Shown one piece after another: positions 1 through 64,000 of a stretch of 64,000 bases of DNA. The number at the start of each line of letters is the position of its first letter. Position 1 is the stretch's first letter. The notes under the pieces are model-generated. The model had not been told where the DNA came from and made no database searches. It worked only from the letters and a program-made list of their open reading frames with translations. Source of the DNA: Microbacterium aoyamense (lineage in GTDB: Bacteria > Actinomycetota > Actinomycetes > Actinomycetales > Microbacteriaceae); NCBI RefSeq assembly GCF_023155855.1, contig NZ_JAKNUT010000003.1, forward strand, positions 1 to 64,000, given 5' to 3'. The position numbers and the translations under genes are program-made.

Positions 1-104
1 TCGACGCCCTGTTCTTTCGCTTGTTTCAGCAGCTGCTCCGCGAGCTGCTGCTCATCGATGATCTCTCCCGTCACGGGATCGATCATCTCGATGACATCGG
101 TCAT
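1..104 (-). CDS. IS256-family transposase, N-terminal fragment (runs off the left edge)
   Basis: Only the first 34 codons are in the window, read leftwards from an ATG at 104-102 with a strong ribosome binding site (AAGGAAGGG) just upstream. The visible protein starts MTDVIEMIDPVTGEII and continues with DEQQLAEQLLKQAKEQG. The LAEQLLxxAKEQG pattern resembles the N-terminus of actinobacterial IS256-type (MULE) DDE transposases. The catalytic core lies outside the window, so neither integrity nor activity can be judged. The family call rests on a short N-terminal pattern only. Confidence 0.6.
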   Translation of the reverse strand, partial: MTDVIEMIDPVTGEIIDEQQLAEQLLKQAKEQGV

Positions 105-156
105 CGCCCTTCCTTTCAGTCAGGCCAGACCAGATCCACCGTTAATCAGACAGTCC
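1..156. mobile_element. End of an insertion sequence (IS256-like), element continues left
   Basis: The transposase start at 104 lies about 50 bases from a short AT-richer segment at 135-156 (reverse strand GACTGTCTGATTAACGG). In size and place this fits the terminal region of an IS256-type element. The exact tip and the target duplication cannot be fixed because the other end is not visible. The tip position near 156 is inferred. The element may be part of the mobile history of the adjacent catabolic region. Confidence 0.35.
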
Positions 157-228
157 CCGGCTGCGTGGGTGGACCTCACGAAGGTCGCGCCCGAGTTGGC
201 TCGTCCGATGACAGGGCAGAATCGACCC

Positions 229-546
229 ATGTCATCACGCCATCCGTCGGGGAACGCGGTAACGATATTGGCCACGTACACCTTTGAAAAGCCCGTCTCA
301 GATGCCGACATCGCCGACCTGGGCAGGCTTGCCTCGGCCACGAGAAGTGAACCCGGCAATCTCGCATACCGGATCACCCGTGACCTGGAGGACGAGCGCG
401 TAATTCTGATCTACGAGCGGTATCGCGATATCGGAGCCGTCGCCGCCCACCGCGAGTCGGAACATTTCACCACTCTTGTTCTCGAGGTTTTGTCTCCGCG
501 GCTGAGCAGCCGTGTCCCTACGCTGCTCACCGACCTTTTGGTGTAG
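229..546 (+). CDS. Antibiotic-biosynthesis-monooxygenase (ABM) domain protein
   Basis: This is a 105-residue protein covering a single ABM-type dimeric alpha/beta barrel. It begins with a beta strand (AVTILATYTF), has the EPGNLAYRITRD segment and the ERYRDIGAVAAHRESEHF helix typical of putative quinol monooxygenases, and ends at a short helix. Such proteins oxidise phenolic substrates without cofactor, but the family is broad and no substrate can be assigned. I chose the ATG at 229 because AGGGCAG lies about ten bases upstream; an in-frame ATG at 208 would add seven residues. Its promoter region may have been altered by the IS element immediately upstream. Confidence 0.6.
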   Translation: MSSRHPSGNAVTILATYTFEKPVSDADIADLGRLASATRSEPGNLAYRITRDLEDERVILIYERYRDIGAVAAHRESEHFTTLVLEVLSPRLSSRVPTLLTDLLV

Positions 547-600
547 CACTCCGCACAACGTGTTGCGCTGAGAGGGACGCAGTTTGATAGCGTGCCTCGC

Positions 601-1233
601 ATGCACATCACTCACTACGGGCACGCGTGTGTGCTCATCGACACCGGCGCCGCTCGCTTCCTGATCGACCCCGGAGGGTTCTCGGACGGCTTCTCGGAGA
701 CGGATCCGGATGCGATCCTGATCACGCACGGGCACTTCGACCATTTCGCGCCCGATGTGGTCGGTGCGATTCTCGAACGCCACGCCGAGTGCCTCCTCTT
801 CGTCGACGAGACCGTCGAGGTTCCCGACCTGATCGCCGCGGATCGCGTGAGACGCGTGGCCTCGGGTGACGAACTCACCATCGCCGGGACGACCGTTCGC
901 GTCGTCGGCGGCGTGCATGCGAAGGTGCACGCCGACATCCCGCAGATCGTGAACGTCGGCTACCACCTGCCCGAGCAGCGGCTTCTGCATCCAGGCGACG
1001 AGTTCGTGACGGCGGAGTCCGTGCGAGTGCTTCTCGCGCCCATCTCCGGCCCGTGGCAGGCCTTGGAAGACGTCGTTGGCTACGTCCGAGCCGTCGCTGC
1101 GCCCATCGTCATCCCGATCCACGAGGGTGTGCTCTCGAGGCCGCAGATCTACACGGACTACCTCACCAAGCTCGCACCTGAGGGAAGCGAAATCGTGGTG
1201 CCCGTGCGGGGTGAAGCGTTCGCGGTCGATTGA
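601..1233 (+). CDS. MBL-fold metal-dependent hydrolase (UlaG-like)
   Basis: This is a 210-residue metallo-beta-lactamase-fold protein. The metal site is visible: THGHFDHF (HxHxDH) near residues 42-49, a histidine in VVGGVHAKVH, an aspartate in LHPGDEF and a histidine in PIHEG near the C-terminus. It resembles the UlaG-like branch, which includes phosphodiesterases and lactonases; the substrate is unknown. An in-frame GTG at 592 is an alternative start. It stands alone between the ABM gene and the cupin operon and has none of the TTGTCNGACAA operators, so it may not belong to the downstream regulon. Confidence 0.7.
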   Translation: MHITHYGHACVLIDTGAARFLIDPGGFSDGFSETDPDAILITHGHFDHFAPDVVGAILERHAECLLFVDETVEVPDLIAADRVRRVASGDELTIAGTTVRVVGGVHAKVHADIPQIVNVGYHLPEQRLLHPGDEFVTAESVRVLLAPISGPWQALEDVVGYVRAVAAPIVIPIHEGVLSRPQIYTDYLTKLAPEGSEIVVPVRGEAFAVD

Positions 1234-1331
1234 TACGGGTCATCGACCGTCGATTCACCGAGGTGTCACTCTGCGCAACAAGATGCGTAGTGCGCAACGC
1301 CATCTTGTCGAAGGTGGTAACGTTCGTTCAA

Positions 1332-1358
1332 TGGTCTGACAATGTTGTTGGCGGACAA
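1332..1358. promoter_or_regulatory. Pair of TTGTCNGACAA-type operators before the cupin operon
   Basis: Two near-palindromes lie 16 bases apart centre to centre: TGGTCTGACAA at 1332-1342 and TTGGCGGACAA at 1348-1358. Each differs at one position from the TTGTCNGACAA consensus seen elsewhere in the window. They end 14 bases before the ATG of the cupin gene. A GntR/FCD-type repressor bound here would block the start of the first catabolic operon. The cognate regulator is inferred to be the GntR protein at 27271-28017. Confidence 0.55.
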
Positions 1359-1372
1359 GGGGGTCCTGGTCT

Positions 1373-1723
1373 ATGTTCATCGAATCCGCAGGTCTGCCGT
1401 GGCATGAGCCGCCTGGGCACGTGCGCGGCTACTCGCAGTACGTCGTGACCCCTTCGGACGGTCGCAGCGAGAGGTTCGACTTCCGTCTCTCGCGCTATCC
1501 CGTCGGCGGGCGCGTCGATCCGCATGTGCACGAGGTCGCCGAGCAGCTCTACTTCTTCATCGAGGGAGCGGGCACAGTGCTGTGCGGCGACGAGACCTAC
1601 CAGGTGGGCCCCGGTCACACGGTACTCGTCGCTCCGGGCGTCGTTCACGCGGTCGAGAACACCGGCGCGGTCGACCTGCTGTTCACCGTGACCACTTCGC
1701 CACCCGACGATATCGAGAGATAG
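1373..1723 (+). CDS. Single-domain cupin protein
   Basis: This is a 116-residue protein with one cupin barrel. Motif 1 (PHVHEVAEQLYFFIEG) has the HxH(x)nE pattern of a metal site, and motif 2 (PGVVHAVENTG) supplies the last histidine. Small cupins of this kind serve as dioxygenases, isomerases or ligand sensors; nothing here distinguishes them. It is the first gene of the operon that continues with a PEP-mutase-type lyase only ten bases downstream, and it sits directly behind two candidate operators. A role early in the pathway is inference. Confidence 0.65.
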   Translation: MFIESAGLPWHEPPGHVRGYSQYVVTPSDGRSERFDFRLSRYPVGGRVDPHVHEVAEQLYFFIEGAGTVLCGDETYQVGPGHTVLVAPGVVHAVENTGAVDLLFTVTTSPPDDIER

Positions 1724-1733
1724 GCAGGACAGA

Positions 1734-2627
1734 ATGCAGAACGACGAGGGATTCCGCGGGTACGGCACCACGCAGCGGCGAGCGCTCCGCGCGGCGCTCG
1801 CCGCGGGCAATGTCGCCGCCATGGGTTGCTACGACGCACTCGGAGCACGCATCGGCGAGAAGGCGGGCTTCCCCGCCGTGTACTTGAGTGGGGTTTCGCT
1901 GGCCACGTCGTGCGGTGTGCCGGACGTGGGACTGCTCACGCAGTTCGAAGTCGTGCAGATCGCCGCTCGTATCGCGCGTGCCGTCAAGGTGCCGCTGCTG
2001 GTCGATGCCGACACGGGATACGGCGGCATCGCGAACGTCAAACGCACAGTCGAGCTCTTCGAGGAGGCGGGCATCGCCGGCATCCAGATCGAAGATCAGA
2101 CCTTCCCGAAACGCAGCGGCGAGCGCGAAGGACGAACACTCGTTCCCATCGAGGAGATGCAGACCACCATCGCGGCGGCGAAAGCGGCCCAGAGCGATCC
2201 GAACTTCGTGATCATCGGGCGCACGGATGCCATCGGCACGACGACCTTCGAAGAGGCACTCGAACGGGCGAAAGCGTATCAGGAGGCCGGTGCCGACCTC
2301 GTCTTCCCCGCGCTCCCACGCACGCTCGACGATCTCGCGACGTTCGGCCGCGAGATCGACCACCTCATGGTCACGTCGTCGGAGAGCGGGATGGCGCCGC
2401 TCATGAGCGTCAAGGAGTACGAGTCCGTCGGAGTGAATCTCACGGTGTATCCGATGTCGATGATCTTCGCCGCGGGCAGCGCGATGGTGAAGGCCGCACG
2501 TGAGATCTTCGAGACCGGCACGAACGAACCGTTCCTGCGCGAATCCGATTGGTCCTTCGAGGTCCTGGAGCAGCACTCCGGTCTCGAAGACTGGCTCGAG
2601 TTCGAGGAGAAGGTGCGGTCGCGATGA
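1734..2627 (+). CDS. Isocitrate lyase / PEP mutase superfamily lyase
   Basis: This is a 297-residue alpha/beta barrel. The Mg-binding motif DADTGYGG is at 91-98 and the ED pair at 120-121. Methylisocitrate and dimethylmalate lyases carry a catalytic cysteine in a K-K/R-C-G-H loop; here the loop reads KRSGE (126-130), so the cysteine is replaced by serine. That points away from a canonical methylisocitrate lyase and toward an oxaloacetate decarboxylase-like or carboxy-PEP-mutase-like enzyme. Together with the TcuA-like and PrpF-like genes downstream it suggests branched C4-C7 di- or tricarboxylate chemistry. Its stop overlaps the next start (ATGA). Confidence 0.7.
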   Translation: MQNDEGFRGYGTTQRRALRAALAAGNVAAMGCYDALGARIGEKAGFPAVYLSGVSLATSCGVPDVGLLTQFEVVQIAARIARAVKVPLLVDADTGYGGIANVKRTVELFEEAGIAGIQIEDQTFPKRSGEREGRTLVPIEEMQTTIAAAKAAQSDPNFVIIGRTDAIGTTTFEEALERAKAYQEAGADLVFPALPRTLDDLATFGREIDHLMVTSSESGMAPLMSVKEYESVGVNLTVYPMSMIFAAGSAMVKAAREIFETGTNEPFLRESDWSFEVLEQHSGLEDWLEFEEKVRSR

Positions 2628-4111
2628 CGAGCGCGGTCGTCTCCGACGTGCTGGTCCTCGGTGCGGGTGCATCGGGCGCAGCGGCGGCGATCACGGCTGC
2701 GCGCGAGGGCCGCAGCGTCACGGTGCTCGAAGCCGCCGCCGCCGACCGCCACACGCCGAACGTCCGCATGTCCGGGGGCTGGGTCATGACCACCGGCGAC
2801 GTGGCAGAAGGACTGTCGTACCTTCGCGGTTGTGCTGATGGCCTCGTCGACGACGACGTTCTACGGATGTGGGCAGCGGAGTCCGCGAATCTCTACGACT
2901 GGCTCCTGGGCCTGGGCGTCGAACTCCAGGAGAGCGACGGGGTCCGCGGGCCCGAGCACCCGCGTGTTCCGGGCGCGCACTCGATCGGCATCCGACGCTC
3001 GTGGACGGCCCTCCGCTCGCCGATCGACGGGCAGGGTGGCTGGTTCGACCCCGAGGCCGCGTGCCTGGGCGGAGAAGCGCTGTATCGCGGGCTCATGACC
3101 GGTCTGCTGGCCAGTGGCGCGGACATCCGCTGGGGGGCGCGGGCGGAACGTCTGCTCGTGGAGGACGGAGCGATCGCAGGCGCCGTGGCCACCATCGACG
3201 GTGAGGAACGCGAGTTCCGTGCCGCGAGCGTCGTCATCGCCACAGGGGGTTTCGGAGGTTCCCGCGACCTCGTCGTCAACTTCATCGACGTCCCGAACAC
3301 CGAGTTCTACGGAAACCCGCTCAATCGCGGCGACGGTCTGAGGCTGGCGATGTCGGTGGGCGCCGACATCGTGCGGATGAACCGCTTCATCGGACGCGGG
3401 GTCGCAGCCTTCGACGATGTGCAATCCGGCCTGCGCGTCGGCTTCATCCTGAATCTCGACGGCGGCGGCTATGCGATCGTCGACTCCGCGGGCCGACGAT
3501 ACATGAACGAGATCCGGCAGGCCCGGCTCGCGCACGACGTCCTGTACGAGATGCAGGAGTTCGATCCGGCCGCAGGCGCGTACACCCGCTCCCCGTCGTA
3601 CTACTTCTTCGATCAACGTCGAATGGATGCCGGGCCGCTGACGTATCCGGATCGCGGTGTGACCGCCGTCGGGCTCTACGAATGGAGCGTCGACAATCGC
3701 AAGGAGGTGGACTCGGGATGGATCGCCACCGGCGCGACGCCGCTCGAGGCGGCTGTCGCGGCCGGGGCCGAGCCTTCTGATGAGTTCGACCGCGCGATCG
3801 CCGAGTACAACGCCGCGTGCGCCACCGGCGAGGATCCGCTCGGTCGACCGGTCGACAGTCTCGTACCCCTTCAAGCACCCTTCTACTGCGTGCCCTTGTA
3901 CGTGGGCGGACCGCATACGACAGGCGGGCCGCGTCGTGATGCGCGGGGCCGCGTCCTCGGAGTTCTCGACGGCGAGCCGATCGCAGGACTGCTCTCGGCG
4001 GGCGAGCTCGGCCAGGCGGTCGGCTTGCTCTACCCCGTGCAGGGATGCTCCCTCTCCGACGCGCTCTGCTCGGGCATCGTCGCGGGCCGCACGGCCGCGG
4101 GCGTCGTGTGA
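2624..4111 (+). CDS. FAD-dependent oxidoreductase, fumarate reductase / ketosteroid dehydrogenase type
   Basis: This 495-residue flavoprotein starts with a Rossmann FAD motif (VLVLGAGASGAAAAI, about residues 9-23). The middle carries the GGF-rich FAD-binding turns of the FAD_binding_2 family (VVIATGGFGG), and the end has TGGPRRDARGRVLG and LLSAGELGQ, which close the flavin site. Members reduce or dehydrogenate activated C-C bonds, for example fumarate reductase and 3-ketosteroid delta-1-dehydrogenase. No signal peptide or heme site is visible, so it is probably soluble with an unknown electron partner. The ATG at 2624 is in an ATGA overlap with the lyase stop. It is paralogous in type to the flavoprotein at 6705. 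Confidence 0.75.
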   Translation: MTSAVVSDVLVLGAGASGAAAAITAAREGRSVTVLEAAAADRHTPNVRMSGGWVMTTGDVAEGLSYLRGCADGLVDDDVLRMWAAESANLYDWLLGLGVELQESDGVRGPEHPRVPGAHSIGIRRSWTALRSPIDGQGGWFDPEAACLGGEALYRGLMTGLLASGADIRWGARAERLLVEDGAIAGAVATIDGEEREFRAASVVIATGGFGGSRDLVVNFIDVPNTEFYGNPLNRGDGLRLAMSVGADIVRMNRFIGRGVAAFDDVQSGLRVGFILNLDGGGYAIVDSAGRRYMNEIRQARLAHDVLYEMQEFDPAAGAYTRSPSYYFFDQRRMDAGPLTYPDRGVTAVGLYEWSVDNRKEVDSGWIATGATPLEAAVAAGAEPSDEFDRAIAEYNAACATGEDPLGRPVDSLVPLQAPFYCVPLYVGGPHTTGGPRRDARGRVLGVLDGEPIAGLLSAGELGQAVGLLYPVQGCSLSDALCSGIVAGRTAAGVV

Positions 4112-4851
4112 ACGGGCGCATCGCCGTCATCACGGGCGCGGCCCTCGGGCTCGGCGCGGAGTTCGCCCGCGAGCTCCGCGATCTGCGGGGACTCGTCCTG
4201 GTCGACCTCGCCGGTGACGCCCTCGACGAGACCGCGGCGCGGCTCCGCGCGGGTGGCGCCGATGTGCGCACCTTCGTCGCTGATGTCACCGATCCCGAGG
4301 CTCCCGGGTCGATCATGGCACTCGCGGATGAGGCGTTCGGCGGGGCGGACATCCTCGTCAACAACGCCGGGGTCGTCCGGTACGCGCCGTTCCTCGACAC
4401 CGATCGTGCCTTCCTGCGCGATGTCCTCGCGATCGATGTCGAGTCGGCGTACTTCATGACGCAGGCGTTCGCGGCGGAGAGGATTCGCACGGGACGCGGC
4501 GGAGTGGTCGTCAACCTCGGCACGAGCCATGCCATCGTCGGGGTGGCGGCCACATCTGCATACGCCGCAGCGAAGGGCGCACTGCACGCTGTGACCCGCA
4601 CGCTGGCCGTCGAGCTCGCGCCGTACGGAATCCGCGTCAACACGCTCGCGCTGGGTATGACGATGACCGAGCGCGTGCGCCGCGAGCTCGGAGCCGATGT
4701 GATGGCCGGCCGCCTCCGGCAGATCCCCCTCGCGCGCGGTGCGGAGCCGGCGGAAGCGGCGACGGCGCTGAGATACCTCATCGACGCCGAGTACACGACG
4801 GGCACGGAGCTCGTGCTCGACGGCGGATTCACGATCTACGGAGACGGGTGA
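4108..4851 (+). CDS. Short-chain dehydrogenase/reductase (SDR)
   Basis: This is a 247-residue classical SDR. It shows TGAALGLG for the dinucleotide at the N-terminus, DVTD, NNAGV, a catalytic YAAAK and the C-terminal GTELVLDGGF. The acidic residue after beta strand 2 (VLVDLAG) suggests NAD(H) preference. The start is a GTG at 4108 that overlaps the stop of the flavoprotein (GTGTGA). It probably interconverts an alcohol and a ketone of the pathway intermediate. It is one of seven intact SDRs in the window, six of them in the catabolic region; the substrate cannot be inferred. Confidence 0.8.
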   Translation: MNGRIAVITGAALGLGAEFARELRDLRGLVLVDLAGDALDETAARLRAGGADVRTFVADVTDPEAPGSIMALADEAFGGADILVNNAGVVRYAPFLDTDRAFLRDVLAIDVESAYFMTQAFAAERIRTGRGGVVVNLGTSHAIVGVAATSAYAAAKGALHAVTRTLAVELAPYGIRVNTLALGMTMTERVRRELGADVMAGRLRQIPLARGAEPAEAATALRYLIDAEYTTGTELVLDGGFTIYGDG

Positions 4852-4891
4852 GCGGACTCCGCCACCGCGAAGAACGAAGGATGGATGACGG

Positions 4892-6712
4892 ATGAGTGTT
4901 TACGTGATGGAACAGGAGACGGTCGTCGATGCGCGACCGACGACGATGTCGGGCGCGGACGTGCTCGCCGCGCTCCTTGAGGACGCAGGCATCACGGTGG
5001 TCGCCGGCATCCCCGGGCACACGATCGGAGACTTCGCGCTCGCCGTCGGCGCGCGCGAAGGATTGCGGCCGATACTCCTGCGCCACGAGGCGACGGGGGC
5101 GTTCGCGGCCGATGTCTACTTCCGCGTGAGCGGGCGCCTCATGGCCGTGTTCACGCACGCGTTCCCGGGAGCCGCCAATGCCCTCACCGGGGTGGCGAAC
5201 GCCTACGCCGACTTCTCATCACTCTTCTGGGTGACCGGCAATACGGCCTCGGTGGGAATCGGACGCGGCGGCTACCAGGAATTGTCGCGACAGATCGACG
5301 ACGACCTGACCCAAGTCATCCGGCCCGCCGTGAAACGGGTGTGGCAGCCGCGGACCGCGGAGGACCTCGCGCACAATGCGCTCGCCGCGTTGCGAGAGTC
5401 GCGCGCAGGACGCCCCGGCCCGGTGGCGCTCAACGTGTCGCAGGAGGTCTGGTCGCAGACGGTCGACGTGACCGGCGGTGCGCGTCCCGATCTCGAGCGG
5501 TTCGTCTTCGCCGACGATCGACCGCGGCCGGACTCGCGGCGCGTGGCCGACGCCGCGGAGCTCCTGCGAGGTGCGCGACGCCCGGCCATCCTGGCCGGCA
5601 ACGGAGTGAACCTCGGTCGAGCACGCGACCATTTGCGCGCGTTCTCTCGGCGCTTCGGCATCCCCGTTGCGACGACGGCATCAGGCAAGGGCGGCTTCCC
5701 CGAGTCGGATGCGTTGTCGGTGGGCGTCGCCGGCTGGGTCGGGACCGGCACGGGCAACTTCACCACGGCGAATGCGGACGTGCTGCTCGTGCTGGGCGCG
5801 CGCCTGGGCGAGCCCACCGCCAGCTCCTGGGTCGACGGCGCCACGTTCGGCTCCGACACCAAGATCGTGCAGTTCGACATCGACGCCGGCGCGATCGCGA
5901 ACGCGTACCCGGTCGAGGTGCCCGTCATCGGGCACCTCGTGTCGGCGCTCGAGGACCTGACCGCAGTCCTCGGTGATGAGCGACTGGACGTCTCCGCGTG
6001 GCTCGAGGAGATCCAGAGCGCCCGAGAGGCATGGACCTCGGTGGCGCTGGAGTCGCAGGACCCCGGTATGGACGGCAGGATCGGCACCGGCGCGGTGGTG
6101 CAGGCGATGCGCCGCGCCTTCTCCGGTCCGGTGAACCTGGTCAACGACTGCGGCAAGCATCACAAGTGGATCGTGCAGCAGTTCGAGGCGGGCGATGACG
6201 ACTACATCGTGAGCAGCATGGGCGGTGCGTCGATGGGCATCGGACTTGCCGGCGCGATCGGTGCTCAGCTCGGGCGCCCCGAGGCGCGGACGATCGCATG
6301 GCTCGGCGACGGAGGGATGTCGATGTCGCTCTCCGCGCTTCCCACGGTTGCCGAATACCGGCTCCCGATCACGACGGTGGTCATCGACGACGCGTCGTAC
6401 GGTGTCGTCCACAACACGCAGATGGCTCAGGCCGGTCGCACGGCGTTCGCGGACTTCGACGGGTCGGGGTCGAACCCCGACTATCGCCTCGATTTCCGGG
6501 CGGTGGCGGAGGGATGCGGCATCCCGGCCCGCACTGTGTCGGACCCGAGCGAGCTGGACGCGGCATTCGCTTGGGCGGCCGAGCAGGAGGGGCCGACCCT
6601 CATCACGGTGCTGTCGGAGAAGGGGTCGACCCACCCGGGCGGAGGTGGCGTGCTGCGGCCACTGCACGACCGGTCGCGACGGCTCGCCTGGCGGGCGGTG
6701 AGCGGTGAGTGA
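4892..6712 (+). CDS. Thiamine diphosphate-dependent enzyme, acetolactate synthase-like
   Basis: This 606-residue protein has the three-domain layout of the POX/AHAS family. The N-terminal PYR domain carries the activating glutamate in RHEATGAF (E66), the central domain has the TASGKGGFPE segment, and the C-terminal PP domain has GDGG near residue 471. In the usual GDG-x25-NN motif the final residues are asparagines; here the segment reads VVIDDASYGV, so Asp-Asp replaces Asn-Asn at the Mg/ThDP site. The family cleaves or forms C-C bonds next to a keto group (2-oxo acid decarboxylases, acyloin lyases, carboligases). Substrate and direction are unknown. It follows the SDR by 40 bases. Confidence 0.75.
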   Translation: MSVYVMEQETVVDARPTTMSGADVLAALLEDAGITVVAGIPGHTIGDFALAVGAREGLRPILLRHEATGAFAADVYFRVSGRLMAVFTHAFPGAANALTGVANAYADFSSLFWVTGNTASVGIGRGGYQELSRQIDDDLTQVIRPAVKRVWQPRTAEDLAHNALAALRESRAGRPGPVALNVSQEVWSQTVDVTGGARPDLERFVFADDRPRPDSRRVADAAELLRGARRPAILAGNGVNLGRARDHLRAFSRRFGIPVATTASGKGGFPESDALSVGVAGWVGTGTGNFTTANADVLLVLGARLGEPTASSWVDGATFGSDTKIVQFDIDAGAIANAYPVEVPVIGHLVSALEDLTAVLGDERLDVSAWLEEIQSAREAWTSVALESQDPGMDGRIGTGAVVQAMRRAFSGPVNLVNDCGKHHKWIVQQFEAGDDDYIVSSMGGASMGIGLAGAIGAQLGRPEARTIAWLGDGGMSMSLSALPTVAEYRLPITTVVIDDASYGVVHNTQMAQAGRTAFADFDGSGSNPDYRLDFRAVAEGCGIPARTVSDPSELDAAFAWAAEQEGPTLITVLSEKGSTHPGGGGVLRPLHDRSRRLAWRAVSGE

Positions 6713-8189
6713 GAAATCGCCCAACTGCGACGTCCTGGTCGTCGGCGCGGGCACGGCGGGGCTGACGGCGGCGATCGCCGCGCGGGAGCGCGGAGCTTCG
6801 GTGATCCTCCTGGAGCCTTCAACGGCTGCGGAACGCGGCGGCAACAGCCGATATGCCAGCGCCGTCTTCCGTGCCGCGCACAACGGAGTCGAGGATCTGC
6901 GACACCTCGTCACACCGGATCAGGGTGTCGTGTGGGATCGGGTGCGCCACGATCACTACCCCGCCGAGAGCTTCGTCGCCGACGTGAAGGGCGCGGCGTC
7001 GTCCGAGCACGTCGATGAAGCCCTGGTGTCGGCGTTCGTGGCCCGCTCGCTCGACACTCTGAGCTGGCTCGGAGAGCGCGGCGTCGTGTGGCGGCTGGTC
7101 ACCCGCCCGGGGGATCCGCAGGGTCCGGTCCGACTGCCGCGGGGTGGCGAGCTCATCGTCGAGGGCAACGGCGTCGGACTCGTCGAAGCCCTTTTCGCGA
7201 CGGCGGAGCGTGCGGGGATCGACATCCGATACAACACCCGGGCAACCGATCTCGTCGACCTCGAGGGCGAGATACGTGGGGCGGTCGTCGAATCCACCGG
7301 CACCAGGGCCGAACTGAGGGCGAGATCCACGGTGCTCGCGGCCGGCGGCTTCGAAGCGGATGCGGCAGCGCGTGCCGAGCACCTCGGTGCGGCCTGGGCC
7401 GACGCGAGGGTCCGCGGCACCGGGTTCAACACCGGCACGATGCTGTATCGCGCACTTGCGCACGGCGCCGCTGCCAAGGGCGATTGGTCCGCCGCACACG
7501 CGGTCCCCATCGATACGGCGGCGCCATCGGTGGGTGACCTCGCCATCGGAGACTCGACCGCGAGGTACTCCTTCTCGTTCGGAATCCTCGTCAACGCTGA
7601 CGGGAGGCGGTTCCTCGATGAGGGCGCCGACGAGTGGCCGTTCCTCTACTCCGAACTCGGCCGTCGCATCCTTGCGGAGCCTGGAGGGATCGCCTTTCAG
7701 ATCTTCGACGAGAGCTCTGCCGCACTTCTCGAGCCGCGATACGCCACCGCCGAGCCCGTCTTCGCGCGAACCGTCGCCGAACTCGCCACCGGCATCGGCG
7801 TCGACCCGCGGCACCTCAACAGGACGATCGAGGACTTCAACGCTTCGTGCCCGGACGGGGCCTTCGACCCGGGAGCGCTCGACGGCCTCCGGGCTGAACC
7901 GCTCGGGCAGCCGCCGAAATCCAACTGGGCAACGCCGCTGACGGCCCTCCCGCTCCGGGCCTACCCCGTGACCTGCGGCATCACGTTCACGACGGGCGGA
8001 GGACTCTCCGCCGACGAGAACGGGAGGGTCCTCGCACGGAACGGCGCACCCGTACCGGGCCTGTTCGCAGCGGGCGAGATTCTGGGCGGCTACTTCCGCT
8101 CGACCGTGCCGACCGGCGCAGGACTCATGCGCAGTGCGACGATGGGGCGCGCGGCAGGCGAATCGGCAGCCGCGCGGTCATCGTCATGA
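6705..8189 (+). CDS. TcuA/CobZ-type flavoprotein (tricarballylate dehydrogenase family)
   Basis: This 494-residue FAD protein begins with VLVVGAGTAGLTAAI and has ERGGNSRY, a hallmark of the TcuA branch. Further matches to that branch are the segments VRGTGFNTGTMLYRAL and FLDEGADEWPFLY and the C-terminal TTGGGLSADENGRVL. TcuA oxidises tricarballylate to cis-aconitate and normally works with the iron-sulfur/heme protein TcuB, which is absent here. The protein may therefore use another electron acceptor or oxidise a related saturated polycarboxylate. The GTG start overlaps the ThDP gene by eight bases. The exact substrate is not established. Confidence 0.7.
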   Translation: MSEKSPNCDVLVVGAGTAGLTAAIAARERGASVILLEPSTAAERGGNSRYASAVFRAAHNGVEDLRHLVTPDQGVVWDRVRHDHYPAESFVADVKGAASSEHVDEALVSAFVARSLDTLSWLGERGVVWRLVTRPGDPQGPVRLPRGGELIVEGNGVGLVEALFATAERAGIDIRYNTRATDLVDLEGEIRGAVVESTGTRAELRARSTVLAAGGFEADAAARAEHLGAAWADARVRGTGFNTGTMLYRALAHGAAAKGDWSAAHAVPIDTAAPSVGDLAIGDSTARYSFSFGILVNADGRRFLDEGADEWPFLYSELGRRILAEPGGIAFQIFDESSAALLEPRYATAEPVFARTVAELATGIGVDPRHLNRTIEDFNASCPDGAFDPGALDGLRAEPLGQPPKSNWATPLTALPLRAYPVTCGITFTTGGGLSADENGRVLARNGAPVPGLFAAGEILGGYFRSTVPTGAGLMRSATMGRAAGESAAARSSS

Positions 8190-9211
8190 AGCGCTCAGTT
8201 CATGCGACGCTCATGCGCGGCGGATCCAGTCGCGGGCCGGTGGTCGAAGAGGCGGAACTGCCCGAGCCCGGTGCCGAGCGCGACCGGGTGCTCATCGACC
8301 TCATCGGTCGCGGTCGATCACAGCTCGACGGGGTCGGAGGCGGCACGCCGACGACGAGCAAGGTCGTCATCGTGCAGCCGGCTCGCGGAGACCCCGATGT
8401 CGACATCGCCTACTGCGTCGGCAACGTCGTGGTCGGAGCCGACACGATCGACTACGCCGGTACGTGCGGCAACATGACATCCGCCGTTCCGCTGTTCGCC
8501 CAGGAGCACGACTGGCCGTGCGCGCGGGGCGCCCGCGGGTACCGTCTGCGCAACACGTCCACCGGCCAGATCGTCGAGACGACTTTCCTCGGTGGTTCCT
8601 CGTCCCGCGACCGCGGGGCTTCCGCCCGGGTGCGGGCCGACTACCTGGATCCAGCCGGCAGTGTCTTCGAGGCGCTGCTGCCGACAGGGTCGCCCGCAGA
8701 CGACCTGATACTCGACGGACGCCCCGTGCGGGTGAGCATCGTGGATGCGACGCATCCCTACGTGTTCGTCCGCTACCGCGATGTCGTCGTCACCGAGGGG
8801 ATCGATTCCGAGGCCTCGGCGGCGATCGAGCGGCTCAGAGCCGCTGCGTGCGTGCGCCTCGGTGTCGTCGACGTCGCGCCGGATGCCTCGCGATCGTCAC
8901 CGGCCGTGCCGCGGATCGTGCTCCTGGAGGACGCAGCGCCACCGGGCGAGCTCCGGGTCCTGGCTGTCTCGATGGGGGCTGTGATCGGATCGGTGCCTGT
9001 CACCGCGGCGATGTGCGCGGCGGCTGCGGCGGAGGTCGCCGGGACTCTCGTGAACGAGGTCGTCGTCCACGGCGCCGACGGGTCCCTCACCGTCCGTGGG
9101 AAAACTTCCGATGTCATCGCGACCGCCACGTTCGCGGACGGCGCGCTCGTCTCCGTGGGAGTGGAGCGCACGGCGCGCACGATCGCCGACGCGCACATCT
9201 GGCTAGGCTGA
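8186..9211 (+). CDS. PrpF-family isomerase (AcnD-accessory / oxalomesaconate tautomerase type)
   Basis: This is a 341-residue PrpF-like protein. It shows the N-terminal LMRGGSSRG motif (residues 9-17), GGTPTTSKVVIV and the YAGTCGNMTSAVP segment. Each half of the family has a diaminopimelate-epimerase fold and moves a double bond in unsaturated di- or tricarboxylates: cis/trans-aconitate derivatives, 4-oxalomesaconate, methylitaconate. The pairing with a TcuA-like dehydrogenase and a PEP-mutase-type lyase makes a saturated-to-unsaturated acid, isomerisation, then cleavage sequence plausible. That order is inference. The start overlaps the upstream stop (ATGA), so the proteins are probably translationally coupled. 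Confidence 0.75.
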   Translation: MKRSVHATLMRGGSSRGPVVEEAELPEPGAERDRVLIDLIGRGRSQLDGVGGGTPTTSKVVIVQPARGDPDVDIAYCVGNVVVGADTIDYAGTCGNMTSAVPLFAQEHDWPCARGARGYRLRNTSTGQIVETTFLGGSSSRDRGASARVRADYLDPAGSVFEALLPTGSPADDLILDGRPVRVSIVDATHPYVFVRYRDVVVTEGIDSEASAAIERLRAAACVRLGVVDVAPDASRSSPAVPRIVLLEDAAPPGELRVLAVSMGAVIGSVPVTAAMCAAAAAEVAGTLVNEVVVHGADGSLTVRGKTSDVIATATFADGALVSVGVERTARTIADAHIWLG

Positions 9212-9215
9212 CGCC

Positions 9216-10124
9216 GTGGTGGACAACCGAGGGCGCGCGCCGGAGTCCGTCAGCATGCAGCATCTGCTGTACTTCCACACGCTGGCACGGCGAGGCAGCT
9301 TCGCGCGCGCGTCGGAAGAGCTCGACCTGTCGCAGTCCGCGCTCTCCCGCAGCATCCAGGCCCTCGAACTCTATGTCGGCACGCGGCTCATCGACCGGGA
9401 GCGCGGACGAACCGGCATCTCGCTCACTGCGGCGGGGGAGCGGGTGCTGGAACGTGCGGACGAGATCCTCACGCAGGCCTCGACGCTCCGCAACACATCG
9501 GTCGTGGACGGCACTCAGAATCTCGCGTTCGGGATCGGCCCGCAGTTCGCCAGCTTCGTCCTGCCCAGTGCGCTGCTGTGGATGCATCGGAACCATCCGG
9601 ATGTCGTCGTGAACGTCAGCGTGGGTCCGACGCAGATCATGCTGGAGCAGCTGCTGGCCGGGGAGATCGAGTTCTTCATCTCCGGGCAGATCCCCGGCGT
9701 GCGGCCGCCGCGCGTCCGCTGCGACGACTTCGTCACCGTCCAGATGGCGTACAGCGTGCGCAGGGGCCACCCGATCCTCGACGAGCCGCGGATCACGGTC
9801 GATTCGATCGCGCGATACCCGCGCTATGCCGGTTCCGCGTTCCGAGACCGCCTGCTCGCGGAGAGCGACGAGGTCCTCGCGCGCTTGCGACCGACGCTCG
9901 TGGTCGACAACTTCGAAGTACTCGCCGACCTCACCGCGCGAACCGACGGAGTTCTCGCGGCCTTCGCCGGAATGATCCGGGAGCCGCTCGTGCACCTCGA
10001 CTTCGACATCTGGCGGCAGCTCGGAGCCTCGCGCACCTTCTTGTTCACGCTCGACGGCTTCCGCCTCTCCAAGATCGCGGACGCCGCCATCGGACAGTTG
10101 CGCGCACCTGTCGAAGGTCGCTGA
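9216..10124 (+). CDS. LysR-family transcriptional regulator
   Basis: This is a 302-residue LTTR. The winged helix-turn-helix (ASEELDLSQSALSRSIQALE) lies near residues 33-52 and is followed by a linker helix and a two-lobe effector domain. It is encoded in the same direction as, and four bases after, the PrpF gene, as the last gene of the operon rather than divergently, so it is probably co-transcribed with the enzymes. An ATG at 9255 (MQHLLYFHTL) is an alternative start. The inducer is unknown but may be an operon intermediate. Confidence 0.8.
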   Translation: MVDNRGRAPESVSMQHLLYFHTLARRGSFARASEELDLSQSALSRSIQALELYVGTRLIDRERGRTGISLTAAGERVLERADEILTQASTLRNTSVVDGTQNLAFGIGPQFASFVLPSALLWMHRNHPDVVVNVSVGPTQIMLEQLLAGEIEFFISGQIPGVRPPRVRCDDFVTVQMAYSVRRGHPILDEPRITVDSIARYPRYAGSAFRDRLLAESDEVLARLRPTLVVDNFEVLADLTARTDGVLAAFAGMIREPLVHLDFDIWRQLGASRTFLFTLDGFRLSKIADAAIGQLRAPVEGR

Positions 10125-10185
10125 GCTCGTCGCCTTCACGGTCAGGGGCTGCGAGCGATCTCTTGATAAACTCACACCGCCCTAA

Positions 10186-10196
10186 ATGTCTGACAA
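10186..10196. promoter_or_regulatory. TTGTCNGACAA-type operator before the NMT1/SsuA-type importer operon
   Basis: ATGTCTGACAA matches the window-wide palindrome TTGTCNGACAA with one mismatch. It lies about 200 bases upstream of the lipoprotein gene at 10393, immediately before a promoter-like block that is repeated before the aldehyde dehydrogenase gene. This suggests a long leader or a second promoter closer to the gene. Confidence 0.5.
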
Positions 10197-10202
10197 GTGG
10201 CT

Positions 10203-10231
10203 TTTTGTTCATTAATGGGCAATACTGATGT
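10203..10231 (+). promoter_or_regulatory. Promoter-like block shared with 17218-17246
   Basis: This 29-base segment starts TTTTGT and ends CAATACTGATGT. It matches the segment at 17218-17246 in 24 of 29 positions. In both places it begins six or seven bases after an operator. The conservation in otherwise unrelated intergenic DNA suggests a shared promoter or second regulator site. I could not identify a clean -35/-10 pair with standard spacing. Confidence 0.4.
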
Positions 10232-10392
10232 CGACCGAATCGATGTCGATGCGGAAGGGGTGGTGCATCATGCGGAACCTGTTGCGTAGGATGCACCGCG
10301 CTGCTACCGTCGGCGACGATTGATCGAGCGAGCTCGACTCTGTTCCAGCCCGCGAGATTCACATCCCGAACCCCAATGATGGAGACCCGAAG

Positions 10393-11421
10393 ATGCGTCT
10401 TGCAGCCCGCACCCCCGCACGTTCCGCCGCCGTTGCGCTCGCCGCTGTCGCGGCTGTGGCGCTCAGCGCCTGCACATCCGGCGGATCCGCCACACCGACC
10501 GAGAGCGGTGGACTCACGCCGGTCACGATCGGCGAGGTGAGCCCGTTCCAGGCAGCCAATTATCTGACGCTCGTCGCCGATGAGCAGGGGTTCTTCGAGG
10601 ACCACGGCATCGATGCGGAGATCATCGGCATCTCCCAGAATCCGATCGCCCCCCTTCTCTCGGGCGACATCGACATCAGCTCGGTCGGCGTCAACGGCAT
10701 GGCCGGCCTCGAGCAGGGTCAGGACATCCGGTTCATCGCCGCGTTCCCCGCGTCCGTCACCTTCTCGCTCATCGTGCCCGCCGGCAGCGCCGCGGTGGAC
10801 AACGCGCACGAATGGCCCGACGTCATGGAAGACCTCGTCGGGCAGAGCCTCGGAACGACGGTTCCGGGCGCCCTCGTCGACAACATGGCGAAGTTCCTCG
10901 TGACGGATGCCGGACTCTCCGCGTCGGACATCGCCGTCACCCCCGCCGGAGACGGTGCTGCGCTCGTCGCGGGGCTGCTGAGCGGATCGTTCGACTCCGG
11001 ACTCGTTCCGAGCCCGCTCTTCGAGCCTCTCGTCGCATCCGGTGACTTCGTGCAGGTGCTCGATCTGTACGCCGGGGACGTGCCCGACTTCAACATCCCG
11101 GTCAACACGCCCGCCGTGACGGCGGCGTTCGCCGAGGAGAACCCTGACGTCATCGCGGGCTTCCAGCAGGCGATCGAAGAAGCGAACACCTGGGCGAAGG
11201 ACCCCGCGAACAAGGAGGCCCTCGCCGAGATGATCGCGACGCGTCTCGACGTCGAACCCGCGGATGTCGCGGCACCGTTGGAGACCTTCATCGCGGCACT
11301 CGGCGACACGAGCGAGTACACCGAGGAGCAGTGGAACAGCGGCGTGGAGATGCTGACCGCGAACGGCGTCCTCACCAAGGACTACTCGTACACCGACTTC
11401 GTCATCCCGTTCTCGGGCTAG
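10393..11421 (+). CDS. ABC transporter substrate-binding lipoprotein (NMT1/SsuA-like)
   Basis: This is a 342-residue lipoprotein. Its signal peptide has an Arg-rich start, an Ala-rich hydrophobic stretch and the lipobox LSAC, followed by a Gly/Ser/Thr linker. The mature protein has the NMT1/SsuA-type type-2 periplasmic fold (GEVSPFQAANYLTLVADEQG, FFEDHGIDAEI, a domain of about 310 residues). Relatives bind sulfonates, taurine, nitrate, thiamin precursors or aromatic acids. It is followed by its ATPase (11501) and permease (12355), giving a complete importer. The ligand is probably a pathway substrate, since the operon carries the shared operator. Confidence 0.85.
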   Translation: MRLAARTPARSAAVALAAVAAVALSACTSGGSATPTESGGLTPVTIGEVSPFQAANYLTLVADEQGFFEDHGIDAEIIGISQNPIAPLLSGDIDISSVGVNGMAGLEQGQDIRFIAAFPASVTFSLIVPAGSAAVDNAHEWPDVMEDLVGQSLGTTVPGALVDNMAKFLVTDAGLSASDIAVTPAGDGAALVAGLLSGSFDSGLVPSPLFEPLVASGDFVQVLDLYAGDVPDFNIPVNTPAVTAAFAEENPDVIAGFQQAIEEANTWAKDPANKEALAEMIATRLDVEPADVAAPLETFIAALGDTSEYTEEQWNSGVEMLTANGVLTKDYSYTDFVIPFSG

Positions 11422-11500
11422 GCCAGGTCGCGCCGATAGCAGACCATGGATGCGGGGCCGACCTGCGCGACCCCGCATCCGTGAACGAAGGAGTTGAACT

Positions 11501-12358
11501 GTGACGACCGTCGAGACATCGATCGATCAACCTCGCGTTCGCGTGAGCGACGTGACCCACTATTTCGAGGATCCTGCCGGCAACATCACGGAGGCCAGCA
11601 AAGCGGTCGACGACGTCTCGCTCGACGTCGCTCCGGGAGAGTTCGTCAGCCTGATCGGCCCGAGCGGGTGCGGCAAGACGACGCTCCTCAACATGCTCGC
11701 CGGCTTCTTCGCACCGACGACCGGATCGCTCCAGATCAACGGCAAGCCGGTTCGCGGCGTGCAGTCGGACAATGTCTCGTTCATGTTCGCCCGTGACACG
11801 CTCTTCCCGTGGAAGACGACGCTTGCGAACGTCACCTTCCCCATGGAGGTCGGCGCGCAGCGGGTGCCTTCGTCCGAGCGCCGCGACCGTGCTCGTCGGC
11901 TCCTCGAACGCGTGCAGCTCGGCGGTGCAGAGGAGAAGTACCCGCATGAGCTCTCTCACGGCATGCGCCAGCGGGCCGCACTCGCACGCACGCTCGCAGG
12001 GAACAAGGAGGTCATCCTCATGGATGAGCCCTTCGGAGCGCTCGACGCACAGACGAGGGTCCTCGTGCAGGACGAGTTCGCGAAGATCTGGGAGCAGGAA
12101 CGGCCCAGCGTCCTGATGGTCACGCACGACCTGACCGAGGCGATCGGGTTGTCCGACCGCATCTTCGTGATGAGCCATCGACCCGCCCACATCAAGGCCG
12201 TGTACGAAGTCAACATCCCGAGGCCGCGCGTGATCCTCGACCTCCCCAACTACCCGGAGTTCCACGAGCTCTATGCGAAGCTCTGGCGCGACCTGCGCCC
12301 GGAGCTCACCGAGGACGAAACGCCGGCAGCGGACCACCTCGAGGAGGCGTCGGCATGA
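11501..12358 (+). CDS. ABC transporter ATPase (SsuB/TauB-like)
   Basis: This is a 285-residue nucleotide-binding subunit. Walker A is GPSGCGKTT, Walker B is VILMDEPFGALD, and the H-loop histidine is in MVTHDLTEA. Two active-site motifs are atypical: the signature reads LSHGMRQR instead of LSGGxxQR, and the Q-loop reads FMFARDTLFPW where FQ is usual before LxPW. The protein should still pair with the permease at 12355, whose start overlaps its stop (ATGA). The start is a GTG with GAAGGAG upstream. Whether the altered Q-loop affects coupling is unknown. Confidence 0.85.
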   Translation: MTTVETSIDQPRVRVSDVTHYFEDPAGNITEASKAVDDVSLDVAPGEFVSLIGPSGCGKTTLLNMLAGFFAPTTGSLQINGKPVRGVQSDNVSFMFARDTLFPWKTTLANVTFPMEVGAQRVPSSERRDRARRLLERVQLGGAEEKYPHELSHGMRQRAALARTLAGNKEVILMDEPFGALDAQTRVLVQDEFAKIWEQERPSVLMVTHDLTEAIGLSDRIFVMSHRPAHIKAVYEVNIPRPRVILDLPNYPEFHELYAKLWRDLRPELTEDETPAADHLEEASA

Positions 12359-13197
12359 CCGCCCTCGTGGGACGTGACCTGACGGCGCCCCTCAAGACGG
12401 TCGGCGGGAAGTCCGCTCGGCGTCGGCGCCTGCGGTCGCGTGTGGTCGTGACGCAGGTCGCGCTCGTCGTGGGTGCGCTCGGGCTGTGGCAGCTCGCCGG
12501 GAATCTGGGATGGATCAACACCTTCCTCTTCGGCTCGCCGGTCGGGACCGCGCAGATCCTGTGGCGTTGGATTCAGGACGGCACTCTGCTGGTGAACACC
12601 GCCGTGACCCTGTATGAGGCGACGGTGGGCTTCGTTATCGCCGTCGTCATCGCGATCCCGCTAGGGATCGTCCTGGCTCGGTCGCCGTTCTGGGATCGCG
12701 TCACCGAACCGTTCATCGACATGGCGAACGCGACCCCGCGTTTCGCCTTGGCGCCCATCTTCGTGTTCATGTTCGGGCTCGGGTCGATGATGAAGATCGC
12801 GCTGGTCATCACGGTGGTGTTCTTCGTCATCCTCATCAACACGATGGCCGGGACCAAGGCCATCGAGGAGGACTTCATCCGGCTCGGCCGGATCGCCGGA
12901 GCGAATCGACGCCAGCTGCTCGCTCGTGTCGTGTTCCCCGCGACCGGCGGCTACATTCTGGCGGGCCTCCGGCTCAGCGTGCCGTACGCCCTCGCCGCCG
13001 CCGTGGTCGGCGAGATGTTCTCGGGGAACTCCGGCCTGGGCTACCTCGTGTCGAATCAGGCAGGACTTCTCATCGTGAACGGCGTCTTCGCCGCCGTGAT
13101 CGTGCTGGCACTCGTCGGATGGGGACTCAACTCGCTCGTGCGCGCCCTCCTGAGCCGGACGCCCTGGGCGCGCATGGCATCACGGGCCGCCGGCTGA
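12355..13197 (+). CDS. ABC transporter permease (SsuC/BPD type)
   Basis: This is a 280-residue integral membrane protein with a basic N-terminal tail, about six hydrophobic segments and the conserved EAA-like loop (IARAG-type, here RLGRIAGANRRQLLARVVFPA) that contacts the ATPase. It completes the NMT1-type importer encoded from 10393. The transported compound is unknown; this branch typically imports small organic anions. Confidence 0.85.
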   Translation: MTALVGRDLTAPLKTVGGKSARRRRLRSRVVVTQVALVVGALGLWQLAGNLGWINTFLFGSPVGTAQILWRWIQDGTLLVNTAVTLYEATVGFVIAVVIAIPLGIVLARSPFWDRVTEPFIDMANATPRFALAPIFVFMFGLGSMMKIALVITVVFFVILINTMAGTKAIEEDFIRLGRIAGANRRQLLARVVFPATGGYILAGLRLSVPYALAAAVVGEMFSGNSGLGYLVSNQAGLLIVNGVFAAVIVLALVGWGLNSLVRALLSRTPWARMASRAAG

Positions 13198-13203
13198 GTC
13201 CGG

Positions 13204-14199
13204 ATGCCCGCCCTCTCGACGCGCACCCTGGGGCGAACGGGTCTCAGCGTCTCCGAACTGGGCTTCGGCGCGATGGAGTTGCGCAACACCCCGCATCGTC
13301 ATCCTCGTCCCGTGCCGAACAGCGTGGCGGCCGATGTCCTCAACACCGCACTCGACCTCGGCATCACATTCATCGACACCTCCATCGACTACGGCGACAG
13401 TGAAGAGCGGATCGGACGCTTCATCGGTCATCGCCGTGACGAGTTCGTCCTCGCGACGAAGGCGGGCTGCCCCGTCGAGCACCAGCCGCATGCCACGACG
13501 GCTCGACTCGTGCACGATTACTCACCCGCGAATCTGCGCGAGGGCGTGGAGCAGAGCCTCTACCGACTGCGCACCGACCACATCGACCTGCTTCAAGTGC
13601 ATCTCGCGCCCGCGGTCGAGGAGTTGCTCCGCGACGACGTCGCGGCCACCCTCGAGTCCTTCCGCCACGAGGGCAAGGTGCGGTTCCTGGGTGTCTCGAG
13701 CGAGCGCCCCGAGCTGGAAGGCCACCTCCGGCTCCCGTGGATCGACGCCGTGCAGCTCCCGTACTCCGCACTCGAGCCGGAGCTGGAGCTTGATATCGCG
13801 GCGCTCGCCGGCGACGACCGCGGTGTGATCGTGCGCGGCGGGTCCGCCCAGGGTGGGGCCCTGCGTGCGCGCGGCTCGGCCCAGGTCGGACTTGCCGCTC
13901 GCGACCTCGACCTGGGCGACCTCCTCGACGGCGAGTCCGTCGCGGGCTTGCTGCTGCGCTTCACTCTGAGCACACCCGGAGTGTCGACCGTCATCTCGGG
14001 AACCGCCGATCCCGGTCACCTGCGCGCGAATGCGCGCGCTGCGCAGCGCGGACCGCTGGCCGTCGATGTGCGGAACGAGATCCGGCGCCGGTACGTGATC
14101 GCGGCCGCGAAGGCGACGACGGAGGCGAAGGCATGTCGAGATATGACGGCAGGGTGGCGATCGTCACGGGCGCCGGGGCCGGGCTCGGGCTCGGGATGA
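13204..14199 (+). CDS. Aldo/keto reductase
   Basis: This 331-residue (alpha/beta)8 NADPH-type oxidoreductase shows all four catalytic residues: D58 and Y63 in FIDTSIDYGDSE, K86 in LATKAG and H133 in LLQVHLA. It lies six bases after the importer permease, so it is in the same operon and may act on the imported compound. The reading frame overlaps the next SDR by 67 bases, giving an extra tail of about 22 Gly/Ser/Arg-rich residues. This may reflect loss of an earlier stop codon; the family normally ends near the SDR start. Confidence 0.75.
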   Translation: MPALSTRTLGRTGLSVSELGFGAMELRNTPHRHPRPVPNSVAADVLNTALDLGITFIDTSIDYGDSEERIGRFIGHRRDEFVLATKAGCPVEHQPHATTARLVHDYSPANLREGVEQSLYRLRTDHIDLLQVHLAPAVEELLRDDVAATLESFRHEGKVRFLGVSSERPELEGHLRLPWIDAVQLPYSALEPELELDIAALAGDDRGVIVRGGSAQGGALRARGSAQVGLAARDLDLGDLLDGESVAGLLLRFTLSTPGVSTVISGTADPGHLRANARAAQRGPLAVDVRNEIRRRYVIAAAKATTEAKACRDMTAGWRSSRAPGPGSGSG

Positions 14200-14912
14200 C
14201 CGTGCGGCTCCTCGATGAAGGCGCCCATGTCGTGGCGGGAGATCTCGACACCAGCCGGCTCGACCGGCTGAGGCATCCGAATCTGATCAGTCTGCCCGGC
14301 GATGTCACCGACCCCACCACCGCCGACGCGCTCGTCAGCGCCGCCCTCGACATCGGGACCGGCCGGATCGACGCGTTGTTCAACAACGCGGGAATCGCAC
14401 TGTTCGCGCCTGCCGAGGAACTCGAGAACGCCCAGTGGGACCGTGTCATCGCAGTGAACCTCAGCGCGTGCTGGTACGTCGCATCGGCCGTGGGGAGGGT
14501 CATGATCGCCCAGCGTGGTGGCGCGATCCTCAACACCGCCTCGGGCGCCGGGCTCGCCGCCGTCACGGACGGCCTGGCGTACGTGGCGTCCAAGCACGGC
14601 GTCGTGGGCTTGACGCGGTCCCTCGCCGTCGACTGGGGCAGGTACGGCATCCGGGTGAACGCGCTCGCTCCCGGGTTCACGTCGACGGGAATGACCGAGT
14701 CGTTTCGCGAGCAGGCTCCCGACCTCTATGCCGCTCGCGCTTCTCGCGTGCCGCTCGGCGGCCGCGCGGGCACGATCGATGAGCAGGTCGCGATGGCGCT
14801 CTTCCTCAACTCGGATGAGGCGAGCTACACGACCGGTCTCATCGCCGTGGTCGACGGTGGCACGCACGCATTGTCGGCCGGGTACTCTCCGCGTCCTCCG
14901 GTGGCGCTGTGA
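14133..14912 (+). CDS. Short-chain dehydrogenase/reductase (SDR)
   Basis: This is a 259-residue classical SDR with TGAGAGLGLG, NNAGIA, the catalytic serine region (LNTASGAGLA) and YVASK, then PGFTSTGM and VVDGG near the C-terminus. GDLD after beta strand 2 suggests NAD(H). The ATG at 14133 has GGAGGCGAAGG immediately upstream and lies inside the end of the aldo/keto reductase frame, so the two genes overlap out of frame by 67 bases. It presumably oxidises a hydroxyl of the intermediate made by nearby enzymes; the substrate is unknown. Confidence 0.8.
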   Translation: MSRYDGRVAIVTGAGAGLGLGMTVRLLDEGAHVVAGDLDTSRLDRLRHPNLISLPGDVTDPTTADALVSAALDIGTGRIDALFNNAGIALFAPAEELENAQWDRVIAVNLSACWYVASAVGRVMIAQRGGAILNTASGAGLAAVTDGLAYVASKHGVVGLTRSLAVDWGRYGIRVNALAPGFTSTGMTESFREQAPDLYAARASRVPLGGRAGTIDEQVAMALFLNSDEASYTTGLIAVVDGGTHALSAGYSPRPPVAL

Positions 14913-15661
14913 GCCTCACCGGAATGGTGTGCCTGATCACCGGTGGCTCCGGGGGCCTCGGCGCAGCGATCGGCGACCTCTTCGCGCGTGAGGGCGCGAT
15001 CATCCACCTCGCGGATCTCTCGGACGCGCCGGGGCGAGCCGTCGCTGAGCGGATCGGCGCGGGATTCCATCGACTGGACGTGACCGACGAGTCCGCGTGG
15101 ATGCGGGCGATGGACGCGATCGATGCGGAGCACGGTCGCCTGGACGTACTCGTGAACTGCGCCGGGGCGAGCGGGATCATCGGCGACGGCGGCCTCCTCG
15201 ACACATCGCGATGGCACACGCTCTTCGCGATCAACGCTACGGGGCCGTTCTTCGGGATGAAGCACGCCTGGCCTCTGCTTCGTCGGTCGTCCGCGCCGTC
15301 GGTCGTGAACGTCACATCGATCTCAGCAGCCGTCGCTGTGACGCCGGCGCACCCCGCGTACGGAGCATCCAAGGCCGCGCTGTCGTCCCTGTCGCGGATC
15401 ATGGCTGTCGAGATGGCGCAGGACGGCATCCGCGTCAACAGCGTCGCGCCCGGAATCCTGCCGGTGATGTCCGGCCTGGCCGACGACGCCGCCGAGCGGG
15501 CGACGGCGCATCGCGAGAGCGTCGTGCGAACGACCGTCCCCCTCGAGAGAGTCGGCGACCACCTCGAAGTGGCGGCCGCGGTGCGCTTCCTGGCCTCGCC
15601 GGATTCCAGCTACGTGACGGGCACGGAACTGCGGGTCGACGGCGGATTCACGGCCCGGTGA
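14909..15661 (+). CDS. Short-chain dehydrogenase/reductase (SDR)
   Basis: This 250-residue SDR has TGGSGGLGAA, LDVTD, NCAGASG, YGASK and GTELRVDGGF. The GTG start overlaps the stop of the previous SDR by four bases, so these two SDRs are co-translated. It is the last gene of the 10393-15661 operon; the oppositely oriented IclR gene ends 20 bases further on. Two adjacent SDRs may oxidise two positions or two stereoisomers of one substrate, which is speculation. Confidence 0.8.
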   Translation: MSLTGMVCLITGGSGGLGAAIGDLFAREGAIIHLADLSDAPGRAVAERIGAGFHRLDVTDESAWMRAMDAIDAEHGRLDVLVNCAGASGIIGDGGLLDTSRWHTLFAINATGPFFGMKHAWPLLRRSSAPSVVNVTSISAAVAVTPAHPAYGASKAALSSLSRIMAVEMAQDGIRVNSVAPGILPVMSGLADDAAERATAHRESVVRTTVPLERVGDHLEVAAAVRFLASPDSSYVTGTELRVDGGFTAR

Positions 15662-15681
15662 ACCAGATGCGGACGCGAAGG

Positions 15682-16506
15682 TCAGGAATCGGAGCGATCG
15701 TGGGCGCCGAGTTCGCGGCTGATCCGATCCGCCTGCTCGATGACACGCGCGGCGTACTCGTCGATACGAGCCATCGCGATCCTCGACGAAGAGCCCGCGA
15801 TCGTGATGCTCGCGACGACGCGATCCTCGTGGTCACGGATCGGCGCGGCGACGCATCGAAGGCCGATCTCCAGCTCCTCGTCGTCGATCGCGTAGCCGTG
15901 CAGGCGTATCACGTTCAACTGGTCGAGGAGTTGCCGCTTGGACTGCACGCTGTGCGTTGTGGAGCCGCCGGTCAGCTGCTCGGTCGGGTAGAGCATGTCC
16001 AACGTCGAGGGCTGCAGCTGCGAAAGGAGGACCTTGCCCATGGCCGTGCAGTGCGCCGGGCTGCGCTTGCCGACGAACGAATGCATCCGCACCGAGAAGG
16101 ACCCGTCCATGAGGGCCACCGTCACGGCTTCCTTGCCCTCCAGGACGCCCAGATGACAGGTCTCGCCGAGCTCGTCGACGAGCTGCCGAAGGAACGGCGC
16201 GGCTACGGTCGTGAGATTGGTGTCGGCTGCGGCGATGCTGGCCAGACGCGTCATCTTGCCGGTGAGCTGGAATCCGGTCCCGACGGTGGCAGGGCGAAGG
16301 AAGCCCGAGGTGACGAGAGTGGCGGCGATCCGGGATGCCGTCGACTTGTGCGTTCCGAGGTGTCGTGCGATCTCGGCGACGGTGATGATCGGCCGATCGA
16401 CGTCGAACATGTCGAGGACGGCCAGTCCGTTCTGAAGCGCCGTGATGTGCCCCTCGCGCCGGGGAGACAGTCCCTCGTCCACGGCCTCCGAATGCGCAAG
16501 ATCCAT
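15682..16506 (-). CDS. IclR-family transcriptional regulator
   Basis: This is a 274-residue protein with an N-terminal winged helix-turn-helix (ITVAEIARHLGTHKSTASRIAATL) and a C-terminal GAF-like effector domain of the IclR family (GETCHLGVLEGKEAV, the PAHCTAMGKVLL segment, ELEIGLRCVAAPI). I take the ATG at 16506-16504; a frame extension to 16575 lacks support. It is divergent from the thioesterase gene, sharing 86 bases of upstream DNA, and convergent with the SDR operon. It is one of three local regulators besides the GntR-type protein and LysR; the ligand is unknown. Confidence 0.8.
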   Translation of the reverse strand: MDLAHSEAVDEGLSPRREGHITALQNGLAVLDMFDVDRPIITVAEIARHLGTHKSTASRIAATLVTSGFLRPATVGTGFQLTGKMTRLASIAAADTNLTTVAAPFLRQLVDELGETCHLGVLEGKEAVTVALMDGSFSVRMHSFVGKRSPAHCTAMGKVLLSQLQPSTLDMLYPTEQLTGGSTTHSVQSKRQLLDQLNVIRLHGYAIDDEELEIGLRCVAAPIRDHEDRVVASITIAGSSSRIAMARIDEYAARVIEQADRISRELGAHDRSDS

Positions 16507-16592
16507 CCGGTCAGCGTATCGACCGGGTGGGAAGGCGACAAGCGCACTCTGCGCGACCCGTCGCTCAGAGTGCATCCTCGATCGGCACCCTC

Positions 16593-17120
16593 ATGAACGC
16601 TTCCGTCCCTACCGCTGCCGAGGTCGGACAGCTCGTCTGCGTCGGTGAGGGAGAGGTGCAGTCGGGCCAGATCGACGAGAACGGTCATCTCAACGTCATC
16701 CGGTATCTCGACATCCAGGCGCGAGCGACGACCGTCGCGTGCGGCGAGTACGGATTGGACCTGAGTTATCCCGCCGAGTGCGGAATGGGGCTGTTCTCGG
16801 TCGATCATCACGCGCGCTACCTGCGCGAGCTGCGTCTCGGTGATGCGTACCGAGTGCACGTTCGCCTGCTCGGTGCGAGCGTGACGGGATTGCACACGAT
16901 GGCGTACATGGTCGGGATCGCTGGTGGGGAGGTGGTGAGCACCCTCGAGTCGCTTCTCCTCAACGTGGATCTCGAGACTCGCCGCGTCACCCGCCTGCGC
17001 TCCGACCGGGCGGAGCGCGTGGCAGCCGGTCTCCGGAGAGACTCCGCGTTGCCGTGGACGTCGGCGACGTGCTCGTCCATCCGCCTCCGAGGTCGTCCTC
17101 TCATCGACCTCCCCCACTGA
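16593..17120 (+). CDS. Hot-dog-fold acyl-CoA thioesterase-like protein
   Basis: This 175-residue protein has the 4-hydroxybenzoyl-CoA thioesterase signature region GQIDENGHLNVIRYLDI, followed by the long helix and the strands of a hot-dog fold (FSVDHHARYLRELRLGDAYRVHVRLLG). The aspartate in QIDENGH corresponds to the usual catalytic acid position. It would release free acid and CoA from an acyl-CoA intermediate. It stands divergently from the IclR gene; an in-frame ATG at 16527 would lie within the shared upstream region and is less likely. Confidence 0.7.
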   Translation: MNASVPTAAEVGQLVCVGEGEVQSGQIDENGHLNVIRYLDIQARATTVACGEYGLDLSYPAECGMGLFSVDHHARYLRELRLGDAYRVHVRLLGASVTGLHTMAYMVGIAGGEVVSTLESLLLNVDLETRRVTRLRSDRAERVAAGLRRDSALPWTSATCSSIRLRGRPLIDLPH

Positions 17121-17132
17121 GTGGGGCCGCAA

Positions 17133-17143
17133 TGGTCTGACAA
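17133..17143. promoter_or_regulatory. TTGTCNGACAA-type operator (distal) before the aldehyde dehydrogenase operon
   Basis: TGGTCTGACAA is identical to the first site before the cupin gene (1332-1342). It lies 13 bases after the thioesterase stop and 67 bases upstream of a perfect site at 17200. Two sites about 67 bases (six to seven helical turns) apart would allow cooperative binding or looping. Confidence 0.5.
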
Positions 17144-17199
17144 GCGACGACCGTGGATGGCGTCGCGCAAAGAGGTCGCCCTGGATCTATCCTGGCGAT

Positions 17200-17210
17200 T
17201 TGTCCGACAA
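17200..17210. promoter_or_regulatory. TTGTCNGACAA operator (perfect) before the aldehyde dehydrogenase operon
   Basis: TTGTCCGACAA is a perfect palindromic match to TTGTCNGACAA and to the general FadR/FCD-type pattern TNGTNNNACNA. It is followed seven bases later by the conserved promoter-like block at 17218-17246, and lies 77 bases before the ATG at 17287. This is the clearest operator-promoter arrangement in the window. Confidence 0.65.
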
Positions 17211-17217
17211 GCTTTCC

Positions 17218-17246
17218 TTTTGTCCAATGATGATCAATACTGATGT
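17218..17246 (+). promoter_or_regulatory. Promoter-like block shared with 10203-10231
   Basis: It starts TTTTGTCC and ends CAATACTGATGT, 24 of 29 positions identical to the block at 10203-10231. It is immediately downstream of a perfect operator and ends 40 bases before the aldehyde dehydrogenase start. That position fits a promoter with a short leader. The exact -10 and -35 hexamers are uncertain. Confidence 0.45.
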
Positions 17247-17286
17247 ACGTCATACAGGATCTTCGACAATGATGTGAGGCGAATCC

Positions 17287-18657
17287 ATGGCTCTTGCCTT
17301 CCGGACAATCAACCCCGCTACAGGAGAACTCGTACACGAGTATCCGCACCCGACGGCCGAGGGACTCGAGTCGCTGGTCGCGTCCGCGCACGCGGCGTTC
17401 CTTGCGTGGAGCAACACCGAGGTCTCCGACCGCGCCGCGCTGTTCACCCGCGTCGCCGATCTCTTCGAAGAGCGCAAGGATCAGTTCGCTCGTGCCGTGA
17501 CCCTCGAGATGGGCAAGCCGCTCATCCAGTCGGTCGTCGAGGCGGATCTCGCCATCTCGATGTTCCGCTACTACGCCGAACGGGGCGCGGAGCTGCTCGC
17601 CGACGAGGTCTTGGATGTCCCCGGCTTGTCGAAGGCGATCGTCCGCAAGGAGCCGCTCGGCGTCGTCGTCGGCATCGAGCCGTGGAACGGCCCGCTCTAC
17701 CAGGCCATGCGCGCCGTCGCCCCCAACCTCATGCTGGGCAACACGATCCTGCTCAAGCCGAGCGAGCAGTGCGCACTTTCGACGCTCCTCTTCGATGCGC
17801 TGTTCCAGGACGCAGGGTTCCCCGCGGGGGTCTATCAGACCGCGCTCATCAGTCACGAGCAGGCGGCACAACTGATCGCCGATGACCGGGTGCGCGCGGT
17901 GACCTTCACCGGCTCGGAGCGCGCCGGACGAGTCATCGGTGCGCTCGCGGCCGAGAACGTCAAGCCCGTCACGCTCGAGCTGGGCGGGTCCGACCCGTAC
18001 GTCGTGCTCGAGTCGGCCGATGTCGCCGCAGCGGCCGCGACGGTGTGCTGGTGGCGTCTCTACATCGGCGGTCAGGTGTGCATCTCCCCGAAGCGGATCA
18101 TCCTGGAGGACGGCATCGCCGACTCGTTCATCGATCAGTTCGTCCCTGCCTTCGGCAACGTCGTCCTCGGTGACGGGATGGACGAGGCGACGACGCTCGG
18201 ACCGATGATCAGTGCGGACGCCGCCGCGCGCGTCCAGGCGCAGGTGGACGATGCGATCGACAAGGGTGCGACCGTCCTGCTGGACGGTGGGCAGGTGGAT
18301 GACACCGCCTTCTTCCGACCGGTCGCGCTCACCGGCATCACGCCGCAGATGCGGATCTTCCAGGAGGAGGTGTTCGGGCCGGTCGCGATGATCTACCGCG
18401 TCGCCGACGCGGATGCCGCCGTCGCACTCGCCAACGACACCCCCTACGGGCTCGGCGGCACCGTGTGGGGTGAACAGGATGCTGCACTCGCCGTCGCGCG
18501 GCGCATCGACACCGGCGGTGTGGGCATCAACGGGCCGCTGGGCTCGCCGATCGAGATCCCGTTCGGCGGCACGAAGAAGTCCGGCACCGGTCGTGAGCTC
18601 GGCAAGTCCGGTATGGACGGCTTCGCCAACATCAAGACGTACGGGCTGGTCGGCTGA
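17287..18657 (+). CDS. NAD(P)-dependent aldehyde dehydrogenase (succinate-semialdehyde dehydrogenase-like)
   Basis: This 456-residue ALDH begins at the INPATGE motif. The catalytic glutamate is E231 in LELGGSDP and the nucleophile C265 in [17 protein letters not shown] and the C-terminal [13 protein letters not shown] are also present. The length matches the shorter SSADH-like class (about 455 residues). It oxidises an aldehyde to the acid using NAD(P). It leads the operon with the GMC dehydrogenase pair, whose first gene overlaps its stop (TGATG), so it may oxidise the aldehyde made by that dehydrogenase. Confidence 0.85.
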
Positions 18658-19223
18658 TGACCGAGGACGAACTGGGCACCTTCTTCACCCCGGAGCAGCA
18701 CGCGACGGTGGCGGCGCTCGTGGCGGACATCATCCCGTCCGACGACGAGCACCCGGGCGCTCGCGAAGCGGGGGTCGTCGACTTCATCGACGGCGCACTC
18801 GCCGGCCACGACGCTGCCTGGCAGCCCGCCTACACGGTCGCGCTCACGGGGCTGGCCGATTACTGTCTGGCCGAGTTCGGCGGGACGTACGAGACGCTCG
18901 CGGACGATGCGCGCGGAGTCGTCCTGGCAGGACTCTCGGCCGGGGAGCTGAACGGCACAGACGCGACATGGACCAAAGGATTCTTCGGCGTCCTCTGGCA
19001 GCACACCGTGCAGGGCTTCCTGTGCGACCCGGTCTACGGCGGCAACAAGGACATGGTGGGCTGGAAGGCGGTCGGATTCCCCGGTGCGCAATACGGCTAC
19101 GGCCCCGAGTTCCAGTACGGCCGTGGCACCCCGCTGCCCATGCCGGTGCCGCGCGAGGCCATGAAGAAGCTCGCCGAGGAGCATCCCGAGAAGTTCTTCA
19201 ACGCGTACAGCTACAGCAACTGA
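18657..19223 (+). CDS. Gluconate 2-dehydrogenase subunit 3 family protein
   Basis: This is a 188-residue small subunit of the Gluconate_2-dh3 family, with FTPEQHATVAALVADIIPSD at the start and the conserved helices around GADAR-type segments. In relatives it is the chaperone-like gamma subunit of the FAD dehydrogenases for gluconate, glucose or glucoside and often bears a Tat signal that exports the complex. No signal peptide is visible here, which suggests a cytoplasmic complex. It overlaps the ALDH stop by one base and is followed by the FAD subunit at 19257. Confidence 0.75.
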   Translation: MTEDELGTFFTPEQHATVAALVADIIPSDDEHPGAREAGVVDFIDGALAGHDAAWQPAYTVALTGLADYCLAEFGGTYETLADDARGVVLAGLSAGELNGTDATWTKGFFGVLWQHTVQGFLCDPVYGGNKDMVGWKAVGFPGAQYGYGPEFQYGRGTPLPMPVPREAMKKLAEEHPEKFFNAYSYSN

Positions 19224-19256
19224 CGCCCCCGATTCAGCAAGGAAGCGATTCAACAC

Positions 19257-20990
19257 ATGGCAAAGAAGTACGACGCGATCATCGTCGGCATGGGCGCCTC
19301 GGGTGGTGTGCTCGCTCGCGAGCTCACGCGTGCGGGCATGAAGGTGCTCGGTCTCGACAAGGGTCACGAGCTGGAGTTCGACGACACGTGGAAGAAGTTC
19401 GACGAGCTCGGCTGGTCTTCGCGCGCTCAGCACTCTCCGCGCATGACCACCGACCCGATCACGTGGCGCGACAATGACGCCGATGAGGCGGTCATCGCCC
19501 CGTGGGCGGTCGGGCCGATGCTCAATCCCTTCTGCATCCCTCCGTCGCTCGGACCCGGTGGCGGATCGTGGCACTACGCCGCGTGGCACTTCCGCCAGGC
19601 GGCCGAGGACTTCACGATGCGCTCGACGATCACCGAGCGCTTCGGCAAAGACGCGCTCCCCGAGGGCTCGAACATCCAGGACTGGCCCTTCGGCTACAAG
19701 GAGCTGGAGCCGTACTACGAGCGGATCGAGTACGAGATCGGCGTATCCGGCAAGGCGGGCAACATCAACGGCGCGATCGATCCGCGCGGCAACGTCTTCG
19801 AGACGCCTCGCCGGTCGGAGTTCGCATACCCCGCGCTGCGGCCGGGCGCGCTCTACGGCAAGTTCAAGGAGGGCGCCGAATCACTCGGTCTCCACGCATA
19901 CCAGACGCCGACGGCGATCATCTCGCGGGACACCGGGGAGCGGAAGGCGTGCACCTACTGCGGCTTCTGCCGTGACTTCCTGTGCCATGTCGGGGCCAAG
20001 AGCTCGACGCACGTGCAGCTGATCCCGGATGCGCTTCGCACCGGCAATCTCGACATGCAACTCGGTGTGCGCGTGCAGAAGGTGAACATCGGGGCGGACG
20101 GACGTGCGAAGGGCGTGTCGTGGATCACCCCGGAAGACGGTGGCGAGCACGAGGCGGAGGCTCCTCTGGTGATACTCGCCGCCTACGTGCTGGAGAACGT
20201 GCGACTGCTGCTGGCGTCGGGGATCAACGACAACGGGCAGACCGGCAAGTACTACTACATGCACAACTACGACTGGTCGGCGACCCTCATGGAGGAGGAC
20301 TCGCTGCTCTACGCCGGCCCCGCGGCTGCCGGTGGTGCGCTCGACGACTACAACGCGGTCAACTACGACTGGTCGGGCACAGGCATCGCGTGGGGAGGAC
20401 CGTTCGTGCTCTTCAACGGCGACATCCAGCCCACCGAGGGGGCGGGGATGCAGCCAGGCGATGAAATGCGCTACGGACCGCAGTTCAAGAAGTGGCTCAC
20501 CGACGGGTATCGCCGGATGGTCGGCATGGTGTCGATCGGCGTGCAGTTCCCGATGGAGCAGAACTATCTCGATCTGGATCCGACCCGGAAGGACCCCTGG
20601 GGTGAGCCTGCGCTGCGGATCACGCACTCCTGGACGAAGCACGAACTGACGTACAGCTCCTGGATCCAGCCGAAGCTCGGCGAAGTGCTCACCGCGATGG
20701 GCGGCACCGTCGCACCGTGGTCGTTGAGCATGAAGCCGCTGCACATCACGACCCACGACCACGGCGGCCACATCCTCGGCGACGACCCGGCTCGCTCGGT
20801 CGTCGACGCGAACCTGCAGAGTCATCAGGTGCCGGGTCTCTACGCCCTCGGCGGCGGGTCCTTCCCCACCGTAGGCGGCTACAACCCGACCGCAACGATC
20901 CAGGCACTGGCGTTCCGCCTGGCCGAGCATCTGACCTCGGCACAGACCGGCTGGTCGTTGTGGGAGGACAGCTCCGGCCGCGCCGCCTGA
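19257..20990 (+). CDS. GMC-family FAD dehydrogenase, catalytic subunit (gluconate/glucoside dehydrogenase-like)
   Basis: This 577-residue flavoprotein starts with AIIVGMGASGGVLA, the FAD-binding turn. Four cysteines, C232, C235, C238 and C243 in CTYCGFCRDFLC, match the position of the Fe-S-binding cluster in FAD glucose dehydrogenases. The C-terminus has THDHGGHILG and GGGSFPTVGGYNPTAT, which hold the active-site His and Asn region. With the subunit at 18657 it forms a two-subunit dehydrogenase acting on a sugar or polyol hydroxyl. No cytochrome c subunit follows. A glucoside 3-dehydrogenase role is possible; the substrate is unproven. Confidence 0.75.
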   Translation: MAKKYDAIIVGMGASGGVLARELTRAGMKVLGLDKGHELEFDDTWKKFDELGWSSRAQHSPRMTTDPITWRDNDADEAVIAPWAVGPMLNPFCIPPSLGPGGGSWHYAAWHFRQAAEDFTMRSTITERFGKDALPEGSNIQDWPFGYKELEPYYERIEYEIGVSGKAGNINGAIDPRGNVFETPRRSEFAYPALRPGALYGKFKEGAESLGLHAYQTPTAIISRDTGERKACTYCGFCRDFLCHVGAKSSTHVQLIPDALRTGNLDMQLGVRVQKVNIGADGRAKGVSWITPEDGGEHEAEAPLVILAAYVLENVRLLLASGINDNGQTGKYYYMHNYDWSATLMEEDSLLYAGPAAAGGALDDYNAVNYDWSGTGIAWGGPFVLFNGDIQPTEGAGMQPGDEMRYGPQFKKWLTDGYRRMVGMVSIGVQFPMEQNYLDLDPTRKDPWGEPALRITHSWTKHELTYSSWIQPKLGEVLTAMGGTVAPWSLSMKPLHITTHDHGGHILGDDPARSVVDANLQSHQVPGLYALGGGSFPTVGGYNPTATIQALAFRLAEHLTSAQTGWSLWEDSSGRAA

Positions 20991-21116
20991 CACGAGCAGG
21001 ACGGCCTCCAACCGCCGTCCGCGCGCACACACCACCTTCACGTGGCCCACGAGGCTCGCGAAGGTCTGACCCGCACCCGAAAACACACCAAGAGACAGAC
21101 CAACGGAGGTCATCAC

Positions 21117-22247
21117 ATGAAGAAGTCACTCGCCGCGATCGCGATTGGAGCGGGCCTCGTGCTCGCACTCACCGCATGCGGCTCCACCACCGACACACCG
21201 TCTGGAGGCGGCACCGACGCACCTGCCGGCGACGTGCCCCAGGCGATCGTCGACATGGCTGCGGCCGCCGCAGAGCCCCAGACGTACGACGGTCCCACCA
21301 CCTCACCGGACATCACGACGGACGTGACGGTGGTCTCGATTCCGTGCAGCATGGCGGCGGCCGGCTGCGCTCGATGGGACGCGGGCGTCCACGCGGCCGC
21401 CGACGTGCTCGGATGGGACGTCCAGACGATCGATCCCGCGTTCGATCCCACGAAGACGAATGACGCGTTCCAGCAGGCGATCAACATGGGCGCGGATGCC
21501 GTGGTCATGATCAGCATCGACCCGGCGCTCGTATCGAACTCGATCGCGGCGGCACGCCAGGCCGGCATCGTCGTGGTCAGCGCCGGCGCCGGCTATGAGG
21601 ACGACCCCTACACCGACGACGGCATCCAGTACGACGTCAGTGCGCATGGACCCGAACAGGGCGAGTGGATCGGCGCCGTAGCGTGCAACGCGCTCGGGGG
21701 CGCCGGAAACGTCATGACGTTCATCGACGAGCAGTTCAAGCTCGTCCAGCAGCGCATGGCAGGAGTCGACAAGTCCCTCGCGGAGTGCCCCGGCATCACC
21801 ACGAAGCAGGAGCAGATCTCCGCCGCTGACCTCGGCACGGTCCTGCAGGGCAAGGTGGCAGCCATGCTCCAGGCGAACCCGGACGTCAACGCGGTCATCG
21901 TTCCGGCCGACGCCTTCACGACCGACTTCCTGGTCGCGCTCCAGCAGATCGGCCGCAACGATGTGTCGGTCTACTCGATGGATGCCAACGAGAACATCGT
22001 CGAGAACGTGGCGGACGGCGGCGCCGTCAAGGGCACCATCGGTGTCGCGCTCGAATGGCAGGGCTGGGCGACCCTCGACAATGTGAACCGGCTCCTCGCC
22101 GACGGCACGACCACCGAGAACCACGACGGTGTGCAGATCCGTCTCGTCTCGGAGGCGTTCATCCCCGAGGGCAACCAGTACACCGGTGACTCCGACTTCG
22201 AAGCCATCTACACCGAGCTGTGGACGACGGGGGCGTACTCCGGATGA
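21117..22247 (+). CDS. ABC transporter substrate-binding lipoprotein (ribose-type, RbsB-like)
   Basis: This 376-residue lipoprotein has the signal KKSLAAIAIGAGLVLAL and lipobox LTAC. The mature part has the Peripla_BP_4 pattern: VTVVSIPCSMAAAGC near the first strand, NMGADAVVMISIDPA and GTIGVALEWQGW near the end. GGAGG lies nine bases before the ATG at 21117; the frame is open further upstream but that start is unsupported. Its ATPase (22244) and permease (23854) follow with ATGA overlaps. Such proteins bind sugars or sugar-like compounds. Confidence 0.85.
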   Translation: MKKSLAAIAIGAGLVLALTACGSTTDTPSGGGTDAPAGDVPQAIVDMAAAAAEPQTYDGPTTSPDITTDVTVVSIPCSMAAAGCARWDAGVHAAADVLGWDVQTIDPAFDPTKTNDAFQQAINMGADAVVMISIDPALVSNSIAAARQAGIVVVSAGAGYEDDPYTDDGIQYDVSAHGPEQGEWIGAVACNALGGAGNVMTFIDEQFKLVQQRMAGVDKSLAECPGITTKQEQISAADLGTVLQGKVAAMLQANPDVNAVIVPADAFTTDFLVALQQIGRNDVSVYSMDANENIVENVADGGAVKGTIGVALEWQGWATLDNVNRLLADGTTTENHDGVQIRLVSEAFIPEGNQYTGDSDFEAIYTELWTTGAYSG

Positions 22248-23857
22248 CTCCGCGCGGTCAGGCGACGTGGGCGGACGGTGGCGAGCACGCCCTCGTCCTC
22301 GACGGAATCAACAAATGGTTCGGGAGCAACCACGTCCTGACCGATGTCTCCTTCGAGCTGGGCCGCGGCAAAGTCGTGGCCCTGCTCGGAGAGAACGGCT
22401 CGGGGAAGTCGACGATCATCAAGATCCTCAGCGGCTTCTACGACCCCGCGCCGGGTGGGCGGATCGAGGTGGGCGGCAACGAGCTGACGACCCCGGTCTC
22501 GCCCGCCCGGGCGCACGACGCCGGCCTGCGGTTCGTCCATCAGGACCTCGGGCTCGTCCAGTCGATGTCCATCTCCGACAACGTCGGCTTCAGCACGGGA
22601 TTCCGCACTCCTCTCGTGGGCGCCATCCGGCGCCGCCGGATCCGCTCGCTGGTGCGCAAGCGCCTCGAGCGGCTCGGGCTCCGCTGGGATCCGGACGCCC
22701 TCGTCTCGTCGCTCTCGCCGGCCCAGCGGACGATGCTCGCGATCGCCCGCGTCCTGGGCGACCCGGATGACCGCTCGCCGCGGATGCTCGTGCTCGACGA
22801 GCCGACCGCGACCCTTCCCGCGACCGAGGTCGGGCAGGTCTTCGACATCGTCCAGCGCGTGACGCAGGACGGGGGAACCGTCCTGTACGTCTCTCATCGC
22901 ATCGACGAGGTCCTCGAGATCGCGGATGAGGTCATCGTTCTGCGCGACGGCAAGATCATCGCGCAGCGCTCCACGGAGGGGCTCACCCACGAGCAGATCG
23001 TCGCGCTCCTGCTGGGCCGCGAACTCGCGCGCACCGCCCCGCGGCGCGCCGACGAGGAGACCGACCGCGTCGAGGGGGAGGACGACTGGATCCTCCGGCT
23101 GCGGGGGGTGAGCGGACGCATCGTCTCGGGCATCGACCTGGACGTCCGGCGGGGTGAGATCCTCGGCATCGGAGGACTCGCCGGGTGCGGACGAAGCGAA
23201 CTCGCGCGCTTGATCGCCGGCGCCCAGAAGACGACGGCCGGCACGATGATGCTCGACGGCGAGCTCTACGACCCGACCGGGCCCGGCGAAGCCATCCGCT
23301 CGGGAATCACCTACGTGCCCGAGGACCGGCGAAACCTCGGCTGCATCGGACCGTTCTCCGTCCAGCAGAATCTGACGCTTCTCGATCTGCGGCCCTTCGG
23401 TTCCGCATTCTGGCTCGACAAGCGCAAAGAGCGCCGCGAGGCGCTCGCGCTCATCGAGCACTACGACATCCGGCCCGCGGATCCCACCCGACCCATCGCG
23501 AAGCTCAGCGGCGGCAACCAGCAGAAGGCGGTGCTGGCGAAGTCGTTGCGCGTGCAACCGCGCGTGATCGTCCTGGACGAGCCGACGCAGGGCATCGACA
23601 TCGGCGCGAAAGCCGACATCGGCAGGCGCGTGCTCGAGCTGGCACGCGCCGGCACGACCGTCATCCTCGCATCCAGCGATGCGCCCGAACTGGTCGCCCT
23701 CTGCGACCGCATGATCGTCCTCGACCGCGGGCGCATCCGGGCTGAGATGGATCGCTCAGAGATCTCCGAGGACGAGATCGCCTTGACCACGACCGGGGCC
23801 GTGACAGTGGTCACGACCCGGACCCCGCACTCCGGCAGGAAGGCCGAAAAGCCATGA
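22244..23857 (+). CDS. Sugar ABC transporter ATPase with two nucleotide-binding domains (RbsA-like)
   Basis: This 537-residue protein carries two ABC domains. The first has Walker A GENGSGKST, signature LSPAQR and Walker B LVLDEPTATL. The second has the degenerate Walker A typical of the family (GLAGCGRSE), signature LSGGNQQK and Walker B IVLDEPTQGIDIGAKADI. This layout is diagnostic for the ribose/galactose/monosaccharide importers. The ATG at 22244 overlaps the lipoprotein stop (ATGA), and the stop overlaps the permease start in the same way. Confidence 0.9.
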   Translation: MTPRGQATWADGGEHALVLDGINKWFGSNHVLTDVSFELGRGKVVALLGENGSGKSTIIKILSGFYDPAPGGRIEVGGNELTTPVSPARAHDAGLRFVHQDLGLVQSMSISDNVGFSTGFRTPLVGAIRRRRIRSLVRKRLERLGLRWDPDALVSSLSPAQRTMLAIARVLGDPDDRSPRMLVLDEPTATLPATEVGQVFDIVQRVTQDGGTVLYVSHRIDEVLEIADEVIVLRDGKIIAQRSTEGLTHEQIVALLLGRELARTAPRRADEETDRVEGEDDWILRLRGVSGRIVSGIDLDVRRGEILGIGGLAGCGRSELARLIAGAQKTTAGTMMLDGELYDPTGPGEAIRSGITYVPEDRRNLGCIGPFSVQQNLTLLDLRPFGSAFWLDKRKERREALALIEHYDIRPADPTRPIAKLSGGNQQKAVLAKSLRVQPRVIVLDEPTQGIDIGAKADIGRRVLELARAGTTVILASSDAPELVALCDRMIVLDRGRIRAEMDRSEISEDEIALTTTGAVTVVTTRTPHSGRKAEKP

Positions 23858-24855
23858 CAACGACGACGGAAACCATTGCCCCGCCGCGGCGGACCGTCGG
23901 CGCGCGCGCCCTCGACATCCTGGGTCGCTACGGCGTGCTGATCTTCCTGCTGCTCCTCATCGCGGTGTTCAGCATCCTGCTGCCGGGGAGGTTCTTCACC
24001 GCCGCGAACGGGGTGACCATCCTCACCGGCCAGGCGATCCCGCTCATCCTCGCCATCGCGGTGCTCTTCCCGCTCTCCGCGGGTGAGTTCGATCTGTCGG
24101 TCGCGGCGAATCTGAGCTTCTGCGGGGTGTGGGTCGCCTACTCCAGCTCATTGGGCTGGCCCGTCGTTCTGGTCCTGGTCTCCGCTCTCGCGATCGGAGC
24201 GATCATCGGTGCCGTCAACGCGTTCTTCATCGTCAAGGTCGGCGTGAACGCGTTCATAGCGACGCTGGCGATGGGGACGATCCTGGTGGGATTCAACCTG
24301 TTGGTGACGAATGGGCAGCTGCTCTTCCGGGGGATCCCCGACGAGCTCAAGAAGATCGGGACGACGACCTTCATCGGCTTCCCCATGACGGTCTGGATCG
24401 CCTTCGCTCTCGCGCTCGTCGTCTGGTACATCCTCGAGTTCACGCCCTTCGGCCGATACATCCGGGCGACGGGATCGGGCCGCGAGGCGGCCCGATTGAG
24501 TGGTGTGCGCACCGGGCCGTCGCTCGCCGCCGTCTTCATCATCGCGGGGACCATCTCGGGACTCGCGGGATTTCTCAACACGGCATGGATCGGATCCGCC
24601 AACCCGACATCGGGCCCGGAGTTCCTGCTGCCCGCCTACGCGGCGGCGTTCCTCGGAGCGACCGTCATCCAGCCGGGGCTCTTCAACCTCTGGGGGACGA
24701 TCATCGGCGCACTCGTGCTCGCGGTGGGCATCAGCGGGCTCGTCATCGCGGGCGCCCCGTTCTGGCTGCCCAACGTGTTCAACGGCGTCGCGCTGCTGAT
24801 CGCCGTGTCGCTCTCGGTCCTGTCGGCACGCAAGCGCGGGGACAGCACGCGGTAG
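23854..24855 (+). CDS. Sugar ABC transporter permease (RbsC-like)
   Basis: This 333-residue membrane protein of the BPD_transp_2 family has eight to ten hydrophobic segments. It includes the conserved GEFDLSVAANLSFCGV region and the cytoplasmic loop GREAARLSGVRTG that docks on the ATPase. It completes the ribose-type importer encoded from 21117. Since the operon also holds a GMC dehydrogenase and an aldehyde dehydrogenase, the imported compound may be a sugar, polyol or glycosylated substrate. Confidence 0.85.
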   Translation: MTTTTETIAPPRRTVGARALDILGRYGVLIFLLLLIAVFSILLPGRFFTAANGVTILTGQAIPLILAIAVLFPLSAGEFDLSVAANLSFCGVWVAYSSSLGWPVVLVLVSALAIGAIIGAVNAFFIVKVGVNAFIATLAMGTILVGFNLLVTNGQLLFRGIPDELKKIGTTTFIGFPMTVWIAFALALVVWYILEFTPFGRYIRATGSGREAARLSGVRTGPSLAAVFIIAGTISGLAGFLNTAWIGSANPTSGPEFLLPAYAAAFLGATVIQPGLFNLWGTIIGALVLAVGISGLVIAGAPFWLPNVFNGVALLIAVSLSVLSARKRGDSTR

Positions 24856-24859
24856 CGGC

Positions 24860-25327
24860 ATGAGCCGGGACGGTGCGATCCGAATCCTGGCGGATCGGAG
24901 CGAGATCGAGCAGCTGCGCGGCGCTTACGCGGTCGCCTCCGACCGCCACGACTTCGATGCCGTCGCGGATCTGTTCGCGCCCGACGGCGAAGTGCAGACG
25001 GCCCAGGATCCCCCGATCGTGGGGCGCGAGACCCTTCGCGCGTTCTACAGGACGCTGCCCTCGATCATGGGGACGTGGAGTCACCACAACACGACATCGA
25101 CCCTCGAGCTCACATCGGACGACACCGCCCGAGGTGTCCAGTACTTCCTGTTCGCGGCGAACTGGCCCGACGGGCGCGCACGGTTCGAGGCGGGCCACTA
25201 CGACGACGATTACCGTCGCGTCGACGGCAGGTGGCGGATTCAGCGACGGCGCGTCGTCTGGTTCTGGACCCGCTTCATGGACTGGCCCGGGGACTGGACC
25301 CAGGTGACACCGACGTTCAGCGAGTGA
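24860..25327 (+). CDS. NTF2/SnoaL-like protein
   Basis: This 155-residue protein has the SnoaL-like cone fold pattern: EIEQLRGAYAVASDRHDFDAVADLFAPDG, then VGRETLRAFYRTL, a SHHNTTSTLEL strand pair and GHYDDDYRRVDGRWRIQRR. Relatives include small dehydratases, isomerases and lyases (scytalone dehydratase, limonene-1,2-epoxide hydrolase fold, ketosteroid isomerase). It is four bases after the permease and is the last gene of the operon. Its end overlaps the convergent transketolase gene by 11 bases. Function not assigned. Confidence 0.65.
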   Translation: MSRDGAIRILADRSEIEQLRGAYAVASDRHDFDAVADLFAPDGEVQTAQDPPIVGRETLRAFYRTLPSIMGTWSHHNTTSTLELTSDDTARGVQYFLFAANWPDGRARFEAGHYDDDYRRVDGRWRIQRRRVVWFWTRFMDWPGDWTQVTPTFSE

Positions 25328-26288
25328 ACGCGAAGATCCGCTCAGCCAGACCGACACCGGTCAGGCCGAAGTGCTCGAGGAGCTCGCGCGGGCCACCGCT
25401 CTGGCCGTAGTGGTCATCGATCCCCAGGCGCAGCAGACGCGTGGGACGCTGTGCGGACAGCAGTTCGGCTACCGCTCCGCCGAGCCCTCCCGCGATCTGG
25501 GCTTCCTCCGCCGTCACGGCGAGGCCGGTCTTGGCCACCGAGGCGAGGATGGTCCCCTCGTCGAGAGGCTTCACGGTGGGGGAGTGCACGACCTCGGCGT
25601 CGATGCCACGCGTCGCGAGAATGCGCGCAGCGATGAGGAGCTCGTACGTCATCGTTCCTGTGCCGATGAGGCTGATGTCCGTACCCGTGCGCGCGATGTA
25701 CGCCTTGCCGATCTCGAAAGGCGTGTCCTCGGTCGTGAAGACCGGCGTCGCATCACGCGCGAGGCGGAGGTACGTCGGCTTGTCGTTCGCAGCGGCGGCG
25801 AGCGTCGCCTTTCGGGCCTCGATCGCGTCGCCGGGCGCGATGACGATCATGTTCGGCATCACGCGCATGATCGCGATGTCCTCGAGCATCTGGTGCGTCG
25901 CGCCGTCCGGTCCGACGTTCACGCCGGCGTGCGAGCCCACCACCTTCACGGGCATGTCGTTGAGAGCCGCCGTCGTCTTGATCTGCTCCCAGTTGCGACC
26001 GGGGCTGAACGCGGCGTAGCTCGATGTGAACGGGATCTTCCCGGCGCGGGCCATGCCGCTCGCGACCGTGACGAGATTCTGCTCCGCGATGCCCACTTCG
26101 ATGAACCGGCGCGGGAAGCGCTCGGCGAAGTGGTGCATCATCGTGGATTCGGTCAGATCGGCGCAGAGCGCGACGATCCGATCATCCGCTTCTCCGGCGG
26201 CGAGGAGTCCGAGGCCGAATCCCGACCTGAGAGGCTCGGTCCGGGGCGCTGTCGCCTCGTCGTGCAGATCGATCGTGAACGCGTTCAT
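25317..26288 (-). CDS. Transketolase, C-terminal subunit
   Basis: This 323-residue subunit holds the PYR and C-terminal halves of a split transketolase. It shows RFIEVGIAEQN with the activating glutamate, TSSYAAFSPGR, SHAGVNVGPDGATHQMLED and the C-terminal domain GLAVTAEEAQIAGGLGG. Split transketolases occur in many bacteria, and some act on unusual ketose or acyloin substrates in catabolic loci. The start at 26288 overlaps the stop of the N-terminal subunit (ATGA). Its 3' end overlaps the convergent NTF2-like gene by 11 bases. Confidence 0.8.
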   Translation of the reverse strand: MNAFTIDLHDEATAPRTEPLRSGFGLGLLAAGEADDRIVALCADLTESTMMHHFAERFPRRFIEVGIAEQNLVTVASGMARAGKIPFTSSYAAFSPGRNWEQIKTTAALNDMPVKVVGSHAGVNVGPDGATHQMLEDIAIMRVMPNMIVIAPGDAIEARKATLAAAANDKPTYLRLARDATPVFTTEDTPFEIGKAYIARTGTDISLIGTGTMTYELLIAARILATRGIDAEVVHSPTVKPLDEGTILASVAKTGLAVTAEEAQIAGGLGGAVAELLSAQRPTRLLRLGIDDHYGQSGGPRELLEHFGLTGVGLAERIFAFTR

Positions 26289-27172
26289 CGGGCCGACTCC
26301 TTCTCGAGGCGTGCGACCGCGGAGATCGCCTGATCGGCTGTCGGCGGTTTGCCGTGCCAGCGATAGTCGTACTCCATGAACGGGACGCCCTTGCCCGGGA
26401 CGGTGTAGGCGAGGATGACAGAAGGTTTCTGAGCTACGGCCTTCGCCTGGTTGATCGCGCCGATGAGCTCGCTGACATCGTGTCCGTCGACTTCCAGGAC
26501 GTGCCATCCGAAGGACTCCCACTTCGCGCGCAGATCGTCCAACGGCATGACGTCCTCGGTGAGCCCGTCGATCTGGATGTAGTTGCGGTCCACGATTCCG
26601 ATGAGGCGTCCCAGCTTGTATTTGCCCGCGAACATCGCCGCTTCCCAGATGTTGCCCTCGTTGAGTTCGCCGTCGCCCATCGCGACGTAGACGAATCGGT
26701 GCAGATCCTGGTCGATGATCTGACTCGCGTATGCATAACCGGCCGCTTGCGAGAGGCCGCTGCCCAGTGGCCCGCTGGTGTTCTCGAGCCCTGGCAGCGC
26801 GGTGCGCTCAGGATGACCCTGAAGACGTGTGCCCAACCGGCGCAGCGTGCTCAGCTCCTCGAGCGGAAAGTAACCCGCGTGCGCGAGCGCGGCATAGAGC
26901 ACGGGTGCCGTGTGGCCGTTCGAGAGGAAGAAGACGTCCCGCTCGGCCCACTCCGGGTTCGCCGGATCATGGCGCATCGCATGGAAGTAGAGGACGGTCA
27001 GGATCTCGGCCATGCCGAGTGGGCCGGCGCTGTGGCCGCTCTTGGCCGACGCGAGCATCTCGATGATGGAGATGCGGATGCGGCGCGCGATGTCGTCGAG
27101 TTCCGCGGGCGGCAGCAGCCACGGGTCGGAGGTCGCCGCAATAGCGGGTGTGTTGCGATCCAGCAGAGTCAT
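26285..27172 (-). CDS. Transketolase, N-terminal subunit
   Basis: This 295-residue subunit has the ThDP/pyrophosphate half of transketolase: SGHSAGPLGMAEILTVLYF, FLSNGHTAPVLYAAL, TSGPLGSGLSQAAGYA, and the ThDP motif GDGELNEG with VDRN about 30 residues later. It heads a two-gene unit with 25317-26288. The upstream 98 bases contain one TTGTCNGACAA-type site and separate it from the end of the same-strand GntR gene. A link to the catabolic pathway, handling a ketol or glycolaldehyde-like unit, is inferred from the shared operator. Confidence 0.8.
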   Translation of the reverse strand: MTLLDRNTPAIAATSDPWLLPPAELDDIARRIRISIIEMLASAKSGHSAGPLGMAEILTVLYFHAMRHDPANPEWAERDVFFLSNGHTAPVLYAALAHAGYFPLEELSTLRRLGTRLQGHPERTALPGLENTSGPLGSGLSQAAGYAYASQIIDQDLHRFVYVAMGDGELNEGNIWEAAMFAGKYKLGRLIGIVDRNYIQIDGLTEDVMPLDDLRAKWESFGWHVLEVDGHDVSELIGAINQAKAVAQKPSVILAYTVPGKGVPFMEYDYRWHGKPPTADQAISAVARLEKESAR

Positions 27173-27233
27173 CCTCGTCCCCCTCGCACGCGAGACGATC
27201 GTCGTCTCCGCTACGAGAAGGAACGTACCTCAT

Positions 27234-27244
27234 TTGCCTGACAA
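27234..27244. promoter_or_regulatory. TTGTCNGACAA-type operator before the transketolase operon
   Basis: TTGCCTGACAA has one mismatch to the palindrome. It lies 62 bases upstream of the transketolase N-subunit start (minus strand, 27172) and between that gene and the GntR gene. It is placed where a repressor could cover the promoter of the transketolase unit. Confidence 0.5.
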
Positions 27245-27270
27245 GAGGCAAACTGTCACAAAACAGACAG

Positions 27271-28017
27271 CTATCGCGCAGCGGAGGCCCCGCTCGCCGC
27301 AGCGTGCGAGCGGAGATAGTCCAGGTGGCTCCGCATCACCGTGACGGCTTCGTCGGGATCGGCACTCTCTATCGCCCGATACAGATCGATGTGGTGCGTG
27401 ACCGCCACTCGGCCCAACTCCTCATCGGTGTTGACGAAGGCGAGCGGGTGCGCCGTGCGGTGGAGCGCGGAGACGAATGCCGCGAGCACGCGATTGCCCG
27501 ACGCGTTCGCGACCTCGGAGTGGAAGCGGGCGTTCAGTACCGGGACGATCGGATCGTCGAAGGTCGTTCCGCGCTCCTCGTCGATAATCTCGCGCAGCTG
27601 CTCGAGATGCCGCTGATCACGATGCGTCGCGGCGAGGCGGGCGCTGGGAACCTCGAGCAGGTCGCGGAAGGTGGCGACTTCTTCTGCGGTCACCGACCCG
27701 AGATCGAGGATGTTTGTGAGGCGCTCGGACACCACGCGCGACAGGGCGTTGTGGTCGACGCTCTCCACGTAAAGGCCGCTCGTCGTGCCGGGGCCCTTTG
27801 CGAGCAGGCCGGCCTCGACCAGCGAGCGCAGGGCCTCGCGGATGGTCGCGCGACTCACATTGAAGGACTGTGCGAGGGCGTGTTCGCTTGGCAGCCGTTC
27901 GCCCTCCACGATCGACCCGTCGAGGATGGCGCGGCGGAGCTGGCTCTCCACCTGCTCCCGCGGGCGCTGCACCGGTATCGCGGAGAATGCTGCGGGATTC
28001 GTCGATGAGTCCGTCAT
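27271..28017 (-). CDS. GntR-family regulator, FadR/FCD subfamily; probable master regulator of the locus
   Basis: This 248-residue protein has a GntR winged helix-turn-helix (ERLPSEHALAQSFNVSRATI, about residues 40-59) and a C-terminal FCD domain. The FCD domain shows the ARFHSEVANASGN segment and further histidines (THHIDLY, SHLDYLRSH) that in this subfamily bind a metal and a carboxylate ligand. FCD regulators typically bind TNGTNNNACNA, which the repeated palindrome TTGTCNGACAA fits. A double site lies just upstream of its own start (28026-28043), so autoregulation is likely. Ligand and direct binding are untested. Confidence 0.85.
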   Translation of the reverse strand: MTDSSTNPAAFSAIPVQRPREQVESQLRRAILDGSIVEGERLPSEHALAQSFNVSRATIREALRSLVEAGLLAKGPGTTSGLYVESVDHNALSRVVSERLTNILDLGSVTAEEVATFRDLLEVPSARLAATHRDQRHLEQLREIIDEERGTTFDDPIVPVLNARFHSEVANASGNRVLAAFVSALHRTAHPLAFVNTDEELGRVAVTHHIDLYRAIESADPDEAVTVMRSHLDYLRSHAAASGASAAR

Positions 28018-28025
28018 GTGAGACC

Positions 28026-28043
28026 TTGTCTGATCACTGACAA
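28026..28043. promoter_or_regulatory. Operator before the GntR gene (spaced TTGTC...GACAA)
   Basis: TTGTCTGATCACTGACAA is an 18-base near-palindrome holding the same two half-sites, TTGTC and GACAA, as the other operators but eight bases apart, with TGATCA in the middle. It ends nine bases upstream of the GntR start (minus strand, 28017). This suggests autoregulation with a distinct affinity. Confidence 0.5.
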
Positions 28044-28196
28044 TGAAGCCATCGTGCCAGTAGTGGTCGACTTCCGTCCATCATCTCGTCAATTATGACC
28101 CGAGCCGCGGGGTTTGTTGCACTCCACGCACCGAAAGAATGGGCCTGACCATGGTTTTCCGGCCCTCCAGCCGCGAACGTTGCCTGAGTAGGTGTA

Positions 28197-28207
28197 TTGT
28201 CGGACAA
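28197..28207. promoter_or_regulatory. TTGTCNGACAA operator (perfect) before the alcohol dehydrogenase operon
   Basis: TTGTCGGACAA is a perfect palindrome. It is 45 bases upstream of the GTG at 28253, in the 235-base divergent region shared with the GntR gene. The position fits repression of the rightward promoter. Confidence 0.6.
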
Positions 28208-28252
28208 GCGCGCATCGATGACGAATGCGTGTGATTCGGAGGCGATGGAGCG

Positions 28253-29350
28253 GTGCGAACAACGAAGGCTTGGGTGCAGCGAGCAGCCCGCGATCTGGCG
28301 ATCGAAGAACTGGAACTCCCCGAACTCTTCCCCGGAGGTGCGATCGCCGAGGTCGAGGCGAACGGCATCTGCGGGAGCGACTTCGAGCAGTATGTCGGTC
28401 ACTTCGACGGAACCGGCATCATGCGGTACCCGCTGGTCATCGGCCATGAGCCGCTCGTGCGCATACAGGAGGTCTCCCCCGAGGCGGCGGAGCGCTGGCA
28501 GGTCGCGGAGGGTGACCGCGTCGCGGTCGAACCCCACGCCGGCTGCGGCGTCTGCACCTATTGCATGTCCGGACGTCAGGTCCTGTGCCCGCGGAAGATC
28601 CAGTACGGGTACGTCAGCCTCGACGTAGGATCCGGGCTCTGGGGCGGTCTCGCGGAGCACATGGTGCTCAGCGGCAACACCGTGCTCCACAAGATGCCCG
28701 AGGATGTCTCGGCCGAAGACGCTCTGATGTTCAATCCGCTGTCGGCAGGTTTCGAGTGGGGGGTGCTCAAGGGCGGCATCGGCATCGGCGACGACGTCCT
28801 CATCATCGGCGCGGGTCAACGCGGATTGGCCTGCGTGATCGCCGCCTCGATGGCTGGCGCCGATCGCATCATGATCTCCGGGCTCGAGGGAGACCGGGAC
28901 AAGCTCGAGCTCGCCAAGGCTCTGGGCGCTACCGATACGTTCATCACCGACCCCGCCGAACCGACCAGCCTCCTCGACCAGACCGGCACGAAGGTCGCCG
29001 ACAAGGTGATCGACGTCGTCCCCGCGGCGACGCGCCCCGTGCTCGACGCGATCCAGGCCGTGCGTGTGGGCGGAAGGGTCGTGCTGGGCGGGCTCAAGGG
29101 TGCGCGCACGGTGCCGGACTTCGTGTCGGACGATCTGATCCTGAAATCGATCGAGGTCGTCGGCGCACTCGGAGTCAGCTCGCGCGGCTATCAACTCGCC
29201 ATCAAGGCGATCCTGAGCGGCCGGTACGACTTCGCGCCGTGGCACACGCACACGGTGTCTTTCGCCGACGCGGAAGACGGAATCAAGATCCTCGGCGGCG
29301 AGATCACGACCGGCGCCGCCCCCATCCACGTCAGTGTCGTGAACAAGTAG
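28253..29350 (+). CDS. Zinc-dependent alcohol dehydrogenase (MDR family)
   Basis: This 365-residue medium-chain dehydrogenase has catalytic zinc ligands C40 (GICGSD), H65 and E66 (GHE). A structural zinc site is formed by C98, C101, C104 and C112 (GCGVCTYCMSGRQVLC). The cofactor fold carries IGAGQRGLACVI. It oxidises a primary or secondary alcohol, or a polyol, with NAD(P). The start is a GTG with GGAG nearby, and the gene begins 45 bases after a perfect operator. It leads an operon with a PEP-mutase-type lyase and an amidohydrolase. Confidence 0.85.
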   Translation: MRTTKAWVQRAARDLAIEELELPELFPGGAIAEVEANGICGSDFEQYVGHFDGTGIMRYPLVIGHEPLVRIQEVSPEAAERWQVAEGDRVAVEPHAGCGVCTYCMSGRQVLCPRKIQYGYVSLDVGSGLWGGLAEHMVLSGNTVLHKMPEDVSAEDALMFNPLSAGFEWGVLKGGIGIGDDVLIIGAGQRGLACVIAASMAGADRIMISGLEGDRDKLELAKALGATDTFITDPAEPTSLLDQTGTKVADKVIDVVPAATRPVLDAIQAVRVGGRVVLGGLKGARTVPDFVSDDLILKSIEVVGALGVSSRGYQLAIKAILSGRYDFAPWHTHTVSFADAEDGIKILGGEITTGAAPIHVSVVNK

Positions 29351-29363
29351 ACGGGAGCACACA

Positions 29364-30212
29364 GTGCCGGTGACCATTCCCAGGTTCTCCGACGGCCTCG
29401 GGCCGATGACCATCCTCCCCGCAGTCTGGGACGTGCTCTCGGCGGCGACCGCGCGATCGGTCGGCACGACGCACCTCTTCCTCTCGGGGGCCGCGCTCAA
29501 CAACGTGCACGGCTACCCCGATCGCGGCCTGATGGACACCGAGGATGTCGCGCGGACCGTCAAGGAGATCACCCGTGCCACGGGTCTGCCGATCATGGTC
29601 GACGCGGAAGCCGGATTCGGCGGACTGCCCAAGTTCGGCCGCCTGCTCGACGAGCTCGCCATGGCCGGGTGCAACGCGATCATGATCGAGGACCAGGACG
29701 AGTCCGGGGCCACCAAAACGGTCGGCGTCGAACAGAAGCTCTGCGATCCGCAGGTGATGGTCGATCGTCTCGAGTTCATCCGGAAGCATTTCGGCGACCA
29801 CTTCGAGATCCTGGCCCGCACCGACTATCTGCTGCTCATGGACTTCGCGGAGAGCCTCGAGCGGCTGGAGATCTACGATGCCGCCGGTGCCGACTGGGTC
29901 GTCCCGGTGTTCGCGCCGTCGAAGGACGCGCTCGTCGCGGCCGGCGAGAGGTTCCCCGGCAGGCTCATGGTGCTCGCGGCGTCGCCACCGATCAACGGCG
30001 CGATGAAGTACGTCACGCGCTGGGAGGACATGCAGGAGATCCAGCCCGTCGCGGTCAAGGTGACCGGTGAGTATCGCAACGTCGTGCCGCCCCTGCAGGA
30101 GTCCTACCGTCAGGCGCTCACGGGCGATTGGCGGACGCTCTTCGACGGCCGCCCCGATCCGGTGTGGTTCGACGAGATGCTCGGTCTGACGCGTCCCCTC
30201 ATGGAGGGTTGA
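29364..30212 (+). CDS. Isocitrate lyase / PEP mutase superfamily protein (second paralogue)
   Basis: This 282-residue barrel has the Mg-binding motif VDAEAGFGG (D/A/E instead of DADTGYGG in the paralogue at 1734) and the ED pair in IMIEDQDES. The catalytic K-x-C-G-H loop of methylisocitrate lyase is absent: after IEDQ the sequence continues DESGATKTVGVEQK. This fits a PEP-mutase- or oxaloacetate-hydrolase-like member rather than a methylisocitrate lyase. The start is a GTG 13 bases after the dehydrogenase. Substrate unknown; C-C or P-C cleavage of an oxo acid is the family theme. Confidence 0.65.
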   Translation: MPVTIPRFSDGLGPMTILPAVWDVLSAATARSVGTTHLFLSGAALNNVHGYPDRGLMDTEDVARTVKEITRATGLPIMVDAEAGFGGLPKFGRLLDELAMAGCNAIMIEDQDESGATKTVGVEQKLCDPQVMVDRLEFIRKHFGDHFEILARTDYLLLMDFAESLERLEIYDAAGADWVVPVFAPSKDALVAAGERFPGRLMVLAASPPINGAMKYVTRWEDMQEIQPVAVKVTGEYRNVVPPLQESYRQALTGDWRTLFDGRPDPVWFDEMLGLTRPLMEG

Positions 30213-30214
30213 CG

Positions 30215-31057
30215 GTGGAGATCGTCGATGCCCAGGTTCACGTGTGGGCGCCCGACACCCCCGAGCGACCCTGGAACGTCGCGACCGGTCACAAACCGCA
30301 CGGGCCGGCGGAGTACACCGCCGAGATGGTGATCGCACAGATGGATGCCGCGGGTGTGCACGCGGGGCTGGTGGTCCCCACCTCGTTCGAGGGCGATCGC
30401 AACGACACCTCGCTCGGCGCGGCGCATCGATTCCCCACGCGACTTCTCGCTCACGGCCGGTGGAACATGGTCGCTCCCGACGTCGCCCGGGTCATCGAGG
30501 AAGAACTCGAGGATCCGCTGCTTCGCGGCATCCGGCTCACCTTCAACGGCGCCGCCGCTCGCTGGATCGAGGACGACGTGCTGTCCTGGCTGTGGCCGTG
30601 GGTGCAGGAGCGCGGCATCCCGGTATCGATGTTCCCCGTCGTGGACGACCTCGCGGAGCTCGTGCCGATCGCGCGCGACCACCCGGGGCTCCGGCTGTCG
30701 ATCGATCACCTCGGTACGAGCGTCCCCAAGGTGGGATACGACCGTTTCGACCGGATCGAGCAGCTCGAGGCGCTGGCACCGTACGAGAACGTGGCGGTCA
30801 AGGTGTCCGCATTGCCCATCTCGTTCCAGGCGACGTACTCGCCGGCGACCGTGAGGCGTGTCGTCGATTTGCTCCTTCCTTGGTTCGGCCCGACGCGCAT
30901 GTTCTGGGGCTCGGACTACACCCGATATCCAGGCGAGTCCTACGGCGACACCGTCGGTGTGTTCCTCGAGGGGATCGCACACCTCGATGCGGGCGATCAG
31001 GAGTATGTGATGGGCCGCGCGGTCCGCGAATGGTTCGGCTGGCCGCAGGCATCCTGA
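30215..31057 (+). CDS. Amidohydrolase-family hydrolase (PF04909, lactonase-like)
   Basis: This 280-residue TIM-barrel protein starts at a GTG two bases after the lyase stop. The N-terminal metal motif is DAQVHVW where DxHxH is usual. Further site residues appear as SIDHLG and the aspartate of FWGSDYTRYP near residue 231. Relatives hydrolyse lactones such as pyrone dicarboxylate or sulfomuconolactone, or decarboxylate. The replacement of the first metal histidine by glutamine (QVH) is common in metal-independent lactonases of the family. It closes the 28253-31057 operon. Confidence 0.7.
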   Translation: MEIVDAQVHVWAPDTPERPWNVATGHKPHGPAEYTAEMVIAQMDAAGVHAGLVVPTSFEGDRNDTSLGAAHRFPTRLLAHGRWNMVAPDVARVIEEELEDPLLRGIRLTFNGAAARWIEDDVLSWLWPWVQERGIPVSMFPVVDDLAELVPIARDHPGLRLSIDHLGTSVPKVGYDRFDRIEQLEALAPYENVAVKVSALPISFQATYSPATVRRVVDLLLPWFGPTRMFWGSDYTRYPGESYGDTVGVFLEGIAHLDAGDQEYVMGRAVREWFGWPQAS

Positions 31058-31158
31058 ATCTGCGCACATTGCATCTATTCGACGCAGGACATGCATTGGA
31101 CGCGTTCAATCGACGACGCACACTGTAGTCATCGCAGTCCTTTGAACAACGGAGTCGG

Positions 31159-32427
31159 ATGATGGATCACGCGGATTCAGCGGCATCGGCCGCCTACGCG
31201 GACGTGCTGATCGTCGGCGGGGGCCAGGCGGGCACGCAGGTCGCCGTCGGGCTCCGCTCGGCGGGGTTCGAAGGCTCGATCCGAATCCTGGAGGCCGGCG
31301 GCCACTTCCCGTATGAACGGCCGCCGTTGACGAAGGCCTACCTCCGCGGTGAGCGCGAGGCAGAGGACCTGCTCTTCCGGGCGGAGGCGTTCTGGCAGGA
31401 GAGCGCCATCTCGATCGAACTCGGCCAGTCGGTCGTCGAGATCGACCGCGCGGCGCACCAGGTGCACTGCGGCACGGATCGCACTTTCGGCTACGGGCGG
31501 CTCGTCTGGACGGCAGGTGGAAGCGCACGCCGATTGCCGCTCGGCACCGGCATCGACGGCGTGCTCAGCGTCCGCACGCTCGATGACGCCGACCTGCTTC
31601 GGGCGCACTCGGCGGACATCCATGATGTGGTCGTCATCGGCGGGGGCTTCATCGGCCTGGAGGCGGCGGCGGTTCTCCGGGAGAAAGGCGCTCGGGTGAC
31701 GATTCTCGAGGCCCTCGATCGTCTGCTCGCGCGCGTGACCTCGCCACCCGTCTCCGAGTACTTCGCATCGCTGCATCGGTTCCACGGGTCCGACGTGCGA
31801 ACCGGAGTCGTCGTCGAGGAGATCACCTCGGACGGCGACGGTGCCGTCACCGGTGTGCGACTCGCAGACGGTGAGGTCGTCCCCGCCGATCTGGTGCTCG
31901 TCGGCATCGGGCTCGTGCCCAACATCGAGCCGCTTCGCGCATCGGGGATCATCTGCAGCAACGGCGTCGACACGGATGCCGACGGACGCACGTCGGATCC
32001 CGACGTGTTCGCCGCCGGCGACTGCGCGAACCGGGTCAACGCCTACTCGAACGGGCGGCAGGTCCGGCTGGAGTCCGTCCCCAACGCGGTCGAAGTCGGC
32101 AAGGGGGTCGCGGAGGCGATCACGGGCGGGGGGGAGCGCACGGAAGCCGCCCCCTGGTTCTGGTCGCATCAGTTCGACACCAAGCTGCAGACGGTGGGGC
32201 TCTTCAACGACTACGACGACTTCGTCGTCCGCGGCGACGTCGAGTCCGGGTCGTTCACCGTCGCCTACCTGCGCGAGGGTGTCGTGATCGCGCTCGACTG
32301 CATCAACAGCACGAGGGATTTCGCTCAGGGCAAGTCCCTCGTTCCCGCACGGCGCACCGTCGCGGTGGATCTGCTCGCCGACACCTCCATCGGGTTGAAG
32401 GATCTCGCCGGGGCTGCACGCACGTGA
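31159..32427 (+). CDS. NAD(P)H:ferredoxin reductase (FAD, P450-type electron chain)
   Basis: This 422-residue two-dinucleotide-domain flavoprotein has DVLIVGGGQAG for FAD, VVVIGGGFIGLEAA for NAD(P)H and DVFAAGDCAN closing the FAD site, with the reductase C-terminal domain after it. This is the rubredoxin/ferredoxin reductase type that feeds bacterial class I P450s (putidaredoxin reductase-like). The matching [2Fe-2S] ferredoxin and P450 are 12-14 kb downstream (44159-45739). No repeat operator lies in its 101-base upstream gap. It heads a three-gene unit with LLM and EthD genes. Confidence 0.85.
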   Translation: MMDHADSAASAAYADVLIVGGGQAGTQVAVGLRSAGFEGSIRILEAGGHFPYERPPLTKAYLRGEREAEDLLFRAEAFWQESAISIELGQSVVEIDRAAHQVHCGTDRTFGYGRLVWTAGGSARRLPLGTGIDGVLSVRTLDDADLLRAHSADIHDVVVIGGGFIGLEAAAVLREKGARVTILEALDRLLARVTSPPVSEYFASLHRFHGSDVRTGVVVEEITSDGDGAVTGVRLADGEVVPADLVLVGIGLVPNIEPLRASGIICSNGVDTDADGRTSDPDVFAAGDCANRVNAYSNGRQVRLESVPNAVEVGKGVAEAITGGGERTEAAPWFWSHQFDTKLQTVGLFNDYDDFVVRGDVESGSFTVAYLREGVVIALDCINSTRDFAQGKSLVPARRTVAVDLLADTSIGLKDLAGAART

Positions 32428-33359
32428 CCGAGGCCGCGGGCGGATCCGCCTCCGGTCGAGGAGCCGTCGCGCCGCCGCCGTTCTGGGCAGGCGTCAGCAT
32501 GCCGCCCTCCCCACCTGGGGGTCACGACCACGTGGGCCTCGCCGCGATCGTCGCGGGGTGCGGGCTGGACAGCGTGTGGATGGGCGACCACAACCTCATG
32601 GTCGAGGACCAGCGCTCGCCGTATCCCTACTCAAAGGACGGCCTGTTCCCGGGGGCACCGGACGTGGCGTGGTTCGACTGGGTGGTCGCGCTCGCCACGA
32701 TCGGCGGCGCCGTGCCCCGGATCGGACTCGGCGTCGCGGTGACGGTCCCCGTGCTCCGGGAGCCGATCATCTTGGCCAAGCAGATCGCCACGCTCGATCG
32801 ACTGAGCGGCGGACGCGTCGTCGTCGGCGTCGGAACCGGATGGCTGGCCGAGGAGTTCGAGGCGCTCGACGTGCCGTTCGCGGGGCGAGGGGCGCGCCTG
32901 GACGCCTGTCTGGACGTGCTGCGCGAGGTGTGGACGGGTCGTCCGCGCCCCGGCGCCTATGGTCCATACCGTCTGAGCGATGGTCTCGTGACGCTGCCGA
33001 CCCCGGCGCAGGTCACTCTTCCCGTCCTGGTAGCCGGCGATGGCGAGGCGGCGATGGACCGCGCGATCCGTCGGGGTCAGGGATGGCTCACCGTGCTGGA
33101 TCCGGTGAGAACGCCGATTCCGGCCGCGCTCGAGCGGATCGCGCGGTTCCGAGAGCGTGCGGGGGACGCCTCCACGACGGCGGTCGCGAGGGTTCCCGTT
33201 CGCTCGAGCGCGGTGGGTGAGGCATCCCTCCGCACCTACCTTCATCAATTGGTCGACGCGGGTGTGGGAGGGTTCGTGTGCGATGTCTCATGGGCATCGC
33301 CGGAGCGCACGCGCGACGTGCTCGGCCGGCTCGACGACGACCTGGCGTCGGTCCGATGA
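32424..33359 (+). CDS. LLM-class (luciferase-like) flavin/F420-dependent oxidoreductase
   Basis: This 311-residue LLM protein shows FWAGVSMPPS at the N-terminus, LDSVWMGDHN, PRIGLGVAVTVPVLREP, LSGGRVVVGVGTGWLAEEFEAL and the ring of the (beta/alpha)8 barrel. Relatives are F420-dependent dehydrogenases or FMN-dependent monooxygenases (Baeyer-Villiger-type and others). F420 is made by many actinobacteria, so either cofactor is possible. The GTG start overlaps the ferredoxin reductase stop (GTGA), and its own stop overlaps the EthD start (ATGA). Confidence 0.75.
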   Translation: MTEAAGGSASGRGAVAPPPFWAGVSMPPSPPGGHDHVGLAAIVAGCGLDSVWMGDHNLMVEDQRSPYPYSKDGLFPGAPDVAWFDWVVALATIGGAVPRIGLGVAVTVPVLREPIILAKQIATLDRLSGGRVVVGVGTGWLAEEFEALDVPFAGRGARLDACLDVLREVWTGRPRPGAYGPYRLSDGLVTLPTPAQVTLPVLVAGDGEAAMDRAIRRGQGWLTVLDPVRTPIPAALERIARFRERAGDASTTAVARVPVRSSAVGEASLRTYLHQLVDAGVGGFVCDVSWASPERTRDVLGRLDDDLASVR

Positions 33360-33721
33360 TCAAGATGGTCGCACTCATCACCCGTCGTGCGGATCTCGAT
33401 CGCGAGGAGTTCCTGAGGATCTGGCAGGACGAGCACACCGCTTTGGTCGAACGGCTTCCGGGGCTCCGCGGCTATCGGCAGAACCCGGCGATCGCGCACC
33501 ATCGGCCGTGGCCGTACGACGGCATGGTCGAGCTCTGGTTCGACGACGTGGATGCTGCGCGGATCGCATTCGGCAGCCCTGCGGGTCGAGTCGTCCACGA
33601 TCATGAGCGGACGTTCGTCGCGACGGTGGAAACGCTTGTCGTGGAGGAACGGACGGTCGTGGATCCTTCGCAATCCTGGCGATCTCGCTCGTCAGACAAT
33701 GAACAAAAACGAACCATTTGA
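33356..33721 (+). CDS. EthD-domain protein
   Basis: This 121-residue protein has a clear EthD domain (MVALITRRADLDREEFLRIW then the HTALVERLPGLRGYRQNPA segment), a dimeric alpha/beta barrel. EthD was first described beside a P450 that degrades ethyl tert-butyl ether, and EthD proteins often accompany ferredoxin/P450 systems. The last ten codons run through the first operator of the next unit (33689-33699), and the tail SSDNEQKRTI is low in conserved features, suggesting it was extended or truncated by neighbouring regulatory DNA. ATGA overlap with the LLM gene. Confidence 0.7.
   Translation: MIKMVALITRRADLDREEFLRIWQDEHTALVERLPGLRGYRQNPAIAHHRPWPYDGMVELWFDDVDAARIAFGSPAGRVVHDHERTFVATVETLVVEERTVVDPSQSWRSRSSDNEQKRTI
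33689..33699. promoter_or_regulatory. TTGTCNGACAA-type operator inside the EthD gene end
   Basis: TCGTCAGACAA, one mismatch to the consensus, lies within the last codons of the EthD gene and 36 bases upstream of a perfect site at 33725-33735. The pair flanks a TTGACA at 33718-33723, a plausible -35. Confidence 0.45.
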
Positions 33722-33735
33722 CAATTGTCAGACAA
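33718..33735. promoter_or_regulatory. Candidate -35 plus perfect TTGTCNGACAA operator before the acyl-CoA dehydrogenase operon
   Basis: TTGACA at 33718-33723 is followed at once by the perfect palindrome TTGTCAGACAA (33725-33735). A repressor bound here would cover the -35 region. The -10 is not clear; a TCTATGAG lies about 23 bases on. The operator ends 44 bases before the ATG at 33780. This is the promoter of the longest operon in the window (33780-41599). Confidence 0.55.
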
Positions 33736-33779
33736 GATGCGACTCTCTATGAGTCGGGCTCGAAGTGGAGGACAACGCG

Positions 33780-34925
33780 ATGGCGCAGCTGACCGAGGAT
33801 CAGAGACTGATCGTCGAGGCGATCGATCAGATCTGCTCCCGCCTCGTCACTGACGAATACTCCGCACTTCTCGATCGGGAGGCGCGGTATCCCCGCGAAG
33901 TCATGGACGCACTCGCCGAAGGCGGGTGGTCCGCCCTCCCCGTCTCGGAGGAGGCCGGCGGTGCCGGTTCGAGTGCACAGGATCTCGTCGTGGTTCACGA
34001 AGCGCTAGCCCGCCACAACCTCGTGATCGGCCAGGCATACTTCTCGCTCTGGGTGTTGGGCGCCGAGGCGATCGAACGCCTGGGCACCGTCGAGCAGAAG
34101 GAGCGGTGGCTCGACGCCATCCTCCAGGGCAAGAACGTGGCGTTCGCCCTCACCGAGCCGGGTTCGGGCTCCGACGCCGCCGCGCTCCGCACGGCTGCCG
34201 TGCGCGATGGAGACGACTACGTCGTCAACGGCTCGAAGGTTTTCATCACCGGAGCCGCGGTGGCCGACGTCATCGTGACGGGTGTGCGAACCTCGACGGA
34301 CGGCAGGAAGCACGATGGCATCACGACCCTCATGATCGACCCAGCCCTCCCCGGGGTCGAGATCCGCAAGCTGGCGAAGATGGGTCTCAAGGGCATCGAC
34401 CTGTGCGAGGTCTTCCTGACCGACGTGCGTGTGCCCGCCAGCGACGTACTGGGAGAGGTCGATAAGGGCTGGTCGGGGATGCTGCCGGGCCTGGCGAACG
34501 AGCGGCTTCTCCTCGCGGCGCTCAGCGTGGGTGCACTCCAGAACCTGCTGGATCTCTGCCTCGCCTACGCGCAGGAGCGGAGCACGTTCGGCAAGCCGAT
34601 CGCGGGCCACCAGCTCATCGCCGAGAAGCTCGTCGAGATGCGCGTCGCGATCGAGGCGAATCACGCACTCACGATGCATGCTGCAGCTCTGCTGGATGCC
34701 GGCGACCCGGACGCATCGACGGTCGCATCGATCGCGAAGCTCAACGCGACCCGAGACTACGTGTCGGCGACACGGGAAGCCGTGCAGATCTTCGGAGGCT
34801 ATGGGTTCTCCGACGAGTACGCCGTGTCACGCCACTACCGTGACTGTAAGTACCTCGAGATCGGCGGCGGCGCCAACGAGATCCAGAAGATCGTCATCGC
34901 ACGCGGAATGGGGATCCGACTGTGA
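33780..34925 (+). CDS. Acyl-CoA dehydrogenase (isovaleryl-CoA dehydrogenase-like active site)
   Basis: This 381-residue ACAD has ALTEPGSGSDAAAL for flavin and substrate and NGSKVFITGA. At the usual catalytic position the IYEGTNE motif reads EIGGGANE, so the common glutamate is absent. As in isovaleryl-CoA dehydrogenase, a glutamate is instead at GLANERLLLA (E241), the alternative base position. It dehydrogenates an acyl-CoA, probably branched or cyclic. The start is set by TGGAGGA eight bases before the ATG at 33780; a GTG at 33765 would lie within that site. First gene of the operon. Confidence 0.85.
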   Translation: MAQLTEDQRLIVEAIDQICSRLVTDEYSALLDREARYPREVMDALAEGGWSALPVSEEAGGAGSSAQDLVVVHEALARHNLVIGQAYFSLWVLGAEAIERLGTVEQKERWLDAILQGKNVAFALTEPGSGSDAAALRTAAVRDGDDYVVNGSKVFITGAAVADVIVTGVRTSTDGRKHDGITTLMIDPALPGVEIRKLAKMGLKGIDLCEVFLTDVRVPASDVLGEVDKGWSGMLPGLANERLLLAALSVGALQNLLDLCLAYAQERSTFGKPIAGHQLIAEKLVEMRVAIEANHALTMHAAALLDAGDPDASTVASIAKLNATRDYVSATREAVQIFGGYGFSDEYAVSRHYRDCKYLEIGGGANEIQKIVIARGMGIRL

Positions 34926-35689
34926 GCGTGCTCGACGAGTTCCGCCTCGACGGTCGGGTCGTGATCGTGACCGGCGCATCGGGTGGACTCGGTGCCGCGG
35001 GGGCCCGTGCCATCGCGGAAGCGGGCGCCCATGTCATCCTCACCGGTCGGCGTGAGAACCTCCTTCGCGCGCGTGTCGACGAGATCACCGCCGCCGGCGG
35101 GTCGGCCGAGCACCGCGTGCTCGACGCGGTCGACGAGGATGCCGTGGCGACGACGTTCGGCGAGCTCGCTCACGCGGTAGGCCCGTTCGACGCGATCGTC
35201 AACAACGCCGCTCAAGCCCACCAGGCCGCAGTCCTGGACGTGGGCAAAGCGGACTGGGATCGCATCCTCGACGTCAACCTCACCGGCACCTTCATCGCCA
35301 CGCAGGCGTTCCTGCGGCATCGCCGGAACGACCGCAGCACGTCGGTCGTCAACATCTCCTCGCTCGCGGCGACAGTCGGCGTTCGCGGACAGGCGGCCTA
35401 TGCCGCCAGCAAGGCAGGTGTCGTCGGCCTCACTCGCGCGCTCGCCGTCGAACTCGCCCGCGAGGATGTGCGCGTCAACGCGCTGTCGCCCGGCTACTTC
35501 GCAACGGACATGCCCGGCGACGTCCTCGCGGATGAGGCGGCGACGACCGCACTGCTGCGCAAGGTGCCGCAGCGTCGCATCGCCGATCCCGCCGAGATCG
35601 GCGCACCCCTGGTCTTTCTCATCTCGGACGCATCCCGCTTCATGACGGGTGCGGTCATTCATTTCGACGGAGGGTACACGGCACTATGA
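34922..35689 (+). CDS. Short-chain dehydrogenase/reductase (SDR)
   Basis: This 255-residue SDR has TGASGGLGAAGARA, NNAAQAH, a serine in VVNISSLAATVG, YAASK and the C-terminal GAVIHFDGGYT. LTGRRE after beta strand 2 suggests NADP(H). The GTG start overlaps the acyl-CoA dehydrogenase stop (GTGA). In an operon with ACAD and CoA-transferase-fold genes it may act as a beta-hydroxyacyl-CoA dehydrogenase, which is an inference from context. Confidence 0.8.
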   Translation: MSVLDEFRLDGRVVIVTGASGGLGAAGARAIAEAGAHVILTGRRENLLRARVDEITAAGGSAEHRVLDAVDEDAVATTFGELAHAVGPFDAIVNNAAQAHQAAVLDVGKADWDRILDVNLTGTFIATQAFLRHRRNDRSTSVVNISSLAATVGVRGQAAYAASKAGVVGLTRALAVELAREDVRVNALSPGYFATDMPGDVLADEAATTALLRKVPQRRIADPAEIGAPLVFLISDASRFMTGAVIHFDGGYTAL

Positions 35690-36513
35690 GCGCACCACAG
35701 GGGGCGGCACTCGTCACAGGCGCGGCCGGAGACATCGGGCAGGCGACAGCGGTCGGATTCGCACGACAGGGCCGTGACGTCGTCGTCTTCGACCGCAAGG
35801 TCGAGCTTCTCGCAGAGACCGTGCGGCTCTGCGAGGCGGAGGGCGTCCGTGTGCATGCGGCCGCAGTCGACCAGACCGACTCCGATGCCGTGCTGGAGGG
35901 TGTCGCGGCCGCGATCGCGGCCGTCGGACCGGTGACCGCGCTGTTCGCGAATGCGGGGTACGGGAAGTTCTCGGGCCTGCTCGAGCAGCCGCTCAAGGAG
36001 TGGCACCGGCACGTGGACGTCAACTTCAACGGCACGTTCTTCGTCTGCCAGGCCGTCGCGCAGGCGATGGTCGACGCCCGCTCGGGTGGATCGATCGTCA
36101 TCAACGCGTCGTCGGGTGCGTCCCAGTACTCCGACCTCCTCGGCGCTTACTGCGCGACCAAGGCCGGGCTGAAGATGCTCGCGACGGGACTCGCCTCCGA
36201 GCTCGGCAATCACCGCATCCGTGTGAACTGCGTCGAGCCCGGGGTCATCGAGACCGGCATGACCGGGCCGATGCTCGCCGGCGAGAACGGTCAGGCGCAC
36301 CGGGACATCCTCGTATCGGACACGCCCGTCGGACGCCTGGGCCTTCCCGAGGACGTCGCAGAACTCGTCCTCTTCCTCAGCTCCGACCATGCAGCCTTCA
36401 TCACGGGCGTCGCCGTGCCGATCGATGGCGGACAGACCATCCACGGTCATCCGCGGTGGTACCGCACGGACTACCGCGTGGACCACGTCGCGGAATGGGA
36501 GGTGACCCGATGA
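35686..36513 (+). CDS. Short-chain dehydrogenase/reductase (SDR)
   Basis: This 275-residue SDR has TGAAGDIGQATA, NAGYG, the serine region NASSGASQYSD, YCATK and IDGGQTIHG. DRKV after beta strand 2 suggests NAD(H). It starts in an ATGA overlap with the previous SDR and ends in an ATGA overlap with the IpdA-like gene, so all four proteins are translationally coupled. The C-terminal tail after IDGGQ is about 25 residues longer than usual (HPRWYRTDYRVDHVAEWEVT) and may close the active site. Confidence 0.8.
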   Translation: MSAPQGAALVTGAAGDIGQATAVGFARQGRDVVVFDRKVELLAETVRLCEAEGVRVHAAAVDQTDSDAVLEGVAAAIAAVGPVTALFANAGYGKFSGLLEQPLKEWHRHVDVNFNGTFFVCQAVAQAMVDARSGGSIVINASSGASQYSDLLGAYCATKAGLKMLATGLASELGNHRIRVNCVEPGVIETGMTGPMLAGENGQAHRDILVSDTPVGRLGLPEDVAELVLFLSSDHAAFITGVAVPIDGGQTIHGHPRWYRTDYRVDHVAEWEVTR

Positions 36514-37409
36514 GCGGAGTGCGCGCATCGAAGGTCATCGACGTCGCGGATGTCGCGGCCCAGGTCGAGGACGGGATGACGGTCGCCGTCGGCGGATTCA
36601 TCAACTCCGGGCACCCCATGGCGGTCGTTCGCCAGCTCATCAAGGACGGCCGTCGCGATCTGACGATCGTCGGTGCGGCATCTGCGGGCCTCGAGACGGA
36701 TCTGCTCATCGCGGCGGGCGTCGCGAGTCACGTGATCACCCCCTACATCGGCGCAGAGGGCTTCGCGGGAATCGGCCCGGCGTTCCGCAAGGCGGCACAG
36801 GACGGGTCGATCGACGTTTTCGAACTCGACGAAGCGCACTTCTACGCGGGTCTGCGGGCCTCCGCGCAACGCGTGCCCTACAACCCGTGGCGGGCGGGAC
36901 TCGGAACGGACCTCCCCGTGATCAATCCGCGACTCAAGCAGTACCGCGATCCGATCAACGGCGAGCTGCTCATCGCGGTTCCCGCGATCGACATCGACGT
37001 ATGCCTGCTACACGCCGCCGTCAGCGACATCTACGGCAACGTCCAGCACAACGGCACACGCTACGGCGACATCGCGATGTACAACGCGGCCGACAAGACC
37101 TTCGTCTCCGTCGAGAAGATCGTCTCGCCCGAACAGATCCGTGCCGATCCGCTCAGGACGAGCATCCCAGGCGCGACCGGAGTCATCCGCGCTCCGTTCG
37201 GCTCGCACCCGTACTCGGCCGACGGCTACTACGTTCCCGATGCCGCGCACATCCAGGGCTACCTCGCTGCGGCGACCACCTGGCTGAAGTCGGACGATCG
37301 GTCCGAACTGGACGCCTACCTCGACGAGTACATCGTCGGCCCCGCCGATCACGCGGACTATCTGGAGCGCGTCGGCATCCGCACCCTCCTCTCCCTGAAC
37401 GAGTTCTGA
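36510..37409 (+). CDS. CoA-transferase family subunit A (IpdA-like)
   Basis: This 299-residue protein has the class I CoA-transferase alpha fold: GMTVAVGGFINSGHPMAVV, TIVGAASAGLETDLLIAAG, HAAVSDIYGNVQHNG, EKIVSPEQIRADP. With the next gene it forms a pair of the same size and style as IpdAB, which in mycobacterial cholesterol catabolism hydrolyses a cyclic diketo-CoA (COCHEA-CoA) and opens the last ring. Glutaconate CoA-transferase subunit A is a homologous alternative. No steroid genes surround it, so a different cyclic substrate is likely. Confidence 0.7.
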   Translation: MSGVRASKVIDVADVAAQVEDGMTVAVGGFINSGHPMAVVRQLIKDGRRDLTIVGAASAGLETDLLIAAGVASHVITPYIGAEGFAGIGPAFRKAAQDGSIDVFELDEAHFYAGLRASAQRVPYNPWRAGLGTDLPVINPRLKQYRDPINGELLIAVPAIDIDVCLLHAAVSDIYGNVQHNGTRYGDIAMYNAADKTFVSVEKIVSPEQIRADPLRTSIPGATGVIRAPFGSHPYSADGYYVPDAAHIQGYLAAATTWLKSDDRSELDAYLDEYIVGPADHADYLERVGIRTLLSLNEF

Positions 37410-37416
37410 GGCACAT

Positions 37417-38205
37417 ATGAACGAGACGGCATATCCCAAAGAGGTCATGGCGGCCGTGATCGCGCACGGGCTCAAGGACGGTCAGTGGGTCGAGGTCGGT
37501 GCCAACCTTCCCGTCCCGCGCGCGGGCGCACTGCTCGGCCACCTCGCGCACGGCCCGAACATGACGGTGATGATCGCGATGACGAAGGCCTATCTGCGCG
37601 ACACTCCTGTCATCGAGGAGTTCGAATTCATTACGGACGTGGGCGCGATGCGCTGGGCCGAGGCCTACTACCAGCACGATCAGCTCCTCAACAATCAGCG
37701 CCACCGAGCGAACGGGGTCTTCTTCTGCGGTGGCATCCAGATCGATCGGTTCGGCAACTCGAACATGATCGGCATCGGCGACGATCACACGAAGCTCAAG
37801 TTCCGAGGACCCGGTCCGATCGGCACGACCAACGCGACCGTCCAGAACGGCACGTGGCACCTGGTGACGAACTCGCATGACCCGCGGGTGCTGGTCGATC
37901 GCGTCGCGTACATCTCGGCGGTCGGATACGGTCGCGGCGAAGCCAATCTCCGCGAAGACCTCGGGCTGCCCAATGCGGGTCCGACGTCGATCATCACTCC
38001 GCTGTGCGTGTTCGACTTCGAGGAGGAGACCCGCAGCGCGCGGCTCAAGTCGGTTCACCCGGGCGTCGCCGTAGACGATGTCGTGGCGGCGACCGGTTTC
38101 GAGATCATCGTCCCGGAGGACGTTCCGGTCACGGATGGCCCCACGGCCGAGGAGCTGGAACTGCTCCGTTCGCGGATCGACGCGCAGGGGGCGCTGCGGA
38201 GATGA
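37417..38205 (+). CDS. CoA-transferase family subunit B (IpdB-like ring-opening hydrolase subunit)
   Basis: This 262-residue protein resembles IpdB across its length as I recall that family: GGIQIDRFGNSN, FRGPGPIGTTNATVQ, the GYGRG turn, CVFDFEEETRSARLKSVHPG and the C-terminal PTAEELELLRSRID. The SENG motif with the catalytic glutamate of true class I CoA-transferase beta subunits is absent. This supports hydrolase rather than CoA-transfer activity, as reported for IpdAB. It lies seven bases after subunit A and overlaps the acyl-CoA synthetase start (ATGA). The substrate is probably a ring beta-diketone-type CoA ester. Confidence 0.7.
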   Translation: MNETAYPKEVMAAVIAHGLKDGQWVEVGANLPVPRAGALLGHLAHGPNMTVMIAMTKAYLRDTPVIEEFEFITDVGAMRWAEAYYQHDQLLNNQRHRANGVFFCGGIQIDRFGNSNMIGIGDDHTKLKFRGPGPIGTTNATVQNGTWHLVTNSHDPRVLVDRVAYISAVGYGRGEANLREDLGLPNAGPTSIITPLCVFDFEEETRSARLKSVHPGVAVDDVVAATGFEIIVPEDVPVTDGPTAEELELLRSRIDAQGALRR

Positions 38206-39776
38206 CCATCCACCCGCCCGAGCTCCGGAACCTTCCGGCGTTGCTCGAACGCAACGCCGCGGAGGATCCCGAGCGCGTCTTCCTCGCCCATCCGGGTGGC
38301 GAGATCTCACGCCGGCAGGTGTGGGAATCCGCGCAGCGAGCTGCTTCGGGATTCCTCGCGAGGGGTCTTGCGCCTGGGGACAGAGTCGGGATCATGCTCG
38401 ACAACGGTCCCGAGTTCGTCTCGGCGTGGTTCGGTCTCGCGACAGCAGGCATCGTCGAGGTGCCGCTCAACCCTGCGATGGGCAGCGAACGGCTCCTCCA
38501 TGCGCTGCGTAACTCCGCGGTAGCCGGCGTCGTGACCGACGTTCGCTACGTCGAGCAGTTCGACGCCCTTCGAGCCGAGCTCCCCTCCCTTCGCCTCCTC
38601 GTCACGGTGGGGGGCGACGCCGACATCGAGGGGATCGAGTCCGTGTCGTTCGCGACCATCGAGTCATCTGCCGCGGCCCCGCTTCCCGCCATCACGCGCG
38701 CCGACACGGTGGCGATCATGTACACCTCGGGCTCGACAGGCCCCGCCAAGGGTGTGATCCTTCCGCATGGACAGCACTACACCAACGGCTGGCAGGCCAC
38801 TCGGCAAGCCGGCATCCGTCCGGAGGACCGCATCTTCGTCGTCCTGCCGCTGCATCACAATCAAGCCCAGGGTTACGGCGTGATGGCGGCGCTGGTGGCG
38901 GGGGCCGAGGTGTTCATCGCTCCGGGCTTCCGCAGGTCCACTTTCTGGCGTGAGGTGGCCGACGCTCGAGCGACCGTCTTCGTCTTCGTCGGCTCTCTGC
39001 TCGCACTGCTCGGCGCACAGGAGGGTTCGCCCGACAATTCCATCCGTGTCGCCTACGGGGCGATGGTGCCGCGCAACCTGCATCTGGAGATGGAAGAGCG
39101 ATTCGGGATGCGGATCATCGACGCGTACGGCTCCACCGAGGGCACGATCCCCGTGTGGGGCGGCCTCGAGGGCGAGCACAGGGTCGGCTCGGCCGGCAAG
39201 GTCATCCCCGAGTTCGAGGTGACGATCCGCGGCGAGGGCGATGACGAGGTGCCGACCGGCGAGGTCGGCGAGATCTGCATCCGCTCCCGCGAGCCGTACT
39301 CGATGTTCCAGGGCTACTTCGCGAACTCCGAGAAGACGGTCGCGGCGTGGCGCAACTTCTGGTTCCACTCGGGCGATCGTGGGCGGTTCGACGATGACGG
39401 CAACCTGTGGTTCGAGGGGCGCATCGACGACGTCATCCGTCGCTTCGGCGAGTTCATCGCCGCCACGGAGGTCGAGGAGGCCGTGCTCACGCTCGAGGAA
39501 GTGGAGCTCGTCGCCTGCTATGGCATCGCGTCCGATGTCGTGGGGCAAGAAGTGATGGTGGCGATCGTCCTGCGCGACGGGCGCACCCTCTCGGCCGACG
39601 ACGTACGTGAGCGGGTCTCGCAGATCCTCCCGAGTTTCGCGGTACCGCGATTCATCGACTTCGTGGGCGACCTGCCCATGACACCGACCGGAAAGGTCGA
39701 GAAGCACAAACTGCGCGCGCGAGGGGTGCCCGAAACGGCCTTCGACGCACGTCGCGTACGTGAAGGAGGGAGATGA
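38202..39776 (+). CDS. AMP-binding acyl-CoA synthetase
   Basis: This 524-residue ANL-family ligase shows the phosphate loop YTSGSTGPAKGV, YGSTEGTIPVW, HSGDRGRFDDDGNLWF and a C-terminal TPTGKVEKH with the usual catalytic lysine. The hinge region DDVIRRFGEFI has Phe-Gly-Glu where many acyl-CoA synthetases have SGEN. It would activate the carboxylic acid intermediate to its CoA ester for ACAD and the IpdAB-like pair. The ATG at 38202 overlaps the IpdB-like stop. Confidence 0.85.
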   Translation: MTIHPPELRNLPALLERNAAEDPERVFLAHPGGEISRRQVWESAQRAASGFLARGLAPGDRVGIMLDNGPEFVSAWFGLATAGIVEVPLNPAMGSERLLHALRNSAVAGVVTDVRYVEQFDALRAELPSLRLLVTVGGDADIEGIESVSFATIESSAAAPLPAITRADTVAIMYTSGSTGPAKGVILPHGQHYTNGWQATRQAGIRPEDRIFVVLPLHHNQAQGYGVMAALVAGAEVFIAPGFRRSTFWREVADARATVFVFVGSLLALLGAQEGSPDNSIRVAYGAMVPRNLHLEMEERFGMRIIDAYGSTEGTIPVWGGLEGEHRVGSAGKVIPEFEVTIRGEGDDEVPTGEVGEICIRSREPYSMFQGYFANSEKTVAAWRNFWFHSGDRGRFDDDGNLWFEGRIDDVIRRFGEFIAATEVEEAVLTLEEVELVACYGIASDVVGQEVMVAIVLRDGRTLSADDVRERVSQILPSFAVPRFIDFVGDLPMTPTGKVEKHKLRARGVPETAFDARRVREGGR

Positions 39777-39777
39777 G

Positions 39778-40566
39778 ATGTACTTCAGCACCGCTGTGAG
39801 CGAAGTTGTCGAGGGGGAGGTGAACCTCCGGGGATACTCGCTGCGCGAGATCATGTCCGAGGCGACGTACGCCGACGGCGCGTTCCTCTCGATCACGGGC
39901 CGGATCCCGACGCCGGGCGAACGGCGACTGGTCGATGCGATCCTCAACAGCCTCCTGGACCACGGCTACGTCGCCTCGACGATCACCGCCGCGCGCTATA
40001 TCGCCTCGGGCAACCCGCAGTTCATTCCCGCGGTCGCGGGAGGGATTCTCGCCGCAGGGAGCAACACGCTCTCGCCGGAGCATTCTTACCACCTGCTGCA
40101 GCGCACCGCCGAGCTGCGCGGCGACGAGTCACTCGAAGTCGGAGCCGACCGGATCGTCGACGAGTACGTCGCGGCGCGCAAGCGACTGCCGGGGTTCGGT
40201 CATCCGATCCACAAGACCAGCGACTTCCGCGCGGACATCCTCTTCGAGCTCGCGGACGAGCTGGGACTCGCGGGGGAGTCGATCAAGCAGTTCCAGGCCA
40301 TCCACGAGGCGTTCGTCCGCAAGACCGGTCGCACCGGCATCCCGATCAACATCGACGGTGCCTTGGCGGCCATCGGGTCGGACCTCGGCTGGTCGGCGAA
40401 CCAGACGGTCGCGTTCGCCGTACTTTCGGTCCTCCCCGGTCTCATGGCGCACGTGATCGAGGAGATCGAGCAGAACCGACCCCTCCGATACATCCAAGAC
40501 GGCGAGTACATCGGCTCGCCGATGACCGAGCATCTCGCCACCACCGCAGCAACGACAGGAGCCTGA
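39778..40566 (+). CDS. Short citrate synthase / citryl-CoA lyase family protein
   Basis: This 262-residue protein matches the C-terminal catalytic part of citrate synthase, as in short citryl-CoA lyase-like members. GFGHPIHKTSDFRA holds the second active-site histidine and NIDGALAA the aspartate. At the first histidine position (LHGGAN in citrate synthase) the sequence is ILAAGSNT, so that histidine appears to be alanine. The ATG at 39778 has AAGGAGGG seven bases upstream and overlaps nothing; a GTG at 39760 lies within the previous gene. A lyase for a 3-hydroxy-3-carboxyacyl-CoA is plausible; not proven. Confidence 0.65.
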   Translation: MYFSTAVSEVVEGEVNLRGYSLREIMSEATYADGAFLSITGRIPTPGERRLVDAILNSLLDHGYVASTITAARYIASGNPQFIPAVAGGILAAGSNTLSPEHSYHLLQRTAELRGDESLEVGADRIVDEYVAARKRLPGFGHPIHKTSDFRADILFELADELGLAGESIKQFQAIHEAFVRKTGRTGIPINIDGALAAIGSDLGWSANQTVAFAVLSVLPGLMAHVIEEIEQNRPLRYIQDGEYIGSPMTEHLATTAATTGA

Positions 40567-40567
40567 C

Positions 40568-41599
40568 ATGGGACTTGACGACAACACCGTTCACTGGGAC
40601 CGCGTCCAGCAGGGCGTGGAGCGCGCCGACGGCCGCTTGATCTGGAGGCCGTACGGCTTCCCCGAGATCATCGATCCCTCGCACTCCTACTTCCACGAGG
40701 GCGAGATCCAGCCCAAGTGGAACGTGCCCGACAAGATCGTCGTCCAGAGCGCGATCACCGGCGCGTTCTACACGCGGAACGCGAATCCGAACCAGCCCAT
40801 CACGACGGAGGAGATCCTCAAGGACGCCCAGGAGTGCGCACGTGCGGGCGCCAGCGCGATCCACCTGCACATGCGAGGCGACAACGGGTACAACGTGCTC
40901 GACCGCGATCGCTTCAAGGCGGTCGTCAACCCTCTCCGCGAGGAGTTCGCCGGCATCTCGGTCGACGGCTGCTACGTCACCGCCCTCAAGGGCGAGTGGG
41001 ACGAGATGAAGCTCGCGCTGGACGACAACATCCTCGACGGCGTGCCCGTGAACACGGCTGTGCTCTACAACGGCGACGCCCTCTTCGCGAAGCCCGCACC
41101 GTTGATGATCGAGAAGACGCGACTCATCCTGGAATCCGGCGCCGCGCCGATCGTCGCGGTGTACACCGACGCCGACGTGAACAACGCCGAGCGATTCCTG
41201 TTCCGCAGCGGTCTGCTGGGCCCCGGCCAGGTGTGGTGCGTTCTGCCCTCGATTCCGGGAGCGAGCCCCATGGAGAACCCGCACCAGATGTTCACCGGGC
41301 TCCTGCGCCTGGTCGAGCTGGTGCGCGATGTCGACCCGGAGGCGAAGATCCTCGTCTGCGCCGCCGGTCGCGCATCCGTGTTCCTCGCGACGGCAGCCGC
41401 GCTACTGGGACTGCACATCCGCGTCGGCATGGAGGACACCGTGTGGAAGTATCCGCACAAGGACGAGAAGATCACCTCGAATCTGGAGGCGTTCCTCCAG
41501 ATCAAGACCATCGTCGAGGCACTCGGCCGCGAGGTGGCGACACCTGCCGAGTACCGGGAGATCTTCGGCGTCAAGCCTCTCGTCGGAGCGACCGCCTGA
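40568..41599 (+). CDS. Beta-keto acid cleavage enzyme (BKACE, DUF849 / Kce-like)
   Basis: This 343-residue TIM barrel of the BKACE family has QSAITGAFYTRNANPNQP, where the family has ITGxxxT...NPxxP, the zinc motif HLHMR, and later EDTVWKYPHKDEKI, where family members have a conserved GxED segment. BKACEs condense a beta-keto acid with acetyl-CoA to give acetoacetate and a shortened acyl-CoA. It starts two bases after the citrate synthase-like gene and is the last gene of the long operon, before the hairpin at 41614-41650. This gives a plausible thiolytic end step without a thiolase. Confidence 0.8.
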   Translation: MGLDDNTVHWDRVQQGVERADGRLIWRPYGFPEIIDPSHSYFHEGEIQPKWNVPDKIVVQSAITGAFYTRNANPNQPITTEEILKDAQECARAGASAIHLHMRGDNGYNVLDRDRFKAVVNPLREEFAGISVDGCYVTALKGEWDEMKLALDDNILDGVPVNTAVLYNGDALFAKPAPLMIEKTRLILESGAAPIVAVYTDADVNNAERFLFRSGLLGPGQVWCVLPSIPGASPMENPHQMFTGLLRLVELVRDVDPEAKILVCAAGRASVFLATAAALLGLHIRVGMEDTVWKYPHKDEKITSNLEAFLQIKTIVEALGREVATPAEYREIFGVKPLVGATA

Positions 41600-41613
41600 C
41601 GGCGTGACACCCT

Positions 41614-41650
41614 CCGGTCGCGGCGCCCGCTCACGTGGCGCCGCGACCGG
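41614..41650 (+). terminator. Perfect 14-bp hairpin after the long catabolic operon
   Basis: The arm at 41614-41627 (CCGGTCGCGGCGCC) is the exact reverse complement of 41637-41650, with a nine-base loop between them. It lies 14 bases after the BKACE stop. No T-tract follows, as is common in high-GC actinobacteria. It is a strong candidate terminator or transcript-stabilising hairpin for 33780-41599. Confidence 0.65.
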
Positions 41651-41776
41651 GACCACGCGTGCTGCCGTGCCCTGAAAGCGGATGCGATGCGCGCGGGGAA
41701 CGGCGAGCGGTCCCGCTCGAGACCGCATCGGCGACGCGTACAAGACTCGAGCAATCGATGTGCGAGGAGGCACTTC

Positions 41777-41899
41777 ATGTGTGGAACACCAGCAGGAGCC
41801 GGTTCGGGCGCCGATGTCGCAGCGTTCCTCGCATCGGTGACGGATCTCGCCACGGCTTCCGTCCCGGAGCCCGTCCATCCGGCCCCGAGCGCGGGATGA
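41777..41899 (+). CDS. Small protein, 40 residues, translationally coupled to the next gene
   Basis: The sequence encodes MCGTPAGAGSGADVAAF and continues to APSAG (40 residues). GAGGAGG sits eight bases before the ATG, one of the strongest ribosome binding sites in the window. The stop overlaps the next start in ATGA, like most gene pairs here. There is no transmembrane segment or known motif. Coding is suggested by the ribosome binding site and coupling; it could instead be a leader that governs translation of 41896. I do not recognise the protein. Confidence 0.45.
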   Translation: MCGTPAGAGSGADVAAFLASVTDLATASVPEPVHPAPSAG

Positions 41900-42219
41900 A
41901 CCCCGGCCTCGGGTACCTCTTCATCCGCGCGGTGGTCGAAGAGTCCACCCACATCGTCGAATTCGATCGCTGGTACGACGATCACCTCCTCCAGGCGGTG
42001 ACCAGCTTGCACGCTGCGCGCGGATGGCGCTTCTGGAGCGAGGGTGAGGAGCACGGTCGCGTCCACTACGCGACCTACGAGTTCGCTTCGCCCGCCGCCG
42101 TCGACGCTGCTCTCGAGTCCGCCGAGTTCCAGGCGCTCATCGGCGACTTCACCGCCCGTTGGGGTGAGAGCGTCCGCCGCATCCGCTCACGCGTGTCCGT
42201 CGTCCGCACGGTCGGCTGA
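41896..42219 (+). CDS. Small dimeric alpha/beta-barrel-type protein, function unknown
   Basis: This 107-residue protein has the pattern YLFIRAVVEESTHIVEFDRWY, HLLQAVTSLHAARGWRFW, HYATYEFASPAAVDAAL and a C-terminal strand VSVVRTVG. This is typical of EthD/dabb or ABM-like small barrels, though no family-specific motif decides which. Its ATG lies in the stop of the 40-residue ORF. It is nine bases upstream of an MFS transporter gene. A second EthD-like protein in the same region suggests a handling role for an oxidised intermediate, by inference. Confidence 0.5.
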   Translation: MNPGLGYLFIRAVVEESTHIVEFDRWYDDHLLQAVTSLHAARGWRFWSEGEEHGRVHYATYEFASPAAVDAALESAEFQALIGDFTARWGESVRRIRSRVSVVRTVG

Positions 42220-42228
42220 CGCGAACGG

Positions 42229-43497
42229 ATGTCCTCGCCGCAACGCGCTTCGAACTCATCGGCGGTGTGGTGGCGTCTGTGCGTCGGGCTGGTGTGCTTC
42301 GCCTTCGTCCTGCGCGCCCCGTTCGTCGCTGTCGCCCCGATCGCCGGCGACATCGGCGCGGATCTGAACTGGGATGCCGCGACCGTCGGTCTGCTCACCG
42401 GGCTGCCTGCACTCTGCTTCGCCGTGCTGACCCCGTTCGCCGCGCGCGCCGTCGGCCTGCTCGGACCGAACCTGGCGATCTCCACGACGATCTTGGGGGT
42501 GGGGATAGGCGTCATCGTCCGGTCCTCGGGTGACACCGCTGCAGCGCTCGTCGGCACGATCCTCATCGGCGCCTTCATCGCGGTCGGGAACATCGCCGTC
42601 CCCGTGGTCGTCCGTCGAGACGTAGCGCCGGACCGTGTCGACGTGACCTCCGGCATGTTCACCGCGGCTCTCAACCTCGGGAGCATGATCACCTCGGCCC
42701 TGACAGCGCCCCTCGCTCTTCTGTGGGGCTGGCGGGTCGCCCTGGCGTTCTGGTGCGTCCTCGTGGTCCTCGCCGCGGTGACCTGGATCCTTGCGGTCGG
42801 GCTGCGCCCCGCGTTCCGGCGTCGTGCGGTCCGGTTCGCATCGCCGGGACCGAACGCGTGCCCGCGGACCAACGCGAGTCCACGGCCGGCCTCGCGCGGC
42901 TGGTGGTGGCATCGCACCGCTGTCACGCTCGCCCTCGCGTTCGCCGGACAGTCCTTCGTCTACTTCGGCCTGACGGCCTGGCTTCCCGCGATCCTGAGGG
43001 AAGAGGTCGGAATGACACCGATCGGGGCGGGCGCTGCAGCCGGCGTTCTGCAGATCGCGGCGGTCCCCGGTGCGCTCGTCGCACCGTGGCTGCAGAGGCG
43101 GCTGGGGATGTTCGGCGCACTCCTGGCGCTCGAAGCGCTGTACGTCATCGGTCCCGTGGGATTGCTCGTGGCTTCCGAAAGCTGGGCCGTGTGGATGAGC
43201 CTGAGCGGATTCGCACAGGGCGGCGGGTACACCCTGCTGTTCACTCTCGTCGTACGGGTGTCCAGAGACGAAGATCAGGTACGGGTTCTCGCCGCAGTCA
43301 CGCAGGGCATCGGCTACGTCGCCGCAGCGTCGGCGCCGTCGCTGATCGGCGCACTGTGGTCGACGAGCGGCGCGTGGACCGCCCCGCTCGTCGTGTTCAT
43401 CGGCGCCGCGGTGGTCTGCGCCGTCAGCGCCGTGCTGTCGGTCGCAATCGCCGGGGAGCATGGGCGTTTTCCGCCCGCCCGCGGTCATCCGGCCTGA
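42229..43497 (+). CDS. MFS transporter, CynX/NimT-like (cyanate-type) family
   Basis: This 422-residue membrane protein has about 12 hydrophobic segments in two blocks of six, separated by a basic cytoplasmic loop (RPAFRRRAVRFASPGPNA). It resembles the cyanate/nitroimidazole subgroup (CynX, NimT) in the N-terminal half (LRAPFVAVAPIAGDI and VGLLTGLPALCFAVLTPFAA). It probably imports the growth substrate or exports a product; no substrate motif is known for the group. Nine bases after the small barrel gene. Confidence 0.75.
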   Translation: MSSPQRASNSSAVWWRLCVGLVCFAFVLRAPFVAVAPIAGDIGADLNWDAATVGLLTGLPALCFAVLTPFAARAVGLLGPNLAISTTILGVGIGVIVRSSGDTAAALVGTILIGAFIAVGNIAVPVVVRRDVAPDRVDVTSGMFTAALNLGSMITSALTAPLALLWGWRVALAFWCVLVVLAAVTWILAVGLRPAFRRRAVRFASPGPNACPRTNASPRPASRGWWWHRTAVTLALAFAGQSFVYFGLTAWLPAILREEVGMTPIGAGAAAGVLQIAAVPGALVAPWLQRRLGMFGALLALEALYVIGPVGLLVASESWAVWMSLSGFAQGGGYTLLFTLVVRVSRDEDQVRVLAAVTQGIGYVAAASAPSLIGALWSTSGAWTAPLVVFIGAAVVCAVSAVLSVAIAGEHGRFPPARGHPA

Positions 43498-43528
43498 CCC
43501 CGCCATGCTTCCTGATTGGTAGCGTCGC

Positions 43529-43556
43529 ATGCATTATTATCGGCGGATAAATGCAT
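43529..43556. promoter_or_regulatory. Inverted repeat upstream of the orphan/P450 operon
   Basis: ATGCATTATTATC (43529-43541) and GGATAAATGCAT (43545-43556) form an imperfect inverted repeat with one bulged base, in an unusually AT-rich stretch of this GC-rich window. It is about 75 bases upstream of the orphan gene start chosen here. It could bind a regulator other than the GntR protein, since no TTGTCNGACAA site is nearby. Confidence 0.35.
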
Positions 43557-43630
43557 TGGCCGCAGGAGCGGTGCGCTCGATACTGGATCCAGACATGCAC
43601 GGGTTCGTCGACAAAGGTGAGGGGGCCCAG

Positions 43631-44116
43631 ATGCCCAGCGCGATCGCAACGAGCGAGGCCATCGTCGCCCTGTCCTGCCTCGAGTGGGGTGTAAAGAGCT
43701 CGCTGCGCGAGTACGTCCGCGGCCTCGACGACGGTCGCATCGAGTGGGATGCCCCGGCGACGGAGGCACGATTCCCCTGCATGAGGGTCGGGCGCGAGGC
43801 GGACCCCGACGCGTACGTCTTCGTCGCGGACGGGGCGGTGCGATACTTCGCGCACGGCGGGCTGATGGACATCACCCTCCGGGACATCACCGTGCGCGTC
43901 GTAGGCGACGTCCTGACGGTGAGCGTGGCCGAGCAGCATCGTGCCGGGTCGATCGTCATCGCCGAGCAGGACGGGGTCGAGCGTCGCATCGCGGACCGCG
44001 AGCTCGTCATCACCGGCGACGCTCCGCGACTCACGAGCCGCGGAGTAGCGCTGCTGGGCAGTGTGTACCCGCGCGGCACCGAGCTCGATCCCCTGCGGAT
44101 CGTGATCGCCCGCTGA
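43631..44116 (+). CDS. Protein of unknown function preceding the P450
   Basis: This 161-residue protein is not similar to a family I recognise. It is mostly beta-rich with short turns (MRVGREADPDAYVFVADGAVRYFAHGG, DITLRDITVRVVGDVLTVSVAE, GVALLGSVYPRGTELDPLRIVIA), has two cysteines and no hydrophobic segment. The frame is open from 43529, but AGGTGAGGGGG just before the ATG at 43631 decides for the shorter form; the upstream ATG lies inside an inverted repeat. It ends 42 bases before the P450 gene and is probably co-transcribed with it. An accessory or substrate-binding role is only a guess. Confidence 0.55.
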   Translation: MPSAIATSEAIVALSCLEWGVKSSLREYVRGLDDGRIEWDAPATEARFPCMRVGREADPDAYVFVADGAVRYFAHGGLMDITLRDITVRVVGDVLTVSVAEQHRAGSIVIAEQDGVERRIADRELVITGDAPRLTSRGVALLGSVYPRGTELDPLRIVIAR

Positions 44117-44158
44117 CCCGGCGGCGCCGCCGTCCACGAACACGACGAAAGGACAGGG

Positions 44159-45385
44159 ATGTCTGCGTTGAACGATCTCGATGAGAAGCTGCTCGACCCG
44201 CGCTGGTACCGCACGGACGCCTACCTCGAGGGGTTCCAGCGGCTTCGTGACGAGGACCCGGTGCACTGGACCGAGGACGCCCGATACGGCAAGGACTTCT
44301 GGGCCGTCACCCGCCACGACGATCTCGAGGAGTTGCTGCTCAACGATCGTGACTTCAGCAATCGCCGTGACGTGCATGTTCCGCGCTCGCCGAAGCGGAT
44401 GACACCCGAGGAGCGCCACGCGCAGGGGTTCGACGTGCTCATGCCCTTCCTCGACAATCCGATGCACGACGTCTATCGACGACCGTTCAACCGTCACTTC
44501 AGCAAGCCGGCGATCGGCAAGCTCCGTCAGCTCACCGATGACACCATCGACGGAATCCTCGACGAGTTGGCGGAGACGGGCATCGACGAAGCGGTCAACG
44601 GGTTCGCGCTGTCGGTGTCGACACGGGTCGTCCTGCACTGGTACGGGGTCCCCGACGAGGATTGGGCGAAAGTCCAGCGCGCTGTGTACGCCAGCGGGCG
44701 CGGGTTCGTTCCCAGCACGGAGGACGAACGCTCCGAGAACGATCACAACGGCATCTGGGACTACTCGCGTCAGCTGGCTGCGGACCGGATGAAGGCGCCC
44801 AAGGAAGACTTCCTGTCCGCAGTGGTCAGCACCAAGGTCGACGGCGAGCCGATGAGCCTCCACGAGGCGACCGCGACGATCTTCATCCTCCTCGAGGGAG
44901 CGGTCGGCAACACGCGCAACGCCTTGGCCTACGGGCTGTGGCTGCTGCTGGCGAACCCCGACCAGGCGGAGCTGCTCCGGACGAATCCCGAGCTCATGAA
45001 CAGCGCGGTCGACGAAGTGATCCGGCATGCCGCGAACTCTCCGACCCGCCTTCGGGTGGCCAATCGCGACCTCGAATTCGGCGGTCAGGAGATCCGCTTC
45101 GGGGACTGGATGGTGGGTTTCACGAAGTCTGCGAACTTCGACGAGCGGCGCTACGACTCGCCGATGACGTTCGACATCACCCGGAACGACGGACCGGGCA
45201 TCACGTTCGGCTCGGGCGTGCACAACTGCCTCGGTCGGCACCTCGCTCGACTGGAGATGTCCGTGGCGTTCTCCAAGCTCTACGAACGCTTCATTCCCGA
45301 GTTCGCAGGGGACGTCGTCTGGGGGAACGACTCTCCCGGAGCACGTCTCCTCGCCGAGATGCCGATGACCCTTCGCGCCCGCTGA
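44159..45385 (+). CDS. Cytochrome P450
   Basis: This 408-residue class I P450 has the heme loop FGSGVHNCLGRH with cysteine ligand C357, the ExxR region (DEVIRHA) and a C-terminal domain. The I-helix that normally holds the acid-alcohol pair (G-G-x-D-T in P450cam) reads GAVGNTRN: glycine at the acid position and N251 at the threonine position. P450cin also has asparagine at the threonine site, where it contacts a substrate oxygen. That suggests an oxygen-bearing substrate here, by analogy only. AAAGGACAGGG precedes the ATG. Ferredoxin follows at 45422; the reductase is at 31159. Confidence 0.9.
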   Translation: MSALNDLDEKLLDPRWYRTDAYLEGFQRLRDEDPVHWTEDARYGKDFWAVTRHDDLEELLLNDRDFSNRRDVHVPRSPKRMTPEERHAQGFDVLMPFLDNPMHDVYRRPFNRHFSKPAIGKLRQLTDDTIDGILDELAETGIDEAVNGFALSVSTRVVLHWYGVPDEDWAKVQRAVYASGRGFVPSTEDERSENDHNGIWDYSRQLAADRMKAPKEDFLSAVVSTKVDGEPMSLHEATATIFILLEGAVGNTRNALAYGLWLLLANPDQAELLRTNPELMNSAVDEVIRHAANSPTRLRVANRDLEFGGQEIRFGDWMVGFTKSANFDERRYDSPMTFDITRNDGPGITFGSGVHNCLGRHLARLEMSVAFSKLYERFIPEFAGDVVWGNDSPGARLLAEMPMTLRAR

Positions 45386-45421
45386 CCGGGCGCCGAACAA
45401 CCTCACACGAGAGAGCCACCA

Positions 45422-45739
45422 ATGGGCACCGTTCACATGAAGCTCGCCGCAGGCGGCGAACAGGACATCGACGTCACTGACGGCGAGACGATCATGCGCG
45501 CCGCGACGCGTCAGTCGGTTCCCGGGATCGAAGGCGAATGCGGCGGTGAGATGAGCTGCGCGACGTGCCACGTCTACATGCATGCCCCGTGGAAGGAGAT
45601 GGTCCGCTCGGCCTCCGAGGACGAAGAGGACCTGCTGTCAGCGGATGACAACGCCACCGACGACAGCAGACTGAGCTGTCAGATCAAGATGAAGCCGGAA
45701 CTGGACGGTATGGAACTTCACGTCGTCAACTTCGACTGA
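45422..45739 (+). CDS. [2Fe-2S] ferredoxin (putidaredoxin/adrenodoxin type)
   Basis: This 105-residue ferredoxin has cysteines C40, C46, C49 and C86 in the spacing CX5CX2CX36C of vertebrate-type/putidaredoxin-type [2Fe-2S] ferredoxins, with GECGGEMSCATCHVY as the core. It follows the P450 by 36 bases, so it is almost certainly its redox partner. The reductase at 31159 would complete the chain. The acidic stretch SEDEEDLLSADDNATDD is the usual docking face. Last intact gene before the decayed region. Confidence 0.9.
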   Translation: MGTVHMKLAAGGEQDIDVTDGETIMRAATRQSVPGIEGECGGEMSCATCHVYMHAPWKEMVRSASEDEEDLLSADDNATDDSRLSCQIKMKPELDGMELHVVNFD

Positions 45740-45786
45740 GGATCGGCCAGTTCAGCGGGTCGCGAGGACTCCACGGTTCACCTAGA

Positions 45787-46122
45787 TCATGGTGACGGTG
45801 ACGGTGGCGTAGCGCGCGCCCCTGCGCTCTCCCTCATGTCGTCGCGGGCCAAAGCCTTAGCGAGCGCCTGCGTGAGCAGTCGCATGGCGCCGTTGCTCGC
45901 TCCGTACGCGAACGGAACCCGAGTAGCCGACCTCGGCCTCGACGGAGGTGCTGTTGAAGATTCATCCGCCGCTCGACGTTCCCAACGCCGCTGCCGCGAC
46001 CTGCGTCCGCAGGAAAGCGGACTGAAGTCCAGGACGAAGTCGAACTCTCTATCGAACACCGTGAGCGGATCTCCGCTCGGCATGACGCCGGTGGCCTTTG
46101 CCAGGACGTCGAATCCTCGCAA
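45787..46122 (-). pseudogene. Degraded SDR gene remnant
   Basis: The minus-strand frame contains two recognisable SDR pieces separated by a shifted stretch: DVLAKATGVMPSGDPLTVFD (like LVNNAGVMPSGDPLTVFD of SDRs) and FAYGASNGAMRLLTQALAKA (like YGASKGAMRLL, with the catalytic lysine changed to asparagine). The intervening sequence reads SDR-like only in other frames, so at least two frameshifts are present. The gene is dead. It stands between the P450 operon and the tRNA fragment and marks decayed island-end DNA. Confidence 0.55.
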
Positions 46123-46653
46123 CCACTTGCCCGCCGACTTCTGCCCGTCCCGAACCTGGTTCGATTGCTGACGTCTACGGTGAATGCCCTCGCCCGATCT
46201 CCGAACTCCCGAGTGCGGAGCGTTGGCGCTCTGTGGAGAAGGAGCTTGAGCCCGCCATCAGGCGGGATTGGCGACCGCATTAGTCGCAAATCAGGTCGCC
46301 GTCGGCGCTGATCCGATGTTCGTCAGGAAGCGACTGGACGCGGTTCGCGCGAGTCATGCCGGTCTCGTGCCGGTGGGATCGCGCGCCGACCCAGCCCCCC
46401 GAGCCCTTGAGCACGTATGGCCTGGTCCGAGGGATCCTGGGCTAATCGACCGCCGCGGTGGAGGCTGCTAATGAGGTGACCCCCAAGTGACCCCGAGTGG
46501 TGCGAGATTACTGAGGGGCGAAGAGCGTGGAGTGTGTGCAGTGCCGCGCGAGCGGCCGTGACACGAGAAAAGAGACCAGATCAGAGGAATATATCCGCGT
46601 AGTCACGCGGTAGAATGGGCTGGTCGACGGCACCTCGACAACTTGGTCTCCTG
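46123..46653. other. Region without a supported gene
   Basis: This 531-base stretch has only short frames with no recognisable motif or ribosome binding site. Base composition is mixed and less GC-biased at codon positions than in flanking genes, which fits decayed DNA at an island end. I looked for an integrase remnant, expected next to a tRNA junction, and found none. Confidence 0.5.
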
Positions 46654-46711
46654 ACCCTGCTAAGGTGGAGTCCTCGTAAGGGGACCGAGGGTTCAAATCC
46701 CTCCGTCTCCG
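46654..46711 (+). tRNA. 3' fragment of a tRNA-Ser (GCU); probable attachment-site remnant
   Basis: The anticodon loop CTGCTAA (anticodon GCT at 46659-46661), the anticodon 3' stem, a six-bp variable arm GTCCTC-GTAA-GGGGAC (46670-46685), a T-arm GAGGG-TTCAAAT-CCCTC (46687-46703), the acceptor strand CGTCTCC (46704-46710) and the discriminator G are present. No GGAGACG acceptor partner, D-arm or matching 5' anticodon stem is found upstream, where the sequence is unrelated. So only the 3' half survives, as at the far junction of an element integrated into a tRNA gene. It is not a functional tRNA. Confidence 0.7.
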
Positions 46712-46715
46712 CTCG

Positions 46716-46740
46716 AAATCCTCGGCTTACCGGGGATTTT
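46716..46740 (+). terminator. Intrinsic terminator after the tRNA-Ser fragment
   Basis: AAATCCTCGG (46716-46725) pairs with CCGGGGATTT (46730-46739) over ten bp with one G-T wobble and a CTTA loop, followed by T. It is the only classical A/T-flanked hairpin noticed in the window. It fits the original tRNA terminator having stayed with the chromosomal side of the junction. Confidence 0.7.
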
Positions 46741-46785
46741 CGTGTTCGTGCCTGTGCTGCCGAAGAAGCTACCGGATGAGAAACC

Positions 46786-47742
46786 TCAGACCGTGTCGCC
46801 GGGAATCAACGACAGAAACGCGGGCGTGGAAGCGGGTAGCGGGGCGCCGGCGCCCAGCGCCTTAAGGAGGCTGGCCACGCCGGCGCTCGCGGCAGCCACG
46901 ATGTCGTATTCGATCGTGGTCAGACGCGGCAGGGCGATTCTCGAAAGGTCGCTGCGGTCCATCCCGATGACGGCGACGTCGCGAGGAACCTCGAGGCCGC
47001 GGACACGTGCCGCCGCGAGCAGAGACATCGCGACGTCGTCGTTGTAGCACGCGACCGCGATGCCCGGTGTGGTCAGCGCGTCCAGTGCGGAGAGCGCCGA
47101 ATCGAGGTCGATGGACACATCGATGACCTGGGGGTCGTCCAGTCCGCGCTCGTGGGCGACGTCCCGGATGCCTTCCTCGCGGGCGAAGCCGAACGGATCC
47201 TGGCGTTCATCGCGCAGGTGGGCGAAAGCGAGACGTCGGTGGCCCGCGTCGACGAGCGTCAATCCCTGCATGCGCCCGATGGCCCTGTTGTAATCCACCG
47301 CCGACACGCTCGGTGGGTCGACGGCGAGCACGTTGCGACGACGGAGGACCTCCTGCTCCGCCGATGTGAACGGCGTGAGCGAGAACACCGCTGCGGGCTT
47401 CATGCCGGCGATCATCCTGTCGAGGGTGGACGCAGCCGACCCGGACATCCGCAGCACGAGCGTGTAGCCGTGGTCGGCGAGCGTGACGGTCATCTGCTCG
47501 AAGAGGTCCTGCAGATTGCCGCCGAAGGTGGTGTGAGGCAGGAGGGCGACGACGAAGTCACTCGATCCGCGGCGGAGCGCGCGACCGGCTGCTGAGGGCT
47601 CGTAGCCGAGCGCGGCTGCGGACGCGAACACCTTGGCCGCCGTCTCTGGAGCGAAGCGTTCGGCATAGCCATTGAGGACCTGGCTGACAGTGGCGCGGGA
47701 GACGCCGGCGTGCTTTGCCACGTCGGAGCTGGTCGCATTCAC
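46786..47742 (-). CDS. LacI-family transcriptional repressor
   Basis: This is a 318-residue LacI/GalR protein. Its helix-turn-helix (SSDVAKHAGVSRATVSQVLNG) starts at residue 4 and is followed by the hinge and a periplasmic-binding-like effector domain. I take the GTG at 47742 (reading VNATSSDV), with GGAG upstream; an ORF extension to 47796 runs into the operator region. It is divergent from the symporter operon, with two operators TTGNCACGTGATAA between them (47790-47838). It very likely represses the glycosidase operon until a sugar binds. Confidence 0.85.
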   Translation of the reverse strand: MNATSSDVAKHAGVSRATVSQVLNGYAERFAPETAAKVFASAAALGYEPSAAGRALRRGSSDFVVALLPHTTFGGNLQDLFEQMTVTLADHGYTLVLRMSGSAASTLDRMIAGMKPAAVFSLTPFTSAEQEVLRRRNVLAVDPPSVSAVDYNRAIGRMQGLTLVDAGHRRLAFAHLRDERQDPFGFAREEGIRDVAHERGLDDPQVIDVSIDLDSALSALDALTTPGIAVACYNDDVAMSLLAAARVRGLEVPRDVAVIGMDRSDLSRIALPRLTTIEYDIVAAASAGVASLLKALGAGAPLPASTPAFLSLIPGDTV

Positions 47743-47789
47743 CCGTGCACTCCTCTCCGTCGAAGAAAGCCTATCCGCCTCCGCGACGG

Positions 47790-47803
47790 TTGACACGTGA
47801 TAA
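47790..47803. promoter_or_regulatory. LacI-type operator 1
   Basis: TTGACACGTGATAA is a near-palindrome centred on CACGTG. Its TTGACA could also serve as a -35. It is 49 bases upstream of the LacI start and repeated 35 bases on (47825-47838). The spacing of about 3.3 helical turns permits cooperative binding by two dimers. Confidence 0.6.
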
Positions 47804-47824
47804 CGATACGTGTTCTACGGAGCG

Positions 47825-47838
47825 TTGTCACGTGATAA
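47825..47838. promoter_or_regulatory. LacI-type operator 2
   Basis: TTGTCACGTGATAA differs from a perfect palindrome at one pair. It shares CACGTGATAACG with operator 1. It lies about 40 bases before the symporter ATG, where repressor binding would block transcription. Confidence 0.6.
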
Positions 47839-47878
47839 CGCGATCACACAACATCTACACCTCAACGGAGAGTGCACA

Positions 47879-49318
47879 ATGTCCGACACCCGAACCGACT
47901 CTGCCGGCACCGTCGAGCCGGGCACCGTCGCCGCTGGCGCTGACCCGCAGACGGCCCTGCCGACCACCCGTAAGCTTCCGCCGTTCTTCTCGCTGCGGTT
48001 CTCGACCCGAGGTTTTGCGCTCGCCGTGAACGTGGTCGTGATGCTGCAGCTCACGTTCTACGCCACCGACATCATCGGCCTGGCGCCCGCACTGGTGGGT
48101 GGTCTGTTCCTCGCCGCGAAGATCTTCGACGGGATCACCGACCTCGTCGCCGGGTTCATCATCGACCGCACCAACACCCGCTGGGGCAAGGCTCGCCCGT
48201 ACGAGCTGTTCCTCATTCCGCTGTGGCTGTTGACGATCGCCATCTTCTCGACGCCCGAAATGAACACCTTCTGGCAGGCGACATACCTGTTCGTCCTGTA
48301 CGCGCTCATCAATTCCGTGTGCGCCACGTTCCTCAACGCGTCGGAGGCGGTCTACCTCAAGCGTTCGATCCGGGGTGATGTGCAGTACGCCAAGGTGTTG
48401 TCCCGTCAGGGCGTGTTCATCATCCTCGTCGCCGCGGTCGCGAGCATCATGCTCCCGCAGCTGATGGCGACGTGGGGCACCCAGCCCGGTGGATGGACTC
48501 TGATCGCCGCGGTCTACGGCATCCCGCTCATGCTCATCGGCCTCGTGCGGTTCTTCACGATCAAGGAACTGCCGGAGGACGAGACCGACCACGTGACCGA
48601 GGAGCGTCTCGGCTTCAAGGGCACGGTCAAGGCGGTGTTCGAGAACAAGTTCGTCTTCATCTTCTCGGCGATCGTGCTGCTCGCCAACATCGTCATCGGA
48701 GCGAACGCGATCGTCGGCGCCTACTTCTTCAAGTACATCCTCGGGGACCTCGGTCTGCTGTCCTTGGTGTCCCTCGGCGGCATCATCATCCCGCTGGTGT
48801 ACCTGCTGTTCCCGCTCGCGGTGCGCACGATCGGAGCAATGAACTTCGTTCGCATCGGACTGGGTCTCGCCACGGTCGGCTACCTGATGGTGCTTATCGC
48901 TCCGACCTCCCTGCCGATGGTCGTCATCGGACAGCTGCTCGGCTCATTCACGACCGTGGTCACCATGCTCGTCGGCTTCTTCATGATCCAGGCCATGACC
49001 TACGGCGAATGGAAGTCCGGCAAGCGGGTGGACGCGGTGACCAACTCGATCCAGGGCTTCGCCAGCAAGGTCGGCCAGGGGCTCGCGTCGGCGATCGTGG
49101 GAATCACCATGGGGGTCGTCGGCTACAACGGGCTGCTCGACGCACAGTCCTCCGAAGCCAGCGGTGCGATCGTCAGCCTGTACTCGCTGATGCCGTTGAT
49201 CGTCACGGTTGCGATGTTCGGCCTCAGCTACCTCTACAAGGTCGAGAAGCACCTGCCGGCCATCCAGGACGACCTCGCTGCGGGCGTCCACTCCGACACC
49301 AGCACGATCAAGATCTGA
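47879..49318 (+). CDS. Glycoside-pentoside-hexuronide (GPH) family cation symporter
   Basis: This 479-residue membrane protein of the GPH branch of MFS (MelB-like) has about 12 hydrophobic segments. Early family motifs are AKIFDGITDLVAGFIIDRTN then TRWGKARPYELF (the GKxRPW-type loop). It imports glycosides with a cation. It is the first gene of an operon with five carbohydrate-active or dehydrogenase genes, so its substrate is probably a beta-linked di- or oligosaccharide or an aryl glycoside. GGAGAG precedes the ATG at 47879. Confidence 0.85.
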   Translation: MSDTRTDSAGTVEPGTVAAGADPQTALPTTRKLPPFFSLRFSTRGFALAVNVVVMLQLTFYATDIIGLAPALVGGLFLAAKIFDGITDLVAGFIIDRTNTRWGKARPYELFLIPLWLLTIAIFSTPEMNTFWQATYLFVLYALINSVCATFLNASEAVYLKRSIRGDVQYAKVLSRQGVFIILVAAVASIMLPQLMATWGTQPGGWTLIAAVYGIPLMLIGLVRFFTIKELPEDETDHVTEERLGFKGTVKAVFENKFVFIFSAIVLLANIVIGANAIVGAYFFKYILGDLGLLSLVSLGGIIIPLVYLLFPLAVRTIGAMNFVRIGLGLATVGYLMVLIAPTSLPMVVIGQLLGSFTTVVTMLVGFFMIQAMTYGEWKSGKRVDAVTNSIQGFASKVGQGLASAIVGITMGVVGYNGLLDAQSSEASGAIVSLYSLMPLIVTVAMFGLSYLYKVEKHLPAIQDDLAAGVHSDTSTIKI

Positions 49319-49390
49319 CCGTCCGGGCGGCGGGAGCCACATGTCCCGCCGCCCGTCCCGAGTCTCGACACCCGCGAATGAGAGCGACGC

Positions 49391-50632
49391 ATGACCTCCT
49401 TCCCCGATGAATTCCTTTGGGGTGCCTCGACTGCGCCCCACCAGATCGAAGGCAACAACACCAACAGTGACTGGTGGGCCCGCGAAGGCATGATGCCCGG
49501 CATGGAGCTCAGTGGTGACGCCGTCGACAGCTACCACCGGTACTCCGAAGACATCGCCCTGCTCGCTCGAGCGGGCCTCAACACTTACCGCTTCGGGATC
49601 GAGTGGGCGAGGATCGAGCCGCGTCAGGGCAGTTTCTCGCGCGCAGAACTGGCCCACTATCGGCGCATGATCGACGCGTGCCTGGCCGCGGGGGTCACGC
49701 CGGTCGTCACCCTGAATCACTTCAGCGTTCCTGCGTGGTTCGCGCAGGATGGCGGTTGGGCTTCGCCCCAGGCGGTGGAGCGCTTCAGCGCCTACGTCGA
49801 GAAGGTGACGGAGATCCTCGACGGGGTGGAATGGGTCGTCACCATCAACGAGCCGAACATGCTCGCGATGATGACCATGGTGATGGAGGCCATGCGATCG
49901 GGCGCTGCCCCCGACTGGCAGAGCCCGACGGTCGAGGCAGACTCCGACCGGGATCGCATCGCCGCCGCTCTGCCGGTGCCCACCGTCAGTCACGCTGCAC
50001 CACTGATCGCCGCGCATCACGCCGCACGCGACATCCTCCGCGCGCGCACGTCGGCGAAGGTGGGGTGGTCGATCGCCAACGGCGCGTTCTATGCCGATCC
50101 GCAGGACGAGCAGAAGCTTGTCGAAGTTCGCTACGCCTACGAAGACGTCTACCTCGAGGCATCCCGCGGCGACGACTTCGTCGGCGTGCAGTCCTACTCA
50201 GCGCAGCGTGTCGATCAGAACGGGCTCGTGCCTCATCCCGATCATCCCGACAACACCATGGTGGGCACCGCGTATCGCCCCGACGCACTTGCGACCGCCG
50301 TCCGCCACGCCGCCGCCGTCTCAGGCGTGCCCGTGCTGGTGACCGAGAACGGCATCGCCACACCCGATGACACGCGGCGCGTCGCCTACACCGCAGAGGC
50401 CCTCCTGCACCTCGAAGAGGCCATGCGCGAAGGCGTGGACGTCCGCGGATACCTCCATTGGTCGCTGCTGGACAACTACGAGTGGGGTCACTGGGGGCCG
50501 ACTTTCGGTCTCATCGCCGTCGACCGCGAATCGTTCGTGCGCACACCGAAACCGAGCCTGGCCTGGCTGGGTGCGATCGCGCACAGCAACGGTGCCGAAC
50601 TTTCCACCACCGCTGAAGAGGCGCAGATCTGA
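49391..50632 (+). CDS. Glycoside hydrolase family 1 beta-glucosidase
   Basis: This 413-residue GH1 enzyme has an N-terminal FLWGASTAPHQIEG, the acid/base E154 in TINEPN and the nucleophile E319 in VTENGIA, then a GYLHWSLLDNYEW sugar-binding segment. Retaining beta-glycosidase with no signal peptide, so it acts on imported sugar in the cytoplasm. The size is slightly shorter than typical GH1 (about 450). Substrate is a beta-glucoside or beta-galactoside. Confidence 0.9.
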   Translation: MTSFPDEFLWGASTAPHQIEGNNTNSDWWAREGMMPGMELSGDAVDSYHRYSEDIALLARAGLNTYRFGIEWARIEPRQGSFSRAELAHYRRMIDACLAAGVTPVVTLNHFSVPAWFAQDGGWASPQAVERFSAYVEKVTEILDGVEWVVTINEPNMLAMMTMVMEAMRSGAAPDWQSPTVEADSDRDRIAAALPVPTVSHAAPLIAAHHAARDILRARTSAKVGWSIANGAFYADPQDEQKLVEVRYAYEDVYLEASRGDDFVGVQSYSAQRVDQNGLVPHPDHPDNTMVGTAYRPDALATAVRHAAAVSGVPVLVTENGIATPDDTRRVAYTAEALLHLEEAMREGVDVRGYLHWSLLDNYEWGHWGPTFGLIAVDRESFVRTPKPSLAWLGAIAHSNGAELSTTAEEAQI

Positions 50633-50635
50633 ACC

Positions 50636-53092
50636 ATGAGCACCACCCGATTCCACGATGGCTGGACTTTCACACGCACGCCGGAGGGTGACGCAGCTCC
50701 GGTCTTCCTCCCGCACGACGCGATGATCGGCGAAGAGCGGGCGGCGGATGCTGCGACCGAGGGTCACGGCGGCTTCTTCCCCGGCGGCACCTATCGGTAC
50801 ACCAAGACGTGGCACGTTCCAGCCGATGCCGCGACCACCCGATACTCGCTTCTGTTCGAGGGTGTGCAGGGAGACACCCGCGTCCTGCTCGACGGTCTCG
50901 AGGTCGCCGCCTGCCGAAACGGCTACCGGGAGTTCGCCGCACCCCTCACCGGCGCCCGACCGGACGCGGATGCCCTGATAGAGGTGCTGGTCGACAAGTC
51001 CGACGTGCCGACCGACCGCTGGTACAGCGGCGCCGGCATCTACCGACCGGTGTGGCTCGAGGCGGTCGGAGCGGCGCGGATCGCCCGCGACGGCCTCCGG
51101 ATCGTCACCGTCACAGCCGGCGAGGATGCCGAGGTCGACGTGTTCATAGACGTCGACGGCATCGATGACCGTGGTGCCGTGGCCACCCTGGAGCTCTCGC
51201 TCGACGGCGCGCTCGTCGTGGAGGCGGAGACGCCGATCCTCGCGACCGGACACGGAGAACTTCGTGTCACCGTGCCGGCTGCACGACTGTGGTCAGCTGA
51301 ATCCCCCACGCTTTACGACGTCAGGGTGGCGCTCGTGTCCGATGGTGTGACACGGGATGAGCGATCCTCGCGCATCGGCCTGCGTACGATCGCCATCGAC
51401 CCGCAACACGGCCTGCGCATCAACGGCCGCAGCGTGCTGCTGCGCGGGGCTGCGGTGCACCATGACAACGGCATCCTCGGCGCTGCCACCTACGCCGGTG
51501 CCGAGCACCGCCGCGCTCGCGCGCTGAAAGATGCCGGCTACAACGCGATCCGCAGCGCTCACAACCCGTTGTCGCGCCACTTCCTCGACGCCTGCGACGA
51601 ACTCGGACTCTACGTCATGGATGAGCTCACCGACGTGTGGTTCGCGCGCAAGACGGCCAGCGACGGTTCTGCCCGCTTCCGTGACGAGTGGCGCGAGGAT
51701 GCCGACTCGATGATCGCGAAGGACCGCAACCGGCCCTCGGTGATCATGTACTCGATCGGCAACGAGATCGCCGAAGCCGCCACCGCCGAAGGCGCAGCAC
51801 TGGCCCGCGACATCCACGCGTACGTTCACGACGCCGACCCGACCAGGCCCACGACCCTCGCTGTCAATCCTCTCCTGGCGATGATGTCGACGAAGGCGGC
51901 GGCAGCGAAGGCCAAGGCCGCAGCCAAGGGCGGTACCGACGGGAGCGGAGAGAGCGCACCGCCCGAGCGAAAAGAGGCGACGAGCACGGCGGCGAACATG
52001 ATCACCGCCAAGCTGGGTCGGCTGATGGTGGGCGCCTCACTGCTCCCCGCTGCAGACAAAGCCACGCGGGACGCCTTCGCGGCGGTCGACATCGCCGGAT
52101 ACAACTACGCGTACGCCAGCTACCCCGGCGCCCGCAGGCGCTACCCGGATCGGGTGATCGTCGGCACCGAGTCCATGCCCGGCGACCTCCCCGCGATCTG
52201 GAAGCGCGTCACGAAGGTTCCCGGTGTCATCGGCGACTTCAATTGGACCGGATGGGACTACCTGGGCGAAGTCGGCCTCGGCTACTGGAGCTACGGAGAC
52301 GAGGTCGGCGGCATCAGCAAGCCCTACCCAGGCATCCTCGCCGGCGCCGGCGTCTTCGACATCACCGGCAACCCAGGCGCTCTTCTGCACCTAGCCCAGG
52401 CCGTCTGGCAGATCACGGAATCGCCCGGCATCGCCGTGCGGCCGCTGGACAAGGTGGCACAGCGCGCGAACAAGACCCCCTGGTTGTCGACCGACGCAGT
52501 GTCGAGCTGGTCGTGGGGAGCATTGCGCGGTACGGCTGAGATCGAGGTCTACTCCCATGCCGATCACGTCGAGCTGCTGCTCAACGGACGCTCCCTGGGG
52601 CGTAAGCGCGCCGGAGCGGCGAAGTCCTTCGTCGCCCGGTTCCGCACGTCGTATGAGCCTGGTGAACTGACGGCTGTCGCCTACCGCGCCGGCGCCGAGA
52701 TCGGGCGGTCGACCTTGCGCAGCGCTTCGTCTGTGGCGCTTCACCTCCGTGCCGACGAGTCCGCTGGAGTGGACGAACTGACCTTCGTCCAGATCGAACT
52801 CGGCGACCCTGAGGGCACTGTCGACTCGGCGACGACCGACGTCATCACCGTGTCGATCGACGGGCCGGGCGAGCTGGCCGGGCTTGGAAGCGCCCGACCC
52901 GTCACCGACGAGAGCTACTCCAGCGCGACGCACACGACCTTCCGAGGGCGGGCGCTCGCCGCGATCCGCCGCACGGCCGACGTCGGTGAGATCGTGGTGA
53001 CCGCCCGCAGCACGCATCACGGCGACGCGACGGTCATCCTCTCGCCCGCAGCTCGTCCCAACCCATTGAATGCCGCGGGGATTCTGACGTGA
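50636..53092 (+). CDS. Glycoside hydrolase family 2 (beta-galactosidase-like)
   Basis: This 818-residue GH2 has an N-terminal sugar-binding jelly roll (GGTYRYTKTWHVP; DRWYSGAGIYRPVWLE), an immunoglobulin-like domain, then the TIM barrel with acid/base E377 in IGNEIAE and nucleophile E512 in VGTESMP, followed by C-terminal beta domains. About residues 420-450 are Ala/Lys/Gly/Ser-rich and look like a disordered insertion (AAAAKAKAAAKGGTDGSGES). It releases beta-linked galactosyl, glucuronosyl or mannosyl residues; the specificity cannot be read. It starts four bases after the GH1 gene and overlaps the GH3 start (GTGA). Confidence 0.85.
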   Translation: MSTTRFHDGWTFTRTPEGDAAPVFLPHDAMIGEERAADAATEGHGGFFPGGTYRYTKTWHVPADAATTRYSLLFEGVQGDTRVLLDGLEVAACRNGYREFAAPLTGARPDADALIEVLVDKSDVPTDRWYSGAGIYRPVWLEAVGAARIARDGLRIVTVTAGEDAEVDVFIDVDGIDDRGAVATLELSLDGALVVEAETPILATGHGELRVTVPAARLWSAESPTLYDVRVALVSDGVTRDERSSRIGLRTIAIDPQHGLRINGRSVLLRGAAVHHDNGILGAATYAGAEHRRARALKDAGYNAIRSAHNPLSRHFLDACDELGLYVMDELTDVWFARKTASDGSARFRDEWREDADSMIAKDRNRPSVIMYSIGNEIAEAATAEGAALARDIHAYVHDADPTRPTTLAVNPLLAMMSTKAAAAKAKAAAKGGTDGSGESAPPERKEATSTAANMITAKLGRLMVGASLLPAADKATRDAFAAVDIAGYNYAYASYPGARRRYPDRVIVGTESMPGDLPAIWKRVTKVPGVIGDFNWTGWDYLGEVGLGYWSYGDEVGGISKPYPGILAGAGVFDITGNPGALLHLAQAVWQITESPGIAVRPLDKVAQRANKTPWLSTDAVSSWSWGALRGTAEIEVYSHADHVELLLNGRSLGRKRAGAAKSFVARFRTSYEPGELTAVAYRAGAEIGRSTLRSASSVALHLRADESAGVDELTFVQIELGDPEGTVDSATTDVITVSIDGPGELAGLGSARPVTDESYSSATHTTFRGRALAAIRRTADVGEIVVTARSTHHGDATVILSPAARPNPLNAAGILT

Positions 53093-55311
53093 CGACGCTC
53101 GAAGAACAGGCAGCGCTCGGCAGCGGAGCGTCTTTCTGGAAGACGAAAGGCGCTCCCGGCCTCCCGGGTATCGTGCTCTCGGACGGCCCGCACGGCGTGC
53201 GTGCCCAAGACGCAGCGGTTGACCACGTCGGTATCGCCCCCAGTCAGCCCGCCACCTGCTTCCCGCCTGCAGCCGGACTCGCGCAGTCGTGGGACCCCGA
53301 CCTCGTCGCGCGCGTCGGTCGGGCACTGGCGGCGGAGGCGAGAGAGTACGGCGTCGGTGTACTGCTCGGCCCCGGGATCAACATCAAGCGCGACCCTCGT
53401 GCGGGGCGCAACTTCGAGTACTTCTCCGAAGACCCACATCTGACGGGGGTGCTCGGCGCTGCGTGGGTCACGGGTCTGCAGTCGGGAGGTGTCGGAGCCT
53501 CGGTGAAGCATTTCGCCGCGAACAACTCCGAGACCGACCGGATGCGGTCCGACTCGGTGGTCGACGAGCGCACGCTGCGCGAGATCTACCTGCGCGGTTT
53601 CGAGAAGGTCGTCCGCGAGGCGAAGCCGTGGACCGTGATGGCGGCGTACAACCGGGTGAACGGCGAGTACGCCTGCGAGAATCGTTGGTTGCTGACGGAT
53701 GTCCTGCGCAGTGAATGGGGCTTCGACGGGGTGGTCCTCAGCGACTGGGGTGCCGTCGACGATCGCGTCTCCTCGGTGGCAGCCGGCATGGATCTCGAGA
53801 TGCCCGGTGGCCACGCCGTATCCGATAGCGCGGTGGTCACGGCCGTCGAGGCAGGGGTCCTGGATGCCGCGGACGTTGCGAAGGCCGCTGCGAACGTGAC
53901 CCGCCTCCTCGAGCATTCGCGGGATGCCTCGGCAACCCGCGCTCCGGCCGTTGATTTCGACGCCCATCACGCACTCGCACGCGAGGCCGCCGCACGCAGC
54001 ACGGTGCTGCTCAAGAACGACGGCGGTCTCCTGCCCCTGGCCCCACACGGACGCATCGTCGTCATCGGCGAGTTCGCTCGAGCGCCCCGGTTCCAGGGCG
54101 GCGGCAGCTCGCACGTCAATGCGATCCGTGTCGATATCCCGTTCGACGAGATCCGGGAGCTCGCGCCCGCAGCCGAACTCACCTTCGCCGCAGGCTTCGG
54201 TGTGTCGGGCGACGCCGCCGCGCTGCGTGAGGAGGCTGTCATCGCGGCGCGCGCGTCGGACGCGGCGATCGTGTTCCTCGGCCTGGGCGAGCACGACGAG
54301 TCTGAAGGCTTCGACCGCGCCGACATCGAGATCCCGGGTGACCAGATCGAACTCCTCCGTGCCGTCGTCGCCGCTCAACCTCGCACTGTGGTCGTTCTCA
54401 GTCACGGTGGCGTGGTTCGCCTGGCTGAGATCGAGCGGTCGGCTCCCGCGATCGTGGACGGTGCCTTGGGCGGCCAGGCGTTCGGTGGAGGCGTCGCCGA
54501 CGTGCTCTTCGGTGTCGTGAATCCGTCGGGCCGTACCAGCGAGACCGTTCCGCAGCGTCTCGAAGACGTCCCGGCATTCCTGTCCTTCCCCGGGGGCGGG
54601 TCCGAGGTGCGCTACACCGAAGGAGTCTTCGTCGGCTACCGGTGGTACGACGCGCGCGATCTGAACGTCACATTCCCTTTCGGCCACGGACTGTCCTACA
54701 CATCCTTCGCCTACCGGGATCTCGCTGTCGACGTTGTCGACGGTGCCTTGCGTGTTGCGGTCACCGTCGACAACACCGGTGCTCGGGACGGACGCGAAGT
54801 CATCCAGGTATACGTCGGCAAGCAAGGATCCGGCATTCCCCGTGCACCTCGTGAGTTGAAGGCCTTCGCGCACATCGCGATCGCCGCCGGTGCATCCGAG
54901 ACAGTCGTCTTCGACATTCCGCGCGCCGACCTCGCCTACTGGGACGAGAGCGTCTCGGCATGGGTCGTTGAAGACGGTGACCACGACGTATCGGTCGGGG
55001 CATCGAGTCGCGACATCCGCGTCACAGGTGGTGCGGAGCTCGTCGGCGATGACATCCCTCGCCCGTTGACCGAGCGATCGACGCTCGGAGAGCTGATGCA
55101 GCATCCCGTCGCCGGCCCGATGATCGCCTCGATGGGGGCGCGCCAGACCAGCCACGGGGCGAGCAACGACGATGCGATGGGCAGTGATACGGCGAAGATG
55201 ATGGCGCAGATTCCCCTCAATCGCATGATCGCGTTCAGCGGCGGGCAGATCGGCCAGGAACAGATTGCCGGACTACTGGCGATGGCCGACGCCGACGGGA
55301 GCGGGCAGTGA
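53089..55311 (+). CDS. Glycoside hydrolase family 3 beta-glycosidase with C-terminal extra module
   Basis: This 740-residue GH3 has the nucleophile D219 in GVVLSDWGAVDDR, a KHFAANNSE region and the second domain (GLGEHDESEGFDR), then a fibronectin-III-like domain (YTSFAYRDLAVD). After about residue 660 it carries a 77-residue module starting STLGELMQHP and ending in a SGGQIG segment, similar to modules at the C-terminus of the next protein and the N-terminus of the SDR at 57789. GTG start overlaps the GH2 stop. No signal peptide, so it is intracellular. Confidence 0.85.
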   Translation: MTTLEEQAALGSGASFWKTKGAPGLPGIVLSDGPHGVRAQDAAVDHVGIAPSQPATCFPPAAGLAQSWDPDLVARVGRALAAEAREYGVGVLLGPGINIKRDPRAGRNFEYFSEDPHLTGVLGAAWVTGLQSGGVGASVKHFAANNSETDRMRSDSVVDERTLREIYLRGFEKVVREAKPWTVMAAYNRVNGEYACENRWLLTDVLRSEWGFDGVVLSDWGAVDDRVSSVAAGMDLEMPGGHAVSDSAVVTAVEAGVLDAADVAKAAANVTRLLEHSRDASATRAPAVDFDAHHALAREAAARSTVLLKNDGGLLPLAPHGRIVVIGEFARAPRFQGGGSSHVNAIRVDIPFDEIRELAPAAELTFAAGFGVSGDAAALREEAVIAARASDAAIVFLGLGEHDESEGFDRADIEIPGDQIELLRAVVAAQPRTVVVLSHGGVVRLAEIERSAPAIVDGALGGQAFGGGVADVLFGVVNPSGRTSETVPQRLEDVPAFLSFPGGGSEVRYTEGVFVGYRWYDARDLNVTFPFGHGLSYTSFAYRDLAVDVVDGALRVAVTVDNTGARDGREVIQVYVGKQGSGIPRAPRELKAFAHIAIAAGASETVVFDIPRADLAYWDESVSAWVVEDGDHDVSVGASSRDIRVTGGAELVGDDIPRPLTERSTLGELMQHPVAGPMIASMGARQTSHGASNDDAMGSDTAKMMAQIPLNRMIAFSGGQIGQEQIAGLLAMADADGSGQ

Positions 55312-57728
55312 CCGCCGAAGAGAACGAAGTGAGGAAGGATGCCGAGGCGGTCGATCGGGCAGCCGTCGTCGCCCGGCACAGAGTGATCCTGGATTGCGCG
55401 GACCCCGAGAACGTTGTGTCGCTGGGCAACGGTGACTTCGCCTTCAACGCCGACCTCACCGGCATGCAGACCTTCACCGCGTTCCACGACCCGGTCGTCG
55501 GCCAGCGTGAGGGCCGGACGGTCGTGAACACGGCGACGATGACGTCGTGGGGGTGGCACTCGATGCCCAATCCGTATGGCTACGCCCTCGCTGACGCGAT
55601 GACGACGTACGAGACGGCCCGCGGCCCGGTCAGCTACCCCGACAAGCACGACATGATGGGCGCGATGGCGGGACAGGTGAGCGAGGACTTCCTGCCCGGT
55701 GCGTGGCTGAACGCGAACCCGCAGCGTCTCGACCTCGGCCGGATCGGCCTCGAGTTGCGCAGCGATCCGGGAGCAGACTGCGAGACCGACCCGGACGTGC
55801 TGGCCGAGCCCCGGCAGGAGCTCGACCTGTGGACCGGTGTGCTCACGAGCGAGTTCACGTACGCGGGCGAGCGGGTGCGGGTCGAAACCGTCGGCGCCGC
55901 AGACGGTGCGGTCGTCGGGTTCCGCATCGGAACCGGTCTTCTCGAGACCGGAAGAGCGAAGGTCGTGATCCGCTTCCCGTACGCGAGCGATGCGTTCTTC
56001 GCCACGGACGACTGGTCTGCCGTCGACGCGCACCGCAGCGATCTGACCTCCGAGGCTGACGGGACGGGCCGCATCAGCAGGACCCTCGACGAGACCCGAT
56101 ACGTCACCGACATCTCCGTGACCGACGGCTCGGTCGTCAGCGGCGACTCCGCCCACCACTTCGTGCTCGAGACCTCGGCAGAGCAGATCGACGTCGTCGT
56201 CCGCTTCTCGACCACCGACGACGACGAGCCGATGCCGTCGTTCGACGAGGTTCGCACATCATCCGTCGAATCCTGGGAGGCGTTCTGGCTCAGCGGTGCG
56301 GCGATCGACCTCTCAGGCAGCACCGACCCGCGCGCGCCCGAACTCGAACGCCGCGTCGTCCTGTCGCAGTACCTCACTCGCGTTCACTCCGCAGGTCACC
56401 TGCCTCCGGCGGAGACGGGCCTGGTCACCAACTCGTGGCAGGGGAAGTTCCACCTCGAGATGCACCTCTGGCACGGCGCGCACTTCGCAGCGTGGGGGCG
56501 ACCGGATCTTCTCGAACGCAGCCTTGCGTGGTACCGCACGATCCTCGAACAGGCACGCGAGACGGCCGCCCGTCAGAATTACCCGGGCGCCAGATGGCCC
56601 AAGCAGACCGGCCCCGCAGGGGAGGAGTCGCCCAGTGACATCGGATCCCTGCTCGCCTGGCAACAGCCCCACATCCTCCACCTGCTCGAATCGGTGTGGA
56701 GCGCGTCGTCGGACTTCGACCGGCGGCGGCTGCTGGACGATTACGCAGAGATCGTATGCGAGACGGCGACCTTCATGGCAGCGTTCGCAGAGGAGCGTGC
56801 GGGCGCCTTCCATCTCGGCCCGCCGATCATGCCGGCGCAGGAGTTCTACGACCCCCGTGCGACGACGGACCCGACGTTCGAACTCGCCTACTGGTGGTGG
56901 GGGCTCGAGATCGCCCAGCGGTGGCGAGAACGTGCGGGCCTCGCGCGAGACGACCACTGGGCCCGTGTGCAGGATGGACTCGACGCACCGTACGTGGATG
57001 GAGGCCGCTATGCCGCGGTCGCGTCGAGGGAACCGCTCCGACGAGACGACCACCCATCTCTGCTGATGGCCCTGGGTGTCGTCCCAGACACCCCGCTCAT
57101 CGATCCTGAGATCATGCGCGCGACGTTGGCCGACGTCTGGGACTCGTGGGAATGGCCGACGGCGTGGGGGTGGGACTTCCCTGCAATGGCGATGACTGCC
57201 GCGCGTTTGGATGAGCCGTCACTCGCCCTCGACGCGCTCCTGCGACCCGAGAGCAAGAACCGGTTCACCGCGGTGGGCCACAATCCGCAGATGGGGAGCG
57301 TGCTCCCTCTCTACCTGCCGGCCAATGGTGGGCTCCTGCTCGCCGTCGCACTGCTGGCCGAAGCGGGCTGCTTCGATGCTTCTGGATGGCACGCGACGCA
57401 TGAGGGCTTCGTCCCCGCGACTCAAGGCGTCGGATTCGACGCACGTCGCACCCGCCGGGAACCGCCGCGTGAACCCGCCGCACCCGACGCGTCGCTCCCG
57501 CTATCGGCTGAGTCGACGATCGGCGAGTGGCTCGATCACCCCGTGGGGGGCGTGATCCTCGAAGGTCTCCTGTCGCGATCGGGCGCCACATCGTCGAGCC
57601 TGTCACCGTTGCGCGGCGCTCCCCTCACCCAACTGGTCGCGATGAGCGGCGGCGCCCTGAACGAATCGATGATCGACGGCTTGGTCGAGGCCGCCCATGC
57701 AGTCGCCGCGGCTGAACCTGCACTCTGA
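55308..57728 (+). CDS. Six-hairpin (alpha/alpha)6-barrel glycosidase-like protein with C-terminal extra module
   Basis: This 806-residue protein has an N-terminal beta-sandwich (GNGDFAFNADLTGMQTF) and a C-terminal (alpha/alpha)6 helical barrel (WQGKFHLEMHLWHGAHFAAW, NYPGARWPKQTGP), in the style of GH65/GH95-like enzymes. I cannot name the GH family. The catalytic glutamate is probably in the KFHLEMHLWH region, by analogy. The last 70 residues carry the shared module STIGEWLDHP...MSGGALNESMIDGLV. The GTG start overlaps the GH3 stop (GTGA). Confidence 0.65.
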   Translation: MTAEENEVRKDAEAVDRAAVVARHRVILDCADPENVVSLGNGDFAFNADLTGMQTFTAFHDPVVGQREGRTVVNTATMTSWGWHSMPNPYGYALADAMTTYETARGPVSYPDKHDMMGAMAGQVSEDFLPGAWLNANPQRLDLGRIGLELRSDPGADCETDPDVLAEPRQELDLWTGVLTSEFTYAGERVRVETVGAADGAVVGFRIGTGLLETGRAKVVIRFPYASDAFFATDDWSAVDAHRSDLTSEADGTGRISRTLDETRYVTDISVTDGSVVSGDSAHHFVLETSAEQIDVVVRFSTTDDDEPMPSFDEVRTSSVESWEAFWLSGAAIDLSGSTDPRAPELERRVVLSQYLTRVHSAGHLPPAETGLVTNSWQGKFHLEMHLWHGAHFAAWGRPDLLERSLAWYRTILEQARETAARQNYPGARWPKQTGPAGEESPSDIGSLLAWQQPHILHLLESVWSASSDFDRRRLLDDYAEIVCETATFMAAFAEERAGAFHLGPPIMPAQEFYDPRATTDPTFELAYWWWGLEIAQRWRERAGLARDDHWARVQDGLDAPYVDGGRYAAVASREPLRRDDHPSLLMALGVVPDTPLIDPEIMRATLADVWDSWEWPTAWGWDFPAMAMTAARLDEPSLALDALLRPESKNRFTAVGHNPQMGSVLPLYLPANGGLLLAVALLAEAGCFDASGWHATHEGFVPATQGVGFDARRTRREPPREPAAPDASLPLSAESTIGEWLDHPVGGVILEGLLSRSGATSSSLSPLRGAPLTQLVAMSGGALNESMIDGLVEAAHAVAAAEPAL

Positions 57729-57788
57729 GCGCGACCTCGCGATCGGCCACCGACCACTGCACCTATCCGAGCTCAAAGAAGGACGAGT

Positions 57789-58796
57789 ATGACTGACCAG
57801 ATCACCCCCATCGACGCAGAGAGCACGATCGGAGAATGGATGCGGCATCCGGCCGGTGTCCGGATCATCGCCGGCATGGCCGCTCAAGGGGGAATCTCCG
57901 ACAGTGCGCTCCGGCTTGCACGCAACGTACCGCTGAGCCGATTCCTGAGCGCGGGCGGCCCCTTGCCTGATGGGATGATCGACCACCTTGTCTCCCAGGC
58001 CAACGGAGGAGAGGCGCCGGACGATGTCGCCCACACGTCCTGGACCGAAGTCGTCACCCGCGGTCGATTCGACGGACAGACTGTCATCGTCACCGGCGCC
58101 GCATCCGGCATCGGACGCGCGGTCGCGTCGCGCATCGCACGCGAGGGCGGTCGCGTCGTCGCGGTCGATCTGTCCGAGGACCGTCTGGCTGAGTTCGCCG
58201 CCAGTATCCCCGAGGCCGAGATCGTCCCCGTCGCCGGCGACATCACCTCGGACGAGAGCATCCGTCGAATCGTCGATGCGGCAGGAGCACGCATCGATGG
58301 GCTGGCGAATGTCGCCGGACTTCTCGATGACTTCAGCCCCATCCACGAGGTGTCCGACGAAACCCTCGAGCGGGTCTTCAACGTCAACGTCTTCGGCCTC
58401 ATCAAACTCACTCGCGCCGTAGTCCCGTTCATGATCGATCAGAAGCAGGGATCCATCGTGAACATCGCGTCCGAAGCGGCGCTGCGTGGCTCGTCCGCGG
58501 GACTCGCGTACACCGCGTCGAAGAACGCCGTCGTGGGCATCACCAAGAACACCGCGTACATGTACGAGCGGTACAACATCCGCATCAACGCTGTCGCCCC
58601 CGGAGGCACCCTCACGGGGATGCGCCCCGGCGCAGTGAGCGCGTTCGGTCAGGCACGCCTCGATGAGCACATCGCCGACGCCCCGCTCGCATTGCCGGAA
58701 GCCCTTGCCGCGTCGATCACCTTCCTGCTCAGCCGGGACGGGATCAACATCAACGGCGCCGTGCTGCCCAGTGACGGAGGTGAGTCCGTCTACTGA
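57789..58796 (+). CDS. SDR with N-terminal extra module
   Basis: This 335-residue protein is an SDR (TGAASGIGRAVASR at about residue 96, NVAGLLD, YTASKN, C-terminal SDGGES) preceded by about 65 residues that resemble the C-terminal modules of the two upstream glycosidases (STIGEWMRHPAG at residue 12, PLSRFL, GGPLPDGMIDHLV). An N-terminal 70-90 residue addition is unusual for an SDR. It may oxidise the sugar or aglycone released upstream. It follows the six-hairpin glycosidase by 60 bases with GAAGGACGAGT before the ATG. Confidence 0.75.
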   Translation: MTDQITPIDAESTIGEWMRHPAGVRIIAGMAAQGGISDSALRLARNVPLSRFLSAGGPLPDGMIDHLVSQANGGEAPDDVAHTSWTEVVTRGRFDGQTVIVTGAASGIGRAVASRIAREGGRVVAVDLSEDRLAEFAASIPEAEIVPVAGDITSDESIRRIVDAAGARIDGLANVAGLLDDFSPIHEVSDETLERVFNVNVFGLIKLTRAVVPFMIDQKQGSIVNIASEAALRGSSAGLAYTASKNAVVGITKNTAYMYERYNIRINAVAPGGTLTGMRPGAVSAFGQARLDEHIADAPLALPEALAASITFLLSRDGININGAVLPSDGGESVY

Positions 58797-58871
58797 TCCC
58801 GTGCGTCGTCGCGGTCGCGCTCGGCGGGGTACGCGGCCGTGGGGTGATCGGGCAACATCAACAGCCCGCAC

Positions 58872-58890
58872 CGATCCGCCGCACGGATCG
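58872..58890 (+). terminator. Candidate terminator hairpin after the glycoside operon
   Basis: CGATCCG (58872-58878) pairs exactly with CGGATCG (58884-58890) around a five-base loop, 76 bases after the SDR stop. There is no T-tract. It may end the glycoside operon. Confidence 0.35.
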
Positions 58891-59250
58891 CGTCGTGCCT
58901 CGCAGGCCGAGGACTACTGCGTTTGTCAGGCGCCGCGTTCGCGTGTGACCGACGGTGCCGGCGACGCTACGGCTGCGCGGCCGGATGCGGGGTCGGTCCT
59001 GTCGACGATCAACGACGTCCTCACCGTCACCCTGAACGATCCTCATGCTTCCCGCCGGAATCGCTCATGGACTCCGAGCTGTATCTCACCCCTTGTCGTG
59101 CAGGAGTCCGTCGCGCGACTCGACGACCCAGGTCGGATCGGCCGCGCGCGCTCGTGCGTGCGCAGAACCTGAGGAAGCCCGCGCGGATCCTGAGCGAACC
59201 TCGGCTTTCGTCAAAGGTCGCGCGAGGGATGCCTTCCTACTGTCGAGGAC
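58891..59250. other. Region without a supported gene before the epimerase
   Basis: This 360-base stretch holds only short frames without recognised motifs. Some run into the following gene in other frames. It probably contains the promoter of the epimerase/glycosyltransferase pair; I see no clear -10/-35. Confidence 0.4.
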
Positions 59251-60543
59251 GTGGAACAGAACCGGAACACCTCAGCGCTGCGGGCGCTCTTCGTCGTGGG
59301 CACGCGCCCCGAAGCGATCAAGATGCTTCCCCTCATCGTCGCAGCGCGCGACCACGAGGGCTTCGAGCCGATCGTCGTCTCGACGGGGCAGCACGCCGCG
59401 ATGGTCGCCGAAGTGCTCGCGATCGGCGGCATCGTCCCCGACGTGACGTTCGCGCTCCCCGAGGGGCCGCGCACGCTCAACGACCTGTTCTCGTTCGTCG
59501 TGACGCAGGTGCAGACGTACGTCACCGAGACGTTCGGATCGATGGATGCCGAAGGCTACCCCGTCGCGACGTTCGTGCATGGCGACACGTCGAGCGCAGC
59601 AGCAGCCGCGCTCGCGTCGTTCCACCTCAAGCTCCCGGTCGTGCACGTCGAGGCCGGCCTGCGCACGAATGACGTCAACTCCCCGTTCCCCGAGGAGTTC
59701 AACCGCCAGCTCATCTCGCGCGTTGCGGCACTGCACCTCGCGCCGACGTCGCGGGCGAAGGCGAACCTCGTGCGCGAAGGCATCGACTTCGACCGCATCC
59801 TGATCACCGGCAACACCGCGATCGACGCGCTGCGCATCGCCGCGGCGCGCGTCGCGCCGTTCGAGCACCCGGCCCTCGCCGACCTCGAGACGGCCGACGG
59901 CCCGCGCGTCGTCGTTGTGACCGCGCACCGCCGCGAGAACTGGGGCGAGCCGCTCGCTCGCATCGCCGACTCCGTCGCGATCCTGGCCTCGGGCCACCCC
60001 GACGACCGCTTCGTCGTGGCCCTCCACCCGAACCCGGCCGTCGCCGATGTGCTCGTCAAGCGACTCTCGGGACACCGCAACGTGTCGCTCGTGCCGGCGA
60101 TGGGCTACGCGTCGTTCGCGCGCCTGCTCGGCCGCGCGACCCTCGCCATCACCGACTCCGGCGGAATCCAGGAGGAGGCGCCGTCGCTCGGCGTGCCCGT
60201 GATCTGCGTCCGCGAGACGACGGAGCGCCAGGAGGGCGTCGCCGCCGGAACCGTGGAACTCGTCGGCACCGACGTCCAGCGGATCGTGCACGCGGCGTCC
60301 GTCCTCCTCGACGACCCCGACGAGCTCGCGCGGCGCTCCGCCCGCGTCAACCCGTACGGCGACGGCTTCGCGTCGGCCCGGATCATCGAGGCGCTCGACA
60401 ACATCGTGTCGGGCACGCGGGCTCCCGAATCCTACGGCCCCGGCTTCGACCGCACCGCCGTCCTCGCGGCCGCCGGCGTCGCGGACCCGCTGCAGCGCAG
60501 CTGGGTCGACAGCGTCGACTCCGCGTTCGCGAGCGTCGCGTGA
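59251..60543 (+). CDS. wecB: UDP-N-acetylglucosamine 2-epimerase (non-hydrolysing)
   Basis: This 430-residue enzyme has all family motifs: GTRPEAIKM near residue 17, HGDTSS, EAGLRT, HRRENWG and TDSGGIQEEAP. It interconverts UDP-GlcNAc and UDP-ManNAc for cell-surface glycan synthesis. The length is longer than the typical 370-380 by a C-terminal extension after residue 380 (GTRAPESYGPGFDRTAV and on). GTG start, preceded by TCGAGGAC. The following membrane glycosyltransferase overlaps its stop (GTGA), indicating a two-gene glycan operon. Confidence 0.85.
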   Translation: MEQNRNTSALRALFVVGTRPEAIKMLPLIVAARDHEGFEPIVVSTGQHAAMVAEVLAIGGIVPDVTFALPEGPRTLNDLFSFVVTQVQTYVTETFGSMDAEGYPVATFVHGDTSSAAAAALASFHLKLPVVHVEAGLRTNDVNSPFPEEFNRQLISRVAALHLAPTSRAKANLVREGIDFDRILITGNTAIDALRIAAARVAPFEHPALADLETADGPRVVVVTAHRRENWGEPLARIADSVAILASGHPDDRFVVALHPNPAVADVLVKRLSGHRNVSLVPAMGYASFARLLGRATLAITDSGGIQEEAPSLGVPVICVRETTERQEGVAAGTVELVGTDVQRIVHAASVLLDDPDELARRSARVNPYGDGFASARIIEALDNIVSGTRAPESYGPGFDRTAVLAAAGVADPLQRSWVDSVDSAFASVA

Positions 60544-61880
60544 GCGTCGTCGAAGAGCTCTACCTCGGCGTGCCGCTGTGGGCGCAGATCCTGTTCTGGA
60601 TCGCGCTCGCGATCTCGGTGTGCTCGCTCATCTCGGTGACTGTCCTGCTCGTGAACTCGCTCCGCGAGAAGCGGCAGAACCAACGCGACCAGCGCGGCAC
60701 CCCGGCGGAGTCGGAGTTCCTCTGGGTCTTCATGGTCCCGGCTCTCAACGAAGAGGTCACGATCGCCGATTCGGTGCAGCGACTGCGCCAGACCGAGGCC
60801 TCGAACGCTGTCTTCCTCGTGATCGACGACGGATCGGATGACGGCACGGCGGCGGTGCTCGCCGGCATCCACGATCCTCGTCTGCACGTGCTCACCCGCC
60901 ACGCCCCGCATGCGCGCCAGGGCAAGGCGGCCGCGCTCAACAATGCCTACCGCCACCTGCGCGAGTCGATCCTCACGCAGCCCGAGTACGCCCGCTGGAG
61001 CGAAGACCGCGTCATCGTCACGATCGTCGACGCCGACGGGCGCCTCGATCCGAAGGCGCCCGAGTCCGCCGGCCGGCGGTTCCTCGATCCCGGTGTGGGC
61101 GGCGTCCAGACGCTCGTGCGCATCTACAACCGCCGCGGCTGGCTCACGTGGGCGCAGGACGTCGAGTTCTCGTCGTTCGGCCTCGTCTTCCAGGCCGGTC
61201 GTGCCTGGTGGGGCACCGCGAACATGGGCGGCAACGGACAGTTCAACCGTCTCGCGGCGCTCGCAGACGTCGCCGACGACGAGGGGCCGTGGCGGCACAA
61301 GCTCACCGAGGATCAGGATCTCGGCGTGCGTCTCATCCAGGCCGGGTGGGCAGGCGTGCAGGTCAACGACGTGACGATCGACCAGCAGGGTCTCAACTCG
61401 CTGCGCCGCCTCTACAAGCAGCGCGTGCGCTGGGCGCAGGGGGCCTGGCAGGCACTCGCTCTCCTGCGGGGCACGATGCGAGGACGGATGCCGCTCGCCG
61501 GCCGCGTCGACGCGGTGTTCTACCTGCTCACCCCGATCCTGCAGCTCGTCGTCGGCTTCGCGTTCGTGACGTCGATCGCGCTCTGGGTCTTCCTGGGCGC
61601 CGAGTACCGCCCGAGCTACTGGTGGGTGCTCATCTTCTTCTTCGCGGTCGCCTTCGGCCCGGGCATCATCACGCTGATCCTGCGGGGCGGTCGCTGGTAC
61701 TCGCCGTTCACCGCGATCGTGCTGCTCCTGCCGTACACCGTGTACTCGTGGATGATCTTCCCCGTCGTGTTCGTCTCGCTGCTGCGGCAGCTGTCGGGTC
61801 GCACGTCGTGGGCCAAGACCGAGCGCGAACGGCTCGACGCCGCGGACGAGCCGTCGACGCTCGTGCGCGCCGACAGCTGA
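60540..61880 (+). CDS. Membrane glycosyltransferase, GT2 family (processive-type)
   Basis: This 446-residue protein has an N-terminal membrane helix (WAQILFWIALAISVCSLISV), a GT-A domain with DDGSDDGT, VDADGRLDP and EDQDLGVRL, and the YKQRVRWAQGAWQ segment (Q/RxxRW motif of processive synthases). Three to four C-terminal transmembrane helices follow (FYLLTPILQLVVGFAFV and others). It probably polymerises or transfers an activated sugar across or at the membrane. Coupled to the epimerase (GTG start in its stop codon), it may use a UDP-ManNAc-derived donor; inference. Confidence 0.8.
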   Translation: MSVVEELYLGVPLWAQILFWIALAISVCSLISVTVLLVNSLREKRQNQRDQRGTPAESEFLWVFMVPALNEEVTIADSVQRLRQTEASNAVFLVIDDGSDDGTAAVLAGIHDPRLHVLTRHAPHARQGKAAALNNAYRHLRESILTQPEYARWSEDRVIVTIVDADGRLDPKAPESAGRRFLDPGVGGVQTLVRIYNRRGWLTWAQDVEFSSFGLVFQAGRAWWGTANMGGNGQFNRLAALADVADDEGPWRHKLTEDQDLGVRLIQAGWAGVQVNDVTIDQQGLNSLRRLYKQRVRWAQGAWQALALLRGTMRGRMPLAGRVDAVFYLLTPILQLVVGFAFVTSIALWVFLGAEYRPSYWWVLIFFFAVAFGPGIITLILRGGRWYSPFTAIVLLLPYTVYSWMIFPVVFVSLLRQLSGRTSWAKTERERLDAADEPSTLVRADS

Positions 61881-62161
61881 CGCGCACCCGGACCGGAAGC
61901 CGAGCCGCGCGTCACACCGCCTTGCGGGCGACGCATCCCGCCGACGGCGTGCCGATATCGAGCAGGCCGAAGGGGCGGCTGATCATTCGGCCTCCGGTTC
62001 TGCGGGTGATCGCAGACCACCGCGCGACGGAGATCGAGGACGCGCGTCTCTGCCGCCTGGGACGCATGACGGACCATCGTGGGGAAAGCCGTCCGACCGC
62101 GGCGATGAGAGGACCCCGTGGATCCGTGTCGCGACGAGGGCAGCGGGCGATACTAGTGGCC
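61881..62161. other. Intergenic region before the kinase
   Basis: This 281-base stretch has no supported gene. It contains a possible seven-bp stem (GACGCGC/GCGCGTC, 61879-61913) just past the glycosyltransferase stop. No promoter element is clear. Confidence 0.35.
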
Positions 62162-64000
62162 ATGCTGAAGCGGGCGATCATCGTGGGCGCGGGCGCCCCC
62201 GCGCTCGCGGCGATCCTGCTCGCCGTCGTGACCGAGACGGACCCGTCCAGGACGGCCCGCCTGCTCGTGACGGCGTTCGCCTACGCTCTCGTGGCGGTCG
62301 GAGCTCTGCGTCTCGGCAGTCGTGCGATCGCGGGGGTGTGCGGCGCGCTGTCGACCACGAGCGCATGGCTCGCGCTCGCCCTCGTCCTCCAGGCTCTCGC
62401 GCCTGAGGCTGCGGCTCTGCACCCCGCGACCGTCCTCCTCGTCCACGTCGCCCGCATCCCCGAGCTCGCGGCCCTCGCCGTCCTCCCGTGGCTCGTCGCC
62501 CGTTCGGCGGCCGGAGAGCACCGCCTCGCGATCGCCGTGGGCATCGGCGCGCCCGCTCTCAGCGCCGCGCTGTCGCTCGTCGGCACCATCGTCCCGGTGC
62601 CGGGGCTCCTCGGCCTGGTCCCGCTCGTGTGGGCGGTGATCGGATTCCTCGCCGGCGCCGTGGTCGTCGCCGCACGCTGGCTGCGAGGGGACACCCGTGA
62701 GCGCATGGCCGCCGCCTGGTTCCTCGTCGGGGCCGCTCTCCTCGTCGTCAGCTACGTGCGCGTGCTCCTCCCACTGCCCGAGCCTCTCGCCCTCCTCGCC
62801 GATGCGTCCTTCGTCGTCGCGCAGGGCTTCCTGCCCGTCGCCGTGCTCGTGTCGGTCGTCTCACGCGCTCGACAGGGCGTCGAGGTGCGACTCGCGGATG
62901 CCTTCGCCTGGCTCCAGGCGCTCGCCCTGTCGGTGGGGGCGTATCTGCTCGTCACCGCGGCGGCGCGCGCGCTCGACGTCGACGTCGTCATGGGCGGCGC
63001 GATCGCCGCGGCGGTGCTCGCCCTGACTCTGGGCGGATTCGTGACGCGATCGCGCGTCTGGGTGCGGCGGCTCGTCACGCGCTCGCCACCCGACGCGCGC
63101 GAGCTGCTGCGGCGCCTGAGTGACCGTGTCGTCGCTGCCGACGCGCTGCCCTCGCCGCTGCGCGCGGGCGCGGGACTCGACGACATCGCACGATCGCTGC
63201 GCGACACCTTCGCCCTCGCGGCGGTCGAGATCTCGGTCGACGATCGCGATCGCACGGCGTTCGTCGGCGCTCTCGTCGCGGGGGCCGAGAGCGCCTCGGT
63301 CGCGCTGCCCTCGGGCGGTCGATCGATCGGACGCGTCGCGCTGTTCGGGGCTCCGGGCGCGGGCGTCGCCCCAGTGGTGGTTGTCATCGAGCAGACGGCG
63401 GGCCTGCTGGCCGCCGTCGTGCTGCTCGTCGTGGTCAACGAGGAATCCGCCGCGACGCGTACCCGATCTCTGGTCGTCCGGCGGGAGGAGCGGCGCCTGC
63501 TCCAGCTCGAGCTGCACGATCATCTCACTCCGCGCCTCGCCGCGATCGGCGAGGGCATGCTCGCGGCCGACGGGCTGCTCGCGAGGGGCGACGCGACGGC
63601 GGCCGAAGAGATCGACGTCCTCCGGCAGGCCACGGCCGCGTGCACCGAGGACGTGCGGCGCCTCGCCCGGACCCTGCTGCCGACGGCCCTCGATCAGGGC
63701 GATCTCGATGCGGCGCTCACCGAGCTCGCGGGGATGACGGCGGGAAGCGGGGTCGTGCTGAGGGTTCATGCGCCCGGGAGCGATGTGCTGGATGCGGCGG
63801 ACCAGCTGCGTGTGTATCTCGTCGTCGCGCAGGCGGTGTCGCACGCCCGACGGGCGACGAGCGTCGGGTCGGTCGACGTCGATGTGCGCATCGACGAGCG
63901 CTCGGTGCGCACGGCGCTGCGTCTGGGCGGCCCGGCGACCGCTGTGACGGGGCTGCGGGCGGAGGTCGCCGATCGTGCGGAGGAACTCGGCATGGTCGTC
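62162..64000 (+). CDS. Membrane sensor histidine kinase (NarL/DesK-type), 3'-truncated by the window edge
   Basis: The frame is open from the ATG at 62162 to the last base, giving 613 codons with no stop. The N-terminal 300 residues contain about eight to ten hydrophobic segments, then a GAF-like stretch. The HisKA_3 dimerisation region begins at ELHDHLTPRLAAIGE (HDxL with the phospho-accepting histidine), followed by the helix DVRRLARTLLPTALD. The ATPase domain start shows VVAQAVSHARRATS where an N-box (ExxxNxxxHA) is expected; the asparagine is not in place, so ATP binding may be altered. The response regulator is not in the window. Confidence 0.75.
   Translation, partial: MLKRAIIVGAGAPALAAILLAVVTETDPSRTARLLVTAFAYALVAVGALRLGSRAIAGVCGALSTTSAWLALALVLQALAPEAAALHPATVLLVHVARIPELAALAVLPWLVARSAAGEHRLAIAVGIGAPALSAALSLVGTIVPVPGLLGLVPLVWAVIGFLAGAVVVAARWLRGDTRERMAAAWFLVGAALLVVSYVRVLLPLPEPLALLADASFVVAQGFLPVAVLVSVVSRARQGVEVRLADAFAWLQALALSVGAYLLVTAAARALDVDVVMGGAIAAAVLALTLGGFVTRSRVWVRRLVTRSPPDARELLRRLSDRVVAADALPSPLRAGAGLDDIARSLRDTFALAAVEISVDDRDRTAFVGALVAGAESASVALPSGGRSIGRVALFGAPGAGVAPVVVVIEQTAGLLAAVVLLVVVNEESAATRTRSLVVRREERRLLQLELHDHLTPRLAAIGEGMLAADGLLARGDATAAEEIDVLRQATAACTEDVRRLARTLLPTALDQGDLDAALTELAGMTAGSGVVLRVHAPGSDVLDAADQLRVYLVVAQAVSHARRATSVGSVDVDVRIDERSVRTALRLGGPATAVTGLRAEVADRAEELGMVV

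Follow-up and report, generated by a model that had tools for sequence, protein, structure and literature searches.

The C-terminus of the GH3 enzyme, the C-terminus of the six-hairpin glycosidase and the N-terminus of the SDR dehydrogenase that are encoded side by side in the window, that is, the whole stretch of 64,000 nucleotides of Microbacterium aoyamense DNA analysed here, are, judged from their sequences, copies of one homologous mobile module. With a probability of roughly 0.4, we consider that it may be a tethered protein–protein association module, mainly self-assembling, through which its carriers co-assemble. The genes are ordered as MFS transporter, GH1, GH2, GH3 with module, six-hairpin glycosidase with module and SDR with module, and the features are as follows (window coordinates).

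47810..49318, + strand: MFS sugar transporter (PF13347), member of the sugar gene run, no module found
49391..50632, + strand: GH1 (PF00232), member of the sugar gene run, no module found, module present in a relative from genome G063
50636..53092, + strand: GH2 (PF02836, PF18565), member of the sugar gene run, no module found
53089..55311, + strand: GH3, module carrier (PF00933, PF01915, PF14310)
55308..57728, + strand: six-hairpin glycosidase, module carrier (weak PF03632 match under the cut-off; linker at residues ~704–735)
57789..58796, + strand: SDR dehydrogenase, module carrier (PF00106, 1e-52)
55078..55308, + strand: GH3-type helical module at the GH3 C-terminus (P0001), from translation, BLASTP, own-genome profile and HMM score
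57513..57725, + strand: SDR-type helical module at the C-terminus of the six-hairpin glycosidase (P0002), from BLASTP, HMM and tree, absent from four homologues
57822..58010, + strand: SDR-type helical module at the SDR N-terminus (P0003), from BLASTP and tree

The genes are tightly packed: GH3 begins at 53089, before the end of GH2 at 53092, the six-hairpin gene begins at 55308, before the end of GH3 at 55311, and a gap of 60 bases separates the six-hairpin gene from the SDR gene, the ATG of which is preceded by AAGAAGGA. The name six-hairpin is a label from the first reading of the sequence, and Pfam shows just a weak GH65-type match (PF03632) under the cut-off and no curated match. Visual inspection of the three carriers showed no evident signal peptide, and they are thus probably located in the cytoplasm.

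An earlier note on this DNA had described a shared pattern at the three module positions listed above, and the translations agree with it. The pairs are homologous both by BLASTP (E 5e-9, 4e-15 and 2e-7; 30–42% identity over 62–71 columns) and by Smith–Waterman scores of 93, 124 and 78, where 2000 shuffles per pair reached at most 53, 52 and 57 (z 10.6–18.7). The profile–profile comparison, set beforehand as the refuting test, found the similarity: when 74 GH3 modules from other genomes were made into one profile and 56 SDR modules, with the window SDR included and the six-hairpin enzyme excluded, into another, the two aligned over 66 columns with 98.8% probability and a score of 77.4, and the best of 20 column-shuffled controls scored 12.3. 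The consensus over 201 module rows, which include repeats of one place from overlapping loci, is approximately nStiGewlahP.ggp.l...la...mPL.rlv.fsgG....e.ld.Lv..aN. The search for a named domain, suggested in the same note, returned none, as no domain in Pfam, NCBIfam or PHROGs spans the module itself in the three segments. Likewise, 37 diverse modules gave no consistent match to the domain libraries, NF041610, a full-length GH3 model, alone being matched, in 5 of the 37. The window GH3 scored 806.5 bits against this model (exo-alpha-(1->6)-L-arabinopyranosidase), under its curated cut-off of 1300. No treatment of the module as a shared domain was found in the literature searched.

The module alone was predicted to form five helices with a mean pLDDT of 87.7 and a pTM of 0.74, in a model built on 46 rows from the window and the loci of the clostridial GH3 query only, in line with the proposal of a small, probably helical module on three unrelated folds, and it is predicted to fold on its own. 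In the full-length model of the window GH3 (pLDDT 90.0), ten-residue blocks within the module ranged from 49 to 85. The closest solved folds are GH3 chain ends, namely 9lql (Z 8.1), 7ms2 (8.0) and 8j9f (7.3), with 9lql_A and 7ms2_B aligned over 68 residues each, though Z values of 5–8 are within the chance range for helical bundles, and the match to the GH3 ends thus relies on sequence too. Foldseek returned no match at E 0.001, the best E being 0.25.

The next folds, aligned over 61–70 residues with Z values in the same chance range, were 2k5e (Z 6.0), the N-terminus of YtfE (5.4) and 2k53 (5.2), with 2k5e and 2k53 at E 1.6 and 3.7 in Foldseek. We take 2k5e and 2k53 to be DUF1858 and the YtfE part to be ScdA_N. 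The similar helical arrangement in these models is a lead, and DUF1858 likewise occurs both in frames of 65–130 aa and in longer ones. It is consistent with the module being an appendage for stability or folding, or a ligand sensor of DUF1858-like origin, that binds no partner. However, 185 of the 201 module rows contain no cysteine, a CxxC being present in 17 of 18 DUF1858 members, the DUF1858 profile matches 23 columns of one helix only, and close relatives of the GH1 and six-hairpin enzymes lack the module, and this explanation is in our view very unlikely. Membership of DUF1858 itself (PF08984), suspected from the motif, was rejected on sequence, since none of the 37 modules matched it at E <= 1 and a search of the own genome gave no match at E <= 0.01.

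In one GH3 clade the module is an almost constant C-terminal feature. It was found at the GH3 C-terminus in 77 of the 80 loci obtained with the clostridial GH3 query, with E below 1e-6 in 74 cases; of the remaining three, L146 runs into a contig end, L135 has a GH3 frame that stops after 453 residues, and L182 has no GH3 frame. The record titles place these loci in Bacillota, Spirochaetota, Chloroflexota, Pseudomonadota and Microbacterium. The clade includes 7ms2 from C. thermocellum, 8j9f and 9lql (PSTG1) and 5wab from B. adolescentis, which have a homologous module in the same place as the window GH3, and the solved structures 7ms2, 8j9f and 9lql include it, at about residues 674–753; no structure papers on these four entries were found in the literature searched. 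A module profile (A3) matched 5wab at 2.5e-7 and 7ms2 at 9.5e-7, and 8j9f at just 0.49. The model of the window GH3 (residues 1–735) superposed on 7ms2_B over 727 residues with an rmsd of 2.1, and the module is ordered in 7ms2_B at the position predicted for the window GH3. In 5wab, the module is partly disordered, the alignment stopping at residue 692 in 5wab_A and at 722 in 5wab_D. A Paenibacillus GH3, PSTG, is described in passages of its report as a 310 kDa tetramer (PMC3622683). From the entry titles, PSTG appears to be the protein in 8j9f and 9lql, and its tetramer need not rely on the module. In this clade the module ends one enzyme family, whereas in the window the SDR and the six-hairpin enzyme carry one too.

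On the evidence of similarity searches, the module is widespread and mobile, being located at either terminus of unrelated bacterial enzymes of glycoside and glycan breakdown. A profile search of the own genome recovered the three window copies (by construction) and six further places, of which three have E values between 1e-12 and 2e-7 and three are weak (0.02 to 0.05). Additional carriers in this genome are three GH3 enzymes, a second SDR, a sulfatase, a stand-alone ORF of 78 aa and a decayed copy. This own-genome profile matched 66 of 150 genomes of the window's family and 12 of 296 genomes in a phylum sample, four of the 12 being the own genome and its family. In the families of other hosts, 32 of 150 genomes (Fusicatenibacter) and 35 of 104 (Paenibacillus phytorum) were positive. 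The 108 distinct module frames drawn from loci L001–L122, with contained frames removed, consist of 56 SDR, 43 GH3, 1 six-hairpin and 8 other frames. Other carriers are GH2 enzymes that resemble FMN-type GUS (seen at 10 loci), two BD-FAE-type esterases, a GH78 rhamnosidase and a GH1. The module is N-terminal in Paenibacillus SDRs and in apiosidase-like hydrolases (11 loci seen, 6 Pfam-scanned), and C-terminal in sulfatases (3 Pfam-scanned). Stand-alone module ORFs of ~75 aa are present in the own genome and at L051, L293, L386 and L387. Carriers outside the Pfam scans were assigned from similarity or visual inspection, and one further match list, of which 14 loci were read, is among the sources of the apiosidase-like and stand-alone carriers. 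No protein with two modules was found in three frame sets.

The C-terminal domain of the FMN-binding gut GUS enzymes (GH2; 7kgz, 6mvg) includes the module, the GUS-like and GH3-only profiles aligning at 98.4% over 78 columns. The A3 profile matched 7kgz at 0.0015 and 6mvg at 0.0061, and the GH2 carrier L302 matches Rh3 GUS 7kgz over nearly its whole length with 1068 bits. The module shows no tie to FMN in the present analysis. According to passages of PMC8748916, Rh3 GUS is a dimer in the crystal, its C-terminal domain is critical for the processing of triclosan-glucuronide, and the C-terminal domain of FMN-type GUS, of ~150 residues, is unresolved in crystals; models described in a part of PMC9377255 place this domain beside the active site. 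Together with the relatedness of Rh3 GUS to L302 and the ordered module of 7ms2_B, these reports suggest that the module could be an active-site lid, which covers the active-site mouth of its own or a partner subunit, selects a bulky aglycone or glycan and acts likewise on the other carriers. However, such a lid must fit unrelated folds from either terminus, the carriers comprising, by Pfam, the GH1, GH2, GH3 and apiosidase-like barrels, GH78, sulfatase, alpha/beta-hydrolase and SDR, and a single active-site geometry would hardly serve every one of them. Furthermore, the GUS domain exceeds the module alone, stand-alone copies exist, and the module of the six-hairpin enzyme is SDR-type. We consider a lid function rather unlikely.

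At least three sub-types of the module are distinguished, namely a GH3/GUS-like type, an actinobacterial SDR type and a short type. In a tree of 68 modules (68 chosen rows, 81 columns), the 12 carrier labels need 15 changes, compared to a shuffled mean of 47.3. Actinobacterial modules, those of SDR and of GH3 enzymes, form one supported group (98/91), with the split within it less sure (87/78 and 88/82), and a second group (97/93) consists of the stand-alone, GH78, sulfatase and Paenibacillus SDR modules, with those of GH1 and the apiosidase-like enzymes nearby. The SDR domains of the two module groups are 34–37% identical. Since SDR modules are divided between two separate groups in the tree, the SDR fold seems to have received the module at least twice.

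The module of the window GH3 is of its own clade's type, which differs from the one shared by the six-hairpin enzyme and the window SDR. That of the six-hairpin enzyme scored 89.0 bits against an SDR-module HMM from which the window SDR had been left out, compared to 49.4 bits against the GH3-module HMM, and it groups among SDR modules in the tree; the window SDR module is of the same type. Four homologues of the six-hairpin enzyme in 150 family genomes (own included) end at about the start of the window enzyme's linker, and no module was found near them, suggesting that the window enzyme alone among the five homologues gained the module. The placement among other SDR modules points to an SDR-type donor, not evidently the window SDR. 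Plain copying of the window SDR's module into the six-hairpin gene was rejected, as that module pairs instead with the one of its relative in genome G045. One of the six-hairpin homologues (G102) adjoins homologues of GH1 and GH2, without an SDR. The G045 SDR, the closest relative of the window SDR, stands beside an MFS gene, a GH1, a GH78 and a GH3 that yielded no module, and the G063 GH1 carries the module and is 58% identical to the window GH1, which lacks it. The comparisons of the six-hairpin, G045 and G063 genes thus indicate that the module is gained by, or missing from, individual enzymes in gene runs that are otherwise alike. Among 100 family genomes, SDR matches with at least 55% identity to the window SDR domain bear the module, as far as fetched, and more distant matches are mostly short frames of ~250–290 aa.

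The 66 positive family genomes comprise 24 with both SDR and GH3 carriers, 29 with SDR only, 11 with GH3 only and 2 with others, five matches (G123, G068, G110, G045 and G040) having been called GH3 by frame length. SDR and GH3 carriers co-occur beyond expectation by a Fisher test that ignores relatedness and genome size (p 5e-6), and the genomes with only one of the two indicate that neither carrier needs the other's module. Carriers within 20 kb of each other were found in the window's own genome only among these 66. There, a sulfatase carrier also lies upstream of one GH3 carrier, both genes being on one strand and 1498 bases apart. In a further genome, G546, esterase and GH3 carriers are ~6.5 kb apart. 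Within up to 10 kb on either side of the 80 GH3 loci, every carrier detected by the general profile was a GH3, and the short-type profile added a GH2 in L125 and a GH2-looking frame in L135, both upstream of GH3 and weak (i-E 0.0015 and 0.0016). The neighbouring carriers elsewhere (sulfatase/GH3, GH2/GH3 and esterase/GH3) support a link between carriers. The sulfatase/GH3 and GH2/GH3 neighbours have modules of differing sub-types, which does not support like-with-like pairing of sub-types as a general rule, and a fixed GH3–SDR complex across the family is not supported either, as in 29 of the 66 genomes an SDR carrier was found without a GH3 carrier.

We favour an association module, given that the carriers are so varied, that the module changes terminus and also occurs in stand-alone copies, and that a glycosidase encoded beside an SDR gained an SDR-type module. 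Its confident model in isolation, its partial disorder in 5wab and the PSTG tetramer point the same way, and we propose the following scenario. The module, on a flexible tether, may self-associate and raise the oligomeric state of its carrier, and it may let different carriers co-assemble. The six-hairpin glycosidase, having acquired an SDR-type module, could then join the SDR encoded next door. Counting against association are the 29 SDR-only genomes among the 66, the finding that none of these genomes except the window's own has carriers close together, the differing sub-types in neighbours, the Rh3 GUS dimer, whose substrate-critical domain fits a lid, and the lack of a two-module protein. 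The docking or assembly domain of the earlier note is thus partly borne out: a homologous, probably autonomous module on many kinds of enzyme and in stand-alone form stands, and the joining of these three enzymes is so far unsupported, since the GH3 module is constant in its clade (77 of 80) and of another sub-type, and SDR carriers occur without GH3 carriers. Docking is a plausible hypothesis, above all between the SDR and the six-hairpin enzyme.

Dockerins and polyketide docking domains are small appended modules that recur on many enzymes of one process. The present module resembles them as a small add-on across enzymes, a relation examined by Pfam scans alone. Unlike for dockerins, the window carriers look cytoplasmic by eye, and no receptor module is known. 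The recurrence on many enzymes at either end is likewise consistent with a docking tag for a shared third partner, such as a scaffold, a membrane protein (e.g., a transporter) or a polar site, and the stand-alone copies could then be competitors or adaptors. However, no receptor gene was seen, and the sub-types vary by carrier. Bacterial microcompartment cargo was rejected, as PF00936 shell genes are absent from the own genome at E <= 0.01, in a search in which 2 of 14 control genomes were positive. Such a tag is improbable in our estimate.

If the module is for association, as we favour, a broader and distinctly speculative extension is an intracellular assembly code, in which self-associating helical modules of one family pass between enzymes, sub-types set the pairing and metabolons form without a scaffold. 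Glycosidases, sulfatases and esterases would then gather with a product-acting dehydrogenase by a dockerin-like, scaffold-free principle. Gut beta-glucuronidases reactivate drugs, and their relatives are among the carriers of this module, which has no entry of its own in the three libraries. Once named, the module would link the C-terminal domains of FMN-type GUS, which are unresolved in crystals, with the ordered chain end of the GH3 clade, for which crystal structures are available, and it opens scaffold-free assembly of glycoside-breakdown enzymes to direct testing. In addition, two loci, L100 and L105, have an SDR-type module and no SDR domain in the frame, and are either stand-alone or broken.

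The short-type module was found C-terminally on a sulfatase (PF00884) in the window's own genome, and a module-bearing GH3 lies downstream of this gene on the same strand, with 1498 bases between them; this is a second gene run of the genome holding two carriers. It is listed below with other loci that have the module, on further enzymes or outside an enzyme gene.

L015:2303-4117 (C12, about 387302-389116), own genome: sulfatase, C-terminal short-type module
L008:1495-1731 (C1:431972-432163), minus strand, own genome: stand-alone 78-aa module ORF
L011, about 8380-8660 (C12, about 204380), minus strand, own genome: module remnant split across two frames
L120:1328-2794: GH1, C-terminal module
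L125:5627-7933, Paenibacillus: GH2, short-type module, upstream of GH3
L135:2034-3011, Paenibacillus: GH2-like frame, short-type module, upstream of GH3

Next to the stand-alone ORF lie genes that, judged by eye, encode gluconokinase-like and IclR-like proteins and a sugar ABC transporter. The split remnant is apparently a decayed copy.

The GH1 of L120 and that of the window share 58% identity; no module was found on the window enzyme. Profile comparison also placed the module within the C-terminal domains of the beta-glucuronidases PDB 7kgz and 6mvg. Two Anaerolineales records (L142 and L148) each hold a tandem pair of GH3 genes, both module-bearing, the modules being identical between the records.
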